From: Rhodanobacter sp. 7MK24
GTDB taxonomy: Bacteria; Pseudomonadota; Gammaproteobacteria; Xanthomonadales; Rhodanobacteraceae
Length of the DNA stretch: 64,000 nt
Direction of reading: 5' to 3'
Assembly: GCF_014842995.1 (NCBI RefSeq)
Contig: NZ_JACYXL010000001.1
Location: forward strand, 63,183 to 127,182
Of the stretch, positions 1 to 64,000 are shown piece after piece. The notes under the pieces were generated by a model that was not told the DNA's origin, did no database searches, and saw nothing but the letters and a program-made list of their open reading frames with translations. Position 1 is the stretch's first letter; each line of letters opens with the position of its first letter. The translations under genes were made by a program, and so were the position numbers.

Positions 1-1
1 C

Positions 2-808
2 CAGGTGGCCACCGCGCCGCTGGGTCAGCTCGAATGGATCTACCACCACGTGGCCAAGACCGACGCCCAGCGCGCGCGCATTGCGGATTGGGTGAAGGCC
101 GCCTACCTGCCCAGGCTCGAAGCCCTGGGTTACCAGCGCAAGGCTGGCGAGTCGGATGACGATTCCCTGCTGCGCAGCACGCTGGCCGCGGCGCTGGGCC
201 TCGACTACAAGCTGCCGGAAGTACGCGCGGAACTGCTCAAGCAGGGCGAAGCCGCGCTGCAGAAGAACACCGATGGCCGCTTGAACCTCGCCGCCGCCAA
301 CCCGGACCTGCTCGGCGATGCGCTGGGCGTCGCGGTGCAGACGCAAGGCAAGAGCGCGGTGGATGCCTTGATCGCCGAGCTGCCGCAGACCAGCGACCCG
401 GCCTCGCGCAATGGCATGCTCGGCGGCCTGGCCAGTGTCGAGGATCCCGCGCTGGCCGAGCAGGTGCGCGACTTCGCCCTGAGCAAGCCGGTGAAGGTGG
501 GTGAGATGGCTTCGCTGCTGCGCTCGGGCCGGGATACGCAAGCCCAGCGCGACGCGATGTGGTCGTGGTTCAACGGTCACTACTCGCAGATCCTCGCGCG
601 CACCGGCAGCTTTGCCGGCGGCTTCCTGCCGATGCTGGCGGGCGGCGGCGGTTGCTCCACCGGCGAGGCGCAACGCCTGCAGGCGTTCTTCCAGCCGCGC
701 ATCAACGATGCCGCCGGCATCGCGCGCGGCCTGGCGCAGACCACTGAGTCCATCGAACTGTGCGCGGCATTGACCGCCAAGCAGGATCCGGCCTCGATCA
801 CGCACTGA
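2..808 (+). CDS. M1 family metallopeptidase, C-terminal part (truncated by window edge)
   Basis: The open frame runs in from the left edge, so only about the last 268 residues are present. They are alpha-helical and match the ERAP1-like C-terminal domain of PepN/ERAP-type M1 aminopeptidases: repeated helical pairs with WxWF and a closing helix bundle. The zinc site (HExxH) and GxMEN substrate loop would lie upstream of the window and cannot be checked. The family removes N-terminal amino acids from peptides; whether this one is secreted is decided by the missing N terminus. A perfect hairpin follows the stop codon. The GTG at position 5 is only the first in-frame start-like codon and is not proposed as the real start. 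Confidence 0.8.
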   Translation, partial: QVATAPLGQLEWIYHHVAKTDAQRARIADWVKAAYLPRLEALGYQRKAGESDDDSLLRSTLAAALGLDYKLPEVRAELLKQGEAALQKNTDGRLNLAAANPDLLGDALGVAVQTQGKSAVDALIAELPQTSDPASRNGMLGGLASVEDPALAEQVRDFALSKPVKVGEMASLLRSGRDTQAQRDAMWSWFNGHYSQILARTGSFAGGFLPMLAGGGGCSTGEAQRLQAFFQPRINDAAGIARGLAQTTESIELCAALTAKQDPASITH

Positions 809-828
809 CCGGCCTCGTGCTCCGGATG

Positions 829-864
829 ACTGCAAGCCCCGCCACGGCGGGGCTTGCAGTTATT
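829..864 (+). terminator. Rho-independent terminator after the aminopeptidase gene
   Basis: A perfect inverted repeat of about 14 bp (arms 829-842 and 847-860) is followed by TATT. It lies 21 bases after the stop codon. The T-tract is short, so termination strength is uncertain. Confidence 0.6.
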
Positions 865-979
865 GGCAATGCCGCTGGGTGTGCATCCGTTCGGTGCGAC
901 GTCTGGCAAGGTATTGCCGTCGCGGTTGTCGTAGCATGGCCGTCCATTCAACCCACCGACATCGTCTACAGGGGGACGC

Positions 980-1939
980 ATGATCGAGCTGGAAATCCAG
1001 GCGCTCGCGTTGCAACGCGAGGGCCTGCTCATCGAGGTTGGTCGACTGGCCGGCACCTGCGGCTACACGTTGGTGCGGCAACGGTCGGTGCAGGATCCGC
1101 ACGGAACCCTGCTCTCCATGATCGTGCGCGGCTCGTGGTTCAAGAAGCGCGCGTTGCGTGCGGCGCTGGCGACCTGCGACCGTCTGGTCAGCTTCGAGCT
1201 GCATGGCGTCGTGGAAGGCGAGCAGCGCGAGCATTTCGCCGCCACCAACAAGACCGTTTCCAACTATGTGCCGCCACCTGCACCCGAGCCCGAGACGGTG
1301 GAAAAGCCGGTGGAAGAGGTTGCTGCGGTTGCCGAAGCTGAGCCGGCGCCCGCCGCCGTCAAGCCGACTGTGCAGGCCCCCGAACCTGCGCCGCCGGAGT
1401 CGTTCGATGAGTTCATTGTGGTGCATCAGCGCGCGCCCGCACCGGCGCCGGCGGAACCGCCGCCTGCACCCTTCATCGAGGTGGAGGTGCTGGAAGCCGA
1501 CGTGATGGCCGTCGACAAAGCCCTGGCCTCGCTGGAATACGACTATCCGCGCATCATGCCCAACCTGCTGGCGCTGGACCGCAAGGTGGCCGCAGGCGCA
1601 CGCGAATCCTCGCTGCAACTGGCGGGGCAGCGGGTCGGCGCGTGGCTGCATGCACGGGAACATGCCCAGCGTGGCAAGCAGACACTCCCTGCCGCGCTTG
1701 CCGCCATTGGGGCGCCCGCCTTGCAGGGCATCGTCGAGGTCGACCTGCAGGACGGCCAGTTGCACATACGCCACAGTCCCCTATGCGCGGAAGGCGGCCA
1801 TTCCGGCTGCAGCTTCTACAGCGGCTTCCTCGAGGGGCTGCTGGCACACGCGATCGCTCCACAAGGGCTGTCGATTTTCCCCGTCTGCTGTCGCAGCTTC
1901 GGGGCAGACGACTGCGTGCTTGCCGTATCCGAATCCTGA
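980..1939 (+). CDS. V4R-like C-terminal domain protein of unknown function
   Basis: 319 residues. Start ATG at 980 is supported by the upstream AGGGGG. Three parts are visible: an ACT-like N-terminal region (about 1-90), a low-complexity Pro/Ala/Glu linker (about 95-165), and a C-terminal domain (about 175-319) with Cys269, Cys277, Cys303, Cys304 and Cys312. The ending, Cys304 then seven residues then Cys312, and the motif SGFLEGLL resemble the V4R domain, a small-molecule or metal-sensing fold related to 4-vinyl reductase. I know no characterised function for this arrangement. No signal peptide is visible, so it is probably cytosolic. It stands alone between a terminator and the large envelope gene 45 bases downstream. 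Confidence 0.55.
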   Translation: MIELEIQALALQREGLLIEVGRLAGTCGYTLVRQRSVQDPHGTLLSMIVRGSWFKKRALRAALATCDRLVSFELHGVVEGEQREHFAATNKTVSNYVPPPAPEPETVEKPVEEVAAVAEAEPAPAAVKPTVQAPEPAPPESFDEFIVVHQRAPAPAPAEPPPAPFIEVEVLEADVMAVDKALASLEYDYPRIMPNLLALDRKVAAGARESSLQLAGQRVGAWLHAREHAQRGKQTLPAALAAIGAPALQGIVEVDLQDGQLHIRHSPLCAEGGHSGCSFYSGFLEGLLAHAIAPQGLSIFPVCCRSFGADDCVLAVSES

Positions 1940-1984
1940 CCGCCGCGATTCCTTACACTGTGCCGGCCATGTAGGCACAGGGAG

Positions 1985-4900
1985 ATGGGGATGCTCGCTC
2001 GACTGATCGGATGCTTGGGGCTTGGCTTGTTGGTGGCTGCGCCGTTGCACGCGCAGGACGTGCCGCCGCCATTGCGCGACTGGCAGGGTTGGGTGCTGCA
2101 TGACGTACCACAGTACGCCTGCCCCTTCCTCGCCAACCAGTCGCCGGATCCGGACAGCTACCAGTGCGCGTGGCCCGGCCGGCTGGCACTGGACGCAGGC
2201 AAGGATGGTGCGCGCTTCAGCCTCGACGTGCACGTGGACGCGCCGAGCTGGGTGGCATTGCCGGGAGACGGACACGCCTGGCCGCAGTCGGTGACGTCGA
2301 ACAACCAGGCCGCTGTGGTGTTGCAGCACGAGGGGTATCCGATGCTGTGGTTGCCTCCCGGCGACTACCAATTGCGCGGCACGCTGCCGTGGGCTGAGCG
2401 TCCCGCGCGCCTGCGTGTGCCGGCGGAAATCGGCATCGTCGCGCTGAGTCTGGATGGCGCGGCGGTGTCGCGCGTCGAGCGCAACGGCGATGAGCTCACG
2501 CTGGGCGAAGCCGCCGCCGCGCAACGCGCCGCCGATGCCTTGTCGCTTCGCGTCTACCGTAAGCTCGACGATGGTCTGCCGGACACGCTGCAGACGCAAT
2601 TGCAGCTGGACGTGGCCGGCAGCCCGCGCGAAGTCGTGCTGGGTCCCGCCTTGCCCGCAGGCTTCGTCGCCACGGCGCTCGATGGCGACTTGCCGGCGCG
2701 GCTGGAAAGTGACGGCCGCTTGCGCGTGCAACTGCGTTCCGGGCACTGGCTGCTGACCCTGAATGCGCGCGCCACTGCGCCGCTGGAAAAGGTGGCGCTG
2801 AGACTGCCTGCCGCGCCGTGGCCGCGGCAGGAAATCTGGAGCTATCGCGACGACCCCGCGTTGCGCGGCAGCCGTGCCGAAGGGCGGGGCATCGACGCCG
2901 CGCATTCCGGTGTGCCTGGTGACTGGGGCGACCTGCCCGCATTCGCGCTGGACGACGACATGGGCCTGACCATCGCCGCAGGCACGCGCGGCGACGAAGG
3001 CGGCAAGGGCGACCAGATTCGCCTGCAACGCGAAATGTGGCTGGATTTCGACGGCGGTGGCCTGCGCGCGGCCGACCATCTCACTGGCGAACTGCGCCAC
3101 CGTCGACGGTTGGACACGACCGCGCCGTGGCAACTGCAGCGCGCCAGCGAGGGCGGTACGCCGCTGCTGGTCAGCAGGGATAGCGACGGCAGGAGCGGCA
3201 TCGAATTGCGCACACGAAGACTTGATCTGGATGCCGGCCTGCGCTTGCCCTTGCACGGCGGCACGATCCCAAGCTCCGGCTGGCAACTGCCGCTGGAAAA
3301 CATCGACGCCAACCTGCATTTGCCCTTCGGCTATCGCCTGATCGCGGCGCCCGGTGCGGATCGCGCACCGGATACGTGGGTGGCGCGGTGGAGTTTGCTC
3401 GACCTGTTCGTGCTCGCGCTGGTCGCTTTGTTGGCCGGTCGCCTGCTCGGCTGGCGCTGGGCGTTGCTGGCGGCGCTGTATCTCGCATTGGGGCGCCACG
3501 AAGATGGCGCGCCGCTGTGGACGCTGGCCGTGGTGTTGATGCTGGCGTTGCTGCTGCGCGCTTTGCCGGGCGGGCGCTTGCATGCCGCGGTGCGCGGTGT
3601 CGCCATCGCAGTGTTCGCGCTGGCGGTGCTGTGGAGCCTGCCGTTTGCCGCGTCGCAATTGCAGTACGCCTTGCATCCGCAGTTGGAGAGCGGGCCAGTC
3701 GTGCAAGTGCAGTTTGTCCAGCCCCCGTCGGGAATCGTGGCGCAAGCCGCACAACCGCCAGTGGAAGGATCTCCCGCACCGCCGCCGCCGTCGCCCGCGG
3801 AATCGCCGTCGTTGGCTGAACCTGTGGCACCAAGGCAGCCTTCCCCTCAGGTTCTTTCTTCCGTCATCGTGACTGCGAGTGCCTTGCAAAGCCCCGCCCC
3901 CGATGGTTTCGACAGCCGCAGCCCGATCCAGGCTGGCTCAGGCACGCCGAGCTGGGATCAGGGCAACGACTACCAGCTGGGCTGGTCGGGTCCGGTGAGC
4001 CCCGAACAAACCATGCGCCTGCTGATTGCGCCGCGCTGGCTGTTGCGGCTGTTGCGCGTGGTGATGGTCGCCCTGCTGGGTGCGCTGCTCGCGAAGCTGC
4101 TCGGCAGCTTGCGTCCATGGCACGTCGCTTGGCCTGCCGCGCGCGGCGTGGATGCGGCCGGTGCGCTGCTGCTGGCCATTGCGCTGCTGCCGTCGGCTTC
4201 GCATGCACAGAGCCTGCCCAGCCAGCAGTTGCTGGAACAGCTGAGGTCCCGCCTCACCGAAGCACCGAAGTGCGCACCCGATTGCGCCAGCGTGGCGCAG
4301 GCGCAATTGCAGGTCAGCGGCGACACGCTGGACATGGCGCTGGACGTGCACACCGGAGCGACGGTGGCCTTGCCGCTGCCGCAGCCCGATGCCGCGCTGC
4401 AATTGCTCGACGCCAGCGTGGACGGCCATCCCGCTGCGCTGGTCCGCGATGGCGACGACGCGCTGCTGCGTCTCGACCGCGGTGTGCATCGTGTTGGCCT
4501 GCGCTATCGCATCGGCATGGTGGACAGTGCCAGCCTGAACTTCACGCTGCGCCCGCAACTCGTGGTGTTCAGCGGGCAGGGTTGGTCGCTGGATGGAGTG
4601 GATGGTGGCCGCCTGCTGGGCGACAGCCTCACATTGCAACGCGAGCGTGTTGCCGACAACGGCGTGCAGGCGGTGGCCGCACAGGACTTCCCGCCCTACG
4701 TGCGGCTGACCCGTCGCCTGCTGCTGGGTGTGGACTGGCAGGTGGAGAACACGGTCGAGCGCATCGCGCCCGCGAATGGCGGCTTCAGTCTCAGCCTGCC
4801 GTTGCTGCCGGGCGAACATCCACAGGGCGATGGCGCACTGGTGAAAAACGGACGCATCGACGTCACCTTCAACGCGGGCAGCCGGCAAGTGCGCTGGACC

Positions 4901-6076
4901 AGCCGGCTGGATCACGCGGCCAGACTCGCGCTGGCGGCGCCGGGGCTGGGCGAGCGCGCCGAGGTGTGGGAAGTCGTGGCTGCGCCGATGTGGCACGTCG
5001 ATGCGCAGGGCGTACCGACCAGTGCCAGCGACACGGGTCTGCGCTTTCAGCCGTTGCCCGGCGAAACGCTGCAGCTCAGCTTCAGTCAGCCTGCGGCGAT
5101 CGACGGCGGAAGCCTCGCCTTCGACGATGTCGACGTGCAGAGCAAGGTGGGTGAACGCAGCACGGAAACCACGGTCACGCTCAAGGCGCGCAGCACGCGT
5201 GGCGGCGAACACGCGATCACATTGCCGGCGGGTGCGGAGTTGCTTGAAGCAAGCCGCGACAGTGAGCCGGTGAGCCTGGCCGTGCGCAATGGCAAGCTCG
5301 GCCTGCCGCTGTTGCCTGGCGCACACGACTACAGCGTGCGGTTGCGCGTGCCGCACGGCGCCGCTGTGCGCATCGCTGCGTCGCCGTTCGCGCTGGATGC
5401 GCCGGTGGCGAACATCGGCAGCGAACTCGACCTGCCGCAGGATCGCTGGGTACTGTGGACATGGGGCCCGACCACCGGGCCGGCGGTGATGTACTGGTCA
5501 CAACTGGCGGTGTTGCTGCTCGTCGCGTGGCTGCTCGGCCGCCATGCGCCCACACCGCTGCGCTTCCACCACTGGCTGCTGCTGGGGCTGGGTTTCTCCG
5601 CCTTCGCATGGGGCGCGTTCGCGCTGGTGGTGGTGTGGCTGGTCCTGACCGGCCTGCGCGCGCGCTGGGCGCCCGCAGAACAGCTGCCTGCGGCGCGCTT
5701 CAACCTCGCGCAACTCGGACTCGCCATGCTCACCGTGCTGGCGCTGGCCGTGCTGGTCGCCGCCGTGCCCAAGGGCCTGCTCGGCGTGCCGGACATGCAC
5801 GTGGCCGGCAACGGCTCCGATGCGTGGCAACTGCGCTGGTTCGCCGACCAGAGCGACGGCGCTTTGCCCGCCGCCGGCGTGCTCAGCATATCGATGTGGT
5901 TCTACAAGCTGGCCATGCTGGCCTGGGCGCTGTGGCTGGCCTTCGCCTTGATCGGCTGGTTGCAATGGGCATTTGCAGCGTGGACTCATGGCGGCTACTG
6001 GCGCCGCAGGGAGTCCAGGCCGGATGTGACGCCGCCACCGTTGTCGTCGGCACCGGAAGAGCCGCCGCATGTCTGA
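1985..6076 (+). CDS. Very large two-part inner-membrane/periplasmic protein, unknown family
   Basis: 1,363 residues from ATG 1985; ATG 1991 is equally likely because GGGAG fits it better. Residues 1-24 form a Sec signal peptide ending in APLHAQ. Then come a periplasmic beta-rich region (about 25-465), a cluster of transmembrane helices (about 472-558), a Pro/Ser-rich linker (about 580-640) containing a TonB-box-like SSVIVTA stretch, a membrane helix near 688-707, and a second signal-like segment (about 722-740) ending in SASHAQ. A second periplasmic beta-rich region (about 741-1165) and a C-terminal set of membrane helices (about 1168-1340) follow. It looks like two secreted modules joined together. 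I do not recognise a named family. The gene overlaps prmC by 8 bases, so the two are probably co-transcribed. Confidence 0.6.
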
Positions 6077-6899
6077 CGTGCGCGAAATGCTGGCGACCGC
6101 GGTGGAACGGCTGGGCGAGCGCGCTGATGCCGAAGCGTTGCTGCTGCACGCGCTCGGAAGGCCGCGCAGCTGGCTGTTCGCGCATGCTGACGATGTTCCG
6201 GATAGGGACGTCCAGACGGCCTTCGATACCTTGGTCGCGCGACGCGCGGCAGGCGAGCCGGTGGCCTACCTCACCGGCCGCCGGGGCTTCTGGACGCTGG
6301 AGCTGGAGGTGACGCCCGCCACCTTGATTCCGCGACCGGAAACCGAGCTGCTGGTGGAACTGGCGCTGGAGCGGCTGCCGCGCGATGCGGCAGCTCGCGT
6401 GGCCGACCTCGGCACCGGCAGCGGTGCGATTGCGTTGGCCATCGCCAGCGAACGCCCGCAGGTGCAAGTCGTCGCCACCGATGCGAGTGCCGCTGCGCTG
6501 GTGGTAGCGCGCCACAACGCGCAGCGGCTCGGTATCGCCAACGTGCGCTTCGCTCAGGGCGACTGGCTGGCGCCGCTGGCGGGCGAGCGTTTTGAACTGA
6601 TCGTTTCCAACCCGCCCTACATCGAGGCGGCCGATCGGCATCTCGCTGAAGGCGATTTGCGCTACGAACCGGCTGCGGCCTTGGCGTCGGGCGCGGATGG
6701 CCTGGACGACATCCGCCGCATCGTTGCCGGTGCGCCCGCCCATCTCGAAGCCGGCGGCTGGCTGCTGTTCGAGCACGGCTGGGACCAGGGCGACGCTGCC
6801 AGTGCGCTGCTGCGTGCGGCAGGCTATGCGCAGGTGTTCACGGCGCAGGATCTGGAAGCACGCGATCGGGTGAGCGGTGGAAGGAAAGTGCGCGACTGA
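6069..6899 (+). CDS. prmC: Peptide chain release factor N5-glutamine methyltransferase
   Basis: 276 residues. PrmC/HemK methylates the glutamine of the GGQ motif in release factors RF1 and RF2, using S-adenosylmethionine. Visible are the helical N-terminal domain (1-80), the SAM-binding loop [16 protein letters not shown] (about 111-126) and the catalytic NPPY motif at residues 181-184, followed by IE, which is typical of PrmC rather than of PrmB or DNA methylases. Length matches the family. The usual partner prfA is not next to it; instead the start lies inside the end of the unknown 1,363-residue gene (8-base overlap), so its expression is probably tied to that gene. Confidence 0.93.
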
Positions 6900-7036
6900 T
6901 TCCGGGCGATGTGATCTGAGTTCTGCACGGCGCTGCATATTCCGATGCGCGGTTCGGCGCCGATGGCGCGCATACGAGAGCTAATGCGGCCGGCGCGATC
7001 CTGATTTCCGTGCTGCCGGCGCGAAGATGTGACATG

Positions 7037-7076
7037 AAAAAGCCGCCGTCCCGGTGTGTGCCGGGACGGCGGCTTT
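7037..7076 (-). terminator. Terminator of the minus-strand stress-gene cluster
   Basis: A perfect 16-bp stem (AAAGCCGCCGTCCCGG and its complement) with a GTGTGTG-type loop. Read on the minus strand it is followed by TTTTTC, so it ends the DUF1328 transcript, whose stop codon lies 45 bases away. On the plus strand no T-run follows, so it is unlikely to serve prmC. Confidence 0.75.
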
Positions 7077-7121
7077 CCGCGATTCGTCGGGGATGACGAT
7101 CGCCAGACGCAGTGGTTTTCG

Positions 7122-7286
7122 TCAGAGTGGTCGGCGGCGCCCGAAGATCAGCGACAGGATGAACAGGATGATGAAGACGACGAACAGGATCTTGGCGATG
7201 CTCGCGGCGAGGCCGGCGATGCCGAAAAATCCGAAGAAGCCGGCAATCAGCGCGATGATCAGAAAGACGATTGCGTAATAGAGCAT
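7122..7286 (-). CDS. DUF1328 family small membrane protein
   Basis: 54 residues, starting at the ATG at 7286, preceded by AGGAGAAAATC. A longer reading is possible, but the shorter start gives the standard DUF1328 beginning (MLYYAIVF). Two hydrophobic helices separated by a GFFGFFG turn fill almost the whole protein, which ends in RRR. DUF1328 (YtjA-like) proteins are inner-membrane proteins of unknown function, often induced by stress. It is the last gene of a minus-strand cluster with CsbD and BON proteins, followed by a terminator. Confidence 0.85.
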
Positions 7287-7427
7287 GATTTTCTCCTGTG
7301 GCACATCAAGCAGGTTTCGATACCGTAATCGTGGATGTATGCCCATTCATGCCGGCAACTCGAGAGGCTTTATGGAGACGGCCGAGGGCCGCCTGTTCTC
7401 TCTGGCACCGCGAAGCAAAGGCTTGCA

Positions 7428-7625
7428 TCACAGGCCGGAATTGAAGTCCCGCAGCTGTTTCATCGCCTCGTCCTTGGCAATGCCATAGCGCTCCTGCAGT
7501 TTTCCGACGAGATACTCGGCGTTGCCGTTGGCCACACCGACGTCGTCGTCGGTCAGCTTGCTCCAGCGGGATTTGAGTTTGCCGTGAAGCTGTTTCCACT
7601 GGCCCTTCAGCTTGTCTTCGTTCAT
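7428..7625 (-). CDS. CsbD family stress protein
   Basis: 65 residues. It begins MNEDKLKGQWKQLHGKLK and carries the W-x-K-L-T-D-D-D motif typical of CsbD-like proteins, which are small, hydrophilic and helical and are induced in the general stress response of many bacteria; their molecular role is unknown. The start is preceded by GGAG in the 27-base gap after the BON gene, so the two are probably co-transcribed. Its usual length is 60-70 residues, as here. Confidence 0.88.
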   Translation of the reverse strand: MNEDKLKGQWKQLHGKLKSRWSKLTDDDVGVANGNAEYLVGKLQERYGIAKDEAMKQLRDFNSGL

Positions 7626-7652
7626 CAGGAATTCTCCGTATCGGGAAATGGG

Positions 7653-7991
7653 TTACTTCACTTTCAGGCCCGAGGCATCGACGCTCTTCACGCCCTTGAT
7701 GCTCTTGGCCGCGGCCACCGCTTTGTTCACTGTGATCTTGGTGGGAAGCACGCCGGTGAGGGTGACTACGCCATCGACTGTATTGACGGAAATTTCTTTG
7801 CTGGGGACTCCCTTGGTGGTTGCCAGCTCGGTTTTCACCTTGGTGGTGATCCAGGTATCGCCGCCGGCTTGGCTCATGGTGCTGGAGTGGTCGCTGACCG
7901 GCCTGTCTTGCGCTTGCGCCGTGCCGGCGAACGAACCCAGAGCGATGGCAACTGAAAAAGCCAGGGCTGGCAGGACGGCTGTGGTTTTCAT
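7653..7991 (-). CDS. Periplasmic BON-domain protein
   Basis: 112 residues from the ATG at 7991, which has GAGG eight bases upstream. Frames extending further upstream lack any signal peptide and were not used. Residues 1-27 are a Sec signal peptide ending in GTAQAQ. A single BON domain (about 45-112) is recognisable from the DTWITTKVKTEL start, the central VNTVDGVVTLTG strand pair and the conserved glycines. BON proteins such as OsmY (which has two) are periplasmic proteins thought to contact membranes under osmotic or envelope stress. Neighbours CsbD and DUF1328 support a stress role. Confidence 0.88.
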   Translation of the reverse strand: MKTTAVLPALAFSVAIALGSFAGTAQAQDRPVSDHSSTMSQAGGDTWITTKVKTELATTKGVPSKEISVNTVDGVVTLTGVLPTKITVNKAVAAAKSIKGVKSVDASGLKVK

Positions 7992-8467
7992 GATGACCTC
8001 GCGTTTCGAAAGTGGATTTTCCGGCGGCATGAAAAGCGGCCCTATGAACCGTGGCGATGCAATGTCGGAGGCATCGTGGTCGGAGGCATCGCGCCGCTTT
8101 GCGAATGCCCGCTTTGCGCGCACAGCAAAGCGGGACGGCTTCAGTGATAGAAGGCGGGGAGTTAGGTTCGGGTGAATTATTCGTCGAGTGGGCCAAGCGG
8201 CATTCATGCGCGAAAGGCCCATCGAGATCGACGCCACGCACGCACGGCGTCCGGATTACGGGAGATCCGTTGCGGTGCTATGGGACGTATCGCTGTGGTT
8301 GCGGCAACGGGCCACGCCATGCCATCCGTGCATCGACACGCGATTAACCGCCGAAAGGCGTCAATGCGATCGCCGGATGCGGCCGTCGGCGACAGGCGTG
8401 AAGCCACGCGGTGTTTCGACACCCGCGAGGCGCCGTTGCCGGCGCCGCGTCTTGGTTTGCCGGGCTT
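7992..8467. other. 476-base gene-free region with short repeats
   Basis: No convincing gene: the open frames here have no start signal or family resemblance. It must hold the BON promoter and the end of the dxs transcript. Two structures stand out: a direct repeat GTCGGAGGCATCG at 8064-8076 and 8079-8091, and a perfect 10-bp inverted repeat at 8108-8134 (CCCGCTTTGC, 7-base loop). The latter lies about 120 bases upstream of the BON start and has no T-run, so it is not a standard terminator. A GGCGCC hairpin near 8429-8446 lies just after the dxs stop. Confidence 0.5.
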
Positions 8468-10360
8468 CTAGCCTGCGCTGGCGAGGCTGCCGACGCACAG
8501 CTGCGGGAAGCGTGCGTGGATGGCGCGGCGGATGCCGGGTAGGTCGAGGCCGGCCATGGTGAGCACTTCCTCGCGGCTGCCGTGTTCCAGATAGACGTCC
8601 GGAAGACCGAGGTGCAGGATCGGCTTCACGATGCCGTGCGCGGCGAGGCATTCGGCTACCGCGGAGCCTGCGCCGCCCGCGATGGCGTTGTCTTCCAAGG
8701 TGACGAAGGCGTCGTGGGTCTTGGCGAGTTCCACGATCAGTGCTTCGTCCAATGGCTTCACGAAGCGCATGTTGACGAGGGTGGCGTCCAGTTCCGCAGC
8801 GATTTCCGTCGTCGGGGAAAGCATCGCGCCAAAGCTGAGCAGGGCGATGCCATGGCCGCGGCGGCGCAACTCGGCTTTGCCGATCGGCAGGGTGTCGAGC
8901 TCGGTGCGGATGGCGATGCCCGGGCCGGTGCCGCGCGGGTAGCGGATCGCGGCAGGTCCGGCGTAGTGAAAGCCGGTGCTGAGCATCATGCGGCACTCGT
9001 TCTCGTCCGCCGGCGCCATGATCACCATGTTGGGCAGGCAGCGCAGGAAGCTGAGATCGAAACTTCCCGCATGCGTGGCGCCGTCCGGGCCGACCACGCC
9101 GGCGCGGTCGATGGCGAAGGTGACGTCGAGGCTCTGCAGCGCCACGTCGTGGATGGCCTGATCGTAGGCGCGCTGCAGGAAGGTGGAGTAGATCGCCACC
9201 ACCGGCTTGGCGCCTTCGCAGGCCATACCCGCAGCCAGCGTCACCGCATGCTGCTCGGCGATGGCCACGTCGAAATAGCGCTCCGGGTATTCCTTCGAAA
9301 AGCGGACCAGGCCGGAGCCTTCGCGCATCGCGGGCGTGATGCCCAGCAGGCGTTCGTCGGCAGCGGCCTGGTCGCACAGCCAGGCGCTGAAGATGTCGGT
9401 GTAGGTGGGCCTGGAAGGCGCGTTCTTCTTCACCAGGCCCGCTTCGGGATCGAACGGGCCCACGGCGTGGTATTCGATCTGCGCCTGCTCGGCGGGCGCG
9501 TAGCCCTTGCCCTTGGTGGTGACCACGTGCAGCAGCTGCGGGCCGGGCAGGTTCTTCACCGTGCGCAACGCAGCCAGCAGTTGCGGGATGTTGTGGCCGT
9601 CGATGGGGCCGGTGTAGTGGAAGCCCAGTTCCTCGAACAGCGTCGAAGGCACGAACATGCCCTTGGCGTGTTCTTCCCAGCGCTTGAAGAAGCGGCCGGC
9701 GAAGGACTGTTTCGGGATGGCCCGCTTGGCGCGTTCGCGTACCGCGTTCAAGCGACGGCTGGCCAGCGCGCGCGACATCATGCGGGTCATCGCGCCCACG
9801 TTCTCGCTGATCGACATGCCGTTGTCGTTGAACACCACCAGCATGTTCGGCTCGACGTCGCCGCCGTGGTTCAGCGCCTCGAACGCCATGCCGGCGGTCA
9901 TCGCACCGTCGCCGATCACCGCCACGAACTTGCGCGGGTCGCCCTTGCGCTGCGCGGCGATGGCCATGCCCAGCGCGGCCGAGATCGAGGTGGACGAGTG
10001 GCCCACGCCGAAAGTGTCGTACTCGCTTTCCTCGCGGCGCGGGAACGGGGCGAGACCATCCTTCTTCTTGATCGTGGTGATGCGGTCGCGCCGGCCGGTG
10101 AGGATCTTGTGCGGGTAGCACTGGTGGCCCACGTCCCACACCAGCCGATCGGTGGGCGTATCGAACACGTGGTGCAGCGCCACGGTGAGTTCCACCACGC
10201 CCAGGCCCGCACCGAAGTGGCCGCCGGAACTGGCCACCGCCTCGATCAGGTACTGGCGCAGCTCGTCGGCGACGGCGGGCAGCTCATCGTCGGGAACGCG
10301 GCGCAGATCGGCCGGCGACTCGATGGCTGCCAGGTGGGGGTAATGTGCAGGATCTTTCAT
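8468..10360 (-). CDS. dxs: 1-deoxy-D-xylulose-5-phosphate synthase
   Basis: 630 residues, the usual Dxs length. The enzyme joins pyruvate and glyceraldehyde 3-phosphate to form DXP, the first step of the MEP isoprenoid pathway, with thiamine diphosphate as cofactor. Visible motifs: the [11 protein letters not shown] histidine region near residue 45, the ThDP motif GDGAMTAG followed about 30 residues later by NDN, and the transketolase pyrimidine-binding motif IAEQHAVT with the catalytic Glu. The start chosen (ATG at 10360, protein [10 protein letters not shown]) fits family alignments; a longer in-frame reading overlaps the HNH gene and is rejected. The HNH gene lies 64 bases upstream on the same strand. 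Confidence 0.97.
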
Positions 10361-10424
10361 CCGCCTATTGTTGGCCCGATGGCGGGGCGGGGCAAGGGCG
10401 AGGGGCTGGCCGTGATGGGGCGGT

Positions 10425-11024
10425 TCAGCCCATCGTCTGGCGCCGGTCGCGCGGCAGGTGGCTGACCAGGAAGTCCATCTGGTCACTCAGGATGTTGCGG
10501 TTGGAGAGGATCAGGTGCTCCACCCAACTGGGCCGGTACGGCACGGCCAGCAACGGCATGTGGGCTTGCTGCGGGGTACGGTTGCTCTTCCTGAGGTTGC
10601 AGGCGAGGCAGGCGCTGACCACGTTCTCCCATTCGTCGCGACCGCCCTTGGATACCGGCTGCACGTGGTCACGGGTGAGGTCGCCACGGCTGAAGTGCTG
10701 GCCGCAATACAGGCACAGGTGGCGGTCGCGGGCGAACAGCGCGCTGTTGGTGAGCGCAGGGGCCGGATCGATCGCGTGTTCGTGGCAGTGGCCGGTGCTG
10801 GCGATGATGGGATGCAGGTCGAGCTGGCTCTGCACACCCAGGGCGCGATTGTGGCCGCCGTGCACGGTGAGGCAGGGATCGCCCAGCGTCCACGCCACTG
10901 CGCCGCGCACGTAGAGACACGCGGCGTCCTGCCAGCTGATCCAGTCAAGGATGCGGCCGGCGGCGTCCAGCGACAGCACGCGGGTCGAATGCAGGTCGGC
11001 CCGGCTGGCGACTTCCATCAGCAT
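10425..11024 (-). CDS. HNH endonuclease
   Basis: 199 residues. A zinc-stabilised HNH nuclease fold is clear: Cys104-x2-Cys107, the D119-H120 pair in LTRDHVQP, Asn134 in WENVV, and Cys139-x2-Cys142, followed by the RKSNRTP helix end typical of the family. The 90-residue N-terminal region is unassigned. Chromosomal HNH proteins of this type are common in proteobacteria and outside phages; their target is unknown. The start at 11024 has AAGGAAGG upstream. Being 64 bases ahead of dxs on the same strand it may be co-transcribed, although no functional link is known. Confidence 0.85.
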
Positions 11025-11160
11025 GCAGTTCGTCCTTCCTTACGAGAAAGAGCGCGGCAACCATGCAACGGTGCTCGGATGCACCCGAGCATAGAACAAA
11101 ATTTGTTGCAAACGCACGCAAATAGGCCCTTGGCTCAATCAGATAGCTCCATGCCGGGCA

Positions 11161-11190
11161 TTCGCGGCCGGCCACGGGCGCTGATATAGT
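11161..11190 (+). promoter_or_regulatory. Possible extended -10 promoter for sapC-family gene
   Basis: TGATATAGT at 11182-11190 matches an extended -10 element (TGnTATAAT). A weak -35-like TTCGCG lies 18 bases upstream. It would give a leader of about 80 bases before the GTG start at 11276. Pattern match only. Confidence 0.3.
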
Positions 11191-11275
11191 GATTGTTCGT
11201 TTGCAGACCCGACGCCGGGTTTGGGAGGGGGGGCCGATGGTGGCAACCCCGGCACGGCGGGGCAGAGGTAATGAC

Positions 11276-12049
11276 GTGGCTGAAGTTCTTTTCTACGAGC
11301 GCCCGGTGCCGCTCAACCGCAATGCACACAAGGATCTGCGCCTGAAGCCGATCCCGAACATGAAGTTCGCGCTGGACGCCCATTCCGTGCCGCTCACCGG
11401 CGTGGAATTTGCTTTGGCTGCGCGCGACATGCCAATCGTGTTCGCCGGCAACGACCTCGCTTCCGCCGGCCCGGTGGCCCTGCTGGGCCTGCGCCAGAAC
11501 GAGAATCTGTTCGTCGACGCCAATGGCCAGTGGCTGCCGGGCGCCTACGTCCCGGCCTTCGTGCGCCGCTACCCGTTCGTGCTGGCCGAGAAGCCGGCCG
11601 GTCAGGAGGGCGATGATTTCGCCGTCTTCCTCGACGAGGGCTACGAGGGTTTCAACGCCACCGAGGGCGACCGCCTGTTCAACGAGGACGGCAGCGACAC
11701 CGAAATGCTGAGCCGCGCCGTGGGTTTCCTCGGCGAGTTCCAGCAGCACGTGGCGCGTACCCGCTGGTTCATGGACCAACTGCGCAAGCACGACCTGCTG
11801 GAGTCGCGCAACATCAGCATGCGCAAGGGCACGCCGGACGGCCAGGGCCAGGTGATCAACCTCAATGGCATGTTCGTGGTCAACGAGGAAAAGCTGCGCC
11901 AGCTCGACGAGAAGACCGCGCAGGAATTCGTGCGTGAAGGCGTCCTCGGCTGGATCTACGCGCACCTGATCTCGATGAACAACCTCGATCGCCTGGGCCA
12001 GCGTCTGGGCGAACGCGAGGATGGCGAAGTGGGCGCTTCCAGGAACTGA
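11276..12049 (+). CDS. SapC family protein
   Basis: 257 residues from the GTG at 11276, preceded by AGAGG at good spacing; the protein then begins MAEVLFYERPVPLN, as SapC-family proteins do. ATG 11237 is an alternative giving 13 more residues. SapC (named after a Campylobacter S-layer-associated gene) is common in Xanthomonadales and Caulobacterales, often near TonB-dependent receptors or tryptophan halogenases; its role is not established. No signal peptide is visible. A strong hairpin terminator lies about 30 bases after the stop codon. Confidence 0.85.
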   Translation: MAEVLFYERPVPLNRNAHKDLRLKPIPNMKFALDAHSVPLTGVEFALAARDMPIVFAGNDLASAGPVALLGLRQNENLFVDANGQWLPGAYVPAFVRRYPFVLAEKPAGQEGDDFAVFLDEGYEGFNATEGDRLFNEDGSDTEMLSRAVGFLGEFQQHVARTRWFMDQLRKHDLLESRNISMRKGTPDGQGQVINLNGMFVVNEEKLRQLDEKTAQEFVREGVLGWIYAHLISMNNLDRLGQRLGEREDGEVGASRN

Positions 12050-12075
12050 GCCTGTCCGGGCGTCTTGCACGCCTG

Positions 12076-12120
12076 AAAAAAAGCGCCGCGACAGGCGACT
12101 GTCGCGGCGCTTGCTTTTGC
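12076..12120. terminator. Strong bidirectional terminator
   Basis: A perfect 14-bp stem (12081-12094 with 12099-12112, loop GCGA) is flanked by seven A at 12076-12082 and by GCTTTTG at the other end. On the minus strand the stem is followed by TTTTTTT, so it serves the ester hydrolase gene ending at 12217 as well as the SapC gene. The genes converge on it. Confidence 0.82.
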
Positions 12121-12216
12121 GATCGTCCCTGATCGTGAAGATCAAGCGGGCGGCCATCCCTGGCCGCACTTTTCAATGGCCTGAAGGTCGGCGGCAGCGC
12201 GAAGCGCTTGCCGGGA

Positions 12217-14181
12217 TCAGTTCGCCACCACCGGCAGCCCGATGTAACTGGCTTCGCCCGGCGCGTGGTAGATCCGCTGGGTGGCTTTCACGTAATCCGC
12301 CGGTTTGGCGAGCAGGATGTTGGGGACGAAGGTCTGCGGGTTGCGGTCGTACAGCGGGAACCAGCTCGATTGCACCTGCACCATGATGCGGTGGCCGGGC
12401 AGGAACACGTGGTTGGCGGCAGGCAGGTCGAAACGGTAGGCCAGCGGCTGGTTGGCGGCGAGCGGCCCCGGTTTGTCGTAGCCGGTGCGGTAACGGCCGC
12501 GGAAGATGTCCATCGCCACGGCAAGCTGGTAGCCGCCCATCGCCGGCTGCTCGGCCACCTGATCCGGATACACGTCGATCAGCTTCACCACCCAGTCGCT
12601 GTCGGTGCCGCTGGTGGAGGCGACCAGGTTTACCTCGGGCACGCCGGCGATGGTCAGCGGCTTGTCCAGTGGCGCTGTTTCGTAGGTAAGCACGTCGGTA
12701 CGGCCGGAGGCTTCGCGCTGGTCGTCCACCAGCCATTCCGGCCAGGTGAGGCCGTTGTCGTAGCCGACCGGCTGGATCGGCCGCGCGCGGAACGGCACCG
12801 GGTGCGCAGGATCGGAGACGTATTCGTCGTAGGCGTTGCTGCCCGATGGTGGGTCGAAGCCGAGTTGCATTCCCGATTGCAGGTACAGCGCCTGGCTCTT
12901 GGCGGTGCAGCCGCTGTCGCATGACAGCGGCCAGCGATCCAGTCGCTGCCACTGGTCGGTGCCGGTCTGGAAGGCGGTGACCGGAGCGAGGCCGGCCTTC
13001 GGCGCGCCGTCCTTGAGATATTGCGCAAGGAAGGGGCGCAGGATGTGCTCGCGGAAGTATTTCGCGGTGTCGCTGCCGAAGCGGATCGCGCCCAGCGAGC
13101 TGCCTTCCTCGATCTCCTGGCCGTGGTGCCACGGGCCCATCACCAGCTTCACCATGTCGTCGCTGGTGTCCTTCGGCTTGATCGCGCGATACACGGCCAG
13201 CGCGCCGTAGATGTCCTCCTGGTCCCACAGGCTGTGCACCAGCATTACCGGCACGGTCAGCGGCTGATCGGCAAGCACCTTGTCCATCGCCTGCTGGCTC
13301 CAGAACGCGTCGTAGGCGGGATGCGCCACCAGCTTGTTCCAGAAGCCGAGCTGCCGCATGCCGTAGGCATCGCCCATCGCGCCGACGGAGCCGTAATGCA
13401 TGAACAGGTCGTATTCGTCGTGGAAGCTGGTCCACCATTTCGCGGTGTTGTCGCGAGTGGCCTCCTGCTCGTAGATGTAGCTGAGGTTCTGCGCGCGGAA
13501 GGCGCCGTGGTGGAACCAGTCGTCGCCCATCCAGCCGTCCACCATCGGGTTCATCGGCACCGCCGCCTTCAACGCGGGATGCGGATGCACCAATGACATC
13601 AGCGGCTCGAAGCCGTCGTAGGAGATACCGATGGTGGCGACCTTGCCGTTCGATTCGGGGATGTGCTTCACCAGCCAGTCGATGGTGTCGTAGGTGTCGG
13701 TGGCGTCGTCCACCGGCGTGGGGTTGAGCGGCCCATGCACCGGGCGGTTCATCACGTAGTCTCCCTCGGAGCCGTATTTGCCACGGATGTCCTGGATCAC
13801 GCGGATGTAGCCGTCCTCCACGATCACGTCGGCGGCGTTGTCGTAGCCCTCCAGCAGCGGTTCGAGGTGGCCGCTCATGAGGTTGTGGGTGAGCTGGTGC
13901 GCGTCGTAGGGCGTGCGGGTGAGCACGATGCCGGCGTGCTTCGCGCCCCTGGGGATCAGGATCACGGTGTTGAGCTTCACGCCGTCGCGCATCGTGATCA
14001 TCACGTCGCGCTCGACGTAGTCGAAGCTGCCGGTGGCAGGCTTGAAGCTGGCCGGCGTCTCGCTGGGATAGTCGGGATACTTGGCCTGTGGCGCATCCGT
14101 TGCGGGGAGGGCGCTGCTGGCGGCAAGCAGGGCGGCAAGCAACGTGGTCTTCAGGCCCGCGGCGATACGGCGTGGCGTCAT
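12217..14181 (-). CDS. Alpha-amino-acid ester hydrolase (CocE/NonD family)
   Basis: 654 residues with a Sec signal peptide (1 to about 27). The fold is an alpha/beta hydrolase, a cap domain and a C-terminal jelly roll. Catalytic residues fit the Xanthomonas citri alpha-amino-acid ester hydrolase exactly in spacing: Ser187 in GISYDG, Asp320 in SLWDQED and His353 in GPWHH (133 and 33 residues apart). The stretch WMGDDWF and the C-terminal LYDRNPQTFVPN are also shared with that enzyme. These periplasmic or secreted enzymes hydrolyse esters of alpha-amino acids and can acylate beta-lactam nuclei; their natural substrate is unclear. Cocaine esterase or X-Pro dipeptidyl-peptidase activity is less likely. 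It follows the GNAT gene by 48 bases. Confidence 0.88.
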   Translation of the reverse strand: MTPRRIAAGLKTTLLAALLAASSALPATDAPQAKYPDYPSETPASFKPATGSFDYVERDVMITMRDGVKLNTVILIPRGAKHAGIVLTRTPYDAHQLTHNLMSGHLEPLLEGYDNAADVIVEDGYIRVIQDIRGKYGSEGDYVMNRPVHGPLNPTPVDDATDTYDTIDWLVKHIPESNGKVATIGISYDGFEPLMSLVHPHPALKAAVPMNPMVDGWMGDDWFHHGAFRAQNLSYIYEQEATRDNTAKWWTSFHDEYDLFMHYGSVGAMGDAYGMRQLGFWNKLVAHPAYDAFWSQQAMDKVLADQPLTVPVMLVHSLWDQEDIYGALAVYRAIKPKDTSDDMVKLVMGPWHHGQEIEEGSSLGAIRFGSDTAKYFREHILRPFLAQYLKDGAPKAGLAPVTAFQTGTDQWQRLDRWPLSCDSGCTAKSQALYLQSGMQLGFDPPSGSNAYDEYVSDPAHPVPFRARPIQPVGYDNGLTWPEWLVDDQREASGRTDVLTYETAPLDKPLTIAGVPEVNLVASTSGTDSDWVVKLIDVYPDQVAEQPAMGGYQLAVAMDIFRGRYRTGYDKPGPLAANQPLAYRFDLPAANHVFLPGHRIMVQVQSSWFPLYDRNPQTFVPNILLAKPADYVKATQRIYHAPGEASYIGLPVVAN

Positions 14182-14229
14182 GGCATCGATTCCCCCTGGA
14201 TGAAGTGATTGGGCAGCTTACCGTCGCGC

Positions 14230-14703
14230 TCAGCGTACCGGTTTCGCCAGTCGCAACAGATCCGTGCCGTAGCCCGCCGCCTCATAGAGTTCGCGTGCGC
14301 GTTCGTTGCCGGGGAACACCGCCAGCGTCACCAGCTGGCAATGATGCTCGCGCGCCCATCGCTCGGCGTGCGCCAACAGCGACGTGCCCACGCCACGGCC
14401 CTCGTGCGCCGGCGCCACGGCCAGGTCGGCGATGTGGCAGTTGCTGCGGCCGGTGAAGAAATCTTCGGTGCGCTGCAGGTGGATGAAGCCCACACGCGTG
14501 CCGTCGGCGTCTTCGGCAACGAACAGATGGCTGTTCGCGAGCTGGTCTTCCAGATGTCGCAGCAATTCGTCGCGGATACCTTCGATGCACTCGTGCCGCC
14601 GCCGCCACGCGGGCAGCGGGAAATCCACGAAGCGGGGCACCAGGGCCAGGATGAAGTCGTCGTCGTCTTCGGCGAGGCGGATCAGCAGGGACGGTTGGCT
14701 CAT
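14230..14703 (-). CDS. GNAT family N-acetyltransferase
   Basis: 157 residues. The acetyl-CoA-binding motif A is present as DLAVAPAHEGRGVGTSLL (R/Q-x-x-G-x-G/A), followed by the LVTLAVFPGNERARELYEAAGY region typical of the GNAT C-terminal half. The N terminus is acidic. Substrate cannot be told from sequence; small-molecule or protein N-acetylation are both possible. It sits just upstream of the ester hydrolase on the same strand, which may indicate joint transcription, and diverges from the RNB-domain gene. Confidence 0.85.
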   Translation of the reverse strand: MSQPSLLIRLAEDDDDFILALVPRFVDFPLPAWRRRHECIEGIRDELLRHLEDQLANSHLFVAEDADGTRVGFIHLQRTEDFFTGRSNCHIADLAVAPAHEGRGVGTSLLAHAERWAREHHCQLVTLAVFPGNERARELYEAAGYGTDLLRLAKPVR

Positions 14704-14826
14704 GGTCGTCGCAAGTGCGGAAACGTATGCCGGTTCTACACCCGCTCGGGGCGTGGCGGAAGTGCGCCATGCCGATTGGCGGCACGGCTATAGTGCGGCC
14801 TTCATTGCTTTCGCGAGGATCGCTCC

Positions 14827-16281
14827 GTGCCCTCTACCCGCATCCGTCTGCTGGCGGGCGACGACGCCACGCTTGTGCAGGGCGTCGCCGCAATCCAGGA
14901 CGAAATGAAGTTGCCGTTGGCATTCCCACCCGAGGTCGAGGCCGAGGCAAGGCAAGCGGCAGCGCAACCCCGACTGCCCGAACTGGATCGCACCGATATT
15001 CCGCTGGTCACCATCGATCCGCCCGGCTCGATGGACCTGGACCAGGCCCTGCACTTCGAGCGGCGGGACGGAGGCGGCTATCGCGTGCATTACGCCATCG
15101 CCGACGTGGCCGCGTTCGTGGCGCCGGGCGGCGCCGTGGATGCGGAGGCGCATCGTCGCGGCGAAACCCTGTATGGCGCCGACTCGCGCATCCCGCTGCA
15201 TCCGCCGGTGCTGTCCGAAGGTGCTGCCTCGTTGCTGCCCGACCAGCTGCGGCCCGCTTTGCTGTGGACGATCGACCTCGACGCCAGCGGCGAGATTGCC
15301 GCCATCGACGTGCGCCGTGCGCGGGTGAAGAGTCGGGCGCGGCTCGATTACGCCGGTGTGCAGCAGCAACTCGATGCCGGCACCGCCGACCCGTTGTGGA
15401 CGCTGTTGCGCGAAGTGGGCGAGCTGCGGCAGCGGCGCGAACAGGCGCGCGGTGGCGTGAGCCTCGCGTTGCCCGAACAGGAAATCAGCGTGGTCGATGG
15501 ACAGTGGCAGCTGGCTTACCGCGCCAACCATCCGGACGAGGACTGGAACGCGCAGATCTCGTTGCTCACCGGCATGGCCGCGGCGCAGCTGATGGTCAAG
15601 GGCAAGGTCGGCATCCTGCGCACGCTGCCGGCGCCGCAGCCGCAGGACATCGCGCGGCTCAAGCGCACCGCGCAGGCGCTGGCCATCGCGTGGCCGGACG
15701 GGCAGGGCTATCCCGACTTCATCCGCACGCTCGATCCATCGAAGGATACCCACGTCGCGATGCTCACCGCCTGCACCACAGTGCTGCGCGGCGCCGGCTA
15801 CGTGGCCTTCGACGGCGACCTGCCCGCGCAGCCCGTGCAATCCGCGGTGGCGGCGGAATACGCCCACGCCACCGCGCCGCTGCGACGGCTGGTGGATCGC
15901 TACGTGGGCGAGGTATGCGTGGCGCTGTGCGCGAACCAGCCCGTGCCGGACTGGGTGCGCGCCGCGCTGCCGGCCTTGCCCGGCCTGATGGCCGAGGCGG
16001 ATCACCGCGCCAAGCATTACGAGCGCCAGGTGACCGATCTGGTCGAAGCGGTGCTGCTGGCGCCGAACGTCGGCGAAACCTTCCAGGGAGCCATCGTGGA
16101 AATCAACGGCGCCCGCGGCGACGGCCACGAAGGCGTGGTGATGCTGCGTGATCCCGCCATCGAGGCGCGCGTCAACTCTCCGACAGCGCTGCCGTTGGGG
16201 CAGGAAGTCGTGGTGCGTCTGGCCGTGGCCGATCCGGCACAACGGCAGGTGCGTTTCGAACTGGAGAGTGGCGCGCCCTGA
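14827..16281 (+). CDS. RNB-domain (RNase II family) ribonuclease, short form
   Basis: 484 residues, against about 640-800 for RNase II and RNase R. It starts with GTG at 14827. The catalytic metal-binding stretch is DPPGSMDLDQAL (Asp64, Asp70, Asp72), with Gln73 where E. coli RNase II has Asp210. A second family mark is HATAPLRRLVDRYV. The N-terminal cold-shock domains are missing, and only a small OB-like segment (about 415-484) stands in for S1. The family degrades single-stranded RNA 3' to 5'. Similar short forms with DLDQA occur in other bacteria, so Gln73 is probably a subfamily trait and not decay. A TATAGT box at 14789-14794 may be its -10. Confidence 0.85.
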   Translation: MPSTRIRLLAGDDATLVQGVAAIQDEMKLPLAFPPEVEAEARQAAAQPRLPELDRTDIPLVTIDPPGSMDLDQALHFERRDGGGYRVHYAIADVAAFVAPGGAVDAEAHRRGETLYGADSRIPLHPPVLSEGAASLLPDQLRPALLWTIDLDASGEIAAIDVRRARVKSRARLDYAGVQQQLDAGTADPLWTLLREVGELRQRREQARGGVSLALPEQEISVVDGQWQLAYRANHPDEDWNAQISLLTGMAAAQLMVKGKVGILRTLPAPQPQDIARLKRTAQALAIAWPDGQGYPDFIRTLDPSKDTHVAMLTACTTVLRGAGYVAFDGDLPAQPVQSAVAAEYAHATAPLRRLVDRYVGEVCVALCANQPVPDWVRAALPALPGLMAEADHRAKHYERQVTDLVEAVLLAPNVGETFQGAIVEINGARGDGHEGVVMLRDPAIEARVNSPTALPLGQEVVVRLAVADPAQRQVRFELESGAP

Positions 16282-16453
16282 TCGGCGATGCCGTTGCGGC
16301 GACTTCAGTTTATGCGTTGCCTGCCGATTCGCTAAGGATCCGATGACAGGTTTGCGGGAGGATGGCAGGGCTGCGGGCTAGTTTAAGAAGGTGGTATCGC
16401 TTGCGCGGGCAACGATGTCGCCGGTATGCCTGTGGTCGCGTGCGAATGAGGAT

Positions 16454-19400
16454 ATGCGCGTGAGCGGATGGAGAGTTGCATGCGTGGCTGGGCTGTTCTG
16501 CTGCATGGCGGCGGTTTCGTCCGCGTCAGCGCCCGTGGGCCCTGCCGCCGCTCCGGCGTCCGCGTCCGTGCCGGCGCGCATTCGCGTGGCCACCAACGAC
16601 GATTACCCGCCGTTCGTGTTCATCGATGGCGATGGCAAGCCGCAGGGCTACGAAGTCGACATGTGGCGGCTGTTCCAGCGCCATACCGGCATCCAGGTCG
16701 ATTTGATGCTCACGGACTGGGGCGACGCCATGCGGAACATGAAGGACGGGCGTGCCGACGTGATCGACATGCTCTACCGCACCCCCTCGCGCGAGCTGCT
16801 GTTCGATTTTTCAGCACCCTACGCCGACTTGCCGGTAGGCATCTACGCGGACCGGAGAATCAGCGGTGTCCGTGATGTGGCCACCTTGCGCGGCCTTCCG
16901 GTGGGCGTACAGCGCGGCGACGCCTGCGCTGAGCGGTTGCAGGAAGACGGCATCACCAGCGTGCAGCTTTACGGTGACTACCAGGACATCCTGCAGGCCG
17001 CGACCAAAGGCGATCTGCGCGTGTTCTGCATGGATCAGTATCCGGCGGATTACAACCTGTACCGGTATTCGGCGCTAAATCGCTTCTATGAAGCCTTCGT
17101 GCTGTTCACCGAACAATCGCACTGGGCCGTGCGCAAGGGCGACACGGCCATGTTCCTCGCGATCCAGCACGGCATGTCGCTCGTCACGCCGGACGAGCGC
17201 GCGACGCTGCGCAAACGCTGGCTGGATCATCCATCGTCGGAGACGGTGGGTTACCAGCGCAATGCCCGCGATGCGGGCATTGCTTTGGCGGTACTGCTGC
17301 TGCTGGCCATGCTGATGGCGCTGTGGGTATGGACGCTGCGTCGCACGGTGGCGGCGCGCACGTCCGCCTTGCGGTCGGAAGAGGGCAAGCTGCGCGCGAT
17401 CTTCGATGCCAGTCCCGACGCGATGTGGGTGAAGGATCTCAAGGGCATCTATCGCGAAGGCAACGGTCGTGCGGTCGCCCTGTTCCACGAGCCTTGCGAG
17501 GCGCCGGTCGGGCGTAGCTGCGACGAGTTGTTCGATGCGGCGTTCGCGGCGAAGGTGACGGCACTGGACCGGGAAGCCAGGCAGCTCGGCCGGAACACCA
17601 GCGCCTTGCTGCCGTTGGAGGCCGCCGACGGTACGGAAAGGCAGCTCGAAGTCATCAGCACGCCCTTGTTCACGCCGCAGGGCGAGCTGCACGCCGTGAT
17701 GAGTGCGGCGCGCGACGTCACCGAACGGTTGCTGGCCGAAGCACAGCTCCGGCTGTGGGCGCACGCATTCCAGAATGCCGCCTTTGGCATGTATATCTGC
17801 GATGCGCGCAGCAAGAGCCTGATCGCCGCCAACCCAACCTTCGCCAGCGAGCGGGGCTACGCGATGGAGGAGATGGTCGGCCTGTCTGTGGATGCGCTGT
17901 ACCCGCCTGACCTGGTTGCCGAGCGCGCGGCCCTGCGGGCAACCGTCGACTGGCTGGACCACTACGTGTGGGAGACCGAGCACGTCGCGAAGGATGGCCG
18001 GCGCTTCCCGGTGTGGCTGGATTGTTCGGTGTTCCATGACACCGACGGCAGTGCGCAGTACGTGTTCGTCCACGCGCAGGACATCACCGAGCGCAAGCGG
18101 GTGGAAGGGGAGCGGCGCCTGGCCGCCGTCGCGTTCGAGACCCAGGAAGCGTTGATGGTGCTGGATGCCGACCGGGTCATCCAGAGAGTCAACCAGGCTT
18201 TCATCACGCTCACCGGTCATCAGCCGGCCGACGTGGTCGGGCGGCACGTGTCGCTGCTGCGCTCGAAGCAGAACGATCCCGAGTTCTATGAAAGCCAGTG
18301 GTCCGACGCGTGGCACGGCGGCTTCTGGCAGGGCGAGATGTGGATACAGGCGAGCCACGGCCAACCCAAGGTCGTGCGCATCACCACGTCGGTGGTCACT
18401 TCCGACGCGGGGCAGCTGAGCCACTTCGTCTGCTCGATGATCGACCTGACCAGCGAGCGCGAGGCGCATGCAAGCGTCGATCGCATGACCTATTTCGATT
18501 CGCTCACCGACCTGCCCAACCGGCGCTTCCTGTACGGCCAGCTGCAGCACATGCTGGGTGAGTCCGGCACGTGCATGGGTGCCTTGTTGCTGTTCGACCT
18601 CGACCACTTCAAGCGGGTCAACGACCTGCGCGGCCATGCCGCCGGCGACCGCTTGCTTGCATTGGTTGCGCAGCGCCTGCGCAACATGCTGGACGACGAT
18701 TGCGTGCTGAGCCGGTTCGGTGGAGGCACCTTCGCGCTGGCGCTGCCCACCCGCGCGGAAACTCCGGCGATGCTGGCCAGCGAAGTGCTGGATTGCGCCG
18801 AGCGCATGCGTCAGGTATTGCGCGAACCGTTCCGGCTGGACGGCGAGGCGCTGGCGGGCATGACCATCAGCCTGGGTTGGGCCGAACTGGTGGCCGGCTG
18901 CGACACGCCCGAAACGGTGCTCAAGCAGGCCGAGCTGGCGATGTACGCCGCCAAGGCAGCCGGGCGTGACCGGGTGCGCCAGTTCGAGTCGGAGATGCAG
19001 GTGGCGTTGGCGCGTCGGGAGACGCTGGCCGGAGACCTGCTTCATGCCATCGCCGACGAGGCGCTGGAACTGCACTTCCAGGCACAGGCCGACCGTCGCG
19101 GCAACGTGGTCGGTGCCGAATTGTTGCTGCGCTGGACACGTCACGACGGTACGCAGGTCTCGCCGGACGAGTTCATTCCGGTGGCCGAGGAGAACGGCCT
19201 GATCCTGCCGCTGGGCGACTGGGTGTTGCGCAAGGCCTGCGCGCAGCTGGCGGCTTGGTCCGCCCTGCCGGGCAGGCGCGACTTGTCGCTCGCCATCAAC
19301 GTGAGCGCGCGGCAATTCCTCCAACCTGGTTTCGTGGACAACGTGCAGCGCGCAATGGTGCTGTCCGGCGCCGATCCGTCGCTGCTGACGCTGGAAATCA

Positions 19401-19801
19401 CCGAAACCGCGATCCTGGACGACCTCGCCGAAGCCGCGGACAAGCTCGCCCGCCTGCGCGCGATGGGCCTGCGCATCTCGCTGGACGACTTCGGCACGGG
19501 CTATTCCTCGCTGGCCTACCTGTCGCGCCTGCCGCTGGACGAGTTGAAGATCGACCAGGCTTTCGTGGCCCGGCTGCCGGAGGACGCCAATGACGCGATG
19601 GTGGCCCAGACCATCGTCGGCATGGGTCGCGGCCTGAGCCTGCAGGTGGTGGCCGAGGGCGTGGAGACGGAGGCGCAGCGGAACTTCCTGATGACCCAGG
19701 GCTGCGATATCTTCCAGGGTTATCTGATCTCGCGGCCCATGCCGCTGCGCTCCTTCGAGCAGATGCTTGGCGACCCGCCGGCAAGAGCAGCTTCAGCGTA
19801 G
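16454..19801 (+). CDS. Periplasmic-binding-domain sensor with PAS, degenerate GGDEF and EAL domains
   Basis: 1,115 residues from ATG 16454 (GAGG just upstream; earlier in-frame starts would spoil the signal peptide). Order: signal peptide (1-25), type-3 solute-binding sensor (about 40-265), one membrane helix (about 272-296), three PAS domains (about 310-420, 432-550, 554-670), GGDEF (about 676-840) and EAL (about 857-1100). The GGDEF signature reads GGGTF, so cyclase activity is unlikely. The EAL side keeps its marks: AELLLRW, INVSARQF, ITETAI, DDFGTGYSS, KID and VAEGVE. It is best read as a cyclic-di-GMP phosphodiesterase responding to a periplasmic ligand such as an amino acid. Its 3' end overlaps the opposed Lnb-like gene by 9 bases. 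Confidence 0.92.
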   Translation: MRVSGWRVACVAGLFCCMAAVSSASAPVGPAAAPASASVPARIRVATNDDYPPFVFIDGDGKPQGYEVDMWRLFQRHTGIQVDLMLTDWGDAMRNMKDGRADVIDMLYRTPSRELLFDFSAPYADLPVGIYADRRISGVRDVATLRGLPVGVQRGDACAERLQEDGITSVQLYGDYQDILQAATKGDLRVFCMDQYPADYNLYRYSALNRFYEAFVLFTEQSHWAVRKGDTAMFLAIQHGMSLVTPDERATLRKRWLDHPSSETVGYQRNARDAGIALAVLLLLAMLMALWVWTLRRTVAARTSALRSEEGKLRAIFDASPDAMWVKDLKGIYREGNGRAVALFHEPCEAPVGRSCDELFDAAFAAKVTALDREARQLGRNTSALLPLEAADGTERQLEVISTPLFTPQGELHAVMSAARDVTERLLAEAQLRLWAHAFQNAAFGMYICDARSKSLIAANPTFASERGYAMEEMVGLSVDALYPPDLVAERAALRATVDWLDHYVWETEHVAKDGRRFPVWLDCSVFHDTDGSAQYVFVHAQDITERKRVEGERRLAAVAFETQEALMVLDADRVIQRVNQAFITLTGHQPADVVGRHVSLLRSKQNDPEFYESQWSDAWHGGFWQGEMWIQASHGQPKVVRITTSVVTSDAGQLSHFVCSMIDLTSEREAHASVDRMTYFDSLTDLPNRRFLYGQLQHMLGESGTCMGALLLFDLDHFKRVNDLRGHAAGDRLLALVAQRLRNMLDDDCVLSRFGGGTFALALPTRAETPAMLASEVLDCAERMRQVLREPFRLDGEALAGMTISLGWAELVAGCDTPETVLKQAELAMYAAKAAGRDRVRQFESEMQVALARRETLAGDLLHAIADEALELHFQAQADRRGNVVGAELLLRWTRHDGTQVSPDEFIPVAEENGLILPLGDWVLRKACAQLAAWSALPGRRDLSLAINVSARQFLQPGFVDNVQRAMVLSGADPSLLTLEITETAILDDLAEAADKLARLRAMGLRISLDDFGTGYSSLAYLSRLPLDELKIDQAFVARLPEDANDAMVAQTIVGMGRGLSLQVVAEGVETEAQRNFLMTQGCDIFQGYLISRPMPLRSFEQMLGDPPARAASA

Positions 19802-20797
19802 CGGGGCGCGTATCGCCCTGGAGAAATCCTCGCCCGATGCGCTGGCGCGCGCGCGGTCGGTGATGCGCGCCTGCTCGTTCCATTGCTGCAACGTGAGCCG
19901 GTGGTCCAGCACGCCTATCCTGTAGAGATAGCCGGGCAAATAGCCGGTGAGCAGCAGGCGCGTGTCCAGGGGCAGGCCGAGGCCGAGGTGGCGGGCCATC
20001 CGATACACCACGGTGGCGCAGTTCGATGTGACGGTGTTGTAGAACGCGGGCGTGTTCGCCCACTGGTTCGCGGTCTCCACGTAGGAGAGGAACAGCGCGC
20101 GCATCGTGGCTCGGCTGATGGCCAGCGGATAAAGGTAGTCGTCCTCGCCGCGCACATTGGTGCGTACGCGGATCAGATCGTCTTCCGGCGCGGCAATCAG
20201 TGTCGTTTCGAAATCCTTGAAGAAGCCGCCGATGGAGGAGAACTCCTGTCCGCGCCGCTTGCGTATCTCCACCGAAAAGACGAGGTGGCGACCGTCGTCG
20301 AAGCCGAACGAGATCATCGCGTGTGCGATCGCGCCGTTGCCCCAGTGCGACAACACGGCGTCGGCGGAGACCAGACGATCGAGCTCGTAGCTCCGCGTTT
20401 CCCAGCGCGCGTCGTAGTCGCTGTCGCTGCGCCAGGCGAAATCGCGCACGTTGCGCAGCACGACCACGTTGCCGTGCACCTCGCCGGCGAGCTGGCGCGA
20501 AACATCGTCGGCCCATTCGCGTTGACTGCTGGGCCGGATGGTGGCCCACCATGCCAGCAGCAATGCGTACATCAGCACATAACCGCACAAGGAAGGCCAT
20601 GGGCGGTGGCGGATCGCCAGCACGAACAGCATCAAGGCCAACGCGACCCACAGCGCGGCGCCCAGCACGCGCACCACGCCGCCGCCGGGCAGCTGGTACC
20701 ACAGTGCCAATGCACCCCAGGCGATGGAGAGCAGGGCAATCGACCCGCCCAGCAACAACGCTAGGCTTCGTCCCAGGATGCGCAACAGTTTCGCCAT
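19793..20797 (-). CDS. DUF4105 / Lnb-type periplasmic domain membrane protein
   Basis: 334 residues from ATG 20797. Three N-terminal hydrophobic helices (about 9-33, 42-62, 70-86) precede a periplasmic domain (about 95-334) of the family formerly called DUF4105, now linked to Lnb, a lipoprotein N-acyltransferase alternative to Lnt. A conserved-looking SNCATVVYR with Cys260 and a histidine in AIAHAMISF (His159) are candidate catalytic residues. It could take part in lipoprotein or lipid acyl transfer; this follows from the family only. It is divergent from the lipoprotein hydrolase gene, with 116 bases between the starts, and overlaps the end of the sensor gene. Confidence 0.8.
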   Translation of the reverse strand: MAKLLRILGRSLALLLGGSIALLSIAWGALALWYQLPGGGVVRVLGAALWVALALMLFVLAIRHRPWPSLCGYVLMYALLLAWWATIRPSSQREWADDVSRQLAGEVHGNVVVLRNVRDFAWRSDSDYDARWETRSYELDRLVSADAVLSHWGNGAIAHAMISFGFDDGRHLVFSVEIRKRRGQEFSSIGGFFKDFETTLIAAPEDDLIRVRTNVRGEDDYLYPLAISRATMRALFLSYVETANQWANTPAFYNTVTSNCATVVYRMARHLGLGLPLDTRLLLTGYLPGYLYRIGVLDHRLTLQQWNEQARITDRARASASGEDFSRAIRAPLR

Positions 20798-20913
20798 AGG
20801 TGTCGTCCATGCGTGGCTGGGCGCTAGCCTGCCGCGACGCGCGCGTCGTGGCAACGGTTGGGGGCGCCCGTGACTACAATCGCTGCAGCTCAGGCGAGGG
20901 AGGCGTGCAGGGA

Positions 20914-22818
20914 ATGCGGGGCGATCCGGTCAGGCAGTGGTTGCGGTTCGCGATGGCGATGGTGCTGCTGTGCCTCAACGCCTGCGCCATGGTGAACGTG
21001 AGCCGGCTCAAGCCCGGCGACGTGGTAAGCGAGCGGCGCAACGACGTGATCGGCAGCGGCCAGCTCAGCGACGGCACGGTGCAGGCGCTGAACGGTGTGG
21101 CGTTGACCGGCAAGCAGTGCACGCAGTCCTTCGACGCCTGCGTCGGCATCGTCGGACATGCCAGCGGGCTCGACGAGGAAGGCCGGCTTTCCGCGCTTTC
21201 TGAGCTGTGGCTGGGCCGCGCACTGCGTGCCGACCGCCAGCCGGTGATGGACGACGCCACGCTTGACGCCTACCTGCAATGCGCGCGCTACGCCTACGCG
21301 TACCTGTTCTATACGCAGCGTACGCCCGCCGAACGCGTGTTCGACCAGCGCCAGGCCAAGGTGATCGCCTTCTACGATTACGCGGTGGAGCGCGTGGTGG
21401 GGCGCTGGTTCCAGGAACTGCCGAAGCTGGATACCGGCTGGACGCGTACCGATCTGGCTGGCTGGTCGGTGTTGCGGCCGGATACCGACCTGCATCTGCG
21501 CACCGCGCCGACGGAATTGCTGCCCGCATCCTCGTTGCGCTTCAAGGGTTTGCGCAACGTATACCGGCGCGACGGTTTCGGTTCGGAATTCGTGGCGGTG
21601 ACGCCGCGCACGGCGGATGCGGCTTCCGTGCCGTGGCGCGAGCCGCGCTACGTGGCGATGACCGGGGTACTCACGTTTGGCGGCAACACGCTGGATGAGG
21701 TGCTGGGCACACGACAGGTGCAATTGCTGGTGCGCGATCCCTATCGCGATGCGGACGCGAGCATTGCCGGTCGCAGGGTGCCCTTGGGCGCCAACTTCAC
21801 CGCGCCATACGGCTTGTGGCTGGCGCGCTCGGGTTTCGCCATGCAGTCGATCCGTTCGTTGCTGGGGCGGCAGGGCGGTCTGGATTCTCCGCGCGTGCTG
21901 CTGTTGCAGCCCTTCGACCCGAACCGCCGCACCGTGGTGATGCTGCATGGCCTTGCCAGCAGTCCCGAGGCATGGGTGAACGTTGCAAATGAAGTGTTGG
22001 GTGACGAGGAGCTGCGCCGCCACTACCAGGTGTGGCAGGTCTACTACCCAACCAACGCGCCCATCGCGTTGAACCTGATGCAGATCCGCCGTGCGCTGGA
22101 CGACACCGTCCGCCACTTCGATCCCGACGGCACCACGCGCGCCACCAACCACATGATGCTGGTGGGACACAGCATGGGTGGCGTGATCGCTCGCCTCCTG
22201 GTGTCGTCCAGCGGGGACAAGCTTTGGAGCCTGGTGCCCGAGGGCGCGCATCTCTCGGCGACCAAGCGCGCGAAACTGCACCAGCAACTGGCGCCGTACC
22301 TGCAGTTCTCGCCCATGCCGCAGGTGGATGCCGCGGTGTTCCTCGCCGCGCCGCATCGCGGCACGCCGGTGGCACGGCATCGCATCGCGCGCTGGATCGC
22401 CGAACTGATCCGCTTGCCGCTTGGCGTGCTCAAGGAAATGGCCGGTGTCACCGATCTGCTGAAAGACGACAGCGGCAAGAATGCGCCCATCCATGTGTCG
22501 AACAGCGTGGACAACCTCAGCGATGCCGACCCCTTCATCGTCGCCACCGCGAACCTGCCGATTTCGCCCGCGGTGCGCTATCACTCGATCGTCGGCCTGT
22601 ACAAACCGAGCGGCTCGCTGCAGCAGAGCAGCGACGGCGTGGTGCCTTATGCCAGCGCACATCTCGACGGTGCGGAATCCGAGGTGGTGATTCCCTCGTG
22701 GCACAGCGTGCAGGAAACACCGGCGGCGATCCTTGAGCTGCGCCGGATCATGCGGCTGCATCTGCAACGGGTGAATGGCGTCGGCACCATGCCGCGCAAG
22801 GTCGCGAGCCCGGATTGA
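20914..22818 (+). CDS. Lipoprotein alpha/beta hydrolase
   Basis: 634 residues from ATG 20914, with GAGGGAGG upstream. Residues 1-24 form a lipoprotein signal with lipobox LNAC (lipidated Cys24). Residues 25-330 are an unassigned helical region; the hydrolase core starts near 335 with VVMLHGLASSPEAW and has the nucleophile elbow GHSMGG (Ser in LVGHSMGGV), followed by FLAAPHRGTP and a late HSIVGLY and SWHSVQ that may supply the His. It resembles triacylglycerol-lipase/PGAP1-like esterases; substrate unknown. Being anchored in the envelope, and divergent from the Lnb-like gene, it may work on lipids or esters there. Confidence 0.85.
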   Translation: MRGDPVRQWLRFAMAMVLLCLNACAMVNVSRLKPGDVVSERRNDVIGSGQLSDGTVQALNGVALTGKQCTQSFDACVGIVGHASGLDEEGRLSALSELWLGRALRADRQPVMDDATLDAYLQCARYAYAYLFYTQRTPAERVFDQRQAKVIAFYDYAVERVVGRWFQELPKLDTGWTRTDLAGWSVLRPDTDLHLRTAPTELLPASSLRFKGLRNVYRRDGFGSEFVAVTPRTADAASVPWREPRYVAMTGVLTFGGNTLDEVLGTRQVQLLVRDPYRDADASIAGRRVPLGANFTAPYGLWLARSGFAMQSIRSLLGRQGGLDSPRVLLLQPFDPNRRTVVMLHGLASSPEAWVNVANEVLGDEELRRHYQVWQVYYPTNAPIALNLMQIRRALDDTVRHFDPDGTTRATNHMMLVGHSMGGVIARLLVSSSGDKLWSLVPEGAHLSATKRAKLHQQLAPYLQFSPMPQVDAAVFLAAPHRGTPVARHRIARWIAELIRLPLGVLKEMAGVTDLLKDDSGKNAPIHVSNSVDNLSDADPFIVATANLPISPAVRYHSIVGLYKPSGSLQQSSDGVVPYASAHLDGAESEVVIPSWHSVQETPAAILELRRIMRLHLQRVNGVGTMPRKVASPD

Positions 22819-22889
22819 TCCCGACATCCGCTTGGCGAGCTATTGGCGACGTTGTGGCCTGCTGTGGCGCGGTCGATCTCCGGCGGGAA

Positions 22890-22920
22890 CAGGAACGCCC
22901 GGATTGCTCGGGCGTTCCTG
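22890..22920. terminator. Hairpin between convergent genes
   Basis: A perfect 12-bp stem (22890-22901 with 22909-22920, loop GATTGCT) lies between the convergent hydrolase and OmpA-type genes. No T-run follows on either strand, so termination would be weak or factor-assisted. Confidence 0.45.
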
Positions 22921-22945
22921 TGCGGACAATGCCCGACGAGGCACG

Positions 22946-23548
22946 TCAGGCCGCGGGCGTCGAAGCCACCGCGCCCGCACCGGACGAATCCACCGTCAGC
23001 GAGACGCGGCGGTTGTCGGCGCCGCGCTCGCGGCTGGCGCCCTTCACAACCTGGCGGTTGCTGTCCGCGCCGTAGCTCACCGCACGGACCTGGTCGGCGT
23101 TGATGCCGCTGGAAACCAGGAAATCGCGCACGGCCTGCGCGCGCTTCATTCCCAGATGTTTGTTGTAGGAGTGCGAGCCGGCCGGATCGGCGAAGCCTTC
23201 CACGGTGATCAGCACATTCGGGTGGTACTTGCTGATGGTCTCGGCGAAGTTCTGCAGCGCGGGCTTGTCCTGATCGTTGAGGTCGGCGCTGTTGAAGGCG
23301 AAGTGCGCCACGGTATCCACGCTGACGCGACCCTGCATGGCAGTGATCTGCGTGTCGTACTTGGAGAATTGCGATTGCATCTGCTGCCTGATCGCATCGA
23401 TCTGCTGCTGTTGATCCTGCTGCTTCTGCTGCAGCTGCTGGATGGCGGTGTTGAGTTCGTCCTTCTTCACGTATTGCGAGCAGCCAGCCAGGCTGACGAC
23501 CAGGATGCCGGTTGCCAGCATGGCGATTCGTGGGGCTCGGATGTTCAT
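22946..23548 (-). CDS. OmpA family lipoprotein
   Basis: 200 residues from ATG 23548 (GGAGAAAC upstream). Residues 1-23 are a lipoprotein signal with lipobox LAGC. A Gln-rich coiled coil (about 30-65) leads to an OmpA-like peptidoglycan-binding domain (about 80-190), recognised by VAHFAFNSADL, ITVEGFADPAGS, LGMKRAQAV and NRRVSL. Such lipoproteins tie the outer membrane to peptidoglycan. The role is like Pal or YiaD, but no tol genes are nearby. The gene after it on the minus strand is convergent, and the stretch upstream carries the acyl-CoA dehydrogenase terminator. Confidence 0.9.
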   Translation of the reverse strand: MNIRAPRIAMLATGILVVSLAGCSQYVKKDELNTAIQQLQQKQQDQQQQIDAIRQQMQSQFSKYDTQITAMQGRVSVDTVAHFAFNSADLNDQDKPALQNFAETISKYHPNVLITVEGFADPAGSHSYNKHLGMKRAQAVRDFLVSSGINADQVRAVSYGADSNRQVVKGASRERGADNRRVSLTVDSSGAGAVASTPAA

Positions 23549-23756
23549 CGATGTTTCTCCCGATGTGCGTGCCGGCGTCGTCGGTGACAGCGACGGTGCC
23601 GGCATTCATGGACGCCCCCTGCGTGTGCTGCCTCTGGGAACCTAACGCATGCCAGTACGAAATCGCGCATCTCGGTGGGTCATCGCTACGGTGGCATTCA
23701 GTTTCCCCGGCTTCCAGCCATGACGAAGGCACGCTGTTGCGTGCGTGTGCTGCACA

Positions 23757-23788
23757 AAAGCGAAACCCGGCATTTGCCGGGTTTCGCT
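23757..23788 (-). terminator. Terminator of the DmdC-type acyl-CoA dehydrogenase gene
   Basis: A perfect 12-bp stem (23759-23770 with 23777-23788, loop CATTTG). Read on the minus strand it is followed by TTTTG, 30 bases after the dehydrogenase stop codon. The spacer beside it (about 23690-23730) contains a CCGGCTTCC...ATGACG stretch resembling the interspersed repeat near 62.7 kb. Confidence 0.75.
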
Positions 23789-23817
23789 TCGATGCAGATA
23801 CAGATGCGAGGCGTGCG

Positions 23818-25593
23818 TCAGGCGATGTCGGCAATCGTCCCGGCGCCCGACACCATGGCAGCCTTGTGCATCAGCGTGCGCGGCAACAGGCGGGCGAAAT
23901 AGAACGCGGCGGTGTCGCGCTTGGCCTGCTTGAATGCTTCGGACTGCGTGCCTGCCTCCGCGGCGGCCACGGCGCGCGCCCAGAAGTAGGCCAGCGTGAC
24001 GTAGCCCGAATACCACAGGTAATCCGCTGCGGCAGCGCCCAATTCCTCCGGGTTGGCCTGCACGCGCTGCGCGAGCGACTGGGTGAGTTCGCCCCATTCC
24101 TTCGCCAGGATGGCCAGCGGAGCGATCAGTGCGGCGAGTTTCGTATCGCCCGCATGCGTCTTGCAGAACGCGCCGATCTCGGCGACGAAGTGCTTGAAAC
24201 CCACACCCTGCAACTGGAGGATCTTGCGGCCCAGCAGGTCCGCGGCCTGGATGCCGGTGGTGCCCTCGTACAGCGTGATGATGCGCGCGTCGCGCACGAA
24301 CTGCTCCATGCCGTTCTCGCCGATGTAGCCGTGGCCGCCGTACACCTGCAGCGCTTCCTTGGTGCACTCCTGCGCGAGTTCGGTCACCACGCCCTTGGCG
24401 ATGGGGATGAGGAAAGCCACCAGTTCGCTGGCGTGCCTGCGCTCGTCCTCGCTGGCGCCGCGTGCTTCGATGTCGGTCTGCAGCGCGGTGTAGTAGAGCA
24501 AGGCGCGCGAAGCTTCCACGAAGGCGCGCTGGGTCAGCAGCATGCGGCGCACGTCGGGCTGCACCAGCAGGTTGTCGGCAGCCTTCTCGGGGAACTTCGC
24601 GCCGGACAGCGCGCGGCTCTGCAGGCGCTCGCGCGCATAGTTCAGGCTGTTCTGCCACGCGCGCTCGGCCAGCGCCAGACCCTGCACGCCCACCGACAGG
24701 CGCGCGGCATTCATCATGGTGAACATCGCCGCGAGGCCTTTGTGCGGCTGACCGATCAGGTAGCCCTCGGCGCCGTCGAAGTTCATCACGCAGGTGGCCG
24801 AGCCCTTGAGGCCCATCTTGTGTTCGATGGCGCCGGCGTAGGCCTGGTTGCGTTCCCCCAGAGAACCGTTCGCGTCCACCTTGAACTTCGGCACGATGAA
24901 CATCGAGATGCCGCGGCTGCCGGCCGGTGCATCGGGCAGGCGCGCCAGCACCAGGTGCACGATGTTCTCGGCCATGTCGTGCTCGCCGGCGCTGATGAAG
25001 ATCTTGGTGCCGCTGATCGCATAGCTGCCGTCGGCGTTCGGCTCGGCGCGCGTCTTCAGCAGGCCGAGGTCGGAACCGGCCTGCGGCTCGGTCAGGCACA
25101 TCGTGCCGGTCCAGCGGCCTTCTACGATGGGCTTCATGTAGGTGTGCTGCTGTGCCTCGGTGCCGTGCAGCTCCATCGCGTGGCAGGCGCCTTCGCTGAG
25201 CAGCGGGTACAGGCTCCACGACAGGTTGCCGGACTGGAACAGCTCGGTAGTGCTGGTGCCGATGACGTTGGGCAGCGCCTGGCCGCCGAACTCTTCCTTC
25301 GCGGTGAGGCCGGCCCAGCCGCCTTCGGAGAAGGCTTTGAAGGCCTCCTTGAAGCCCTTCGGCGTGGTCACTGCGTGGGTGGCCTTGTCGTAATGGCAGC
25401 CCTCGGCGTCGCCCGAGGCGTTGGTGGGCGCCAGCACCTGTTCGGAGAGCTTGCCGGCTTCCTCCAGCACCGCGTCGAGCAGGTCGCGACTGTGTTCCGC
25501 GCCGCCCTGCAACCTGGTGAGGATGGCCTCGGCGCCCAGCAGGTCGAAGAGGGTGAAGCGCTGGTCGTCTAGCGGAGCCTTGTAGATCGTCAT
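23818..25593 (-). CDS. Acyl-CoA dehydrogenase, DmdC-like C-terminally extended type
   Basis: 591 residues, longer than the 380-residue classical enzymes and matching the DmdC/FadE-like group (about 590-600) with an extra C-terminal domain. It begins MTIYKAPLDD, as the group does. FAD and substrate motifs are CLTEPQAGSDLG, ISGTKIFISAGEHD, QVYGGHGYIGENG and the catalytic-glutamate stretch LYEGTTGIQAADLLGRK. It oxidises an acyl-CoA to the 2-enoyl-CoA and passes electrons to electron-transfer flavoprotein; chain-length preference cannot be read. The LEA14-like lipoprotein starts upstream on the same strand with a 24-base gap. Confidence 0.93.
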   Translation of the reverse strand: MTIYKAPLDDQRFTLFDLLGAEAILTRLQGGAEHSRDLLDAVLEEAGKLSEQVLAPTNASGDAEGCHYDKATHAVTTPKGFKEAFKAFSEGGWAGLTAKEEFGGQALPNVIGTSTTELFQSGNLSWSLYPLLSEGACHAMELHGTEAQQHTYMKPIVEGRWTGTMCLTEPQAGSDLGLLKTRAEPNADGSYAISGTKIFISAGEHDMAENIVHLVLARLPDAPAGSRGISMFIVPKFKVDANGSLGERNQAYAGAIEHKMGLKGSATCVMNFDGAEGYLIGQPHKGLAAMFTMMNAARLSVGVQGLALAERAWQNSLNYARERLQSRALSGAKFPEKAADNLLVQPDVRRMLLTQRAFVEASRALLYYTALQTDIEARGASEDERRHASELVAFLIPIAKGVVTELAQECTKEALQVYGGHGYIGENGMEQFVRDARIITLYEGTTGIQAADLLGRKILQLQGVGFKHFVAEIGAFCKTHAGDTKLAALIAPLAILAKEWGELTQSLAQRVQANPEELGAAAADYLWYSGYVTLAYFWARAVAAAEAGTQSEAFKQAKRDTAAFYFARLLPRTLMHKAAMVSGAGTIADIA

Positions 25594-25617
25594 GGCGAAT
25601 CTCTCGTGAAGAAGGAA

Positions 25618-26112
25618 TCAGCGGAAGGTGTTGGCGATGCCCGGCACCGGCGACAGGAAGTCGCTGTGCTGGAAAGGAAAATCCTGCGGGTTCTTGTTGT
25701 CCGGATGATCGGCCAGGTCGGGCTGGGCATGGATCGTGCCGCGGATGGCGTAGGCCAGCGAGCCGGTACTGCCCTTTGCCGCGACGGCGGCGAGCGCGCT
25801 GCCCATCGTGGCCGTGGGCAGCACGTCGACGGCGATCACGTCGCCGGCGAAGGATGGGATGTCGCGGTCGAACGCGGCATGCAGGCGCACCGGCATGTCG
25901 TTGGCCACCTGCAGCGAACCCTCGATGGAGCTGAAATCCATGCCGCCGTAGCTGTTGTTCTGGATGCGCACGGTGAGCCGCCACATGCCGCTAGGCAGCA
26001 CCTGCATCTGCTGCACGGTGAGCGAGGGCGGGAATACGCTCTTGCGCTGCGGGCCGCAGGCCGCGAGGCAGGCGGCGCAAACAACGAGTGCGAAGCAGCG
26101 GATCAGTCGCAT
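25618..26112 (-). CDS. LEA14-like lipoprotein
   Basis: 164 residues from ATG 26112; a GTG three bases earlier (26115) has better spacing to GAGG and may be used instead. A lipoprotein signal ends in LAAC. The remainder shows the LEA type-2/WHy beta-sandwich pattern: LTVQQMQVLPSGMWRLTVRIQN, then FSSIEGSLQVAN and a second strand set ending in LAYAIRGTI. Such proteins are small envelope lipoproteins of unknown function. The gene precedes the acyl-CoA dehydrogenase by 24 bases and is probably co-transcribed with it. Confidence 0.75.
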   Translation of the reverse strand: MRLIRCFALVVCAACLAACGPQRKSVFPPSLTVQQMQVLPSGMWRLTVRIQNNSYGGMDFSSIEGSLQVANDMPVRLHAAFDRDIPSFAGDVIAVDVLPTATMGSALAAVAAKGSTGSLAYAIRGTIHAQPDLADHPDNKNPQDFPFQHSDFLSPVPGIANTFR

Positions 26113-26409
26113 CACGGCCGTGACCTCATGGCTACGATCTCAAACGATTGTTTGAATCTTGACCCGGGCCGCTGCGCGCGTCAATGGACGGAGCAAGGGC
26201 GGTAGGGATGTCCGGGCTGCAGAGCTCGTTGCATGGCGCATGTTTCCGCCGCCTGGCCCACAAGGCCGCTGTCGGTCGGCGAACCGCCGAAAGTCGGCTC
26301 GTGCTGAAGCTCTCCGCACGGACGTTCCTGTAGTCCACGCTTGCGGCGGTTCCCACAAAAGTGGACACGCGGCATCATGCAGGGTTCCACCATCAGGCCA
26401 GCACGCCAC

Positions 26410-26877
26410 ATGACCCGTCGCATCGTCGCCCGTCGCTCTCCCATCCATGGCAATGGCGTGTTCGCCGTCGAGTCCATCCGGAAGGGCGAGGAGATCATCC
26501 AGTACCGGGGCACGCTGATGACCCACGCCGAGGCCGACGACATGTACGGCGACGGCGGCGAAACCGGCCACACCTTCCTGTTCACCCTCAACGACGACTA
26601 CATCGTCGACGCCAACCGCAAGGGCAACACCGCGCGCTGGATCAATCACAGCTGCGCGCCGAACTGCCGCGCGGTGGTGGAGGAGAGCGCCGACGGCAAC
26701 CCGCGCCACGACAAGGTGATGATCGAGGCGATCCGCAACATCAAGCCGGGCGAGGAACTGACCTACGACTACGGCATCACCCTCGACGTGCCGCACACCG
26801 CGCGCCTGAAGAAGCTGTGGCAGTGCCTGTGCGGCGCGCCCGACTGCACCGGCACACTGCTCCGGCCCAAGCGCTGA
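26410..26877 (+). CDS. SET-domain protein (lysine methyltransferase-like)
   Basis: 155 residues from ATG 26410; ATG 26377 is an alternative, and neither has a strong ribosome site. The SET fold is clear from GNGVFAVESIRKGEEII, the pseudoknot motifs WINHSCAPNC and EELTYDYG, and a post-SET-like CLCGAPDC with three cysteines. In eukaryotes these motifs bind S-adenosylmethionine and methylate lysines on histones. Bacterial copies occur in several proteobacteria; their targets are mostly unknown, and a basic DNA-binding or ribosomal protein could be one. No histone-like protein gene lies nearby. Confidence 0.88.
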   Translation: MTRRIVARRSPIHGNGVFAVESIRKGEEIIQYRGTLMTHAEADDMYGDGGETGHTFLFTLNDDYIVDANRKGNTARWINHSCAPNCRAVVEESADGNPRHDKVMIEAIRNIKPGEELTYDYGITLDVPHTARLKKLWQCLCGAPDCTGTLLRPKR

Positions 26878-27027
26878 CGCAACGGATTTTCCCCTGCCGC
26901 GCGGCCGCTTTCGCGCCGCAAATTCCTGCTGTCCGGACGCCTAGCCAGCCGTCGAAAAGCGCCTCTATACTCGCGCGACACGCCCGGCATGGGGATGGGT
27001 GGCCAGGGACTGCAACAGGGGATGACG

Positions 27028-27549
27028 ATGGAAAGCAATCCGTATGCGGCGCCCGCCGCGGTGGTGGAGGATGTGGGCGGCAGTTATGCCGACGACCTGG
27101 AAAGCCGCAAGGCCAGCCGCGGCAAGCGACTCGGCGCGGCGATCCTCGATGGCCTGATCAACCTGCCCTGGCTCGGTCTGTTCGTGGGGGCGGGCGTGAT
27201 GTACTACAACGCGGTCCGGCAGGGATTTCCGGCGCCGCACACCGCCGGCATGCTGATCTTCCTCGGCGTCCTGCTGATGCTTGGCGTGTTCGTGGTCAAC
27301 TGCATGATGGTGCACCAGAGCGGCCAGACCATCGGCAAGCGGATGCTGGACATTGCGATCGTGCGCACCGACGGCAGCCGCATGGGGCTGCTCCGGTACA
27401 TCTTCCTGCGCGTGGTGCCGGTCGTGCTGCTCGGCATGATCCCGCTGGTGGGGCGCTTCGTCGGCCTGATCGACTCGCTGCTGATCTTCGGCAAGGAACG
27501 ACGCTGTCTGCATGACCTGATCGCCGACACCATCGTCGTCGACGTTTGA
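27028..27549 (+). CDS. RDD family membrane protein (first of two)
   Basis: 173 residues from ATG 27028, seven bases after AGGGG. After a short NPYAAP N-terminal tail the RDD domain (about 30-173) has the marks RGKRLGAAILDGLINLP, QTIGKRMLDIAIVR and the closing RCLHDLIADTIVV. Three to four membrane helices. RDD proteins may be ion or sodium antiporters or transport-linked membrane proteins. It opens a seven-gene operon in which every following gene overlaps or touches the one before. Confidence 0.88.
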   Translation: MESNPYAAPAAVVEDVGGSYADDLESRKASRGKRLGAAILDGLINLPWLGLFVGAGVMYYNAVRQGFPAPHTAGMLIFLGVLLMLGVFVVNCMMVHQSGQTIGKRMLDIAIVRTDGSRMGLLRYIFLRVVPVVLLGMIPLVGRFVGLIDSLLIFGKERRCLHDLIADTIVVDV

Positions 27550-28229
27550 TGCTGGACTCCGTCCGCGAGATCGAGACGCCCGAAGGCATCTCGCTGCGCC
27601 TGCGTGCGGTCGGTCCGTTGCCGCGCGCGCAGGCGTGGATGATCGACACGGTCATCCGCCTCGTGCTGCTGATGCTGGGGATGGCGCCGCTGTCGCTGCT
27701 CGGCACCGGCGGTCGCGGCGTGGCGATGTTGCTGATGTTCGCCTTGCTGTGGGCGTACTGGGTGATCTGCGAGCTGTGGCTGGACGGGCAGAGCCTGGGC
27801 AAGCGGGCGCTGGGCCTGCGCGTGGTCAATCTGGATGGCACGCCGGTGACCTGGCTGCCCTCGGTGACGCGCAACCTGCTGCGCGTGGTGGATGCGCTGC
27901 CGGGCGTGTACGGCGTGGGCCTGGCCAGCACCCTGGTCGATCCCTGCGCACGCCGGCTCGGCGACATCGTGGCGGGCACGATGGTGGTGTATGCGAAGGA
28001 ACTGCCGATCGGCCACCAGGTGCCCGCCGCACCGGCGCAGCCCTTGCCCGTGCCGCTGGCCCCCGAGGAGCAGGCGGCGCTGGTGGACTTCGCCGAACGC
28101 GCGGACCGGCTCACCCCGCAGCGCCAGGAGGAACTGGCGAACCTGCTGGAACCGCTGACCGGCTGCCGCGACACCGCCGCGGTGAGGCGCCTGCTCGGCT
28201 ACGCCAACAGCTTGCTGGGGCGCCCGTGA
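27549..28229 (+). CDS. RDD family membrane protein (second)
   Basis: 226 residues. Its ATG shares the TGATG junction with the preceding stop codon. Membrane helices lie at about 30-75 and 110-135; RDD marks are QAWMIDTVIRLVLLML, QSLGKRALGLRVVN and CARRLGDIVAGTMVVY. A cytoplasmic tail (about 155-226) rich in Glu/Arg is absent from the first RDD protein. Its function is unknown; pairing with SpoIIM, MoxR and DUF58 proteins is recurrent in bacteria, including the moxR2 region of Mycobacterium tuberculosis as I recall it. Confidence 0.88.
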   Translation: MLDSVREIETPEGISLRLRAVGPLPRAQAWMIDTVIRLVLLMLGMAPLSLLGTGGRGVAMLLMFALLWAYWVICELWLDGQSLGKRALGLRVVNLDGTPVTWLPSVTRNLLRVVDALPGVYGVGLASTLVDPCARRLGDIVAGTMVVYAKELPIGHQVPAAPAQPLPVPLAPEEQAALVDFAERADRLTPQRQEELANLLEPLTGCRDTAAVRRLLGYANSLLGRP

Positions 28230-29203
28230 AACAGGAGCGTTTCGTGGCCATGCACGCGCAGGAATGGGACCACCTGCAGCTCTGGCTGGGCGAGCTCGAC
28301 CGCCAGCCGAAGCGCGGCATGCGCCGCGAGCAGGCGCTGGATTTCCCGGCCGCGTACCGGCGCGTCTGCCATCACCTCGCGCTGGCGCGCGGGCGCGGCT
28401 ACAGCCACGAGGTCACCGAGCGCTTGCAGTTGCTGGTGCAGCGCGGGCATCGCGTGCTGTACCGCCCGCCGCCGCCGCGCTGGCATCGCGCGGCCAGCTT
28501 CCTGGTCGCCGACTTTCCGCGCCTGGTGCGCGCGCAGTGGCGTTGCATGGCGCTCGCGGCGGCGCTGTTCTACGTGCCGGCGTTGCTGCTGCTGGCCTGG
28601 CTGCAGATACATCCGGAGCTGGCGCACACGCTGTTCAGCAGCGCGCGGCTGGCCGAGTTCGAGCGCATGTACGACCCCGCCAATCCGCACCTGGGCCGCA
28701 GCAGCGGCACCAACCTGCAGATGTTCGGCTTCTACGTGTTCAACAACGTCAGCATCGCCTTCCGCACCTTCGCCTCGGGCCTGCTGTTCGGCGTGGGTGC
28801 GATCTATGTGCTGGGCGCCAACGGCATCCTCATCGGCGGCGTGGCTGGCCATCTCACCGCGATCGGCTACGGTGGCCCGTTCTGGCGCTTCGTGGTGACG
28901 CATTCGGCGTTCGAGCTGAGCGCGCTGGTGATCGCCGGCGGCGCCGGCCTGCAGCTGGGACTGACCCTGCTCGCACCCGGCCGGCGGCGGCGCGGACCGG
29001 CGCTGGTGGAGGCCGGCTGGATCGGCGCGAAGCTGGCGCTGGGCGCTTTCGCGATGCTGGTGGTGGCCGCATGCATCGAGGCCTACTGGTCGTCACAGGC
29101 GGCGCTGCCCGACGCGCTGCGTTTTGGCACCGCCGCGCTGGCCTGGCTGCTGGTGCTGGGCTGGCTGGGTTTCGGCGGCAGGGCGGGCCAGCATGGAGCT
29201 TGA
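28226..29203 (+). CDS. Stage II sporulation protein M (SpoIIM) family membrane protein
   Basis: 325 residues from the GTG at 28226, which overlaps the previous stop codon as GTGA. A soluble N-terminal region (1-90) is followed by SpoIIM/DUF95-type membrane helices: FYVFNNVSIAFRTFASGLLFGVG and the conserved GHLTAIG...THSAFELSALVIAGGAGL pattern. Despite its name the family is not restricted to sporulating bacteria, and in Bacillus SpoIIM acts in peptidoglycan-remodelling complexes. In this operon it is presumably a membrane partner of the MoxR/DUF58 system. Confidence 0.87.
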   Translation: MKQERFVAMHAQEWDHLQLWLGELDRQPKRGMRREQALDFPAAYRRVCHHLALARGRGYSHEVTERLQLLVQRGHRVLYRPPPPRWHRAASFLVADFPRLVRAQWRCMALAAALFYVPALLLLAWLQIHPELAHTLFSSARLAEFERMYDPANPHLGRSSGTNLQMFGFYVFNNVSIAFRTFASGLLFGVGAIYVLGANGILIGGVAGHLTAIGYGGPFWRFVVTHSAFELSALVIAGGAGLQLGLTLLAPGRRRRGPALVEAGWIGAKLALGAFAMLVVAACIEAYWSSQAALPDALRFGTAALAWLLVLGWLGFGGRAGQHGA

Positions 29204-30695
29204 GCGGATCAGCGTGGTGCTGCGCCCGCGCGAGTCGCGCGAAGCCCTCGACCTGGGCGCCGCGATGCTGCGCGCGAATGCCGGCGCCGTGTGGCTGGCG
29301 TGGTTCGCCTTCAGCGTGCCGCTGTTCGTGCTGTGCAACGCGCTGGGCCTGCTGCTGGGCCTGCCGTGGCTGGGCCTGCTGCTGGTGTGGTGGCTGAAGC
29401 CGCTGTTCGACCGCGTACCGCTGTACGTGCTCTCGCGCGCCGTGTTCGATCGTGCGCCGCGCTGGCGCGAGAGCCTGCGTGGCCAGCGCGCGTTGCCGTG
29501 GGGGCCGACCATGGCCGGACTGAGCTGGCTGCGCATCGACAGCCACCGCGCGCTGCGCCTGCCGCTGGAACTGCTCGAAGGTGCGCCGCGCCGGCAGCGC
29601 GTCGCGCGCTGGAAGGTGTTGCGGCGCAAGCTGGTGGGCGAGGCCAGCCTGCTCGCCTGGGGCTGCCTGCAGTTCGAGCTGGTGCTGTTCCTCAGCGCCT
29701 GGCTGTTGGCGCTGTGGCTGCTGCCGCAGGAGTGGCGGCCGGCCTCGTTCGCCGATTTCTTCCGCCACGAAGTGCACGGCGCCGCCACCGCCTGGACGCT
29801 GGCGGCGTCCGCCGTGGACTACCTCGCGATGAGCGTGATCGAGCCGCTGTACGTGGCCTGCGGCTTCGCGCTGTACCTCAACCGGCGTACCGAACTGGAA
29901 GCCTGGGACATCGACCTCGCGTTCCGCCGCCTGCGCGCGCGCCTGCAGGATCTGGGCAAGCTGCTGTGCCTGCTGCTGTGCCTGGGCTTGCCGCTGGCCG
30001 GCCATGCCGCGACGCCGACGCCGAAGGCCGCGCCGGTGAGCACGCCGCAGCAGGTGTTCCGGCAGCCGCTGGACGACGGCGACCAGCGCTTCGCGGCCGC
30101 TGCGGCGCAGGTGTATCGCGATCCGCGTTTCGGCGGCGAGCGCCACGTGCGTCGCTGGGAATTGAAGTACGCCAGCCGGCCCGCGCAGCCGGTGAATATG
30201 GGCATGGCGCCACTGCGCTTGCTCTCCGGCGTGCTCAACGCCTTGTTGTGGCTGGCGCTGGCGGCGGCGGTGGCGGCGCTGGCCTGGTTTGCGTGGCGCT
30301 GGAGCGGCGGCTTGCGCGAGCAGTCGCCGCTGCCGTCGTTCGAAGCGAAGCTGTCGACGACGGTGGACGCGACGCCCGAAGCGCTGCCCCGCGACGTGGC
30401 CGGCGCCGCCCGCGAACTGTGGCAGGCGCAGCGCCGGCGCGAGGCCTTGGCGCTGCTCTACCGCGGCTGCGCGGAGCGCATCGCGCAGCAACTGCAGTTG
30501 CCGTTCGCGGTCGACGCCACTGAGGCGGACTGGCTGCGCCACGCCACCGCGCTGGACGACCCGGCGCGCACGCGGCGCGTCGCCGCGATCGTGCGCACCT
30601 GGCAGTTCGCCGCCTACGCCGGTCGCTACCCCGACCAGGTCGCGTTCGAGCGGCTGCTCGATGGCTGGCCGCTGCAGCCGGAGGCCGCCGCATGA
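29193..30695 (+). CDS. DUF4129 domain-containing membrane protein
   Basis: 500 residues from ATG 29193, overlapping the SpoIIM gene by 11 bases. Membrane helices lie at about 28-65, 150-175 and 195-235, plus a second signal-like segment near 255-272 (ending in LAGHAA) and a helix near 345-370. The C-terminal third (about 400-490) has the DUF4129 pattern ARELWQAQRRREALALLYRG. The internal signal-like segment suggests a periplasmic stretch between residues 272 and 345. Function unknown; DUF4129 genes regularly accompany moxR and DUF58 genes. Confidence 0.78.
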   Translation: MELERISVVLRPRESREALDLGAAMLRANAGAVWLAWFAFSVPLFVLCNALGLLLGLPWLGLLLVWWLKPLFDRVPLYVLSRAVFDRAPRWRESLRGQRALPWGPTMAGLSWLRIDSHRALRLPLELLEGAPRRQRVARWKVLRRKLVGEASLLAWGCLQFELVLFLSAWLLALWLLPQEWRPASFADFFRHEVHGAATAWTLAASAVDYLAMSVIEPLYVACGFALYLNRRTELEAWDIDLAFRRLRARLQDLGKLLCLLLCLGLPLAGHAATPTPKAAPVSTPQQVFRQPLDDGDQRFAAAAAQVYRDPRFGGERHVRRWELKYASRPAQPVNMGMAPLRLLSGVLNALLWLALAAAVAALAWFAWRWSGGLREQSPLPSFEAKLSTTVDATPEALPRDVAGAARELWQAQRRREALALLYRGCAERIAQQLQLPFAVDATEADWLRHATALDDPARTRRVAAIVRTWQFAAYAGRYPDQVAFERLLDGWPLQPEAAA

Positions 30696-31785
30696 AGCAT
30701 CGCGGCCTGCTCGTCGTCGTGCTGGTGCTGCTGGGCGTTGCGCTGCTCGCGGGCGTGTTCCTCGCCACCTTCCAGCGGCGCGACGTGGTGGAACCGGTCC
30801 CGCCCAGCGGCATGGCGCAGACCAATCCGTTCTTCGCGCTCGAGCAGGTGCTGCGGGACATGGGCGAACCGGCGGCGTCGCTGACCACGCTGGATCCGGG
30901 CCAGGCGCCGCTGCAGCCGGGCGATACCGTGCTGGTGGGTGCCGATGCGGGACGCATCGATGCGGAAACCGCCGCACGGCTGGCCAGCTGGGTACGGCGG
31001 GGTGGCCATCTGCTGCTGGTGCCCGACGCGGGCACGCGCGCGCCCGTGTTTGCGGCGCTGGACCTGCTCGATCCACGTCCGGGCGGCTTCGGCTGCAGCC
31101 GCCTCGGCGACGAGAAAATGGCTGCCAGCTTGTGCGGCCTGCGCTTTCGGCTGAAACCTGCAGTCGTGCAGACGGTGGACGCGGCGATCGGCGACGCGGG
31201 CGATGGCTATCTGTTCGCGCGCACCGCCGTCGGTCGCGGCCAGGTCAGCCTGCTCGCCAGCCTTGCCCCGCTCGAACGGCTGCAGCTGAAGCATGCCGAA
31301 GCGCAGCGTTTCGCCTGGCGCCTGCTGGCGCCGAACCGCGGCCGCGGCCAGATCTACCTGGTCTATGCGCTGGACGGCCAGCCGTTCCTGAAACTGCTGG
31401 CGACGCAGGGCTGGCCCGCCCTGCTGGCGCTGGCGCTGCTGCTGGCGGCATGGATGGCGATGCGCGGCGCACGCTGCGGTCCACTGATGCCTGCGCCTGC
31501 TCCGCACAGGCGCGCGTTGCTCGAACACGTGCAGGCCGCCGGCGAGTTCCTCTACCGCCGCGACGGCGGCCGCAGCCTGCACCAGCTGGCCTGTCAGGCC
31601 GTGCTGGCGCGCTTGCGCCGGCGCGATCCGGCCAGCGTGCGCCTGAACGGCGAAGCCCTGTACGGGCGCCTCGCCGAACGCGGCGGCCTCGATGCCGCGC
31701 AGGTCGCGCAGGCCTTCCAGTCACCCGCGAACGCACAGGCGTTCCGTGCCTCCCTCATCACCCTGGCGCGACTCAGGAGCCGCCC

Positions 31786-31789
<4 letters not shown>
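30692..31789 (+). CDS. DUF4350 domain-containing membrane protein
   Basis: 365 residues; ATGA overlap with the previous gene. One N-terminal membrane helix (about 7-27), a periplasmic region carrying DUF4350 marks (AQTNPFFALEQVLRDMG, WVRRGGHLLLVP), a second membrane helix (about 235-257) and a cytoplasmic helical tail with LHQLACQAVLARLRRRDP. The central part has a class-I glutamine-amidotransferase-like or ThuA-like fold according to what is known of DUF4350; no catalytic residues are evident. Position before moxR is conserved in this type of operon. Confidence 0.82.
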
Positions 31790-32795
<1,006 letters not shown>

Positions 32796-32799
<4 letters not shown>

Positions 32800-34103
32800 G
32801 ACCTGCACCGCTACTGCTGTGGCTGTTGCTGGCCTGGACCGTGCTCGGTGCGGCGGCCAGCCTTGGCCTGCTGCCGTTGTCGGCATGGCTGGCCGCCGGT
32901 CTTGCGCTGGCGGCACTGGGCATGCTCGACGCCTGGCGCCTGCGCCGCACTGCCTCGCCCGAACTGCGCCGCGAACTGGCGCCGGTGCTGCCGCTGGGCC
33001 CGGAGGCGACGGTGGCGCTGCACCTGCGCAATCCCACCCGACGCCACCAGCCGCTGCACCTGCACGACCTGCATCCCGGCGGCTGGGCCGTGCGCGGCAT
33101 GCCGCGCCGCGTGACGCTGCCGCCAAGCGGCGCGCTGCGGCTGGACTATGCCACCACGCCCGACGCGCGCGGGCAGTTCCGTTTCGACGGCTGCCACGCG
33201 CTGCTGCCGTCGCCATGGCGGCTGTGGCAGGGGCGGCGCGTGCTGGGCGAACCGTCGTCCACCCGCGTCTACCCCAACTTCGCCGTGTTGGCCGAGCAGG
33301 CCGGGCTCAGCGTGGAACTGGCCTCGCGCAGCGTGGGCGCGCGCCTGCAGCGGCGCCGCGGCGAGGGCACCGAATTCCAGGAGCTGCGTGACTACCGCGA
33401 CGGCGACAGCCTGCGCAAGATCGACTGGAAGGCCACTGCGCGCAGCCATCGACTGATCTCGCGCGAATACCGCGAGGAGCGTAACCAGCAGGTGATCCTG
33501 ATGCTCGACTGCGGCCGCCGCATGCTGGCGCAGGACGGCCCGCTGGCGCACTTCGACCACGTGCTCAACGCCTCGCTGGCGCTGGCCGGCATCGCGCTGC
33601 GCGAAGGCGACGCGGTGGGCATGCTGGCCTGCCTCGGCCAGCAGCAGCGTTGGCTGCCGCCGCAGCAGGGCAGCGGCGGCATGGACCTGCTGCTCGGCGC
33701 CGGCTACGACCTGCAGGCGCAGCCGCTGGCCACCGATTACCTCGCCGCCGCGAATGCCCTGCAGGTACAGCAGCGCCGGCGCGCGCTGGTCATCCTCGTC
33801 ACCAACGTGCGCGACGAGGACGACAAGGAGCTGCGCACCGCATTGAGCCTGCTCTCCCGCCAGCACTTGGTAGTGCTGGCCAGCCTGCGCGAACAGGCGC
33901 TGGACGAAGCCGCCCACGACCCTGGCGCCACGCTGGAAACCAGCATCCGCAGTGCCTCGGCGATGCACTACCTCGCCGAACGCGAGCGCGTGCACGAGAC
34001 CTTGCGGCGGGAAGAGGTGAACGTGCTCGATGTGCGGTGCAGCGAGTTGTCCGGGGCGTTGATCGAGCGGTATCTGGCGATCAAGCGGGGGAATAGGTTG
34101 TGA
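32796..34103 (+). CDS. DUF58 domain-containing protein (vWA-like)
   Basis: 435 residues; ATGA overlap with moxR. Two N-terminal membrane helices (about 4-45), then a beta-rich region and the DUF58 motif EFQELRDYRDGDSLRKIDWK near residues 190-210. The vWA-like core (about 225-400) has LMLDCGRRM at the place of the metal site, where a classical vWA would have DxSxS, so metal binding is probably altered. It is the likely substrate or partner of the MoxR ATPase, and closes the seven-gene operon. No hairpin with a T-run was seen after it. Confidence 0.9.
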
Positions 34104-34272
34104 GGGAGGGCGGGCCGGCATGAGGGAGCGCGATCCGCGCTTGCCGCTGCTGGCCCCGGGTGGGAGGGCGCTGCATGGTTGGCGTCGCTAGGAAAGGCTG
34201 CTGAATTAATCGGTGGGATTGGGGGCGGGTAAATCGCCTATAACGTTAATGATTGCTAATGTGGTGGTGACT

Positions 34273-35034
34273 ATGAATTTTCAAAAAAGCTCAGTAATTA
34301 TACTGTGCTGCCGGCTGTCTATTGTGCTGCCGACGGCGTTGTTGGTGTCGGGATGCGCAAAAGTGCTGAAGCCTGATCAGTTGCGTATGCCGGCTAGGCC
34401 AACGTGCATTTATCTAGCCACTCCCATCATCAGTACTGCTAAGCATGGTATATTGAACATTGAGTGGGATACGCGACTGGAGCGTGGCCCGTATGTATCT
34501 GAACGAGAAGATGATGAGGGTACTTATTACAGAGCTCCGCCTGGGGGCATTTCTGTTAGTCGCCACGAGCAAAATGGAAAGTCAGGCAGCGAAAGCGCGA
34601 ACAGAACATATGACGGAGGCTTTTGGATTCCACGAGACCCCAATGCTACACCAAAACTCTACACCTATTTCTCGACTTCTCAGGCTCTAGTGGAAAAGCC
34701 GGGGGCAGACATTGATTGTTCATCCTTTGGCTATATAAATAATCCGAAAACTCAAGGAGTTAGCATAGTTGTATTTGCAGTTGGTGGCGCAATTGGCGGG
34801 GGCGTGGCGCGCGCCACTATTCCTGGGGCGCATGTTACTTATGGGCAATCTGTTATCGGTGGTGCAATAGGCATGGCTATCGTCGGGGCGCTCATTAATA
34901 TGGATGTTGGGAAGATTATGCTTGGTAATCCACTTATGGATGATGATCTTAGTAGAAAAATTCAAAATTCCGCTAAGCAAGTAGTGCCGCTCAAGGAAAA
35001 TAGTGCGACAGGCGGTCAAGGGAACGGAGGCTGA
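34273..35034 (+). CDS. Hypothetical lipoprotein in AT-richer patch
   Basis: 253 residues from ATG 34273. The lipoprotein signal ends in LLVSGC (Cys28). Residues 30-160 carry several Tyr/Pro-rich strands; residues about 170-215 form a glycine-rich hydrophobic segment (VVFAVGGAIGGGVARATI, then GGAIGMAIVGALI) like glycine-zipper membrane domains. No family recognised. Codon use is much AT-richer than its neighbours (many ATA, AAT, GTT), which suggests recent transfer. It stands between the seven-gene operon and an insertion-sequence remnant. Confidence 0.6.
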   Translation: MNFQKSSVIILCCRLSIVLPTALLVSGCAKVLKPDQLRMPARPTCIYLATPIISTAKHGILNIEWDTRLERGPYVSEREDDEGTYYRAPPGGISVSRHEQNGKSGSESANRTYDGGFWIPRDPNATPKLYTYFSTSQALVEKPGADIDCSSFGYINNPKTQGVSIVVFAVGGAIGGGVARATIPGAHVTYGQSVIGGAIGMAIVGALINMDVGKIMLGNPLMDDDLSRKIQNSAKQVVPLKENSATGGQGNGG

Positions 35035-35147
35035 GGGTTCCCCACAAATCCCTTCGCTCAATCAACAACTTGCGCACCGATTGAAGGAACAGTGCGCGCA
35101 TGATGCGGTCATTCCTCACGGGTTACGAAGCCAGAGGAGACCACGCC

Positions 35148-35285
35148 ATGCGCGCGACCAAAGTATTGCAAAAGTGTCTGGGCGATGCATTGCAGCCGAT
35201 GCACGCGCTGCGCCGTCGCGTGTTGCTGCGTGCCGTGGAGGCGTTGATCCATGGCCGTCGCCTGACCCTGATCGATGTCGCCCGT
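35148..35285 (+). pseudogene. IS4-type transposase N-terminal fragment
   Basis: 46 codons (MRATKVLQKCLGDALQ to LIDVAR) match the N terminus of IS4-family transposases found in Xanthomonadales, where the sequence would continue SWPGAERVRAP. After LIDVAR at about 35285 the match ends abruptly in AATAAAAAGG. Its own ribosome-binding site AGAGGAGACC remains in place. The remaining transposase, including the DDE residues, is missing, so the element is dead. Its recognition is from memory of the family; no terminal repeats were located. Confidence 0.5.
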
Positions 35286-35294
35286 AATAAAAAG

Positions 35295-35402
35295 GTGTCA
35301 GGGACAATTCAAGGCGGAATCAGGCATCGTCCGGCGATGGCAGCGGTGTTCGGCTGCTCATTCCAGTGGGCGCCGCGCGCCGCTGAATTCAAGCGCCAGA
35401 TG
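35295..35402. repeat. Degenerate attC-like (integron cassette) inverted repeat
   Basis: The segment has the layout of an integron attC site: left arm GACAATTCAAGGCGG (35303-35317) can pair imperfectly with right arm CCGCTGAATTC (35380-35390), which continues AAGCGCCAGATGG, close to the common attC end AAGCGTTAGATG. The core GTT has become GCC, so it would not recombine. The length (about 108 bases) is in the attC range. A GGTGTCAGGGACAATT stretch at its left also resembles REP/RAYT-associated repeats, an alternative reading. Confidence 0.35.
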
Positions 35403-35440
35403 GACCCTTCAGGCAAGCGGGCCAATCAAAGGGGGTTGAT

Positions 35441-35875
35441 ATGAGCGTTCAAAAGCAAATCCAGGAATACATTGCTGCTCAGCCCGAGCCAAAACGCAGC
35501 GACATGAAGGAGTTGCACGTTGCCATTCTGGAGTTGATGCCGAAATGCAGGTTGTGGTTCCTCGATGGCAAGGATGACAAGGGAAAGATGGTTTCCAATC
35601 CGAACATAGGGTACGGAATCCAGACTTTGGAATATGCCAACGGAAAGAGCAGGGATTTCTACCAGATTGGTGTCAGTGCGAACACGGCTGGTATATCCGT
35701 CTATATTCTTGGGATAGCGGACAAGGAGTGCTTGGCCAGGGAGTACGGGAAAGAACTCGGCAAGGCAAGTGTCACGGGTTACTGCATCAAGTTCAAAAGA
35801 CTGAAAGATATAGACATCGGTGTGCTCAAAGCGGCAATGCAGTACGGGATCGGGCAGACGGGTGCCCGGCATTGA
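35441..35875 (+). CDS. DUF1801 family protein
   Basis: 144 residues; AAAGGGGGTTGAT precedes the ATG. Family marks: the start with YIAAQPEPKRSDMKELH, GYGIQTLEYANG in the middle, ISVYILGIADK, and the closing GKASVTGYCIKFKRLKDID. DUF1801 proteins (YdhG-like) are small soluble proteins compared with frataxin-like iron chaperones, with no settled function. Codon use is AT-richer than neighbours. DUF1801 genes are frequent cargo of integron cassettes, which fits the attC-like repeat just upstream. Confidence 0.8.
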   Translation: MSVQKQIQEYIAAQPEPKRSDMKELHVAILELMPKCRLWFLDGKDDKGKMVSNPNIGYGIQTLEYANGKSRDFYQIGVSANTAGISVYILGIADKECLAREYGKELGKASVTGYCIKFKRLKDIDIGVLKAAMQYGIGQTGARH

Positions 35876-35981
35876 TTTCAACCTGGCTTGGCCAAGGGTT
35901 GACCCGGTCGAGGCGAGGGCGATGAACTGCAAGAGCGCTTGTCTGATGTCGAAAGCAGGCTGTCCTTCCCGCTTTCGACTC

Positions 35982-36052
35982 GCCGGGCCAAGGCCCGGCT
36001 CCGACGGATCAACCACCATCGCGGTTGATCCGCGAGCGGTCCATCCATGGAC
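35982..36052. repeat. Cluster of three hairpins after the EF-G-like gene
   Basis: Three inverted repeats lie in a row downstream of the minus-strand GTPase stop: GCCGGGCC/GGCCCGGC at 35982-35999, a perfect CGGATCAACC/GGTTGATCCG with an 8-base loop at 36005-36032, and GTCCA/TGGAC at 36039-36052 around the core CCATCCATGG. None has a T-run. The CCATCCATGG-type core also occurs in hairpins at 54624-54641 and 60865-60882. Confidence 0.5.
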
Positions 36053-36054
36053 TG

Positions 36055-38094
36055 CTAGTCTTCCTCGACCTTCGGTCGCCACGCCTCGCTGAGCTGCTTC
36101 TGCACTGGTGCGGGCACTGGCTCGTAGTGGCTGAGGTCGAGGCTGTAGCGGCCGCGGCCGCCGGTCATCGCCTTGAGTTCGGTGGGGTAGCCGGTGAGCT
36201 CGGCCAGCGGGGCCTGGGCGCGGATCATCAGCTCGCCGCCGCGGCTGCTGTCGGTGCCGAGAATGCGGGCGCGCTTGCCGGCGAGCCCGCCGGTGACGTC
36301 GCCCACGGCGACTTCGGGGATGGAGATCTCCACGTCCATGATGGGCTCAAGCACGACGGGCCGCGCCTTGCCCACGGCATCGAGGAAGGCCTTCTTGCCG
36401 GCGCTGACGAAGGCCACTTCCTTGGAGTCGACAGGATGGTACTTGCCGTCGTACACGGTCACGCGCAGGTCCTGCAGCGGGTAACCGGCCACCGCGCCGC
36501 GCTCCATGGCCTGCCGCACGCCTTTTTCGATGGCAGGCAGGAAGGTGCCGGGGATCACGCCACCTTTCACCGCGTCGATGAATTCGAAGCCGGCGCCGCG
36601 GTCCAGCGGCTCCACGCGCAGAAACACTTCGCCGAACTGGCCGGCGCCCCCGGTCTGCTTCTTGTGACGGTGGTGCCCTTCAGCCTGCGTCGCGATGGTT
36701 TCGCGGTAGGCGATGCGCGGCGGCCGGGTGAGTACTTCCACACCGTAGCGTTCGCGCATGCGCTCCAGCGTCACCTTGAGATGCAGCTCCGAAAGGCCGC
36801 GCAACACGGTTTCGTTGAGTTCCTTGTGGTGTTCCATGCGCAGGCAGGGGTCTTCCTCGGCCAGTCGCGCGAGCGCGTTCGCCAGTTTCTGTTCCTGGCC
36901 CTTGTGCTTCGGCTCCAGCGCCAGCCCGAACATCGGCTCCGGGAAGCGCATGGGGGCGAGGTGGATGCGATCGTCCTCGTGCGAATCGTGCAGCACGGCG
37001 TCGTAGTGGATCTCCTCCACCTTGGCCACCGCAGCGATGTCGCCGGGGATGGCCTGCTCGATCTCCACGTGGTTCTTCGCGTTGAGGCGGAACAGGTGGC
37101 CAAGGCGGAACGGCTTGCGGCCGTCGTCCACGAACAATTCCGCGTTGCGGCGCAGCGTGCCCTGCCATACGCGGAAGATGCCAAGCTTGCCCACGAAAGG
37201 ATCGTTGACGATCTTGAACACGTCGGCGATCACATGCTGCTTCGGGTCCGCGTTCACCGTGATCGCTTCGTCCTCGCCGTTGCGGAAAGGCGGCGGGTTG
37301 CCTTCCGCGGGGTTGGGCAACAGGCGATCCGCGATCTCCAGCAGTTCCGCCACGCCCGCGCCGCTGCGGGCGCTGACGAAGCAGATCGGCACCAGATGTC
37401 CTTCACGCAGGCATTGCTCGAAGGCGTCGTGCAATTGCTGCCGGTTCAACGCCGCCTCCCCTTTGTCGAGGTAGGCGCCCATGGTCGCCTCGTTGATCTC
37501 CACCACCTGATCGAGGATGCGCTGATGTGCGCTGGCCAGCGAGGAGAAATCCGTATGGCCCTCGGCATGGAAGAAGCAGTCGAGCACGTGCTTGCCGCCC
37601 TGTGCAGGCAGGTTCACCGGCAGACACTCGGGACCGAATTCCTCGCGCAACGCCTCCACCAGTGCACCCAGGTGGGCACCCTCGAAGTCGATCTTGTTGA
37701 CCACCAGCACGCGGGCAAGACGACGTGAACGCGCGTGCTCCATGATGCGGCGCGTGCCGTGTTCGATGCCGTTGACGGCATTCACCAGCACCATCACGGT
37801 TTCCACCGCGGAGAATGCCGAGAGCGTGCCGCCGCGGAAATCGTCGTAGCCGGCGGTGTCGATCAGGTTGATATGGCAGCCGTCGCGGTCGATGCCGGCG
37901 ATACAACTGTCGATGGAGTGGCCGCGCGCCTTTTCCTGCGCGTCGGTATCCGATTGCGTGGTACCGCGCTCCACCGAGCCCTGCGACTGGATGACGCCGC
38001 CGGCATGCAGCAAGGCCTCGAACAGCGAGGTCTTGCCGCTGCCGGCATGGCCGGCGAGCGCGATGTTGCGGATGTTTTCCGTGTGGTAGGACAC
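36055..38094 (-). CDS. Elongation factor G-like GTPase (FusA2 type)
   Basis: 679 residues from the GTG at 38094, which follows AGGAGGG at suitable spacing. G1 is GHAGSGKT (15-22), switch region RGHSIDS (57-63), G3 DTAGYDD (79-85) and G4 NKID (133-136); EF-G domains II-V follow, with GGAGQFGEVFLRVEP and GGRGRYSLDLSHYEPVP at the end. Canonical EF-G has RGITI in the switch; the RGHSI form and the unusual lengths of the linkers are those of the EF-G-like paralogues outside the str operon. A role in translocation, ribosome recycling or stress translation is possible. No rps or tuf genes are adjacent, which supports the paralogue reading. Confidence 0.88.
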   Translation of the reverse strand: MSYHTENIRNIALAGHAGSGKTSLFEALLHAGGVIQSQGSVERGTTQSDTDAQEKARGHSIDSCIAGIDRDGCHINLIDTAGYDDFRGGTLSAFSAVETVMVLVNAVNGIEHGTRRIMEHARSRRLARVLVVNKIDFEGAHLGALVEALREEFGPECLPVNLPAQGGKHVLDCFFHAEGHTDFSSLASAHQRILDQVVEINEATMGAYLDKGEAALNRQQLHDAFEQCLREGHLVPICFVSARSGAGVAELLEIADRLLPNPAEGNPPPFRNGEDEAITVNADPKQHVIADVFKIVNDPFVGKLGIFRVWQGTLRRNAELFVDDGRKPFRLGHLFRLNAKNHVEIEQAIPGDIAAVAKVEEIHYDAVLHDSHEDDRIHLAPMRFPEPMFGLALEPKHKGQEQKLANALARLAEEDPCLRMEHHKELNETVLRGLSELHLKVTLERMRERYGVEVLTRPPRIAYRETIATQAEGHHRHKKQTGGAGQFGEVFLRVEPLDRGAGFEFIDAVKGGVIPGTFLPAIEKGVRQAMERGAVAGYPLQDLRVTVYDGKYHPVDSKEVAFVSAGKKAFLDAVGKARPVVLEPIMDVEISIPEVAVGDVTGGLAGKRARILGTDSSRGGELMIRAQAPLAELTGYPTELKAMTGGRGRYSLDLSHYEPVPAPVQKQLSEAWRPKVEED

Positions 38095-38410
38095 GATACG
38101 ACCCTCCTCTTGCAGGGTGCGGGTCGCATCGGCATGAGCGGCACCGCACGGAACCGCACATGGCGGCTGACGGGCCGTCATGGTCGTCCGGGCGCGGACG
38201 CGGGGGCGGTCATGGCGGGACAAGCCCGCCGATGGTACGTCGCGCAGTGGTTAGCCTTGCGTCAACAAGCACCGGGAACCGCGACAATACGCCGTTGTCT
38301 GTAGGGCGGTTCAAGCGACGCCTCGCATACTCCCGCCATTCCCGGCGTCATCCGGCGCATAAGGCATTCCCATCGCCACTCCCACGCAGGCCGAAACCCG
38401 AGCCACGCCA
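38095..38410. other. 316-base divergent intergenic region
   Basis: Lies between the starts of the EF-G-like gene (minus) and the first TonB-like gene (plus), so it should hold both promoters. A GGCGGG/CCCGCC hairpin at 38214-38230 is visible, without a T-run. I see no convincing -10/-35 pair and no gene in it. Confidence 0.4.
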
Positions 38411-39352
38411 ATGCCCGATCCCGAGCGGGACGGCATGCATGCGCTCGATCCGGTGACGGCTGCGCGCCTGCGCCAGTTGCGCAGCCGCGAACCGTTGCAC
38501 AGGTGGCGGCTGGCGTGGTGGGTCCTGGCCGTCGTCGCATTGCTGCACCTCGTGTTCGCCGCGCTGACGTGGTGGGCGATGCGGCCGCCGGCACCGTCGC
38601 GGGGCGAGCCGGCTGCGGCGGCGACCGACATGCTCGAGGTGCGCTTCATTTCCACGGGCAGCAAGCCGGCCGCGAAGGCGCCACCACCCATGGCGTTGCC
38701 GCCACCGTCAGCGCATGCGACCCGCGCGCCGGCGAAGCGTGTCGCCGAACCCGTGTCGAAGAACGCGCTGAGCGTGCAGATTCCTGCGCCGGCCCCGGCG
38801 GCCAGCGTGGCCAAGCCGCATCTATTCGACAGCAACGGCATGCCCATTCTGCCGGCCGTGGCCAGCAGCGCCCCCGCGCCCGATTACGTGCAGCAGATGC
38901 CGCAGGGCGACGCGGGGATCATGCAGCACACGAGCCCGGTGAAATACCAGCCCACCCGTTTCGACAAGGACTGGGGGCGCACCAGCGCCGTCACCAATGC
39001 GCTGCAGAAGGCGGTGGACAAGACCACGGTGAAGCACACGTTCGACCTGGGGCACGGCATCCACATCCATTGCGGCATTTCGCTGGCGGCGTTGGCCGGC
39101 GGCTGCGGTGGCGATCCGCCGTCGCCGCCGTCGTCAAAGGACGGCGACGTGCGCATGAACATGGCGCCGGCCAAGCCGCTCGCACCCGGCCCGAATGTGC
39201 CGAAGGCGCCCCCGTTGTCCGAGTGCATTTCGCTGTATCGCGCAGGCAAGCCGCTTGCCGATGGTTGCCCCAGCGACACGCCGATCCACGCGGTGGATCA
39301 GGAGTTGCGCGAGCAGCGCGAGAAGCAGGCAAAGCAGGCGGCGGAGCACTGA
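38411..39352 (+). CDS. TonB-architecture protein of unknown family, copy 1
   Basis: 313 residues; ATG 38435 is a possible later start. One N-terminal membrane helix (about 35-55, LAWWVLAVVALLHLVFAALTWW), a Pro/Ala-rich linker (about 58-150), and a C-terminal domain (about 155-310) beginning PDYVQQMPQGDAGIM. That domain is shared with the next gene: VKYQPTRFDKDW, KTTVKHTFDLGHGIHIHC, a GC-DPP element, and a final Cys-rich stretch (LSECISLYRAGKPLADGCP). The layout (inner-membrane anchor, stiff linker, periplasmic domain) recalls TonB, but the C-terminal domain is not TonB-like. It lies 30 bases before its larger paralogue and is probably co-transcribed. Confidence 0.6.
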   Translation: MPDPERDGMHALDPVTAARLRQLRSREPLHRWRLAWWVLAVVALLHLVFAALTWWAMRPPAPSRGEPAAAATDMLEVRFISTGSKPAAKAPPPMALPPPSAHATRAPAKRVAEPVSKNALSVQIPAPAPAASVAKPHLFDSNGMPILPAVASSAPAPDYVQQMPQGDAGIMQHTSPVKYQPTRFDKDWGRTSAVTNALQKAVDKTTVKHTFDLGHGIHIHCGISLAALAGGCGGDPPSPPSSKDGDVRMNMAPAKPLAPGPNVPKAPPLSECISLYRAGKPLADGCPSDTPIHAVDQELREQREKQAKQAAEH

Positions 39353-39382
39353 AGTTCCGTTGGTGCCCACTACACTCCTGAG

Positions 39383-41359
39383 ATGCCGCTGCCCAAGGAT
39401 CCCCATGCACCACGCCAGCCCTTCCAGCGGCCGGCGCAAGTGCTGCTGAACTCGCCGCTCGCCGCCTCGTCGCGCATGCTGAACCTGCGTGCGTCGCGGC
39501 GGCCGCGGCCCAACCTGCTGTGGCGACGCACCGTGGCGCTCGCCGCCAGCCTGCTGATCCATATTCTTTTCCTGTTCGGCTTCATTCTCGGCCCGGCATG
39601 GGAGCCGCCGCCGGGAAGGGAAGCGCCGGCGAAAATGCAGGCGCGCTTCATCGAACTGCCCGATCTTGCCCCGCCACCGCCGCCGAAAGGGGAGCCGCCG
39701 CGCCAGACCGGACCGCTGCACCAGGGGCATGCGATGGCCGTCCCCGGGACGCCGCGCACTGCGAGCGTCGCCGCACATCGGACAACGGCCACGGCCGCTG
39801 TTGCCGCGAAGGCGGTGGCCGTGGCGCCGGCGAAGGTGGCCGCCGCTCCCGTGCCACCGCCCAGCGTGCCGCAGCCGGCGCCCGCACCCAAGTTGCAGCC
39901 GGTACCGGTGGCGAACCAGCCGCCGCCGGTGAGCCTGGCCAACCCCACCCTGCAGCCGCCGGTACCGCCCAAGTTCCAGCCTACGCCGGTGCGCGCACCG
40001 CAGCTCGAAGGCAACCAGCCGATGCCGCCGCCGGCTTCGCTGGCGTTGCCGGTGGTGCCGTCGCAATCGCAGCCGTCGATTGCGCAGCCGACCATGGCAC
40101 TGGATCGCGTGGCGCCGGACATGCAAGTGCCAACCATCGTGCAGCCCGCGCACGTGGACCTGCCGGCGGCTCCGCCCGAACCCGAACTGCAGGCCGTGCC
40201 CCTGGCGGCGCAAGCAGCGCCGCAGGTCAACCTGCAGACTTCCTTGAGCGCGCCTGCACCCGAGCTGCCACAACACCTGCCCAAACTGCAGGCACCCGCG
40301 CCTGTCGAGGCGCAGGAACAACCGCTTGCCGCGATCCCGCAATTCCCGCAATCCGCGCCTGCCGTGCCCAGCATCGCGTCGTTGCCCAAGGCCGCGATAG
40401 CGATTGCGCACGACCAGCCGCTCACCACGATCAGTCGCCCTGTGCCGCTGACCCTGCCGCCGGGCGAGGACACATCGAAGGCCAGCGAGGCCTCGACTGC
40501 CGCGCCGTCGAGTGCCGCGAACGATGCCGCGCACGAAGCTGCTGGCAAGGCCAACGAGAGCACGGCATCGGATGTCAGCACCGCGTCGGATGCCAATCCG
40601 CAAGGCAGCGACGACGCGCGCCCCGGCGAGCCGCAAGGTGCGGCCAATGCCAGGGAGACGGTTGCGATGCACGGCAACGGCCCGACGACATCGCACGGCC
40701 TTGGCCATGCCACCGCGGGCGACGCGGACAAGGGCGCGGGCATGTCGCCAGGCACGCAGCCGGGGACAGGCTCAGCAAACGCGCCATCACCCAGCAACGT
40801 GCCCGACTACGTCCAGCTCAAGCCTACCGGTGACACTGCAGTGATGAGCCACGGCATCAACGGTGTGAAATATCAGGCCACGCGCTTCGACCCGTACTGG
40901 ACGCCGCCAGGCGAGAGTTCGGTGGACACGGCCTTGCGCCACGCGGCGGAAAAGACCACGGTGCAACACACCTTTCACCTGCCGCGCGGCATCCGCATCA
41001 AGTGCTCGGTGACGCCGCTGGTGCCGGTGTCGCTGCTTGGTTGCAGCAATGCCGATCCACCGCCTCCGGCAGTGGCGCAGAAATCCTACGACCGACTCAA
41101 CTTGCCGGACCTCCCCGGTGGCAGCGTACCCAGCATGCCGCCCGCGCCATCGACAACCGCCGCCGCTCCGCCACACGTGGTGCTGGACAACGGTGCGCAA
41201 TGCGCCGCTGCCCGTGTCGCCGGCGGCCCGTTGCCGCCAGGGTGCCCGCCGACCGAGCCGGTGGTGAAAGGCCATGCGCCAGCGGCTTCGTCGAGTTCGT
41301 GGGTACCAGCCAGCGACCAGTTCGGGCCGTCTTTGCCGGTTCATGCCGGCCAGCAGTAA
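39383..41359 (+). CDS. TonB-architecture protein of unknown family, copy 2 (long linker)
   Basis: 658 residues. Membrane helix at about 50-72, followed by a PPPPPKGEPPRQ segment and a very long low-complexity linker (about 90-470) rich in Pro, Ala, Val and Gln with repeated PxPxxxxQP units, turning Ser/Ala/Asp-rich near 370-465. The C-terminal domain (about 474-630) repeats that of copy 1: PDYVQLKPTGDTAVM, VKYQATRFDPYW, KTTVQHTFHLPRGIRIKC, then LLGCSNADPPPP. The linker could span much of the periplasm. I know no named family. There is no RBS of note, only GAG before the ATG. Confidence 0.6.
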   Translation: MPLPKDPHAPRQPFQRPAQVLLNSPLAASSRMLNLRASRRPRPNLLWRRTVALAASLLIHILFLFGFILGPAWEPPPGREAPAKMQARFIELPDLAPPPPPKGEPPRQTGPLHQGHAMAVPGTPRTASVAAHRTTATAAVAAKAVAVAPAKVAAAPVPPPSVPQPAPAPKLQPVPVANQPPPVSLANPTLQPPVPPKFQPTPVRAPQLEGNQPMPPPASLALPVVPSQSQPSIAQPTMALDRVAPDMQVPTIVQPAHVDLPAAPPEPELQAVPLAAQAAPQVNLQTSLSAPAPELPQHLPKLQAPAPVEAQEQPLAAIPQFPQSAPAVPSIASLPKAAIAIAHDQPLTTISRPVPLTLPPGEDTSKASEASTAAPSSAANDAAHEAAGKANESTASDVSTASDANPQGSDDARPGEPQGAANARETVAMHGNGPTTSHGLGHATAGDADKGAGMSPGTQPGTGSANAPSPSNVPDYVQLKPTGDTAVMSHGINGVKYQATRFDPYWTPPGESSVDTALRHAAEKTTVQHTFHLPRGIRIKCSVTPLVPVSLLGCSNADPPPPAVAQKSYDRLNLPDLPGGSVPSMPPAPSTTAAAPPHVVLDNGAQCAAARVAGGPLPPGCPPTEPVVKGHAPAASSSSWVPASDQFGPSLPVHAGQQ

Positions 41360-41494
41360 GAAGGCGCACCAGGGATGTCGTGCACAGGGCCAGCGGATGA
41401 GGGATTGCCCGAATGGCCTTGGATGCCAGCCGCTGCACACCGTGGATTCCGCGCGAATCGCCCCGCGATCAAGGTCAGGGCAAGCGGGCCATCT

Positions 41495-42835
41495 TCATCG
41501 TGCAGCCATGAGTGTGGTGGTGTCGAAGACGCACACGCGGTTGCGACCGCCTTCCTTGGCGCCGTACAGGGCACTGTCCGCGTGGGCCATCAGGGTCTCG
41601 TAGGTGTCCGAACCATCGGACAGCATGCAGAGCCCGATGGAGACGGTGAACCGGACCTCGTCCTCGCGCGGAATGCGGATGGCCAGCGACGCCAGGGTGC
41701 TGCGCAGCCGTTCGGCAATGACCAGCGCGTCGCTCATCTTCACCTCGGGCAGCAACAGGCCGAATTCTTCTCCGCCGAGCCGGCCGAGCAGGTCAATCTC
41801 GCGCAAGCCAGCCTGACACGTGCTGGCCAGGCCGACGAGCACCTGGTCGCCTACGGCGTGGCCATGGACGTCGTTGATGCTCTTGAAGTGGTCGACGTCC
41901 AGCAGCAGCATTGCAAGCGGGGTCTTGCTTCTCGCGCAGCGTGCGATCACGTGTTCGGACACCTCGATGAAGAAGCGCCTTGAACAGGTGCCGGTGAGCG
42001 CATCCGTATTCGCCATCTTCTCGAAGGTATGCGATTGAAGCTCCAGTTCGCGCGTCTTTTCCTCGAGAGCCGCGGTTCTCTCCCTGACGAGCGCTTCCAG
42101 TTTCTCGTGGTGCGATTGAAGTTCCGCTTCGTGGCGAATGCGTGCCGCAACGTTTTCGGCCAGGTATTCGCGCATGCGATTGATCGACCCCGCCATTTGA
42201 TCAATCTCGTCGGGTGACCGGTTCCATTTCGATTTCGGCAGGATGAGCGGAATGTCCAGATACTCCACACGCAGCATGCGCAGATAGCTGGACATGATCT
42301 CCAGCGATTGCGTCATCCGGGCCTGGACGAGGAGCAGGAGGGCCAGCGTTCCGAAGAATGTGAGGGAAAGTGTGGCGATGCCTATCTCGATGGCCTGATG
42401 TTGCAGCTTCTGCCTCACCGGGCTCCAGCCGAACTCGACGGTCAGGGTGCCGAGGTCGAAGTGCTGGTGGTCGCTGTAGATCAGGGGATAAGTGCGGGTT
42501 ACCCGCGGGTGTGCATCGGGCCGGCCACGCTGATGCAGTTCCTCATGGCTCTGCAGGCGCACATAGTCGACGCCCGGTATGTTGCCGATCTCGTCCAGGC
42601 GGTCATCTATTTCATGCGCGTTCACCTGCCAGAGGCTGCCGACGAGCGCGGGGACGATGGTCCGGCCGATTTCGTCAAGTCTTTGCCGCGTCGCATTTAC
42701 CTCGCTGCGATAGCTGCCAAGAAGCATCCAGGCGGTGATGATGACGGTGACCAGCAGGTTGATGGAGACATTCGCTACGGCCAGCCTCTTCGCCAGTACG
42801 CGCTTGTGCCGGCCGTTGGAGCCTTGCGTATTCAT
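41495..42835 (-). CDS. Membrane-bound diguanylate cyclase (GGDEF)
   Basis: 446 residues from ATG 42835, overlapping the preceding stop codon by 4 bases. Membrane helices at about 20-40 and 160-185 enclose a periplasmic sensor (about 41-158). A HAMP-like stretch and a coiled coil (about 235-275) lead to a GGDEF domain (about 278-440) with an intact GGEEF and DVDHFKSIND, so cyclic-di-GMP synthesis is likely. The N-terminal helix of the domain reads DALTGTCSRRFF in place of the usual DxLTGLxNRRxF. It is co-transcribed with a periplasmic binding protein that may signal to it. Confidence 0.92.
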   Translation of the reverse strand: MNTQGSNGRHKRVLAKRLAVANVSINLLVTVIITAWMLLGSYRSEVNATRQRLDEIGRTIVPALVGSLWQVNAHEIDDRLDEIGNIPGVDYVRLQSHEELHQRGRPDAHPRVTRTYPLIYSDHQHFDLGTLTVEFGWSPVRQKLQHQAIEIGIATLSLTFFGTLALLLLVQARMTQSLEIMSSYLRMLRVEYLDIPLILPKSKWNRSPDEIDQMAGSINRMREYLAENVAARIRHEAELQSHHEKLEALVRERTAALEEKTRELELQSHTFEKMANTDALTGTCSRRFFIEVSEHVIARCARSKTPLAMLLLDVDHFKSINDVHGHAVGDQVLVGLASTCQAGLREIDLLGRLGGEEFGLLLPEVKMSDALVIAERLRSTLASLAIRIPREDEVRFTVSIGLCMLSDGSDTYETLMAHADSALYGAKEGGRNRVCVFDTTTLMAAR

Positions 42836-43707
42836 TGCGTGGTTTCGGGTTGAAACCCGAAGTCGCGGCAAGCGGGCACCATGCTGGCCGGAAGCAATGG
42901 GTTGGTCAGCTCGATGACATGGCGATCGTGCAAGTGCAGGGCATTCAGGCTCTGGCGGTACGTGAGCTCGAACAGCCGCCGGAGGCTGCCGTCGGCAATG
43001 GCCCGTTCGAGGCCCTTCTGCAGTTCGGCGGCGAGTGATGGATTGCTTTTCGAAACGAAAAAGACGAGCGCCGACGGATAGTGCAGCAGCAGATGTGTCT
43101 CCGCTACGAGATCGGCTCCATCGGGGCTCTGGAGTTCCTGGCCTATCTCGGCCACCGATCGGGGCACGGCGTCGACGTGGCCCAGCTTCAACATCGAGAA
43201 TAGGGACGCGTAGTCGAACGCTGCAGTCATGTCGAAACCGTTGTCACGCAAGATCGCCAGATCCGGCCAGTCCTGATCCTGAGCCATCGGCACATGGGCC
43301 AGTTGCGAGACCGTCAGCAAGTCCCTGAACTGCTTCTCCTCGTCGCGCCTGATCAGCAGGATGCGCCAACCGATCAGGCCGCGATCGATCGGGACCCTGA
43401 CGGTAAGGAGCCGTTTGTCCCGCTCCACCGTCGCGACGGACCATCCTACCGTCACCACCTGGTTGTCCTCGAGCAGCCTGAGGGTGCGTGCCTGCGACAG
43501 CACGATCGCGCTCTGCTTCATCGAGAACGCGACATTCAGATGTTCCAAAGCCAGGCGCAGAACCGCGACCGGGTAGCCCGTTCTGGCGTCGTAGGGCGTT
43601 TCCGGCCGGGGAAAGACCACCTGCAGGGAGGGCGCGGCATGCACGCCTGCCGACGAGAATTCGAGTGCAGCCATCATGGCCAAGCGGAAAAGACGTTTTC
43701 CCACCAT
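42832..43707 (-). CDS. Periplasmic solute-binding protein (SBP_bac_3-like) paired with cyclase
   Basis: 291 residues from ATG 43707 (GAGG upstream). A Sec signal peptide of about 25 residues ends in GVHAA. The remainder follows the type-3 binding-protein pattern: the region VGWSVATVERDKRLLTVRVPI, the hinge region DYASLFSMLKLGHVDAVPRS and a C-terminal lobe with LQKGLERAIADGSLRRLFE. No ABC transporter genes accompany it; it overlaps the diguanylate cyclase by ATGA, so it is probably a ligand-sensing partner and not a transport protein. Compare the sensor at 16.4 kb, in which such a domain is fused to the signalling domains. Confidence 0.78.
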   Translation of the reverse strand: MVGKRLFRLAMMAALEFSSAGVHAAPSLQVVFPRPETPYDARTGYPVAVLRLALEHLNVAFSMKQSAIVLSQARTLRLLEDNQVVTVGWSVATVERDKRLLTVRVPIDRGLIGWRILLIRRDEEKQFRDLLTVSQLAHVPMAQDQDWPDLAILRDNGFDMTAAFDYASLFSMLKLGHVDAVPRSVAEIGQELQSPDGADLVAETHLLLHYPSALVFFVSKSNPSLAAELQKGLERAIADGSLRRLFELTYRQSLNALHLHDRHVIELTNPLLPASMVPACRDFGFQPETTQ

Positions 43708-44123
43708 GCCAGCCTCGCCTTGCCAAGTCACATCGTTCCCCGGCGCCGATCTTTGTCATGAAAAGGGTGGCCGAGGACTGCCACTCTTCGTCTTCCAGCG
43801 GGTCATCGGGAATGCACCGGATACCTGCGGGATCAACGATAACGCAGGGTCATGGATACGGTCGATAGCACGCAAATTTGACTACGGCGAGGGGTGGTCG
43901 GCATGCACCTCGCGCGGGCAGGGATCGTTTCCGCATCATTGGGACGTCGCTGCGTCTGGTATCGGCTTACAGGCCAAGAACATTAACCGGGCTTGCTTCC
44001 CCCGGGATGGCTAAGAAGGGCGCCCTGGCCACAGACAAGCGTTCGGGGCGAGGAATAGGGCGGCCACAAGCCGCCCGCCGGCTGACGGCAGGCACGAAGG
44101 ACGAGGAAGCCGGCGGCGAACGG
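43708..44123. other. 416-base gene-free region with weak hairpin
   Basis: Lies between the molybdoenzyme large subunit stop and the binding-protein start, both minus strand. A GGGCGGC/GCCGCCC hairpin with a 5-base loop at 44058-44076 lies 48 bases after the stop, with little T-run (TATTCC), so it is a weak terminator candidate. The promoter of the binding-protein/cyclase pair should be near 43740-43800; no clear boxes are seen. No gene recognised. Confidence 0.4.
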
Positions 44124-46400
44124 TCACAGCAACCGCTGAAACTCCTTCAGCAGCGGCAGCCGCCGCACACGCACCGCGCTGACGCGGAACACCGAGTTGG
44201 CGAGGGCCGGCGCGACGGTGGGCATGGCAAGGAAGCTGGCGCCGGTGGGCGGACGTCCGTCGTCGGGGACGACAATCGTTTCCACGCTGTTCGGCAGCAA
44301 GGCCATGCTGGCGAGCGGATAGCTTTTCCAATCGTGCTGCTGCACCTGACCGTCCTTCACCGTGATGGCCAGATTGAGCGCGGTGGAGAGCGCATCCAGC
44401 GTGGCGCCGGCGACCTGGCCTTCGAGGCCGAGCGGGTTGATCACGCGGCCCACATCCACGGCGCAGACGACGCGCTCGATGCCGAGCTTGTCGTTCTGCA
44501 ACGAGGTCTCGATGGCGTGCGCCACGTAGGCGCCGTCCATGTACCAGCAGGCGATGCCCAGGCCGTTGACGCTGCGCAGCCAGCTCTTCCAGCCGATGCG
44601 GTCGGCGACGAGCTGCAGCACGTTGCGCAGGCGGCCGGTGTCCAGCATGCCGCCGTTCTTCAGCGCGATGTTGCGCGGCTCGCCGAGCAGGCGCAGGCGG
44701 GTTTGCAGCGGATCCTCGCGCAACTGGTGCGCGATTTCGTCGATGAAGCTCTCCGCCGCGAAGGCATTGGCGAGGTGCGGCATGGCGCGGTGCGGACCGC
44801 GTGGCAAGCTGGACTCCTGCGCATACCAGTCGCTGCGGAAATTGGGCACGAGGCCCGCGGGCAACTGGTCGGCGGAGACTTCCGAATTCCACAGGCGGTC
44901 GGCGGGCACGCCCCGGCCGGCGAGTGCGGACGCGCTGGCGATGCGCTGGTTCCAGGCAACCACGTTGCGCTTGCGGTCGAGCGTGGCGCTGATCCTGTGC
45001 ACGCTGGCGGGGCGGTAGTAGTCGTTGGTGAAGTCTTCGCTGCGCGTCCACAGCAGGCGCACCGGCTTGTTCACGGCCTTGGCCAGCAGCACCGCTTCGG
45101 CCACGTAGTCGTGGTCGAGGCGGCGACCGTAGCCGCCGCCGACGCGCGGCACGCGGATCTCGATCTGGTCGGGAGCGAGGCCGGTGAGTCGTTGCACCAC
45201 TGCCCAGGCCTGCTGCGGCGCCTGCGTGGGTACCACGAGGCTGGCCTTGTCCTTGTCGATGCGCGCGAGGCAGTTCATCGGTTCGGCACAGGCGTGTGCG
45301 AGCCAGGGTTGGTAGTAGGTGGCGTCGAGCCGGCTGGCGGCGTGCTTGGCAGCCTTCTCCACGTCGCCTTCGTCGCGCACGCGGGTGGTGGGCGCGGCGG
45401 TGGATTTGTCGTCGAGCAGGGCGGCGGCCTGCTGTTCCAGTGCGGCGCTGCTTTCCGCGGCACCGGCGCCGGGCTTCCATACCACCTTGAGCTTGTCGCG
45501 ACCTTCCAGCGCGGCCCAGGTGTTTTCGGCCAGCACCGCAACCGCGGGAGCGATCACGGTAAAGCCGCGTGACTGGCTGGGATCCGGCTTCAGCTGCAGC
45601 ACCTTGGCCACGCCCTTCACCGCGAGCGCGGGGGCGGGATCGACGCTTGCCAGCGTGCCATCGGGCCAGGGGCAGTGCAGCAGCACGGCGACCAGCGCCT
45701 CGGCCTCGTTGTGGTCGATGGCGTACTTGGCCTGGCCGGTGACGATGGCGTGCGCATTGGCGTCGCCTACCGGCTTGCCGATCAAGGTGTAGCGATCCGG
45801 CGACTTCGGCGCGGGCGGCTGCTGCGGCAGGTCGATCTTGCTGGCGTCGTCCACCAGGCTGCCGTAGGTGACGCGGCGGCCGTCGGGCGCGATCACCGTG
45901 CCGGCTTCGCAATGCAGGCGGTCGGCCGCGATGCCGAGGCGGCGCGCGGCAGCCTGGGTCAGCAGCCAGCGTGCGAGCGCGCCAGCATGGCGCAAATCGG
46001 CCCATGCAGCGGGGACGGAGTCGCCGGTGCCACCGCGCTGATGGCCGTAGGTCCAGCGTGGCCGGCCGTTGTCGCCCGTTTCGACACCGAGGCCGAGGGG
46101 CACCACGCTGACGCGGTTCCAGTCCGCATCGAGCTCGTCGGCCACGATCATCGGCAACGCGGTGGCGACGCCGGTGCCGGTGTCGGGATCGCGCGCGCCG
46201 ATCAACACGTTGCCATCGGAATCGATGCGCACATACGCGCCCAGATCATGGAAATCGTTGCCCAGCCATTCCTGCGGCAGCGATGGTTCGCCGGCCTCGG
46301 CGAAGCGCACGCCGATCACCAGCGCACCCGCGGTACCGGCGAGTATCTGCAGGAAGCGCCGGCGCGACAGCCCGATGCCGTTCGACGGGTTCGCGCTCAT
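44124..46400 (-). CDS. Xanthine dehydrogenase family molybdopterin-binding subunit, IorB-like, catalytic Glu missing
   Basis: 758 residues from ATG 46400, overlapping the small-subunit stop codon by 4 bases. A Tat-type signal (SRRRFLQILAG) at the N terminus indicates export of the folded enzyme, as in isoquinoline 1-oxidoreductase beta subunits. Family marks include DTGTGVATALPMIVADELD, HACAEPMN, VPRVGGGYGRRLDHDY and the C-terminal VAPALANSVFRVSAVRVRRL. In the usual position seven residues before APALAN, where these enzymes have the catalytic Glu of GVGEP, this protein has GASFL: the Glu is Phe. Checked at DNA level. The reading frame is intact. It may be inactive as a hydroxylase or do other chemistry. 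Confidence 0.85.
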   Translation of the reverse strand: MSANPSNGIGLSRRRFLQILAGTAGALVIGVRFAEAGEPSLPQEWLGNDFHDLGAYVRIDSDGNVLIGARDPDTGTGVATALPMIVADELDADWNRVSVVPLGLGVETGDNGRPRWTYGHQRGGTGDSVPAAWADLRHAGALARWLLTQAAARRLGIAADRLHCEAGTVIAPDGRRVTYGSLVDDASKIDLPQQPPAPKSPDRYTLIGKPVGDANAHAIVTGQAKYAIDHNEAEALVAVLLHCPWPDGTLASVDPAPALAVKGVAKVLQLKPDPSQSRGFTVIAPAVAVLAENTWAALEGRDKLKVVWKPGAGAAESSAALEQQAAALLDDKSTAAPTTRVRDEGDVEKAAKHAASRLDATYYQPWLAHACAEPMNCLARIDKDKASLVVPTQAPQQAWAVVQRLTGLAPDQIEIRVPRVGGGYGRRLDHDYVAEAVLLAKAVNKPVRLLWTRSEDFTNDYYRPASVHRISATLDRKRNVVAWNQRIASASALAGRGVPADRLWNSEVSADQLPAGLVPNFRSDWYAQESSLPRGPHRAMPHLANAFAAESFIDEIAHQLREDPLQTRLRLLGEPRNIALKNGGMLDTGRLRNVLQLVADRIGWKSWLRSVNGLGIACWYMDGAYVAHAIETSLQNDKLGIERVVCAVDVGRVINPLGLEGQVAGATLDALSTALNLAITVKDGQVQQHDWKSYPLASMALLPNSVETIVVPDDGRPPTGASFLAMPTVAPALANSVFRVSAVRVRRLPLLKEFQRLL

Positions 46401-46939
46401 GCCTGGCCCACCTTGCCGGCCGCGGCGCGCTTGATCGCGGCGCGTACCCGGGTCTGACAACCGCAACGGCAGCTGTTGGGCAACTGGTTGATGTCGGCGT
46501 CGCTGGGTTGCGGCTTCCGCTTGAGCAGGTCGAAGCCGGCCATCAGCCAGCCCGGCGTGCAGTAGCCGCAACCGATCGCGTCCTCGTCGATGAAAGCCTG
46601 CTGCAGCGGATGCAGGGTGCCGTCGTCCGCAGCGAGGCCCTCCACCGTGGTGATGCTCTTGCCGGCAAGCTTCGCCATCGGCTGGGTGATCGCGGAAACC
46701 AGCTTGCCGTTCACCAGCACCAGGTCGGCGCCGCTGCCGCCGTGCGCGCCGCCGTACTTGGTGCCGGTGAGCCACAGCACGTCGCGCAAGTACCACAGCA
46801 GTGGCATCTGCGGGTCGCCGGTATGCGCGAAGTGTTCGCCGTTTATTTCGACCGCAATGCCGCCATGCGCCGCCGCGGGCGCGATGCCGTTGTCCGGAAC
46901 GGCCGGCGTACCGTGGGCTTGGGCTTGGGCTTGCGCCAT
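46397..46939 (-). CDS. (2Fe-2S)-binding subunit, IorA-like, lacking the ferredoxin-type cluster cysteines
   Basis: 180 residues. In this family residues around 60-85 bind a plant-ferredoxin-type cluster through GCGxGxCGAC and a later Cys. Here the segment reads LTGTKYGGAHGGSGADLV: the three cysteines are Gly64, Ser69 and Asp72, and the fourth site (near 83) is Ala or Ile. The second [2Fe-2S] cluster site is kept: Cys124-x2-Cys127 (GCGYCTPG) and Cys157-x-Cys159, with a further Cys161. A His/Gln/Ala-rich 25-residue N terminus precedes the fold. It should pass electrons to the molybdenum subunit encoded next, by ATGA overlap. No cytochrome gene is adjacent. Confidence 0.85.
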   Translation of the reverse strand: MAQAQAQAHGTPAVPDNGIAPAAAHGGIAVEINGEHFAHTGDPQMPLLWYLRDVLWLTGTKYGGAHGGSGADLVLVNGKLVSAITQPMAKLAGKSITTVEGLAADDGTLHPLQQAFIDEDAIGCGYCTPGWLMAGFDLLKRKPQPSDADINQLPNSCRCGCQTRVRAAIKRAAAGKVGQA

Positions 46940-47068
46940 GCGGGATCTCCTTCAAACGTATCCCGTGCATTGTGGCATTGCGGCGGCTGGCTTAGGAATG
47001 CGGGCCGCTTGATCGTTGCGCGGAAATACAGGCTGGGCAGGCGGCATGTCCCGCTGCGCACAGGAGGC

Positions 47069-47968
47069 TTACCCCAGCAGTGCCTTCATCCTTGCCCGCG
47101 TCAATGGGCCGAACCGCAGCTTCTCGCACAGTGCGTCAAGTGCGACGGCATCGCCACCCGCACGGTGCAGGGCGTCGATGCCCTCCGGCACCGGTGCGTC
47201 CAGCGCAATGCGCGTGAGACGGCGATAAAGCAACGCTTGTTGCCCATGCTCGCGCAGTTTCGCGGCGCAACTGGCGGCGCCGCGGATGCGCAGGAAGGGA
47301 ACCTCTTCCACCCGATCGAGCAGGGCTTCGAGGTTGCCGAAGTGGTGGAGCAGGGCGGCGGCGGTCTTGGCGCCGATACCGGGCACGCCGGGGATGTTGT
47401 CCACCGCGTCGCCGCAGAGGGCGAGGTAGTCGGCGACCTGGTGCGGATGCACGCCGAGTTTTTCGTGCACGCCAGCGGGGCCCCAGCGCAGGTTCTTCGC
47501 GTAATCCCACTGCTCGTCGTGTTCGCCCAGCAACTGGCCGAAGTCCTTGTCGGCGGAGACGATCACGCTGGGCACGCCGTGGGCGCGCAAGCCCCACAGC
47601 ACGCTGCCGATCAGATCGTCCGCCTCGTAGCTGTGATCGATCAGCACCGCGACGCCGAGCGCGGCAGTGACTTCGCGGCACAGCACGAACTGGCGTTCCA
47701 GGTCGGGCGGCGGCAACTCGCGGTTGGCCTTGTAGGGCGGGTAGATAGCGTTGCGGAAGGAACTGGTGAGCGAAGCGTCGAATGCCACGGCCAATCGTTC
47801 CGGCCGCACCCGTTCCAGCAGTTCGCAGAGGAAGCGGGTATAGCCGTGCACGGCGTTGGCGGGATGACCCTCGGCGTCGTGGAATTCGTCAGGCATCGAG
47901 TGCCAGGCGCGGAACACGTAGAGGCTGCCGTCCACCAGGTGGGCGGCGCCGCGGCGGTCCGCGTTCAT
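47069..47968 (-). CDS. 5'-3' exonuclease (PolI N-terminal/flap-nuclease type)
   Basis: 299 residues from ATG 47968, overlapping the nitroreductase stop codon by 4 bases. Metal-binding motifs: DGSLYVFRAW, FRNAIYPPYKANRE, YEADDLIGS, SADKDFGQL and the helix-hairpin-helix GDAVDNIPGVPGIGAKTA. It is the separate version of the DNA polymerase I 5' nuclease domain, which removes RNA primers or flaps. It is longer than E. coli Xni (about 250) and lacks a polymerase part. A nitroreductase lies upstream in the same transcript, without obvious link. Confidence 0.92.
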   Translation of the reverse strand: MNADRRGAAHLVDGSLYVFRAWHSMPDEFHDAEGHPANAVHGYTRFLCELLERVRPERLAVAFDASLTSSFRNAIYPPYKANRELPPPDLERQFVLCREVTAALGVAVLIDHSYEADDLIGSVLWGLRAHGVPSVIVSADKDFGQLLGEHDEQWDYAKNLRWGPAGVHEKLGVHPHQVADYLALCGDAVDNIPGVPGIGAKTAAALLHHFGNLEALLDRVEEVPFLRIRGAASCAAKLREHGQQALLYRRLTRIALDAPVPEGIDALHRAGGDAVALDALCEKLRFGPLTRARMKALLG

Positions 47969-48534
47969 GGCGCCCATGTGTAGAGCAGATCATCCAAGGC
48001 GGGACGCTCACGATCGGGCACGTCGAGCTGCGGCGTGCCGAGATGCACGAAACCGATGACGTGTTCGTTCATGGACAGTTGCAGCAACGCGGCCACGTCG
48101 GGGTCGTAGGCGGCCCATCCGGTGAGCCACTGCGCGCCGAAGCCCAGCGCATGCGCGCCGAGCAGGATGTTGTAGGCCACGCAGCCGGCGCTCAGGCGCT
48201 GTTCGATCTCGGGAACGGTGCTGCTGGCATCGATGCATGCGACCACGGCGATCACCAGCGGCGCGAAGGTATAGCGCAGTTGCTCCTTCTCGCGCTTGGC
48301 GTCGGAGAGTTCCGGTTGCTTGCGTATCGCCAGTTCTGCCAGCCGTTCGCCGAAGCGCAGCTTGGCATCGCCCTGGAGGCGGATCAGCCGGAACGGCGCC
48401 AGCTTGCCGTGGTCGGGCACCCGGATCGCGGCGGCGAGCAGCTCGCGCAGGGTGGCCTCGTCGGGCGCGGGCGCGCCGAGCTGGCGCGACGGGATGGAGT
48501 GGCGCTGTTGCAGCAGGGAAAGGGCGGCGGTCAT
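47965..48534 (-). CDS. Nitroreductase family protein (YdjA-like)
   Basis: 189 residues. The FMN-binding nitroreductase pattern is visible: LQQRHSIPSRQL at the start (R-x-S type), DHGKLAPFRLIRLQG, SAGCVAYNILLGAHALGFGAQWLTGW and a C-terminal GTPQ region. The size and the GxGxxWxTG form fit the short YdjA/TdsD-like class, which probably uses NAD(P)H to reduce nitro or quinone compounds. The gene is first in a two-gene transcript with the 5'-3' exonuclease, and diverges from the DUF3465 gene with 203 bases between the starts. Confidence 0.9.
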   Translation of the reverse strand: MTAALSLLQQRHSIPSRQLGAPAPDEATLRELLAAAIRVPDHGKLAPFRLIRLQGDAKLRFGERLAELAIRKQPELSDAKREKEQLRYTFAPLVIAVVACIDASSTVPEIEQRLSAGCVAYNILLGAHALGFGAQWLTGWAAYDPDVAALLQLSMNEHVIGFVHLGTPQLDVPDRERPALDDLLYTWAP

Positions 48535-48737
48535 GACGCAGGTCGTGGTGCGGGAGCCCCCATGCTAGCGGCCACGTGTGCCGCACGCGAATCAGGCACT
48601 TGTCGACTCCTCTGTCGTTCCTGCCGCACGCATGCCGACTGGTTCACAGGTTCGACGAAACATTCACGCCGCTTCACGGAGCCGTCATCAGCGCGATACA
48701 GGATGGGCGGGCAGGGGATGCATCGGGAGGAAATCTG

Positions 48738-49229
48738 ATGAGAACACGTTCCATGTCGTTCGTTTTGCTCGGCGCGGCGCTGATGCTGGGCGCGGCGGCG
48801 CAAGCCCAGGACAGCTATGTCGCCGGCATTTTCGCGCCTGCGAAATCGACGGCCACGTATCCGTGCAACGACGCGCAGTTCCTGCAGGACCAGCAGGCGT
48901 TCGAGAACGGCCAGATCACGGCCGACCAGCCCGAGGACGTCTGCGGCATCGTGACCGCGGTGCTGCCGGAGAAGAAGACCAGCAGCGGCCACCACGGCTA
49001 TTTCTACGTGCAGGTGGCTTCGGGCGTGGTGATCGAGATCGTGTCGGATCTCGACCAGATGGACGCGCCGAAATGGCCATGGGTAGCGGTGGGCGATACC
49101 ACCTACGTGAAAGGCCGCTACTACTACGACAACATGGACAGCCAGGGCATCGACTGGACGCACCACGGCACCAGCAGCTCCTGGCCGTATGCCGGCTACG
49201 TGGTGGTGAACGGCACGAAGTACCAGTAA
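48738..49229 (+). CDS. DUF3465 family secreted protein
   Basis: 163 residues from ATG 48738, with GGGAGGAAATCTG before it. Signal peptide of about 23 residues ending in AQAQ. The mature protein fits DUF3465, a small OB-fold-like secreted domain: CGIVTAVLPEKK, YVQVASGVVIEIV, GDTTYVKGRYYYD, and the ending IDWTHHGTSSSWPYAGYVVVNGTKYQ-like pattern that is typical of the family. Function unknown. It converges with cdd onto a shared hairpin terminator. Confidence 0.8.
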   Translation: MRTRSMSFVLLGAALMLGAAAQAQDSYVAGIFAPAKSTATYPCNDAQFLQDQQAFENGQITADQPEDVCGIVTAVLPEKKTSSGHHGYFYVQVASGVVIEIVSDLDQMDAPKWPWVAVGDTTYVKGRYYYDNMDSQGIDWTHHGTSSSWPYAGYVVVNGTKYQ

Positions 49230-49240
49230 GCGCTGGCGGA

Positions 49241-49270
49241 AAGGGGCGGCGCCATCGGCGTCGCCCTTTT
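49241..49270. terminator. Shared terminator between DUF3465 gene and cdd
   Basis: GGGCGGCGCC and GGCGTCGCCC pair with one mismatch around an ATC loop; TTTT follows on the plus strand and CTTT on the minus strand. The genes converge on it, so it probably works in both directions. Confidence 0.7.
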
Positions 49271-49279
49271 CCTGCCGGG

Positions 49280-49702
49280 TCAGGGCGATGGCGCCGCGGT
49301 GCGCAACCGGAAGGCGCCCGGCAGGAGTGCCCCCACGCTGGTCTGCGCGTTGTCGCCGCGAAGGTTGGCGAGCAGCACCGGCATCTCGGCGTCGCACAAT
49401 TCGCTCATCACCTGGCGGCAGGCGCCGCAGGGAGTGACCGGTCCGTCGCAGTCGGCGATCACCGCGATGGCGGCGAAATCGCCCGGCTTGCAGCCGGCGG
49501 CAACGGCGGCGAACAGCGCGGTGCGCTCGGCGCAATTGCACAGGCCGTAGGAAGAATTCTCGACGTTGCAGCCGCTGAAGCGGCGGCCGTCGTGCGCCAG
49601 CAAGGCGGCGCCCACGGCAAAGCCGGAGTACGGGGCGTGGGCTTGTTCGCGGGCTGCGCGCGCCAGCGCCAGCAGTTCGTCGTGCGGGATGGAAACGGGC
49701 AT
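49280..49702 (-). CDS. cdd: Cytidine deaminase
   Basis: 140 residues, the size of the homotetrameric Cdd class. Zinc ligands are Cys57, Cys92 and Cys95, with the proton-shuttle Glu59 (NCAERTA and PCGACRQV). The N-terminal APYSGFAVGAALL and NVENSSYG are family marks. It converts cytidine and deoxycytidine to uridine and deoxyuridine in pyrimidine salvage. No other salvage gene is adjacent; it diverges from pntA, with 110 bases between starts. Confidence 0.96.
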   Translation of the reverse strand: MPVSIPHDELLALARAAREQAHAPYSGFAVGAALLAHDGRRFSGCNVENSSYGLCNCAERTALFAAVAAGCKPGDFAAIAVIADCDGPVTPCGACRQVMSELCDAEMPVLLANLRGDNAQTSVGALLPGAFRLRTAAPSP

Positions 49703-49812
49703 CGTGCTCTCCGTGCTCCCCCGGGCGGTGGATCAGATTAGCGCGCCGTGGCGGCGCGTCCAAGTGCGCGCAAACATGGCAAGATGCAGCGATCTTCCAC
49801 GAGGGACGCACG

Positions 49813-50913
49813 ATGCCGATCACCGTAGCCGCCCTGCGCGAGACCGCCGCCGGCGAACGCCGCGTGGCGATCACGCCCGAGATGGCCAAGAAGCTCCGCG
49901 GCAAGGGGTTGCGCGTGTTGCTGGAACGCGGCGCGGGCGCGGCGGCAGGTTTTCCCGACACGGTTTACGCAGATGCGGATTTCGCATCGGCCGGCGAAGT
50001 ACTGGCGCAGGCCGACCTGCTGGCCTGCGTGCTGCCGCCCGAGGATGCGGTGTTCGCGCAGTTGCGCGAAGGTGCGCTGGTCGTGGGGCAATTGCGGCCT
50101 TACGGCGCACCCTCGCGCATCGCGGCGCTGGCCGCGCACAAGCTCACCGCGTTCGCGCTGGAGCTGCTGCCGCGCACGACGCGCGCGCAGGCGATGGACG
50201 TGTTGAGTTCGCAGGCGGCAGTGGCCGGCTATCGCGCCATGCTGATCGCCGCCGAGGCGGCACCCAAGTTCTTCCCCATGCTCACCACCGCAGCGGGCAC
50301 GATCCGTCCGTCGAAGGTGCTGGTGATCGGTGCCGGCGTGGCCGGCTTGCAGGCCATCGCCACGGCGCGCCGCCTCGGTGCGCAGACCGAGGGTTACGAC
50401 GTGCGCCCGGAGACGCGCGAACAGGTGGAATCGCTGGGCGCGAAGTTCCTCGACCTCGGCGTCAGTGCCGCCGGCAGCGGCGGCTATGCGCGCGAACTGT
50501 CGGCGGAGGAGCGCGCGGCGCAGCAGCAGGCGCTGGCCGAGCATCTCAAGGCATTCGACGTGGTGGTATCCACTGCTGCCGTGCCGGGCCGGGCCGCGCC
50601 GAAGATCCTCACTGCCGCGATGATCGAGGGCATGAAGCCGGGTGCATTGGTCGTGGATCTCGCCGCCGAAAGCGGCGGCAACTGCGAATTGACCCGGCCG
50701 GGTGAGCGCCTGGAGCACGGTGGCGTCACGATCCTGGGTCCGCTCAACCTGCCGGCCGGTGCGCCACTGCACGCTTCGGAGATGTACGCACGCAACGTGG
50801 TGAACTTCGCCGAGCTGCTGCTGAAGGACGGCGCACTTGCCCCCGACTTCGACGACGAGCTGGTGGCGAAGAGCTGCCTGGCGCGCGGCGGCGAGGCGAT
50901 GTTCAAGGGATAG
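49813..50913 (+). CDS. pntA: NAD(P) transhydrogenase alpha subunit, soluble part (PntAA)
   Basis: 366 residues; GAGGG precedes the ATG. It is the NAD(H)-binding domain I of the proton-pumping transhydrogenase, without the membrane part found in E. coli PntA. Marks: RETAAGERRVAITPE, the Rossmann region VLVIGAGVAGLQAIATARR, and DLAAESGGNCELTRPGE. With PntAB and PntB it couples the proton gradient to NADPH formation. The membrane subunits are encoded nearly 2 kb downstream, behind an opposed sigma-factor operon, so the three-gene unit is split. Confidence 0.95.
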   Translation: MPITVAALRETAAGERRVAITPEMAKKLRGKGLRVLLERGAGAAAGFPDTVYADADFASAGEVLAQADLLACVLPPEDAVFAQLREGALVVGQLRPYGAPSRIAALAAHKLTAFALELLPRTTRAQAMDVLSSQAAVAGYRAMLIAAEAAPKFFPMLTTAAGTIRPSKVLVIGAGVAGLQAIATARRLGAQTEGYDVRPETREQVESLGAKFLDLGVSAAGSGGYARELSAEERAAQQQALAEHLKAFDVVVSTAAVPGRAAPKILTAAMIEGMKPGALVVDLAAESGGNCELTRPGERLEHGGVTILGPLNLPAGAPLHASEMYARNVVNFAELLLKDGALAPDFDDELVAKSCLARGGEAMFKG

Positions 50914-50944
50914 GCGGCTCCCGCGGGAGTATCCCGGGGCTTGG

Positions 50945-51424
50945 TCAGCGTTTCGGTCCGTGCAGCCAGTGCAGCCGCTGCGCGGGCGGCATGGCATGCC
51001 ATTGCTGCATCAGCTTGGCGCGCTGCTCCGGCGGCATCTTCTGGAAGCGCTGGTAGGCGGCGTGCAATTGCTCGCGCTGCTCCGCCGGCAATTGGCGGAA
51101 CAGGCGCTGGTTGTCGCGTGCCTGCTTGCGCTCCACCGGTGTCATCTGTTGCCAGCGGGCAATGCGTTGGCTGATCTGCGCACGTTGTGCGGGTGGCAGG
51201 TTTACCCAGTCCCTGCTTTTCTCGAGCAGGTGCTGTTGGCGCTGCGGCGGCAAGCCGTCCCAGTCCTGCCGCAGCGGCGACAGGACGTCGCGCTGGGCGG
51301 GTGTGAGGCTGTCCCAGGAGGTCGGCGCACGCGCGCTCTGCGCATGCAGCGCGGGTGCGACGGCAAGTCCGCCGAGCAGGGCGGCGAGGACAAAAGAATG
51401 CAGCGGGCGTGCGAACCAGGCCAT
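50945..51424 (-). CDS. DUF3106 domain-containing exported protein
   Basis: 159 residues with a Sec signal peptide (about 1-28). The mature part contains helical repeats with the DUF3106 signature: WDSLTPAQRDVLSPL, WVNLPPAQRAQI, WQQMTPVERKQARD, FRQLPAEQREQL and FQKMPPEQRAKL. Several L-P-x-x-Q-R units stand in register and suggest a metal- or peptide-binding helical stack. Function unknown; in Xanthomonadales it is the usual third gene behind an ECF sigma factor and its anti-sigma factor, with three bases between it and the anti-sigma stop here. Confidence 0.85.
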   Translation of the reverse strand: MAWFARPLHSFVLAALLGGLAVAPALHAQSARAPTSWDSLTPAQRDVLSPLRQDWDGLPPQRQQHLLEKSRDWVNLPPAQRAQISQRIARWQQMTPVERKQARDNQRLFRQLPAEQREQLHAAYQRFQKMPPEQRAKLMQQWHAMPPAQRLHWLHGPKR

Positions 51425-51427
51425 GGA

Positions 51428-51826
51428 TCAGTGGGCGGGGGGCGGGTTGTCGTTGGCTGCCAGCCAGCCGTAGAAATCGAGGTTCTGGTACAGGTTGGGA
51501 TCGGCCTGTTCGGGGTCGGGCGGCAGTGGGCTGTCGGCTTCGTTGCCGGCCGCAGCGGTGACGGCGGCCGGCATCTCGGCGGTCGGGCGCGGCGCGGACG
51601 GCCATACCAGCAAGGCGGCCAGCGCGATCGCCGCGCAGGCGCCGGACGGCACCAGCCAGCGTGCGACACGGTGCTGCGCCTGCCGGGTGCCGGCCAGCAC
51701 GTCGCGGCGCGCGGCGCGCAGACGGCCGGCGATGGCGGGATCGAGGTCGCGCGCGGCTTCGTGGTAGAGCGCGCGGGCGCGCTGCTCCAGCGGGGCGTTC
51801 GACAGGTTGTTGCCAGGCGTGTTCAT
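51428..51826 (-). CDS. Anti-sigma-factor-like single-pass membrane protein
   Basis: 132 residues; ATGA overlap with the sigma-factor gene. A cytosolic helical N terminus (1-55), one membrane helix (about 57-76) and a periplasmic tail ending in LDFYGWLAANDNPPPAH. Sequence similarity to known anti-sigma factors is weak, and the call rests on topology and position directly behind the sigma gene. No zinc (HxxxCxxC) motif is seen. Confidence 0.65.
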   Translation of the reverse strand: MNTPGNNLSNAPLEQRARALYHEAARDLDPAIAGRLRAARRDVLAGTRQAQHRVARWLVPSGACAAIALAALLVWPSAPRPTAEMPAAVTAAAGNEADSPLPPDPEQADPNLYQNLDFYGWLAANDNPPPAH

Positions 51827-52413
51827 CGCCAGTCCTCCAGTTGTTCGCGCAGCCGCTGCATGGCGCGCGACAGATGTGTTTTCACGCTGCCTTCCGAGCA
51901 ACCCATGGCCTGGGCCGTCTCGGCCACGTCCAGTTCCTCCAGCATGCGCAGCGTGAAGGCCTCGCGCTGCCGCTGCGGCAGTTCGCGCAACGCGGCACTG
52001 AGGTCGCTCCACGACTGCGCGTCCTGCACCCTGTCCTGCGGGCCGGGGCCGTGGTCGGCCGGGTCCCAGCTGGGCAGTTCGTCGCCCTCGTCGTCGCGGC
52101 CGCCGCCCAGCCAGCCCACCACGATCGAGCGCACCTTGCGGCGGCGCTGCAGGTCGACGATGCGCCGGCGCAGGATGCCCCAGAACAGCGGCGCCCATTC
52201 GGTGGCCGGCTTGTCGCGGTAATGCCCCACCAGCCGCAGCATGGCGTCCTGCACCGCATCCAGCGCATCCTCGCGGTTGCGCAGGTTCAGTTCGGCCACG
52301 CGGAAGGCACGCCGCTCCACCTGCGCCAGAAAGGCGTCCAGGGTGGCCGGGGTCTCCTGCGCGCCTGCGGATGCCAGCAGTTCGGCATCGAGGCTACCGG
52401 CGAGGCTGTTCAT
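51823..52413 (-). CDS. ECF-type RNA polymerase sigma factor
   Basis: 196 residues from ATG 52413 (GAGG upstream); an ATG at 52458 would add 15 residues without an RBS. Region 2 holds EDALDAVQDAMLRLVGHY and FWGILRRRIVDLQRRRK; region 4 holds LRELPQRQREAFTLRMLEELDVAETAQAMGCSEGSVKTHLSRA-type helix-turn-helix. It is the first gene of the minus-strand unit with the anti-sigma and DUF3106 genes. A possible self-recognised promoter lies 63 bases upstream. Confidence 0.92.
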   Translation of the reverse strand: MNSLAGSLDAELLASAGAQETPATLDAFLAQVERRAFRVAELNLRNREDALDAVQDAMLRLVGHYRDKPATEWAPLFWGILRRRIVDLQRRRKVRSIVVGWLGGGRDDEGDELPSWDPADHGPGPQDRVQDAQSWSDLSAALRELPQRQREAFTLRMLEELDVAETAQAMGCSEGSVKTHLSRAMQRLREQLEDWR

Positions 52414-52850
52414 GGCGGCCTCGTCCGCATCGTCGGCTGATGCATGCGTCGGCTCCATCGGTTCGACACCCGTGCTCAACGTTCGGCGCCCGCGCAGGTT
52501 GACTCGGGGATGCTTCGATCGCATTCGGTGCCGGCGTCCCCGCATGGGCTGCCTGCGCCCCCCAGCTGTGTCGCCGCAGGCCGGACGGCTGCCTGCCGGG
52601 ACCGGGTGCCGAAGGGGCATGGGCTGACAATCCGGCTCCAGCGAACCGAATTCAAATGACGGTGTGGCGCCCGAAAGGGCGCCAAATTGCCGCATGCGCC
52701 TTGCCCAGGCAGCCATGGATCGCGCCACGCACAACGATCTGAGGGCCTTCCATGCGCCATGCCGCCTGCGCTGAGAGCAATCGAAGCATCCCTTGCGTAT
52801 GATGCTGGAGCAACGTTGTTCAGGTAGGTGGAACTCATAGGGGAGGGGTC
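52414..52850. other. 437-base divergent region between sigma gene and pntAB, with tetraloop hairpin
   Basis: It should hold the sigma-operon promoter on the minus side and a promoter for pntAB-pntB on the plus side. A perfect TGGCGCCC-GAAA-GGGCGCCA hairpin (52665-52684) with a GNRA tetraloop stands in its middle, followed by AATT. TATGAT at 52798-52803 is a -10-like box 48 bases before pntAB, with no convincing -35. No gene seen. Confidence 0.4.
52476..52503 (-). promoter_or_regulatory. Candidate ECF-type promoter of the sigma operon
   Basis: On the minus strand GTCAACCT and CGTTGA are separated so that AAC and CGT are 16 bases apart, the spacing of many ECF promoters. It lies about 63 bases upstream of the sigma start. 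The -35 is not the GGAAC consensus, so this is only a suggestion of autoregulation. Confidence 0.25.
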
Positions 52851-53153
52851 ATGATCGACGGATTTGTGGCGCTGTACATCTTCATGCTGGCTGCGTTCAC
52901 CGGACACGAAATCATTGCGCGGGTGCCGGTGATCCTGCATACGCCGTTGATGTCGGGCTCCAACTTCGTTCACGGCATCGTGCTGGTGGGCGCCATGATA
53001 GCGCTTGGTCACGCCTCCACGCCGTTCGAGATCGGGCTGGGCTTCGTGGCCGTGCTGCTGGGCGCGGGCAACGCCGCCGGCGGTTACGTGGTCACCGAGC
53101 GCATGCTGGAGATGTTCAAGCCCAGTGCCGGGAAGCCGGGAGACAAGGCATGA
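52851..53153 (+). CDS. pntAB: NAD(P) transhydrogenase membrane subunit PntAB
   Basis: 100 residues; GGGGAGGGGTC precedes the ATG. It comprises three membrane helices and corresponds to the C-terminal membrane part of E. coli PntA: VALYIFMLAAFTGHEII, RVPVILHTPLMSGSNFVHGI and the GNAAGGYVVTERML end. It forms the proton channel with PntB. The stop codon overlaps the pntB start (ATGA). Confidence 0.95.
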   Translation: MIDGFVALYIFMLAAFTGHEIIARVPVILHTPLMSGSNFVHGIVLVGAMIALGHASTPFEIGLGFVAVLLGAGNAAGGYVVTERMLEMFKPSAGKPGDKA

Positions 53154-54619
53154 GCTGGCTGCCCACCCTGGTCCAGGCCTGCTATTTCCTCGCCGCGCTG
53201 CTGTTCATCCTGGGCCTGAAGCGCATGAGTTCGCCGCGCACTGCGCGCGGCGGCATCGTATGGGCCGGCGTGGGCATGCTGGTGGCGGTGCTGGCCACGT
53301 TCGCGCTGCCGGACATGCAGAACCGCGGGTTGATCCTTGCGGCGGTGCTGATCGGCGTGGCCGCGGCATGGTGGAGCGGCCGCCGCGTGGCGATGACGGC
53401 GATGCCGCAGATGGTGGCGCTGTACAACGGCATGGGTGGCGGCGCCGCGGCCGGCATCGGCGCGGCGGAACTGGTGGCACACGTGCAGCGCGCGACGGTG
53501 GCGGTGCCGGATACCTACCCGCTGCGCCCGGAAAACTGGGTGACCGAGGCGCTGCACCAGGTTCCCGCGGTGGCCCCGTTGTCGCCGGTGGCCCTGGGCC
53601 TGGGCGTGCTGGGCGCGCTGATCGGCGCGGTGAGCTTTTCCGGTTCGCTGGTCGCCTTCGCCAAGCTGCAGGGCTGGATGGACCGGCGTTTCGTGTTCCC
53701 CGGCCAGCGCGTGGTGAACCTGCTGGTGCTGCTGTTGGCCGTGGTGCATGGCGTGATGCTGGCTGCGGGACACCTCGAATTGCCGGTGATCCTGGCGTTT
53801 TTCGTGCTCTCGCTCCTGTTCGGCCTGTTGATGACACTGCCCATCGGCGGTGCCGACATGCCGGTGGTGATCTCGCTGTACAACGCCTTCACCGGTCTGG
53901 CAGTGGCGTTCGAGGGCTATGTGCTGGGCAACGAGGCGATGATTATTGCCGGCATGGTGGTGGGCGCGGCCGGTACCCTGCTCACCCAGCTGATGGCCAA
54001 GGCGATGAACCGCTCGCTGGGCAACGTGCTGTTCGGCAGCTTCGGGGCGGCCGCTGGCGGTGCGGCGCAGGAAATCGCGGGGGCGCAGAAGCCCATCGAG
54101 GCCGCCGATGCGGCAGTGATGATGGCCTATGCCGAGCGCGTGGCCATCGTGCCCGGCTACGGCATGGCGGTGGCGCAGGCGCAGCACAAGGTATGGGAAT
54201 TCGCCAAGCTGCTGATCGAGCGCGGCGTGAAGGTGAAGTTCGCGATCCACCCGGTGGCCGGCCGCATGCCCGGCCACATGAACGTGCTGCTGGCCGAGGC
54301 GGGCGTGCCCTATGACCTTATCGAGGACATGGACGACATCAACCCGGAGTTCCCCAACACCGACGTGGTGCTGGTGATCGGCGCCAACGACGTGGTGAAC
54401 CCGATGGCGAAGACCGATCCGACCTCGCCGATCTACGGCATGCCTATCCTCGACGTGGCGGCGGCGAAGCACGTCATCGTGGTCAAGCGCGGCAAGGGCA
54501 CCGGCTTCGCCGGCATCGAGAACGCGCTGTTCTATGCCGACAACACGCGCATGCTGTACGGCGATGGCCAGGCCGCCGCCGGTCAGCTGGTCAGCGAGCT
54601 GAAGGCATTGGACAGTTGA
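53150..54619 (+). CDS. pntB: NAD(P) transhydrogenase beta subunit
   Basis: 489 residues; ATGA overlap with pntAB. Up to nine membrane helices (about 1-270) are followed by the NADP(H)-binding domain III (about 305-489), with YGMAVAQAQHKVWE, FAIHPVAGRMPGHMNVLLAEA, VIGANDVVNP and KRGKGTGFAGIENALF. It binds NADP+ and, together with PntAB, moves protons. Length and motifs match the family well. Confidence 0.96.
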   Translation: MSWLPTLVQACYFLAALLFILGLKRMSSPRTARGGIVWAGVGMLVAVLATFALPDMQNRGLILAAVLIGVAAAWWSGRRVAMTAMPQMVALYNGMGGGAAAGIGAAELVAHVQRATVAVPDTYPLRPENWVTEALHQVPAVAPLSPVALGLGVLGALIGAVSFSGSLVAFAKLQGWMDRRFVFPGQRVVNLLVLLLAVVHGVMLAAGHLELPVILAFFVLSLLFGLLMTLPIGGADMPVVISLYNAFTGLAVAFEGYVLGNEAMIIAGMVVGAAGTLLTQLMAKAMNRSLGNVLFGSFGAAAGGAAQEIAGAQKPIEAADAAVMMAYAERVAIVPGYGMAVAQAQHKVWEFAKLLIERGVKVKFAIHPVAGRMPGHMNVLLAEAGVPYDLIEDMDDINPEFPNTDVVLVIGANDVVNPMAKTDPTSPIYGMPILDVAAAKHVIVVKRGKGTGFAGIENALFYADNTRMLYGDGQAAAGQLVSELKALDS

Positions 54620-54623
54620 GAGT

Positions 54624-54641
54624 GCGGCCATGGATGGCCGC
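54624..54641. repeat. Hairpin with CCATGGATGG core after pntB
   Basis: GCGGCCA and TGGCCGC pair around TGGA, five bases after the pntB stop codon, followed by CCGTTTGATT. It may work as a weak terminator and shares its core with hairpins near 36.04 and 60.87 kb. Confidence 0.4.
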
Positions 54642-54712
54642 CCGTTTGATTCTGGCGATCTAAGGAGGATCGCAAAGGCACCGAGCGGACGCGGCCTGTG
54701 CGGCCGCAAGGA

Positions 54713-55135
54713 TCACCGCTTTCGGCGCCAGGCCAGCCCTGCCGCGAGCAGCGTGCCGAGCGCATACCACGCGAGATCGGCCGGACTCATGCCCAGCTTC
54801 GCCAGGTCCAGCAACAGGCCGGCGCCCGCGGTGCGCACCGTCTCGGTGAGCCCCATGCCGAAGCTGCCGGCGAGCTTGATGGTGGCCATCAGCACGTTGA
54901 AGTAGAGCGCCGCCAATGCGGTCGCGAAGGCGGCCAATACCGCTGCGCCGGTGCCGGGGCGGCGGATCCAATGGCGGACCGCCCAGGCCAGCATCGCGCC
55001 TGCCGGCAGCCCCAGCCAAGGGGCGGTCTGGCGCAGGTACACCGCCGCCACCATCCACGTCGCGCCCACGGCCAGGCCCATCATCGCGGCACAGAACAGT
55101 GCGAAAACGAACAGCGGAATGTCGCGTGCCTTCAT
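54713..55135 (-). CDS. Small multi-pass membrane protein, unknown
   Basis: 140 residues from ATG 55135; the protein starts MKARDIPLFVFALFC. Four hydrophobic helices (about 7-30, 36-52, 62-85 and 115-134) and a basic end (WRRKR). Conserved-looking features are few: ATWMVAAVYLRQTAPWLGLP. No family recognised. It converges with pntB and diverges from sufT, with 170 bases between starts. Confidence 0.6.
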   Translation of the reverse strand: MKARDIPLFVFALFCAAMMGLAVGATWMVAAVYLRQTAPWLGLPAGAMLAWAVRHWIRRPGTGAAVLAAFATALAALYFNVLMATIKLAGSFGMGLTETVRTAGAGLLLDLAKLGMSPADLAWYALGTLLAAGLAWRRKR

Positions 55136-55305
55136 GGCGTGCGGCGGAAAATCGAGAGGTGGAACATGCGCTTGTCCGGCAGGCAAAGCGCCGATCATAG
55201 CCGGTCGGCGTGGCCGGTCATCCCGATGCGGCCCGGCGGCGCGGCATAATAGGCAGCTTGGCGCGCCGTGCGGCGCCCATCATTGACGACGGATTGGCGA
55301 GTGGC

Positions 55306-55863
55306 ATGAGTGGTTTCAGTCTGAGCAGCGAACCCTTCACCCTGGCGCGCGACTGCGAGGCGGTGATGGTGCCGCAGGGCGAAACGGTGAGCCTGCCCGC
55401 CGGCCAGGTCGGCTACATCACCCAGGCGCTGGGCGGCAGCTTCACCGTGTACGTGGAAGGCAACCTGTTCCGCATCGCGGGCAAGGACGCCGACGCGCTG
55501 GGCAAGGATCCGCCGCCGCCGATCGAGGTGCCGGCCGACGCCACCGATGCCGACGTGGAGAGGCTCTGCTGGGACCAGCTGCGCACCGTGTTCGACCCGG
55601 AGATCCCGGTGAACGTGGTCGAGCTGGGCCTGGTCTACGACCTCAGCCTCGAACAGCGCGAGGACGGCCAGCGCAAGGTCTACGTCAAGCTCACCCTCAC
55701 CGCACCCGGCTGCGGCATGGGCGACATCCTGGTGGACGACGCCCGCACCAAGCTGGAGATGATCCCCACCATTGCCGAGGCCGACATCGACCTGGTGTTC
55801 GATCCGCCGTGGAACCACTCGATGATGTCCGAGCTGGCGAAGCTGGAAACGGGGATGCTTTGA
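55306..55863 (+). CDS. sufT: Fe-S cluster assembly protein SufT (MIP18/DUF59 type)
   Basis: 185 residues from ATG 55306. An N-terminal SufT-specific domain (about 1-85, with GETVSLPAGQVGYITQALGGSFT-type pattern) precedes the DUF59 domain (about 88-185), marked by VFDPEIPVNVVELGLVYD, the TAPGCGMG motif with its conserved Cys and the ending FDPPWNHSMMS. SufT is an accessory factor in maturation of Fe-S proteins. It is separated from any suf operon here. Confidence 0.9.
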   Translation: MSGFSLSSEPFTLARDCEAVMVPQGETVSLPAGQVGYITQALGGSFTVYVEGNLFRIAGKDADALGKDPPPPIEVPADATDADVERLCWDQLRTVFDPEIPVNVVELGLVYDLSLEQREDGQRKVYVKLTLTAPGCGMGDILVDDARTKLEMIPTIAEADIDLVFDPPWNHSMMSELAKLETGML

Positions 55864-56002
55864 TGCTTGGCCACACTCCCCTGCGGGGGAGATGGCTGGG
55901 ATGAAGGGCCGATCTTGCGAAGTGGGAAGTCGAAGCGCGCTTCAAAATTTGCACTCTGATCCCTGGTTTGCTGTTTTAAGCTTGGTCACAAAAGGGGGTT
56001 CC

Positions 56003-56863
56003 ATGCAGAAGCGGCAAGGGGCTTCGGCTCGAATCGTTCTGATTGGCGTTTTCGGTGCAGTTGTCGCGATCGTGCTCTTGTCACTAGCAGTTCGCACTGT
56101 GGGCGAGTACTGCAGTGCATCGCCGAGCGGCTGCACAATTTGGACCTTCTTCGCTGCCTATTGGGAGACCATTGGTGACTTCCTCGAAAAGAACGAGGGG
56201 GCGATAGAGGCTTGCGGCACAATCTTCGTTGCCATATTCACCTTCACCCTTTGGGCTGCAACGCAGAAACTTGGCGACCTGGCGTTGGAGCAGGGTGAGG
56301 CGATGGATCGTTCGATCACAGAGGCAACAAGGGCCACGCAAGCGACGAACAGCATTGCGACGGTCACTAGAGAGAATGCCGAGCTCATGCAGTCGATCCT
56401 GCATAGACAGATGCGCGCGTACGTATCGGTCGATGCGGGTCAAGCTATATATCAAGACGAGAGGTTGCGCTTCGCGGGCGTGCCGGTTATCACCAATACT
56501 GGCTACACGCCCGCTCGAAACGTTTCCCACCATGTGATGGCAGCGATCCTAGATACGGATCTGCGCGAAGACTTTGAATTTGAAAAATTTGGCTTGAGGA
56601 ACGTCAGTGACGCCACGCTTAGCCCACGTCAAAGCTTCACCATCAACTCGCCTGTTAGAGAACGATTCCCCGATGGCGAAGTCGAGGCCCTCATGTCAGG
56701 TGAGGCTAGGCGACTTTACGTTTGGGGCGTAGTTGCCTACGAAGACATATTCGGTGGGAAGTGGGAAACGAATTTCTGTTTTAACTACACCTTCTTCCGC
56801 AATGGCAAGAACGATGTTCGAGTTGCCTCGTACATCTACCGCCAACACAACAATGCCACGTGA
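56003..56863 (+). CDS. Membrane protein of unknown function, accessory
   Basis: 286 residues from ATG 56003, with AAAGGGGGTT upstream. Two membrane helices (about 10-32 and 70-88) precede a helical, coiled-coil-like region (about 90-130: EQGEAMDRSITEATRATQATNS) and a beta-rich C-terminal domain (about 140-286) with MRAYVSVDAGQAIY and RRLYVWGVVAYEDIFGGKWETNFC. Such two-helix proteins with an RAYV-type domain are scattered in proteobacterial accessory regions. Base composition is lower in GC than its neighbours, suggesting transfer. Function unknown. Confidence 0.65.
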   Translation: MQKRQGASARIVLIGVFGAVVAIVLLSLAVRTVGEYCSASPSGCTIWTFFAAYWETIGDFLEKNEGAIEACGTIFVAIFTFTLWAATQKLGDLALEQGEAMDRSITEATRATQATNSIATVTRENAELMQSILHRQMRAYVSVDAGQAIYQDERLRFAGVPVITNTGYTPARNVSHHVMAAILDTDLREDFEFEKFGLRNVSDATLSPRQSFTINSPVRERFPDGEVEALMSGEARRLYVWGVVAYEDIFGGKWETNFCFNYTFFRNGKNDVRVASYIYRQHNNAT

Positions 56864-56933
56864 GCAAAACAACAAAACGACAAAGATGTAGGGATCAATG
56901 CCTGACGGGGCGTTTTCCAGAAACCAGGATGTT

Positions 56934-57425
56934 TTAGCCCCGCACTTCCTCAAACCGGTTCTCTGCTCGATTCTTGCGCACCTTCGCCGGATCCCACACG
57001 CGTCCGTTCATCGCGATGTAAACGCCGTCGGGCAGCGTCTGCACCGCGGCCACAGCGCAGCCGATGTTGAACACCGCGTCCGAGCCCTGGAAGCGCGCGG
57101 GGTTCAGTGCGCCGGTGAGCACGATCACTTTGCCGGGGATGGTGGCGAGCACCTTGGCGGTTTCCACCATGGTGTCGGTGCCGTGGGTCACCAGCACGTG
57201 GCGGTGTGGCTGCGCCTCGATGGTGGAGCGGACCAGCGCGCGGTCCTCGTCGGTCACGTGCAGGCTGTCCTTGCGCAGGATCGGGATCACGTCGAACTGG
57301 AACGCCACGCCGAGCTGGCCGAGGATCTCGCCGATCTGCGGGGCGCCGATCTTGTAGTCCGACTTGTCGTCGAAATAGATCTTGTCGATGGTGCCGCCGG
57401 TGGTGACGATGGTGAGATGCTGCAT
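56934..57425 (-). CDS. Single-domain asparaginase-like protein
   Basis: 163 residues, about half the length of bacterial L-asparaginases, from the ATG at 57425. It holds the N-terminal domain only: TTGGTID (Thr12 as nucleophile in family terms), HGTDTMVE (Thr83-Asp84) and VLTGALNP. The C-terminal domain is missing and the frame ends at a normal stop codon, so it is not obviously broken. Single-domain forms occur in Xanthomonadales. Whether it hydrolyses asparagine is open. Confidence 0.78.
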   Translation of the reverse strand: MQHLTIVTTGGTIDKIYFDDKSDYKIGAPQIGEILGQLGVAFQFDVIPILRKDSLHVTDEDRALVRSTIEAQPHRHVLVTHGTDTMVETAKVLATIPGKVIVLTGALNPARFQGSDAVFNIGCAVAAVQTLPDGVYIAMNGRVWDPAKVRKNRAENRFEEVRG

Positions 57426-57457
57426 GGTCGGAGCCGCGTGGTGGAAAGGGCGCCAGT

Positions 57458-58037
57458 CTAGCGCCCGCTGCGTGCCGTCGCTTGTCTTTCGAGGCTGCTT
57501 TGCTGGTAGAACCCGTCGATGGCGCCGATGGACGCGAGCCGGATCTTCGGCAACGCGATCCGGCGAAAGATTTCCGCGTAGCGCTTGCGGTTGCCCGGGG
57601 TGACCACGGCGATGTGGTGAAGCATGTTCCAGGTGACGCGGTCGCGGCCGCCCTCCAGCGCGCCCACCCTTGCGTGGCCTGAAAGGCAGCGCGCCAGGTA
57701 GCGAAACAGGCTGAGCGGCGCGGATATGTCCAGCAGAATGATTCCGGTGGCGCGCTGGATACGCTGCGGCATGCACACGGAGTAGTTGCCGTCGATGACC
57801 CAGGCATCGCCCAGGATGGCTTCATCGTGCAGGGCGACGAACTCCTTTTGCGGCCGGGGGCGCCAGTCGGTGCGGGGGAGATGGTGGAGCTGGTCGAGGT
57901 GGATTGCGTGCAGGCCGCACTTGCGCGATCGCTTCTGCCAGCGTCGATTTGCCGCTGTTGGAAGGACCCAGGATGCAGATGCGCCTGCCCAGATCGGACA
58001 GCGTCACGTCGGCATGTCCTGTCGGCGGCGACGGCAT
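57458..58037 (-). pseudogene. P-loop kinase-like gene with a frameshift
   Basis: Starting at the ATG at 58037, the first frame encodes GRRICILGPSNSGKSTLAEAIA, a P-loop. It then becomes implausible, while the next frame continues in a sensible way with KCGLHAIHLDQLHHLPRTDW, ALHDEAILGDAWVIDGNYS and CMPQRIQRATGIILLDI, ending at 57458. The join is in a GCGATCGCGCAAG run at about 57925; loss of two bases from a CG repeat would explain it. The intact product would be about 193 residues, like the topology-modulation/adenylate-kinase-like family (FlaR type). It begins three bases after the AidB-like gene stop. A sequencing error is also possible. Confidence 0.75.
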
Positions 58038-58039
58038 GC

Positions 58040-59677
58040 TCAGTGCAGCAGCAAGGCGGTGTCGTCCATGCCGATATCCGCCAGCTGCAGCAGGCCGTGA
58101 CCCAGGAAACGGCGCAACGCCGCCGCAGGCCGCGCATCGCCGCGCGCTTGCGACCACGCTGCCTGGCGTGCCAGCAGGGCCGCCGCCGCGCAGCGTGCCA
58201 GCGTGATCGCCAGGCCGCGCGCGCCGGCTTCCAGCGTGGCGCGCTGCGCAGGCGTCGCATCGAGATGGCTGGCCGCAGCATCCAATGCCGCGTCGATGGC
58301 TAATGCGGCGTGCGGATCGCCGCCTTGCAGCCAGGCGGCCACGGCGGTGCGCAGCGCGACCAGTCCGTCGCCGGTCAGCGCACGCAGCGCATCCAGCGAC
58401 AGCACGTTGGTGGTGCCTTCCCAGATCGCGTATACCTGCGCATCGCGCAGCAGCTGCGGCAGCCCGGTGTCCTCGATGTAGCCGGCGCCGCCGAAGCATT
58501 CCAGCGCCTCGGAACAGAGGCGTACCGCGAGCTTGCCGGTCCACAACTTTGCCAGTGGCGTGAGCAGGCGCAGCAGCGCGATCTCGTGTGGCGCGGCGCT
58601 GCCGTGTTCCACGCGGCCCAGCAGTTGCGCCACCTCGAAGGCCAGCGCGAACGCACCCTCGAACTCGGCCTGCATGTCGGCCAGCGTCTGCGCGTGCAGC
58701 GGTTGCTCGATCAGCGGGCGGCCGAAGGCCAGCCGTCGGGTGGCGTAGTCGCGCGCCAGCGTGATCGCACGCGCCATGCTGGCGACCGCGCACACCGCGT
58801 TCCACGTGCGCGTGACGTTGAGCATCGGCGCCACCTGTCGCACGCCGTTCGACAATTCGCCCAGAGGCCACGCGGGCAGGCCGTCCAGATGGATCTCGGC
58901 GGTGGGCAGTTCCTGCGTGCCCAGCTTGTCCTTCAGGCGGTCGATGACGAGTTCCGGCCTGCGTTGCGTACCGTCCATCGTTTCCACGTAGAACAGCGCC
59001 AAGGCACCGGAGCCGGCGCCGGCGCCTTCGGGCCGCGCCAGGGCCAGCGCCGCCTCGCCCACCACGGCCGAACTGAACCACTTGCGGCCGTGCAGGCGCC
59101 ATTGGCCCTCGGCATCCTGCCGCGCGACGGTTTCGGTGTTGCCCACGTCCGAGCCGCCGTGCGTCTCCGTCATCCACTGGCCGCTGAGCCAGAACGTCGC
59201 CGTGTCGCGGCTGAGGAAATGCGGCAGCGCGCGCTCGATCAATGCGCGATTGCCGGAAGCCTTCAACGCGGTTGCCGCGCCATCGGTCATCGCCAGCGGG
59301 CAGGTATAGAACTCGCTGGCCACGTGGTAGAGATAGACACGCGCGAATTCCTCCAGCCGCGCGTGCTCATGGTGCTCGTGGCCGGCGGCGAGCACCGCGT
59401 GGCGCGTAGTGACGTGCGGCCCTTCCTGCCATGCCGTGGTCAACTCGATGCGATCCACGCGCCGTCCCCACGCGTCCCATTGCGTCAGCACCGGCTTGCG
59501 TCGCGTGGTCGTGGCGGCGCGCTGCCACGCCATCAGCGCGTAGTCGCCCAACGCGTGGAGGTCGCCGTCGAGCGCGTCGCGTCGCACGCCGGGCAACGTG
59601 CGTTCAAGCAAGGCATGCAGCAAGCGGTCGCTGCGCCAGGGATGCGGAAGTTGCGGGGCGGCTTGCAGGAATCCCAT
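58040..59677 (-). CDS. Acyl-CoA dehydrogenase, AidB-like
   Basis: 545 residues from ATG 59677 (CGAGGAGTC upstream). The layout matches AidB and related DNA-alkylation-response dehydrogenases: [61 protein letters not shown] and [12 protein letters not shown]. AidB lowers the effect of alkylating agents in E. coli; its true substrate is not settled. Genes of ordinary fatty-acid breakdown are not adjacent. It may share a transcript with the frameshifted P-loop gene. Confidence 0.9.
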
Positions 59678-59802
59678 GGGCGACTCCTCGGTGCGAAGAG
59701 GCCAGTATAGAAAGCGCGGGGCAGGCCGGATCAAACGCAGGGGGTCTGTCCACTATCTCCGCTTGGCAAGCACGGGGAGAGTGTGAACGGGCTCCGAGGG
59801 CG

Positions 59803-60663
59803 TCACCCCCTGGCCGGAAACCACATGTCCGCGGTCGGCTGGAACGCTCGCGGCGTCACACCGAGCAAGCGTTCCAGTTCACTGTTGTCCGCAATCAGGT
59901 CCGCATCGAGGCGTGCCAGGGGGCCGCGCAATTTGGCGGGCGCGAAGCGTTGGCCCGCGTGCAGCAGCCACGCCGGCAGCGCGATGGGTAGGTTGGCGTG
60001 TGGCAGCGTTTGGCGGACGCGGGCGAACATGTCGTGCGCGGTGAGCCGCTCGCCGCCGCCGATGGGCAGGATGCGTCCCGCGCTGGCAGGGCAATCGAGC
60101 GCGGCGAGCACGGCGAGCGCGATGTCCTCGGCGTGCACCGGCTGGCGCATGCCGCGACCGGCGGGCAGCGGGAAGACACGCGTGCGCCAGGCGCGCCGGG
60201 CGATGGGGCTGAGGCTCTTGTCCAGCCCTGCGCCATAGATGAGCGTGGGGCGCAGCACCGTCCACGGTGCGCCATGGCGGGCGCAGGCGGCGGCCAGCGC
60301 CTGTTCGCCATCGCGCAGCTGTTGCGAGATGGCGCGTTCGGCAGGCTCGCCGGAGTCGCGTTTCGTCTCCGCGCTCATCGAGCTGGTGGCGATCACGCGC
60401 GGCGGCTCGCTGCCGAATTCCATGCGCGCCAGCCAATCGGCAAACGGCCGAAGCGGGCCGAAACTGATGACCGCCGAAGGATGCGGCAGTTCGTCTGGCA
60501 ACGCGTCGGGCAGATTGCCATGCAGCCAGCACAGGCCGGGTTGCGAGGCGCGCGCGTGGCGGCTCAGCGCCGTCACCGAGGCGCCGCTGGCGACCAGGCG
60601 CGGCAGGAGGAAGTGGCCGATCTGGCTGCTGCCACCGAAAACCAGCACGGAAAGCCTGCTCAT
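59803..60663 (-). CDS. NAD-dependent epimerase/SDR-type protein
   Basis: 286 residues. The Rossmann motif near the start is VFGGSSQIGHFLLPRL (GxxxxIG type), with ATSSMSAETK at the Ser/Thr strand, and VLRPTLIYGAGLD in place of the YxxxK region of typical epimerases. The active-site Tyr-x3-Lys pair is absent, as in many atypical members of this group. It may act as a sugar or ubiquinone-related NAD(P)-binding protein; substrate unknown. Confidence 0.82.
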   Translation of the reverse strand: MSRLSVLVFGGSSQIGHFLLPRLVASGASVTALSRHARASQPGLCWLHGNLPDALPDELPHPSAVISFGPLRPFADWLARMEFGSEPPRVIATSSMSAETKRDSGEPAERAISQQLRDGEQALAAACARHGAPWTVLRPTLIYGAGLDKSLSPIARRAWRTRVFPLPAGRGMRQPVHAEDIALAVLAALDCPASAGRILPIGGGERLTAHDMFARVRQTLPHANLPIALPAWLLHAGQRFAPAKLRGPLARLDADLIADNSELERLLGVTPRAFQPTADMWFPARG

Positions 60664-60967
60664 GATCTCCAGGTGCCCCGCGTCGTCGCCGGGCGGCCGT
60701 CAGGTGGAAGCGCGGCGTGGCGCGGCGCCTGGGCTCTCAGGCCTGGCCGCGCGCTGTCGCATGGCGGCCATTCGACGACAATCCGCAGGGCCGGGGCTGT
60801 TTGCCCGCATGCCTGCGTCATTGCTCGGTTGTGGACGTCCGTCCGTTCCTCGCCCCTCAAAGCCGAGTCCATCCACGGACTCTCCCTGCGGACGATCATT
60901 CGTTCTTGACCTCCGCGCCAACAGCTCCCGGCGCGGCGTGATTGGAGATCGCGAGCAGGCTCCGACA
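60664..60967. other. 304-base gene-free region with palindrome
   Basis: Lies between two minus-strand genes. It contains GAGTCC/GGACTC around ATCCAC at 60865-60882, related to the CCATCCATGG hairpins seen near 36.04 and 54.63 kb. No gene, and no clear promoter boxes. Confidence 0.35.
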
Positions 60968-62686
60968 TCACGAACCCGACTGCAGGCGCGCGGCGAGATC
61001 GCGGGTGCGCGGCAGGTCCGGCGCCAGCTTGCGCGCCTGCTGCAACGCCTGCATCGCGCCGATGCGGTCTCCACCGGCGAGTTGGCGATCGGCCTGGTCC
61101 AGCCATGCGCTGGCAAGGCGCTGGCGGAGCGTGCCTTGCGACGCATCGCCAGGCGAAACGTCGGCGAGGTTGTCCAGCATCTGGCCGGCGCGGACGAGGT
61201 CGCCCGCAGCCAGCGCGCGATTGAACAACTGTTGCACCGCGCCGGGCAGCGCCTGCAAGCCTTGCTGGGCGGCGGCATTGTTGCCGTCGATGGCGAGTGC
61301 GCTGCGGTAGAGGTCGTAGGCGCAGTTGCCGGGCGGCATCATGATGTCGCCGCGTTGAGTGGCGGCTTGCGCCTGCAGCAGCAGGCGGGCGATCTGTGCG
61401 CTTTGCTGCGGCGTCGGCGCGGGCGCCGCGGCGGGCACCACATCCTGGTCTTCGTTCGCCGGTGCCTTGGCGGCCGTGGACGGCTGTGTCTGCATTCCTT
61501 GCAGGCGCGCACGCGCCGCGGCGATGTCGGCGGATTTCGGTGCCAGTGCCGCCGCATTGTCCAGCAGCTTGCCGGCTTGCGCGGCGTCGCCGGCGTCCAT
61601 CGCCGCGCTGGCCTGCACCGTGAGCGCCTGCGCCACTTTACCGAGGCCGGCCTGCGCCTGCGCGTTGTTCGCATCCAGCGCGAGCGCGGCCTTGTAATGC
61701 GCCAGCGCGGTGTCGTCGCCGTCGCCGGCGATGCGTCCGTTACGCAGTGCATCGTCGCCTTGTTGCAGATCGGCAGCCAATGCGGCGCTGTCCTGTTGGC
61801 CGGCTTGCGCACGCGCGGCACGCAGGCCGGGCAGGGCGGCGTTGTTCGGCTGCAACGCGGCCAGCTGTTCGATGGCGGCGTCGGCGCCCGGGCCATCGTT
61901 CGCATCGATGGCCTTCTGTGCTTGTGCTGCCAGAGCGTCGCCAACCTGATCCAGGCCGTGGCGCGCCACGGCATTGCCGGGATCGGCGGCGAGCATCTGC
62001 CTGTACAGTGCGCCGGCGCCGTGGTCGCCGCCGTACTGGCCGGCGGCGAAGGCTTGCTGCGCCTGATCTACCAGGGTCGCAACCTGCACCTGCGATGCGC
62101 GTTTGGAGGCGATCATCTGGTCGAGATGATCCACATCGCTGCCGCCACCCAGCAGCTCGCGCGCCACCGCTGCCTTTTGTGCTGCCACGTCGAACTGGCC
62201 GGCCTGCAGAGCGGCGTCGGCTTGCGAAAGTTCGGCCATGCCGACCTGGTGCAGCCCGTCGCGGGCGATGTCGTTGTCCGGCTCAAGCGCCACCGCCGCC
62301 TGGAACAGTTCGCGGGCACTGGTGCCGTCCTGGCCATCCAGATGGCCGGCGGCCAGCGCCTGTTGCGCGCGGCCGAGCACGTCGTTGAGTTCGGTGCGTG
62401 GCAGCAGACTGTTGCTGAGATAGCTTCGTCCCAGCCACATCGCGCCCGCCGCGCAGATCACGAGCAGCAGAAGGATGGGCACCAGCCAGCGGCGGCGCTT
62501 GCGCCGGGGTTGTGCCGATTCGCGCGCATTGCGCGGCTCGGCTTTCATCGATGGCAAGTCGTCGCGTGGCGGTGCGTCGCGCAGCGAGCCACGGCGCGAC
62601 GGCGCATCGAGCTGGTCGAGGTTGCCCAGCGTGGGTTCGGTGCGTCCGCGCTGTTCGGATTCGTGCTGGTCGCGGCGTCCGCTCAT
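60968..62686 (-). CDS. Membrane-anchored TPR-like repeat protein
   Basis: 572 residues from ATG 62686; no RBS of note. A basic cytosolic N terminus (about 1-60) with RRKRRRW leads to one membrane helix (about 65-85), then a long periplasmic array of degenerate helix-turn-helix repeats of about 34-60 residues (QAGQFDVAAQKAAVARELLG, LAADPGNAVARHGLDQVG, ALALDANNAQAQAGLGKVA), like tetratricopeptide repeats. An Ala/Pro linker lies near 395-420. It may be a scaffold in the envelope; function unknown. Confidence 0.75.
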   Translation of the reverse strand: MSGRRDQHESEQRGRTEPTLGNLDQLDAPSRRGSLRDAPPRDDLPSMKAEPRNARESAQPRRKRRRWLVPILLLLVICAAGAMWLGRSYLSNSLLPRTELNDVLGRAQQALAAGHLDGQDGTSARELFQAAVALEPDNDIARDGLHQVGMAELSQADAALQAGQFDVAAQKAAVARELLGGGSDVDHLDQMIASKRASQVQVATLVDQAQQAFAAGQYGGDHGAGALYRQMLAADPGNAVARHGLDQVGDALAAQAQKAIDANDGPGADAAIEQLAALQPNNAALPGLRAARAQAGQQDSAALAADLQQGDDALRNGRIAGDGDDTALAHYKAALALDANNAQAQAGLGKVAQALTVQASAAMDAGDAAQAGKLLDNAAALAPKSADIAAARARLQGMQTQPSTAAKAPANEDQDVVPAAAPAPTPQQSAQIARLLLQAQAATQRGDIMMPPGNCAYDLYRSALAIDGNNAAAQQGLQALPGAVQQLFNRALAAGDLVRAGQMLDNLADVSPGDASQGTLRQRLASAWLDQADRQLAGGDRIGAMQALQQARKLAPDLPRTRDLAARLQSGS

Positions 62687-62728
62687 GGGTTTGGCAAATC
62701 GTGGGAAGGTTGAATGATCGGCTTTCCA

Positions 62729-62843
62729 GCTCGTCGTGCCGGCGGAAGCCGGCATCCCGTGTCTTGATGCTCTTGGCTTGACGGCGCTGGATGCCGGCTT
62801 GACCAGCCATTTGGCTGTTGAGAAACGTCCTGCCGGCAGGACG
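62729..62843. repeat. REP-like interspersed palindromic element
   Basis: AAGCCGGCATCC at 62746-62757 and its complement GGATGCCGGCTT at 62789-62800 form a 12-bp stem with a 31-base loop; GTGCCGGCGG lies just before. A second perfect palindrome, CGTCCTGCCGGCAGGACG, is at 62826-62843. CCGGCGGAAGCCGGCATCC is a common form of scattered repeats in this order. It lies between relA and the TPR-like gene. Confidence 0.5.
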
Positions 62844-62923
62844 GGCAAAATCAGCAGCGTTTGGAATTCCATCGCAGCTTAGCAGCGCACCGCTCCATCG
62901 CCGCGTTGCGCCGGAACGCGCGT

Positions 62924-64000
62924 TCAGGATGCGCGAGCGCTACCGATGCGGCGCGCTTCCAGCACGTTGGGCAAGGCCACCAGCCGGCCGAGCAGGGTGG
63001 AGAGCTGTTCGAAGTCGCGCACGCGCAGGGCGAAGCGCATTTCCACCTCGCCGCTCTTGGCGATGGCCCGGCTGGACGAGGCGAGGATGGGCGTACCGGC
63101 ATTGCTGATGACGCCGGCAACGTCCTTTTGCAGTCCCTTGCGATCGTAGCCGCGCAGTTCGACGTCCACTTCGTAGGCCTGCGCGTTGGCCTTGCCCCAG
63201 GCCACCTCGATTACGCGGTCGGGATCGCGCCGCGCGAGCCGCGCGAGGCTGGCGCAGTCGGCGCGATGCACCGACACGCCGCGGCCGCGCGTGATGAAGC
63301 CGCGTACCGGGTCGCCGGGCAACGGCTGGCAACAGCGCGCAAGCGTGGTGAGCAGGTTGCCGATGCCCTCGATGCTGAGTGCGCCGGGATCGCGGGTGGG
63401 CGCGGGCCGCGCGGTCGCGACCGGCAGGATGGCATCGTCGCTTTCCAGCGGCTGCGCGGCTTCCTGCAGCGCGCGCGCGATCTGCCCTGCGCTGATTTCG
63501 TTCAGCGCCAGCGCGACGAGCAGTTCGTCCTGTGTCTTCAGGTGGAAATGCGCCGGCAGCTTCGCCAGGTCGACTTCAGGCAATGCCAGGCGCTTGAGTT
63601 CGCGCTCGAACATCGCGCGGCCCACCGCGAGATTGGCGTCGTGCGCCAGCCGGCGGAACCAGGCGCGCACCTTGTCGCGCGCCCGTGCGCTGTTGAGGTA
63701 GCCGTGGTGGGGCGACAGCCAGTCGCGGCTCGGTTCGGCCTGCTTCGCGGTGAGGATCTCCACGCGGTCGCCGCTCTGCGGCTGGAAGGTGAGCGGCACG
63801 ATGCGGCCGTTGACCTTGGCGCCGCGGCAGCGGTGGCCCACCTCGGTGTGCACGTGGTAGGCGAAGTCCAGCACGGTGCCGCCGTGCGGCAGGTCCACCA
63901 CTTCGCCGCGCGGCGTGAGCAGGTAGACGCGGTCTTCCATCAGTTCGGTGCGCAGGTTGGCGGCCAGCGTGCCTTCGTCGTCGCTGCGTGTTTCCAGCAG
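62924..64000 (-). CDS. relA: (p)ppGpp synthetase RelA, C-terminal part (truncated by window edge)
   Basis: About 359 residues of the C-terminal part; the start lies beyond the right edge. The TGS domain begins with MEDRVYLLTPRGEVVDLPHG-type residues, then come a helical region, the conserved cysteine motif ARCCQPLPGDPVRGFITRG and a C-terminal ACT domain (about the last 80 residues). These are the regulatory domains by which RelA senses uncharged tRNA on the ribosome. The absence of a hydrolase domain cannot be seen here; the call of RelA over SpoT rests on sequence style (GRGVSVHRADC) and is likely, not certain. Confidence 0.88.
   Translation of the reverse strand: MLETRSDDEGTLAANLRTELMEDRVYLLTPRGEVVDLPHGGTVLDFAYHVHTEVGHRCRGAKVNGRIVPLTFQPQSGDRVEILTAKQAEPSRDWLSPHHGYLNSARARDKVRAWFRRLAHDANLAVGRAMFERELKRLALPEVDLAKLPAHFHLKTQDELLVALALNEISAGQIARALQEAAQPLESDDAILPVATARPAPTRDPGALSIEGIGNLLTTLARCCQPLPGDPVRGFITRGRGVSVHRADCASLARLARRDPDRVIEVAWGKANAQAYEVDVELRGYDRKGLQKDVAGVISNAGTPILASSSRAIAKSGEVEMRFALRVRDFEQLSTLLGRLVALPNVLEARRIGSARAS

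Follow-up and report, generated by a model that had tools for sequence, protein, structure and literature searches.

The window, that is, the whole 64,000-nucleotide stretch of the Rhodanobacter sp. 7MK24 genome that was analysed, carries on its minus strand two genes whose open frames overlap through ATGA at positions 46397–46400, as the earlier note had stated. The first (46397..46939) encodes an IorA-like iron-sulphur small subunit of 180 aa which, judging from its translation, Pfam matches and alignment, is devoid of the ligands of the ferredoxin-type [2Fe-2S] cluster. The second (44124..46400) encodes an IorB-like large subunit of 758 aa, recognised from its translation and Pfam matches as having the molybdopterin-binding fold (MoCoBD_1, MoCoBD_2). 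The translated large subunit contains a twin-arginine motif, SRRRFLQ, at residues 12–18 (46347..46367, minus strand), a putative Tat export signal, and both R13 and R14 are present in all 41 aligned members of the clade described below. Fer2_2, MoCoBD_1 and MoCoBD_2 exceeded the Pfam cut-offs, Ald_Xan_dh_C scored below its cut-off, and neither Pfam nor NCBIfam revealed a cofactor-binding family in the pair beyond the parent family. By descent the pair belongs to the xanthine oxidase family, as seen from the Fer2_2 and MoCoBD domains and the heterodimeric IorA/IorB layout; its two-subunit architecture and domain order are those of IorA/IorB-type molybdenum hydroxylases and of the aldehyde dehydrogenase 8gy3 (PDB), which we take to be a Gluconobacter-type enzyme and whose structure, among those solved, matches the large subunit best (E 6.3e-54).

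In the small subunit, where GTKYGGAHGGSGADLVLVNGKLVSAI was read with translation and DNA in agreement, Gly64, Ser69, Asp72 and Ile84 stand in place of the four cysteines of the ferredoxin-type site (residues 64–84; 46688..46750, minus strand). In each of the 28 small subunits aligned from outside the family, these four positions are occupied by Cys. Pfam matched Fer2_2 and found no Fer2 domain. The second [2Fe-2S] site (46463..46570, minus strand) retains its four ligands, C124, C127, C157 and C159, each present in 41 of 41 clade members, so that the ligand count is 0/4 for the ferredoxin-type site and 4/4 for the second. Both observations had been made in the earlier note and are confirmed. 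Asp72 is fixed in the clade (41/41), and a clade-specific cysteine, Cys161, lies just past the second cluster site in 38 of the 41 members. Gly123 (46571..46573, minus strand) replaces the Gln that precedes CGxC in 28 of 28 small subunits outside the family; by its place in the motif it would be the equivalent of Gln113 of human AOX1, which contacts the pterin (PMC6487702). Residue numbers of human AOX1 follow that source, and the correspondence with the window proteins was obtained by motif alignment and not from a structure.

The cofactor pocket of the large subunit is altered as well. Near its end, PPTGASFLAMPTVAPALAN, Gly-Ala-Ser-Phe-Leu (720–724; 44229..44243, minus strand) replaces GxGE-P, with Phe723 in place of the catalytic Glu, a substitution that the earlier note had recognised and that both translation and DNA confirm, and Ser722 in place of the adjacent Gly. 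Glu and Gly occupy these positions in all 29 relatives aligned from outside the family, and among 62 further, named loci from outside it 61 have the catalytic Glu, the remaining one being unresolved through a gap. In the alignment, Gly-Gly-Thr-Gly (123–126; 46023..46034, minus strand) replaces the TGGS loop beside the cofactor, and Thr76 replaces the Gln of the MGQG segment, presumably a Moco contact. Aligned with the window protein, 8gy3 has GLGE with its Glu, the TGGS loop and MGQ where the former has GASF, GGTG and TGTG. Together with Gly123 of the small subunit, the three replacements (Ser-Phe for Gly-Glu, GGTG for TGGS and Thr76 for Gln) make up the cofactor-site changes of the pair. At the corresponding loop human AOX1 has Ser-Gly-Gly-Ser (PMC6487702). 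Other pocket residues are kept in the clade alignment, namely GGGYGRR, Gln393, Arg538 (40/41) and Gln662, and for this reason the pocket could still accept a ligand, conceivably Moco. Mouse AOX1 is inactive when the catalytic Glu is changed to Gln, yet it still contained 60% Moco (PMC2671166), so that loss of the Glu alone does not stop Moco binding. Arg for the Gly beside the catalytic Glu of human AOX1 yields a folded, Moco-free protein (PMC6487702). This G1269R protein (6q6q) is likewise altered at the position of Ser722 and has an intact fold; however, as described in PMC6487702, it is an inactive natural variant of a Moco enzyme and not a lineage, in which the Gly is replaced by Arg, not Ser, and the Glu is retained.

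The state found in the window, with no ferredoxin-type cysteines and the catalytic Glu lost (the window type), was observed in 55 typed pairs from 14 of the 26 genera of the family, Rhodanobacter, Dyella and Frateuria being the named ones. All four cysteines are absent and the Glu is replaced in all 41 clade pairs typed in the first round and in the 14 typed later, one of which was typed on the small subunit only; Ser722 occurs in 41/41 and Phe723 in 40/41 (Leu in one) of the former. Since the same states recur throughout the clade, sequencing error was ruled out. On the gene tree the double-loss clade is well supported (SH-aLRT 100), answering the question of the earlier note whether a clade shares the substitutions; the tree was built by a quick method with long outgroup branches flagged, and it stands in for a species tree. 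The locus is syntenic, and other family members still have the Glu and the cysteines there. Parsimony places the loss of Glu, which occurred several times (six changes), before that of the cysteines, which were lost once, and intermediates without Glu but with cysteines are extant, such as a Luteibacter pair with Val for Glu; pairs that keep the Glu occur, for instance, in g2 and g15. In the clade 76 positions, 16 in the small and 60 in the large subunit, are near-invariant and rare outside it (e.g., Asp72, Trp131, Ser722, Phe723). A near-invariant new residue is found in 7 of 14 changed columns of the small and 9 of 19 of the large subunit, versus 39% and 33% of all columns, respectively, which is a modest excess. 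Some pairs from genera g9 and g26 carry a scrambled version of the motif.

These counts refer to 197 family genomes, a sample of a larger group. Typing of one or both subunits covered 131 of them: 96 in a first round, in which genomes were picked to cover genera, and 35 in a second directed at the remaining genomes without Moco genes. G099 was left out owing to an incomplete match, G087 contributed only a small subunit, and loci L084, L098, L112 and L170, with one subunit or a part, stand outside the tree and the table of types. Sequences from outside the family came from a class search (29 loci from 51 matching genomes) and a named search (80 of 582 matches).

No match to MoaA, MoaC or MoeA exists in the window's genome, which is 99.9% complete. 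Moco synthesis was judged by these three proteins alone, and the counting scripts used Moco lists and match counts transcribed from search outputs. Of the 197 genomes 148 contain MoaA, 150 MoeA and 149 MoaC; none of the three was found in 43, of which 36 are at least 90% complete and six with a window-type pair are single-contig assemblies (G017, G023, G031, G039, G046 and G069). A small-subunit match is retained in 42 of these 43 Moco-less genomes, exactly one in 39 of them; the 42 pairs comprise 31 of the window type and 11 in which the cysteines persist without the Glu. None of the 41 large subunits typed from such genomes keeps the Glu. Conversely, 28 of the 30 Glu-keeping pairs belong to genomes in which MoaA, MoaC and MoeA are all present, none to a Moco-less one, and the remaining two to draft genomes short of one or two of these genes. 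The 55 window-type pairs are divided between genomes with all three genes (24) and Moco-less genomes (31). In genus g25 the three typed pairs with Glu are all outside Moco-less genomes, whereas all six pairs with Asp are within them. The sulphite oxidase (SUOX) family scored above the cut-off in 0 of 43 Moco-less versus 120 of 154 other genomes; G105 was taken as the one matching genome below it because its match is the weakest. Two Moco-less genomes, G063 and G165, contain a third MoCoBD_2 half-match; in G165, a draft that is 87% complete, it is strong (1.2e-56), so the contigs carrying Moco genes may simply be absent from this assembly. Thirteen Moco losses were inferred on a Glu-lost background and none on the Glu-kept background, which makes up 28% of the Moco-positive branch length; under a crude uniform model, with the gene tree in place of a species tree, the skew has P ~0.014. 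The window pair therefore shows none of the marks used here to recognise a molybdenum hydroxylase (a catalytic Glu, two [2Fe-2S] sites and a host with MoaA, MoaC and MoeA).

Within the window-type clade dN/dS, a check proposed in the earlier note, is below 1. Calculated by NG86, which underestimates dS in GC-rich genes, the median for the large subunit of the window type is 0.367 in genomes with Moco genes (147 pairs) and 0.387 in those without (78 pairs), so constraint is alike in the two groups. It amounts to 0.220 for Glu-keeping pairs (24 pairs) and 0.185 for those that lost the Glu but kept the cysteines (45 pairs), both lower than in the window type, in which constraint on the large subunit may therefore be somewhat relaxed. 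For the small subunit the medians are 0.49 and 0.45 in the window type, 0.647 in Glu-keeping pairs (65 pairs) and 0.251 in Glu-lost, Cys-kept pairs (78 pairs). The comparison of the window with locus L052 gave 0.148 for the large and 0.271 for the small subunit. No stops were seen within the window-type matches listed; an in-frame TGA in paralogous large subunits of G032 and G008 proved to be the end of the small-subunit frame, just before the large subunit.

No cytochrome or respiratory gene was detected among the nine neighbouring proteins scanned, in line with the earlier note, which had also reported no adjacent cofactor-insertion gene, correctly as far as was looked, three Moco genes being missing genome-wide. 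A scripted gene-order comparison placed an amino-acid permease gene directly upstream of the pair in 31 of 40 loci and missed at least one further adjacent copy (L186, Luteibacter). A permease search in 14 genomes found it beside the pair in seven; in the other seven, the window's included (G000, G022, G069, G106, G137, G023 and G024), no match lies beside the pair, and six of these have only a paralogue of 55–58% elsewhere and G024 none at the E cut-off. The permease was therefore rejected as an obligatory partner.

We consider it highly probable that the pair is a Tat-exported, probably periplasmic [2Fe-2S] heterodimer and a molybdenum-independent pseudoenzyme of the xanthine oxidase family, presumably kept by purifying selection, and very likely that it has a new, molybdenum-independent job. 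One buried cluster would be kept, as a structural element or a local redox sensor, and the cofactor pocket would be empty or re-used. The protein presumably binds no Moco even in relatives that make it, because the residues there are the same. As neither the hydroxylase reaction nor the electron path to the outside is left, its role would most likely be one of binding, be it of a small ligand in the emptied pocket or of a partner protein, or of scaffolding around that pocket; this proposal is a guess and the weakest step of the scheme. At the syntenic locus, forms with Glu could have given way to forms that had lost it but had both clusters, followed by loss of more cofactor contacts and of the outer cluster. 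A xanthine-oxidase-family lineage thus likely left molybdenum; as the enzyme became dispensable, Moco synthesis would have been lost repeatedly from the genomes, the protein being kept for a new exported function. The earlier suggestion of a coherent change rather than random decay agrees with the shared clade, fixed residues, open frames and dN/dS below 1; a single joint loss in both partners is not supported, since the Glu losses were earlier and repeated and the cysteine loss single.

Several other explanations were considered. The pair might belong to a larger complex, respiratory or periplasmic, as an iron-sulphur protein that passes on electrons or as a scaffold, like ActB and Nqo3, the latter of which we take to be NuoG of complex I. 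ActB, of the DMSO reductase family, is a precedent, having neither Mo/W-bisPGD nor three of its clusters (PMC10100899), and one cluster site is invariably kept in our clade. However, the outer cluster, the usual electron exit, is lost, no cytochrome was found among the nine neighbouring proteins scanned and no fixed partner gene in the 14 genomes searched, and this role, which retains something of the electron-transfer protein envisaged in the earlier note, appears rather unlikely. Another metal or an organic cofactor in the pocket could support different chemistry, to which the 76 clade-specific positions and Cys161 near the cluster might point; the Pfam and NCBIfam searches, with nothing beyond the parent family, speak against such a new active site, and it seems unlikely. 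That Moco is still bound and another reaction catalysed in Moco-making relatives, the protein being idle or carried along elsewhere, would fit the partly kept pocket and the 24 window-type pairs accompanied by Moco genes, but is improbable given the 31 in Moco-less genomes and the similarity of prevailing residues and dN/dS between the two groups. For the window pair itself, a different molybdenum reaction or a Moco carrier, as once suggested, is unlikely with MoaA, MoaC and MoeA unmatched in its genome. Finally, loss of catalytic and cluster residues, a higher large-subunit dN/dS than in Glu-keeping relatives and the scrambled motifs of g9 and g26 could indicate a decaying pseudogene pair; open frames, retention in nearly all Moco-less genomes, fixed new residues and low dN/dS versus L052 led us to reject an ordinary pseudogene, and decay is very improbable.

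Our preferred reading, a molybdenum-independent pseudoenzyme, has parallels. In ActB of alternative complex III and in Nqo3 a molybdenum fold has persisted in a new role after losing its cofactor and, in the case of ActB, clusters as well (PMC10100899); unlike the window pair, these proteins are built on a different molybdenum fold and belong to membrane respiratory complexes with known partners. A 2018 survey found homologues of Moco-dependent enzymes without a complete Moco pathway in 305 bacteria and five archaea and proposed new Moco components or Mo-independent forms (PMC6147048). Its 'orphan molybdoproteins' include xanthine-oxidase-family homologues, a description that the window pair also fits, occurring as it does in a genome without the three pathway genes tested; the survey reported no distinguishing sequence feature, whereas the window pair has defined substitutions and a clade. 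No paper describing the subfamily was found in the open-licence literature. The family thus supplies sequence features for the orphan puzzle (PMC6147048), and its defined substitutions, clade, g25 contrast and single-contig genomes make the question testable by purifying one protein. In many Xanthomonadales genomes the name 'molybdopterin-binding oxidoreductase' is probably a misnomer for such proteins when it relies solely on family models.

The small subunit gene (46397-46939, minus strand) encodes an iron-sulphur protein of 180 residues, and the large subunit gene (44124-46400, minus strand), overlapping it at an ATGA, encodes a protein of 758 residues with a twin-arginine motif. Pfam places the pair in the xanthine oxidase family, Fer2_2 being the sole match of the small subunit. 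Gly64, Ser69, Asp72, and Ile84 occupy the four ferredoxin-type (Fd) ligand positions of the small subunit, and its second [2Fe-2S] cluster site is complete; in the large subunit, the catalytic Glu is replaced by Phe723 and the preceding Gly by Ser722. Translation and DNA thus bear out the earlier note, which had claimed loss of the Fd ligands, retention of the second cluster, and Glu replaced by Phe in two ATGA-overlapping genes with a Tat signal. A PF20256 search of the window's genome revealed no second such large subunit.

Small-subunit matches, some possibly paralogues, were found in 193 of 197 genomes of the GTDB family Rhodanobacteraceae, 131 of which were typed on at least one subunit from fetched pairs. 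The window type, lacking all Fd cysteines and carrying Phe, or once Leu, for Glu, comprised 55 pairs (large subunit seen in 54) across 14 of 26 genera, including Rhodanobacter thiooxydans, R. glycinis, Dyella silvae, D. psychrodurans, D. lipolytica, and a Frateuria. In Luteibacter and Oleiagrimonas, Glu is replaced by Val and Ile, respectively, with the cysteines kept. Outside the family, a class search matched 51 genomes; in the 29 loci read, Glu was present in 29/29 large subunits and the Fd cysteines in 28/28 small subunits. Among the matches listed, named outside loci had Glu in 61 of 62, an alignment gap hiding the remaining one, and the cysteine motif in all 59 small subunits found there. 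Locus L190, from a MAG labelled Acidobacteria BJ1, is a Glu-keeping pair with 44% identity to the window's pair, closer to the Xanthomonadales type than the other outside loci, which may reflect horizontal transfer or wrong binning. In genera g9 and g26 (L085-L087, L161, L167-L169, L286-L289), GxGE is scrambled or shortened and the small-subunit cysteines are retained, perhaps reflecting separate losses, later or decaying. Small subunits of genus g5 (L165, L166, L285) have Fd-type cysteines with changed spacing or surroundings, possibly a second route to losing this cluster.

A quick-method tree was calculated from 102 large-subunit sequences with the Glu motif excluded; several forks stayed open and long outgroup branches were flagged. 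The 41 window-type rows formed a single clade on it (SH-aLRT 100), one that shares the double loss. Its closest neighbours are g11/g12, with Val for Glu and intact cysteines; g13, showing Ile, Thr, or Gly at this position, branches next, followed by g24 with Glu, Asp, or Ala. Parsimony requires at least six changes for Glu and one for the cysteines; the losses were therefore successive, and a single joint event in both partners is not supported. Gene order supports orthology: whether Glu-keeping, Glu-lost, or of the window type, loci share an amino-acid permease upstream, with TonB-like and EF-G-like genes at the opposite flank. Pfam identified the neighbouring permease, fumarase, PhzF-like, and pro-kumamolisin genes, whereas the TonB-like and EF-G-like assignments come from reading of the sequences. 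At the window's locus the permease is gone and the other side retained; since it is missing beside the pair in this and six more genomes, the pair can stand without it. Downstream, the interval 41495-43731 (minus strand) contains a CHASE5-GGDEF diguanylate cyclase gene and, upstream of and overlapping it, a gene whose product is predicted to be exported. By eye this product resembles periplasmic binding proteins, and its scanned part gave no Pfam match; the two genes probably encode a c-di-GMP sensor pair. Cyclases of this family were found at 4 of 40 loci.

The cofactor site was compared across the 41 aligned window-type rows. Gly123 (41/41) replaces the Gln preceding CGxC in the small subunit, the TGGS loop has become GGTG (Gly126 in 40/41), Thr76 (40/41) replaces the Gln of the MGQG segment, and Ser722 (41/41) replaces the Gly ahead of the catalytic position, where Glu has given way to Phe (40) or Leu (1). 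The clade retains GGGYGRR (Phe replaced by Tyr424), Gln393, Arg538 (40/41), and Gln662. By motif alignment with human AOX1, the equivalents of Gln113, the loop, Gly1269, and Glu1270 are changed and the remaining sites kept.

Among the 197 genomes, MoaA (PF06463) was found in 148, MoeA_N (PF03453) in 150, and MoaC (PF01967) in 149; 144 genomes had all three of these genes for molybdenum cofactor (Moco) synthesis, 10 were mixed, and 43, the window's own included, had none. Completeness is at least 90% in 36 of these 43, of which 42 keep a small-subunit match (exactly one in 39). MoCoBD_2 half-matches number two in 36 Moco-less genomes, one in 4, three in 2, and zero in 1; the extra half-match in G165, a draft genome 87% complete, is strong. 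Sulphite-oxidase family matches above the cut-off occurred in 0 of 43 Moco-less genomes versus 120 of the other 154. In typed genomes, 28 of the 30 Glu-keeping pairs came from genomes carrying the full set of three genes, 2 came from drafts that have one or two of them, and none came from a Moco-less genome. Pairs with Glu lost and cysteines kept numbered 31 in genomes with the full set, 4 in mixed, and 11 in Moco-less genomes, and window-type pairs 24 with the full set and 31 in Moco-less genomes. The prevailing cofactor-site residues of window-type rows are identical in Moco-positive and Moco-less genomes. The 13 Moco losses inferred on the gene tree (with 4 regains) all lie in its Glu-lost part; under a crude uniform model, the chance of zero losses in the Glu-kept part is about 0.014. 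In genus g25 (L113-L117, L051, L153, L154, L269), the three GAGE pairs typed occur in genomes with Moco genes (one a draft without one of the three), whereas the six GAED (Asp) pairs typed are all from Moco-less genomes, providing a natural contrast within one genus for experiment.

Pairwise NG86 dN/dS between the window's pair and its nearest relative, L052, was 0.148 for the large and 0.271 for the small subunit. Large-subunit medians for the window type were 0.367 with and 0.387 without Moco genes, and 0.220 for Glu-keeping and 0.185 for Glu-lost, Cys-kept pairs with Moco genes; the corresponding small-subunit medians were 0.490, 0.453, 0.647, and 0.251. These values, rough because of saturation and GC bias, point to purifying selection with no visible relaxation on Moco loss; large-subunit selection in the window type is weaker than in relatives. 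Near-fixed new residues occupy 7 of 14 formerly invariant columns in the small and 9 of 19 in the large subunit, a modest excess over all columns (39% and 33%, respectively). Asp72, Phe116, Gly123, Trp131, and Ser722 are invariant in the window clade, and Thr128 and Phe723 occur in 40/41. A new non-molybdenum active site, a proposal in favour of which some of these replacement residues count, appears improbable.

Mouse AOX1 with Glu replaced by Gln is inactive, yet still contained 60% Moco (PMC2671166). Hydroxylase chemistry is therefore not expected of the pair, while the argument for Moco loss comes from the remaining cofactor-site substitutions and from the Moco-less hosts. Cofactor loss is described for ActB and Nqo3 (PMC10100899), but in the other large molybdenum family, not that of the pair; an ActB-like electron-transfer role is unlikely, if somewhat less so than a new active site. 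For orphan homologues in the xanthine oxidase family itself, Mo-independent forms were put forward as a suggestion (PMC6147048), and no earlier description of the window-type subfamily was found in the open-licence literature searched. The simplest account is that the pair is a Tat-exported pseudoenzyme with one [2Fe-2S] cluster, derived from an IorAB-type hydroxylase and no longer using Mo, for which we favour a binding or scaffolding role; as such, it would be relevant to molybdenum and pseudoenzyme specialists.
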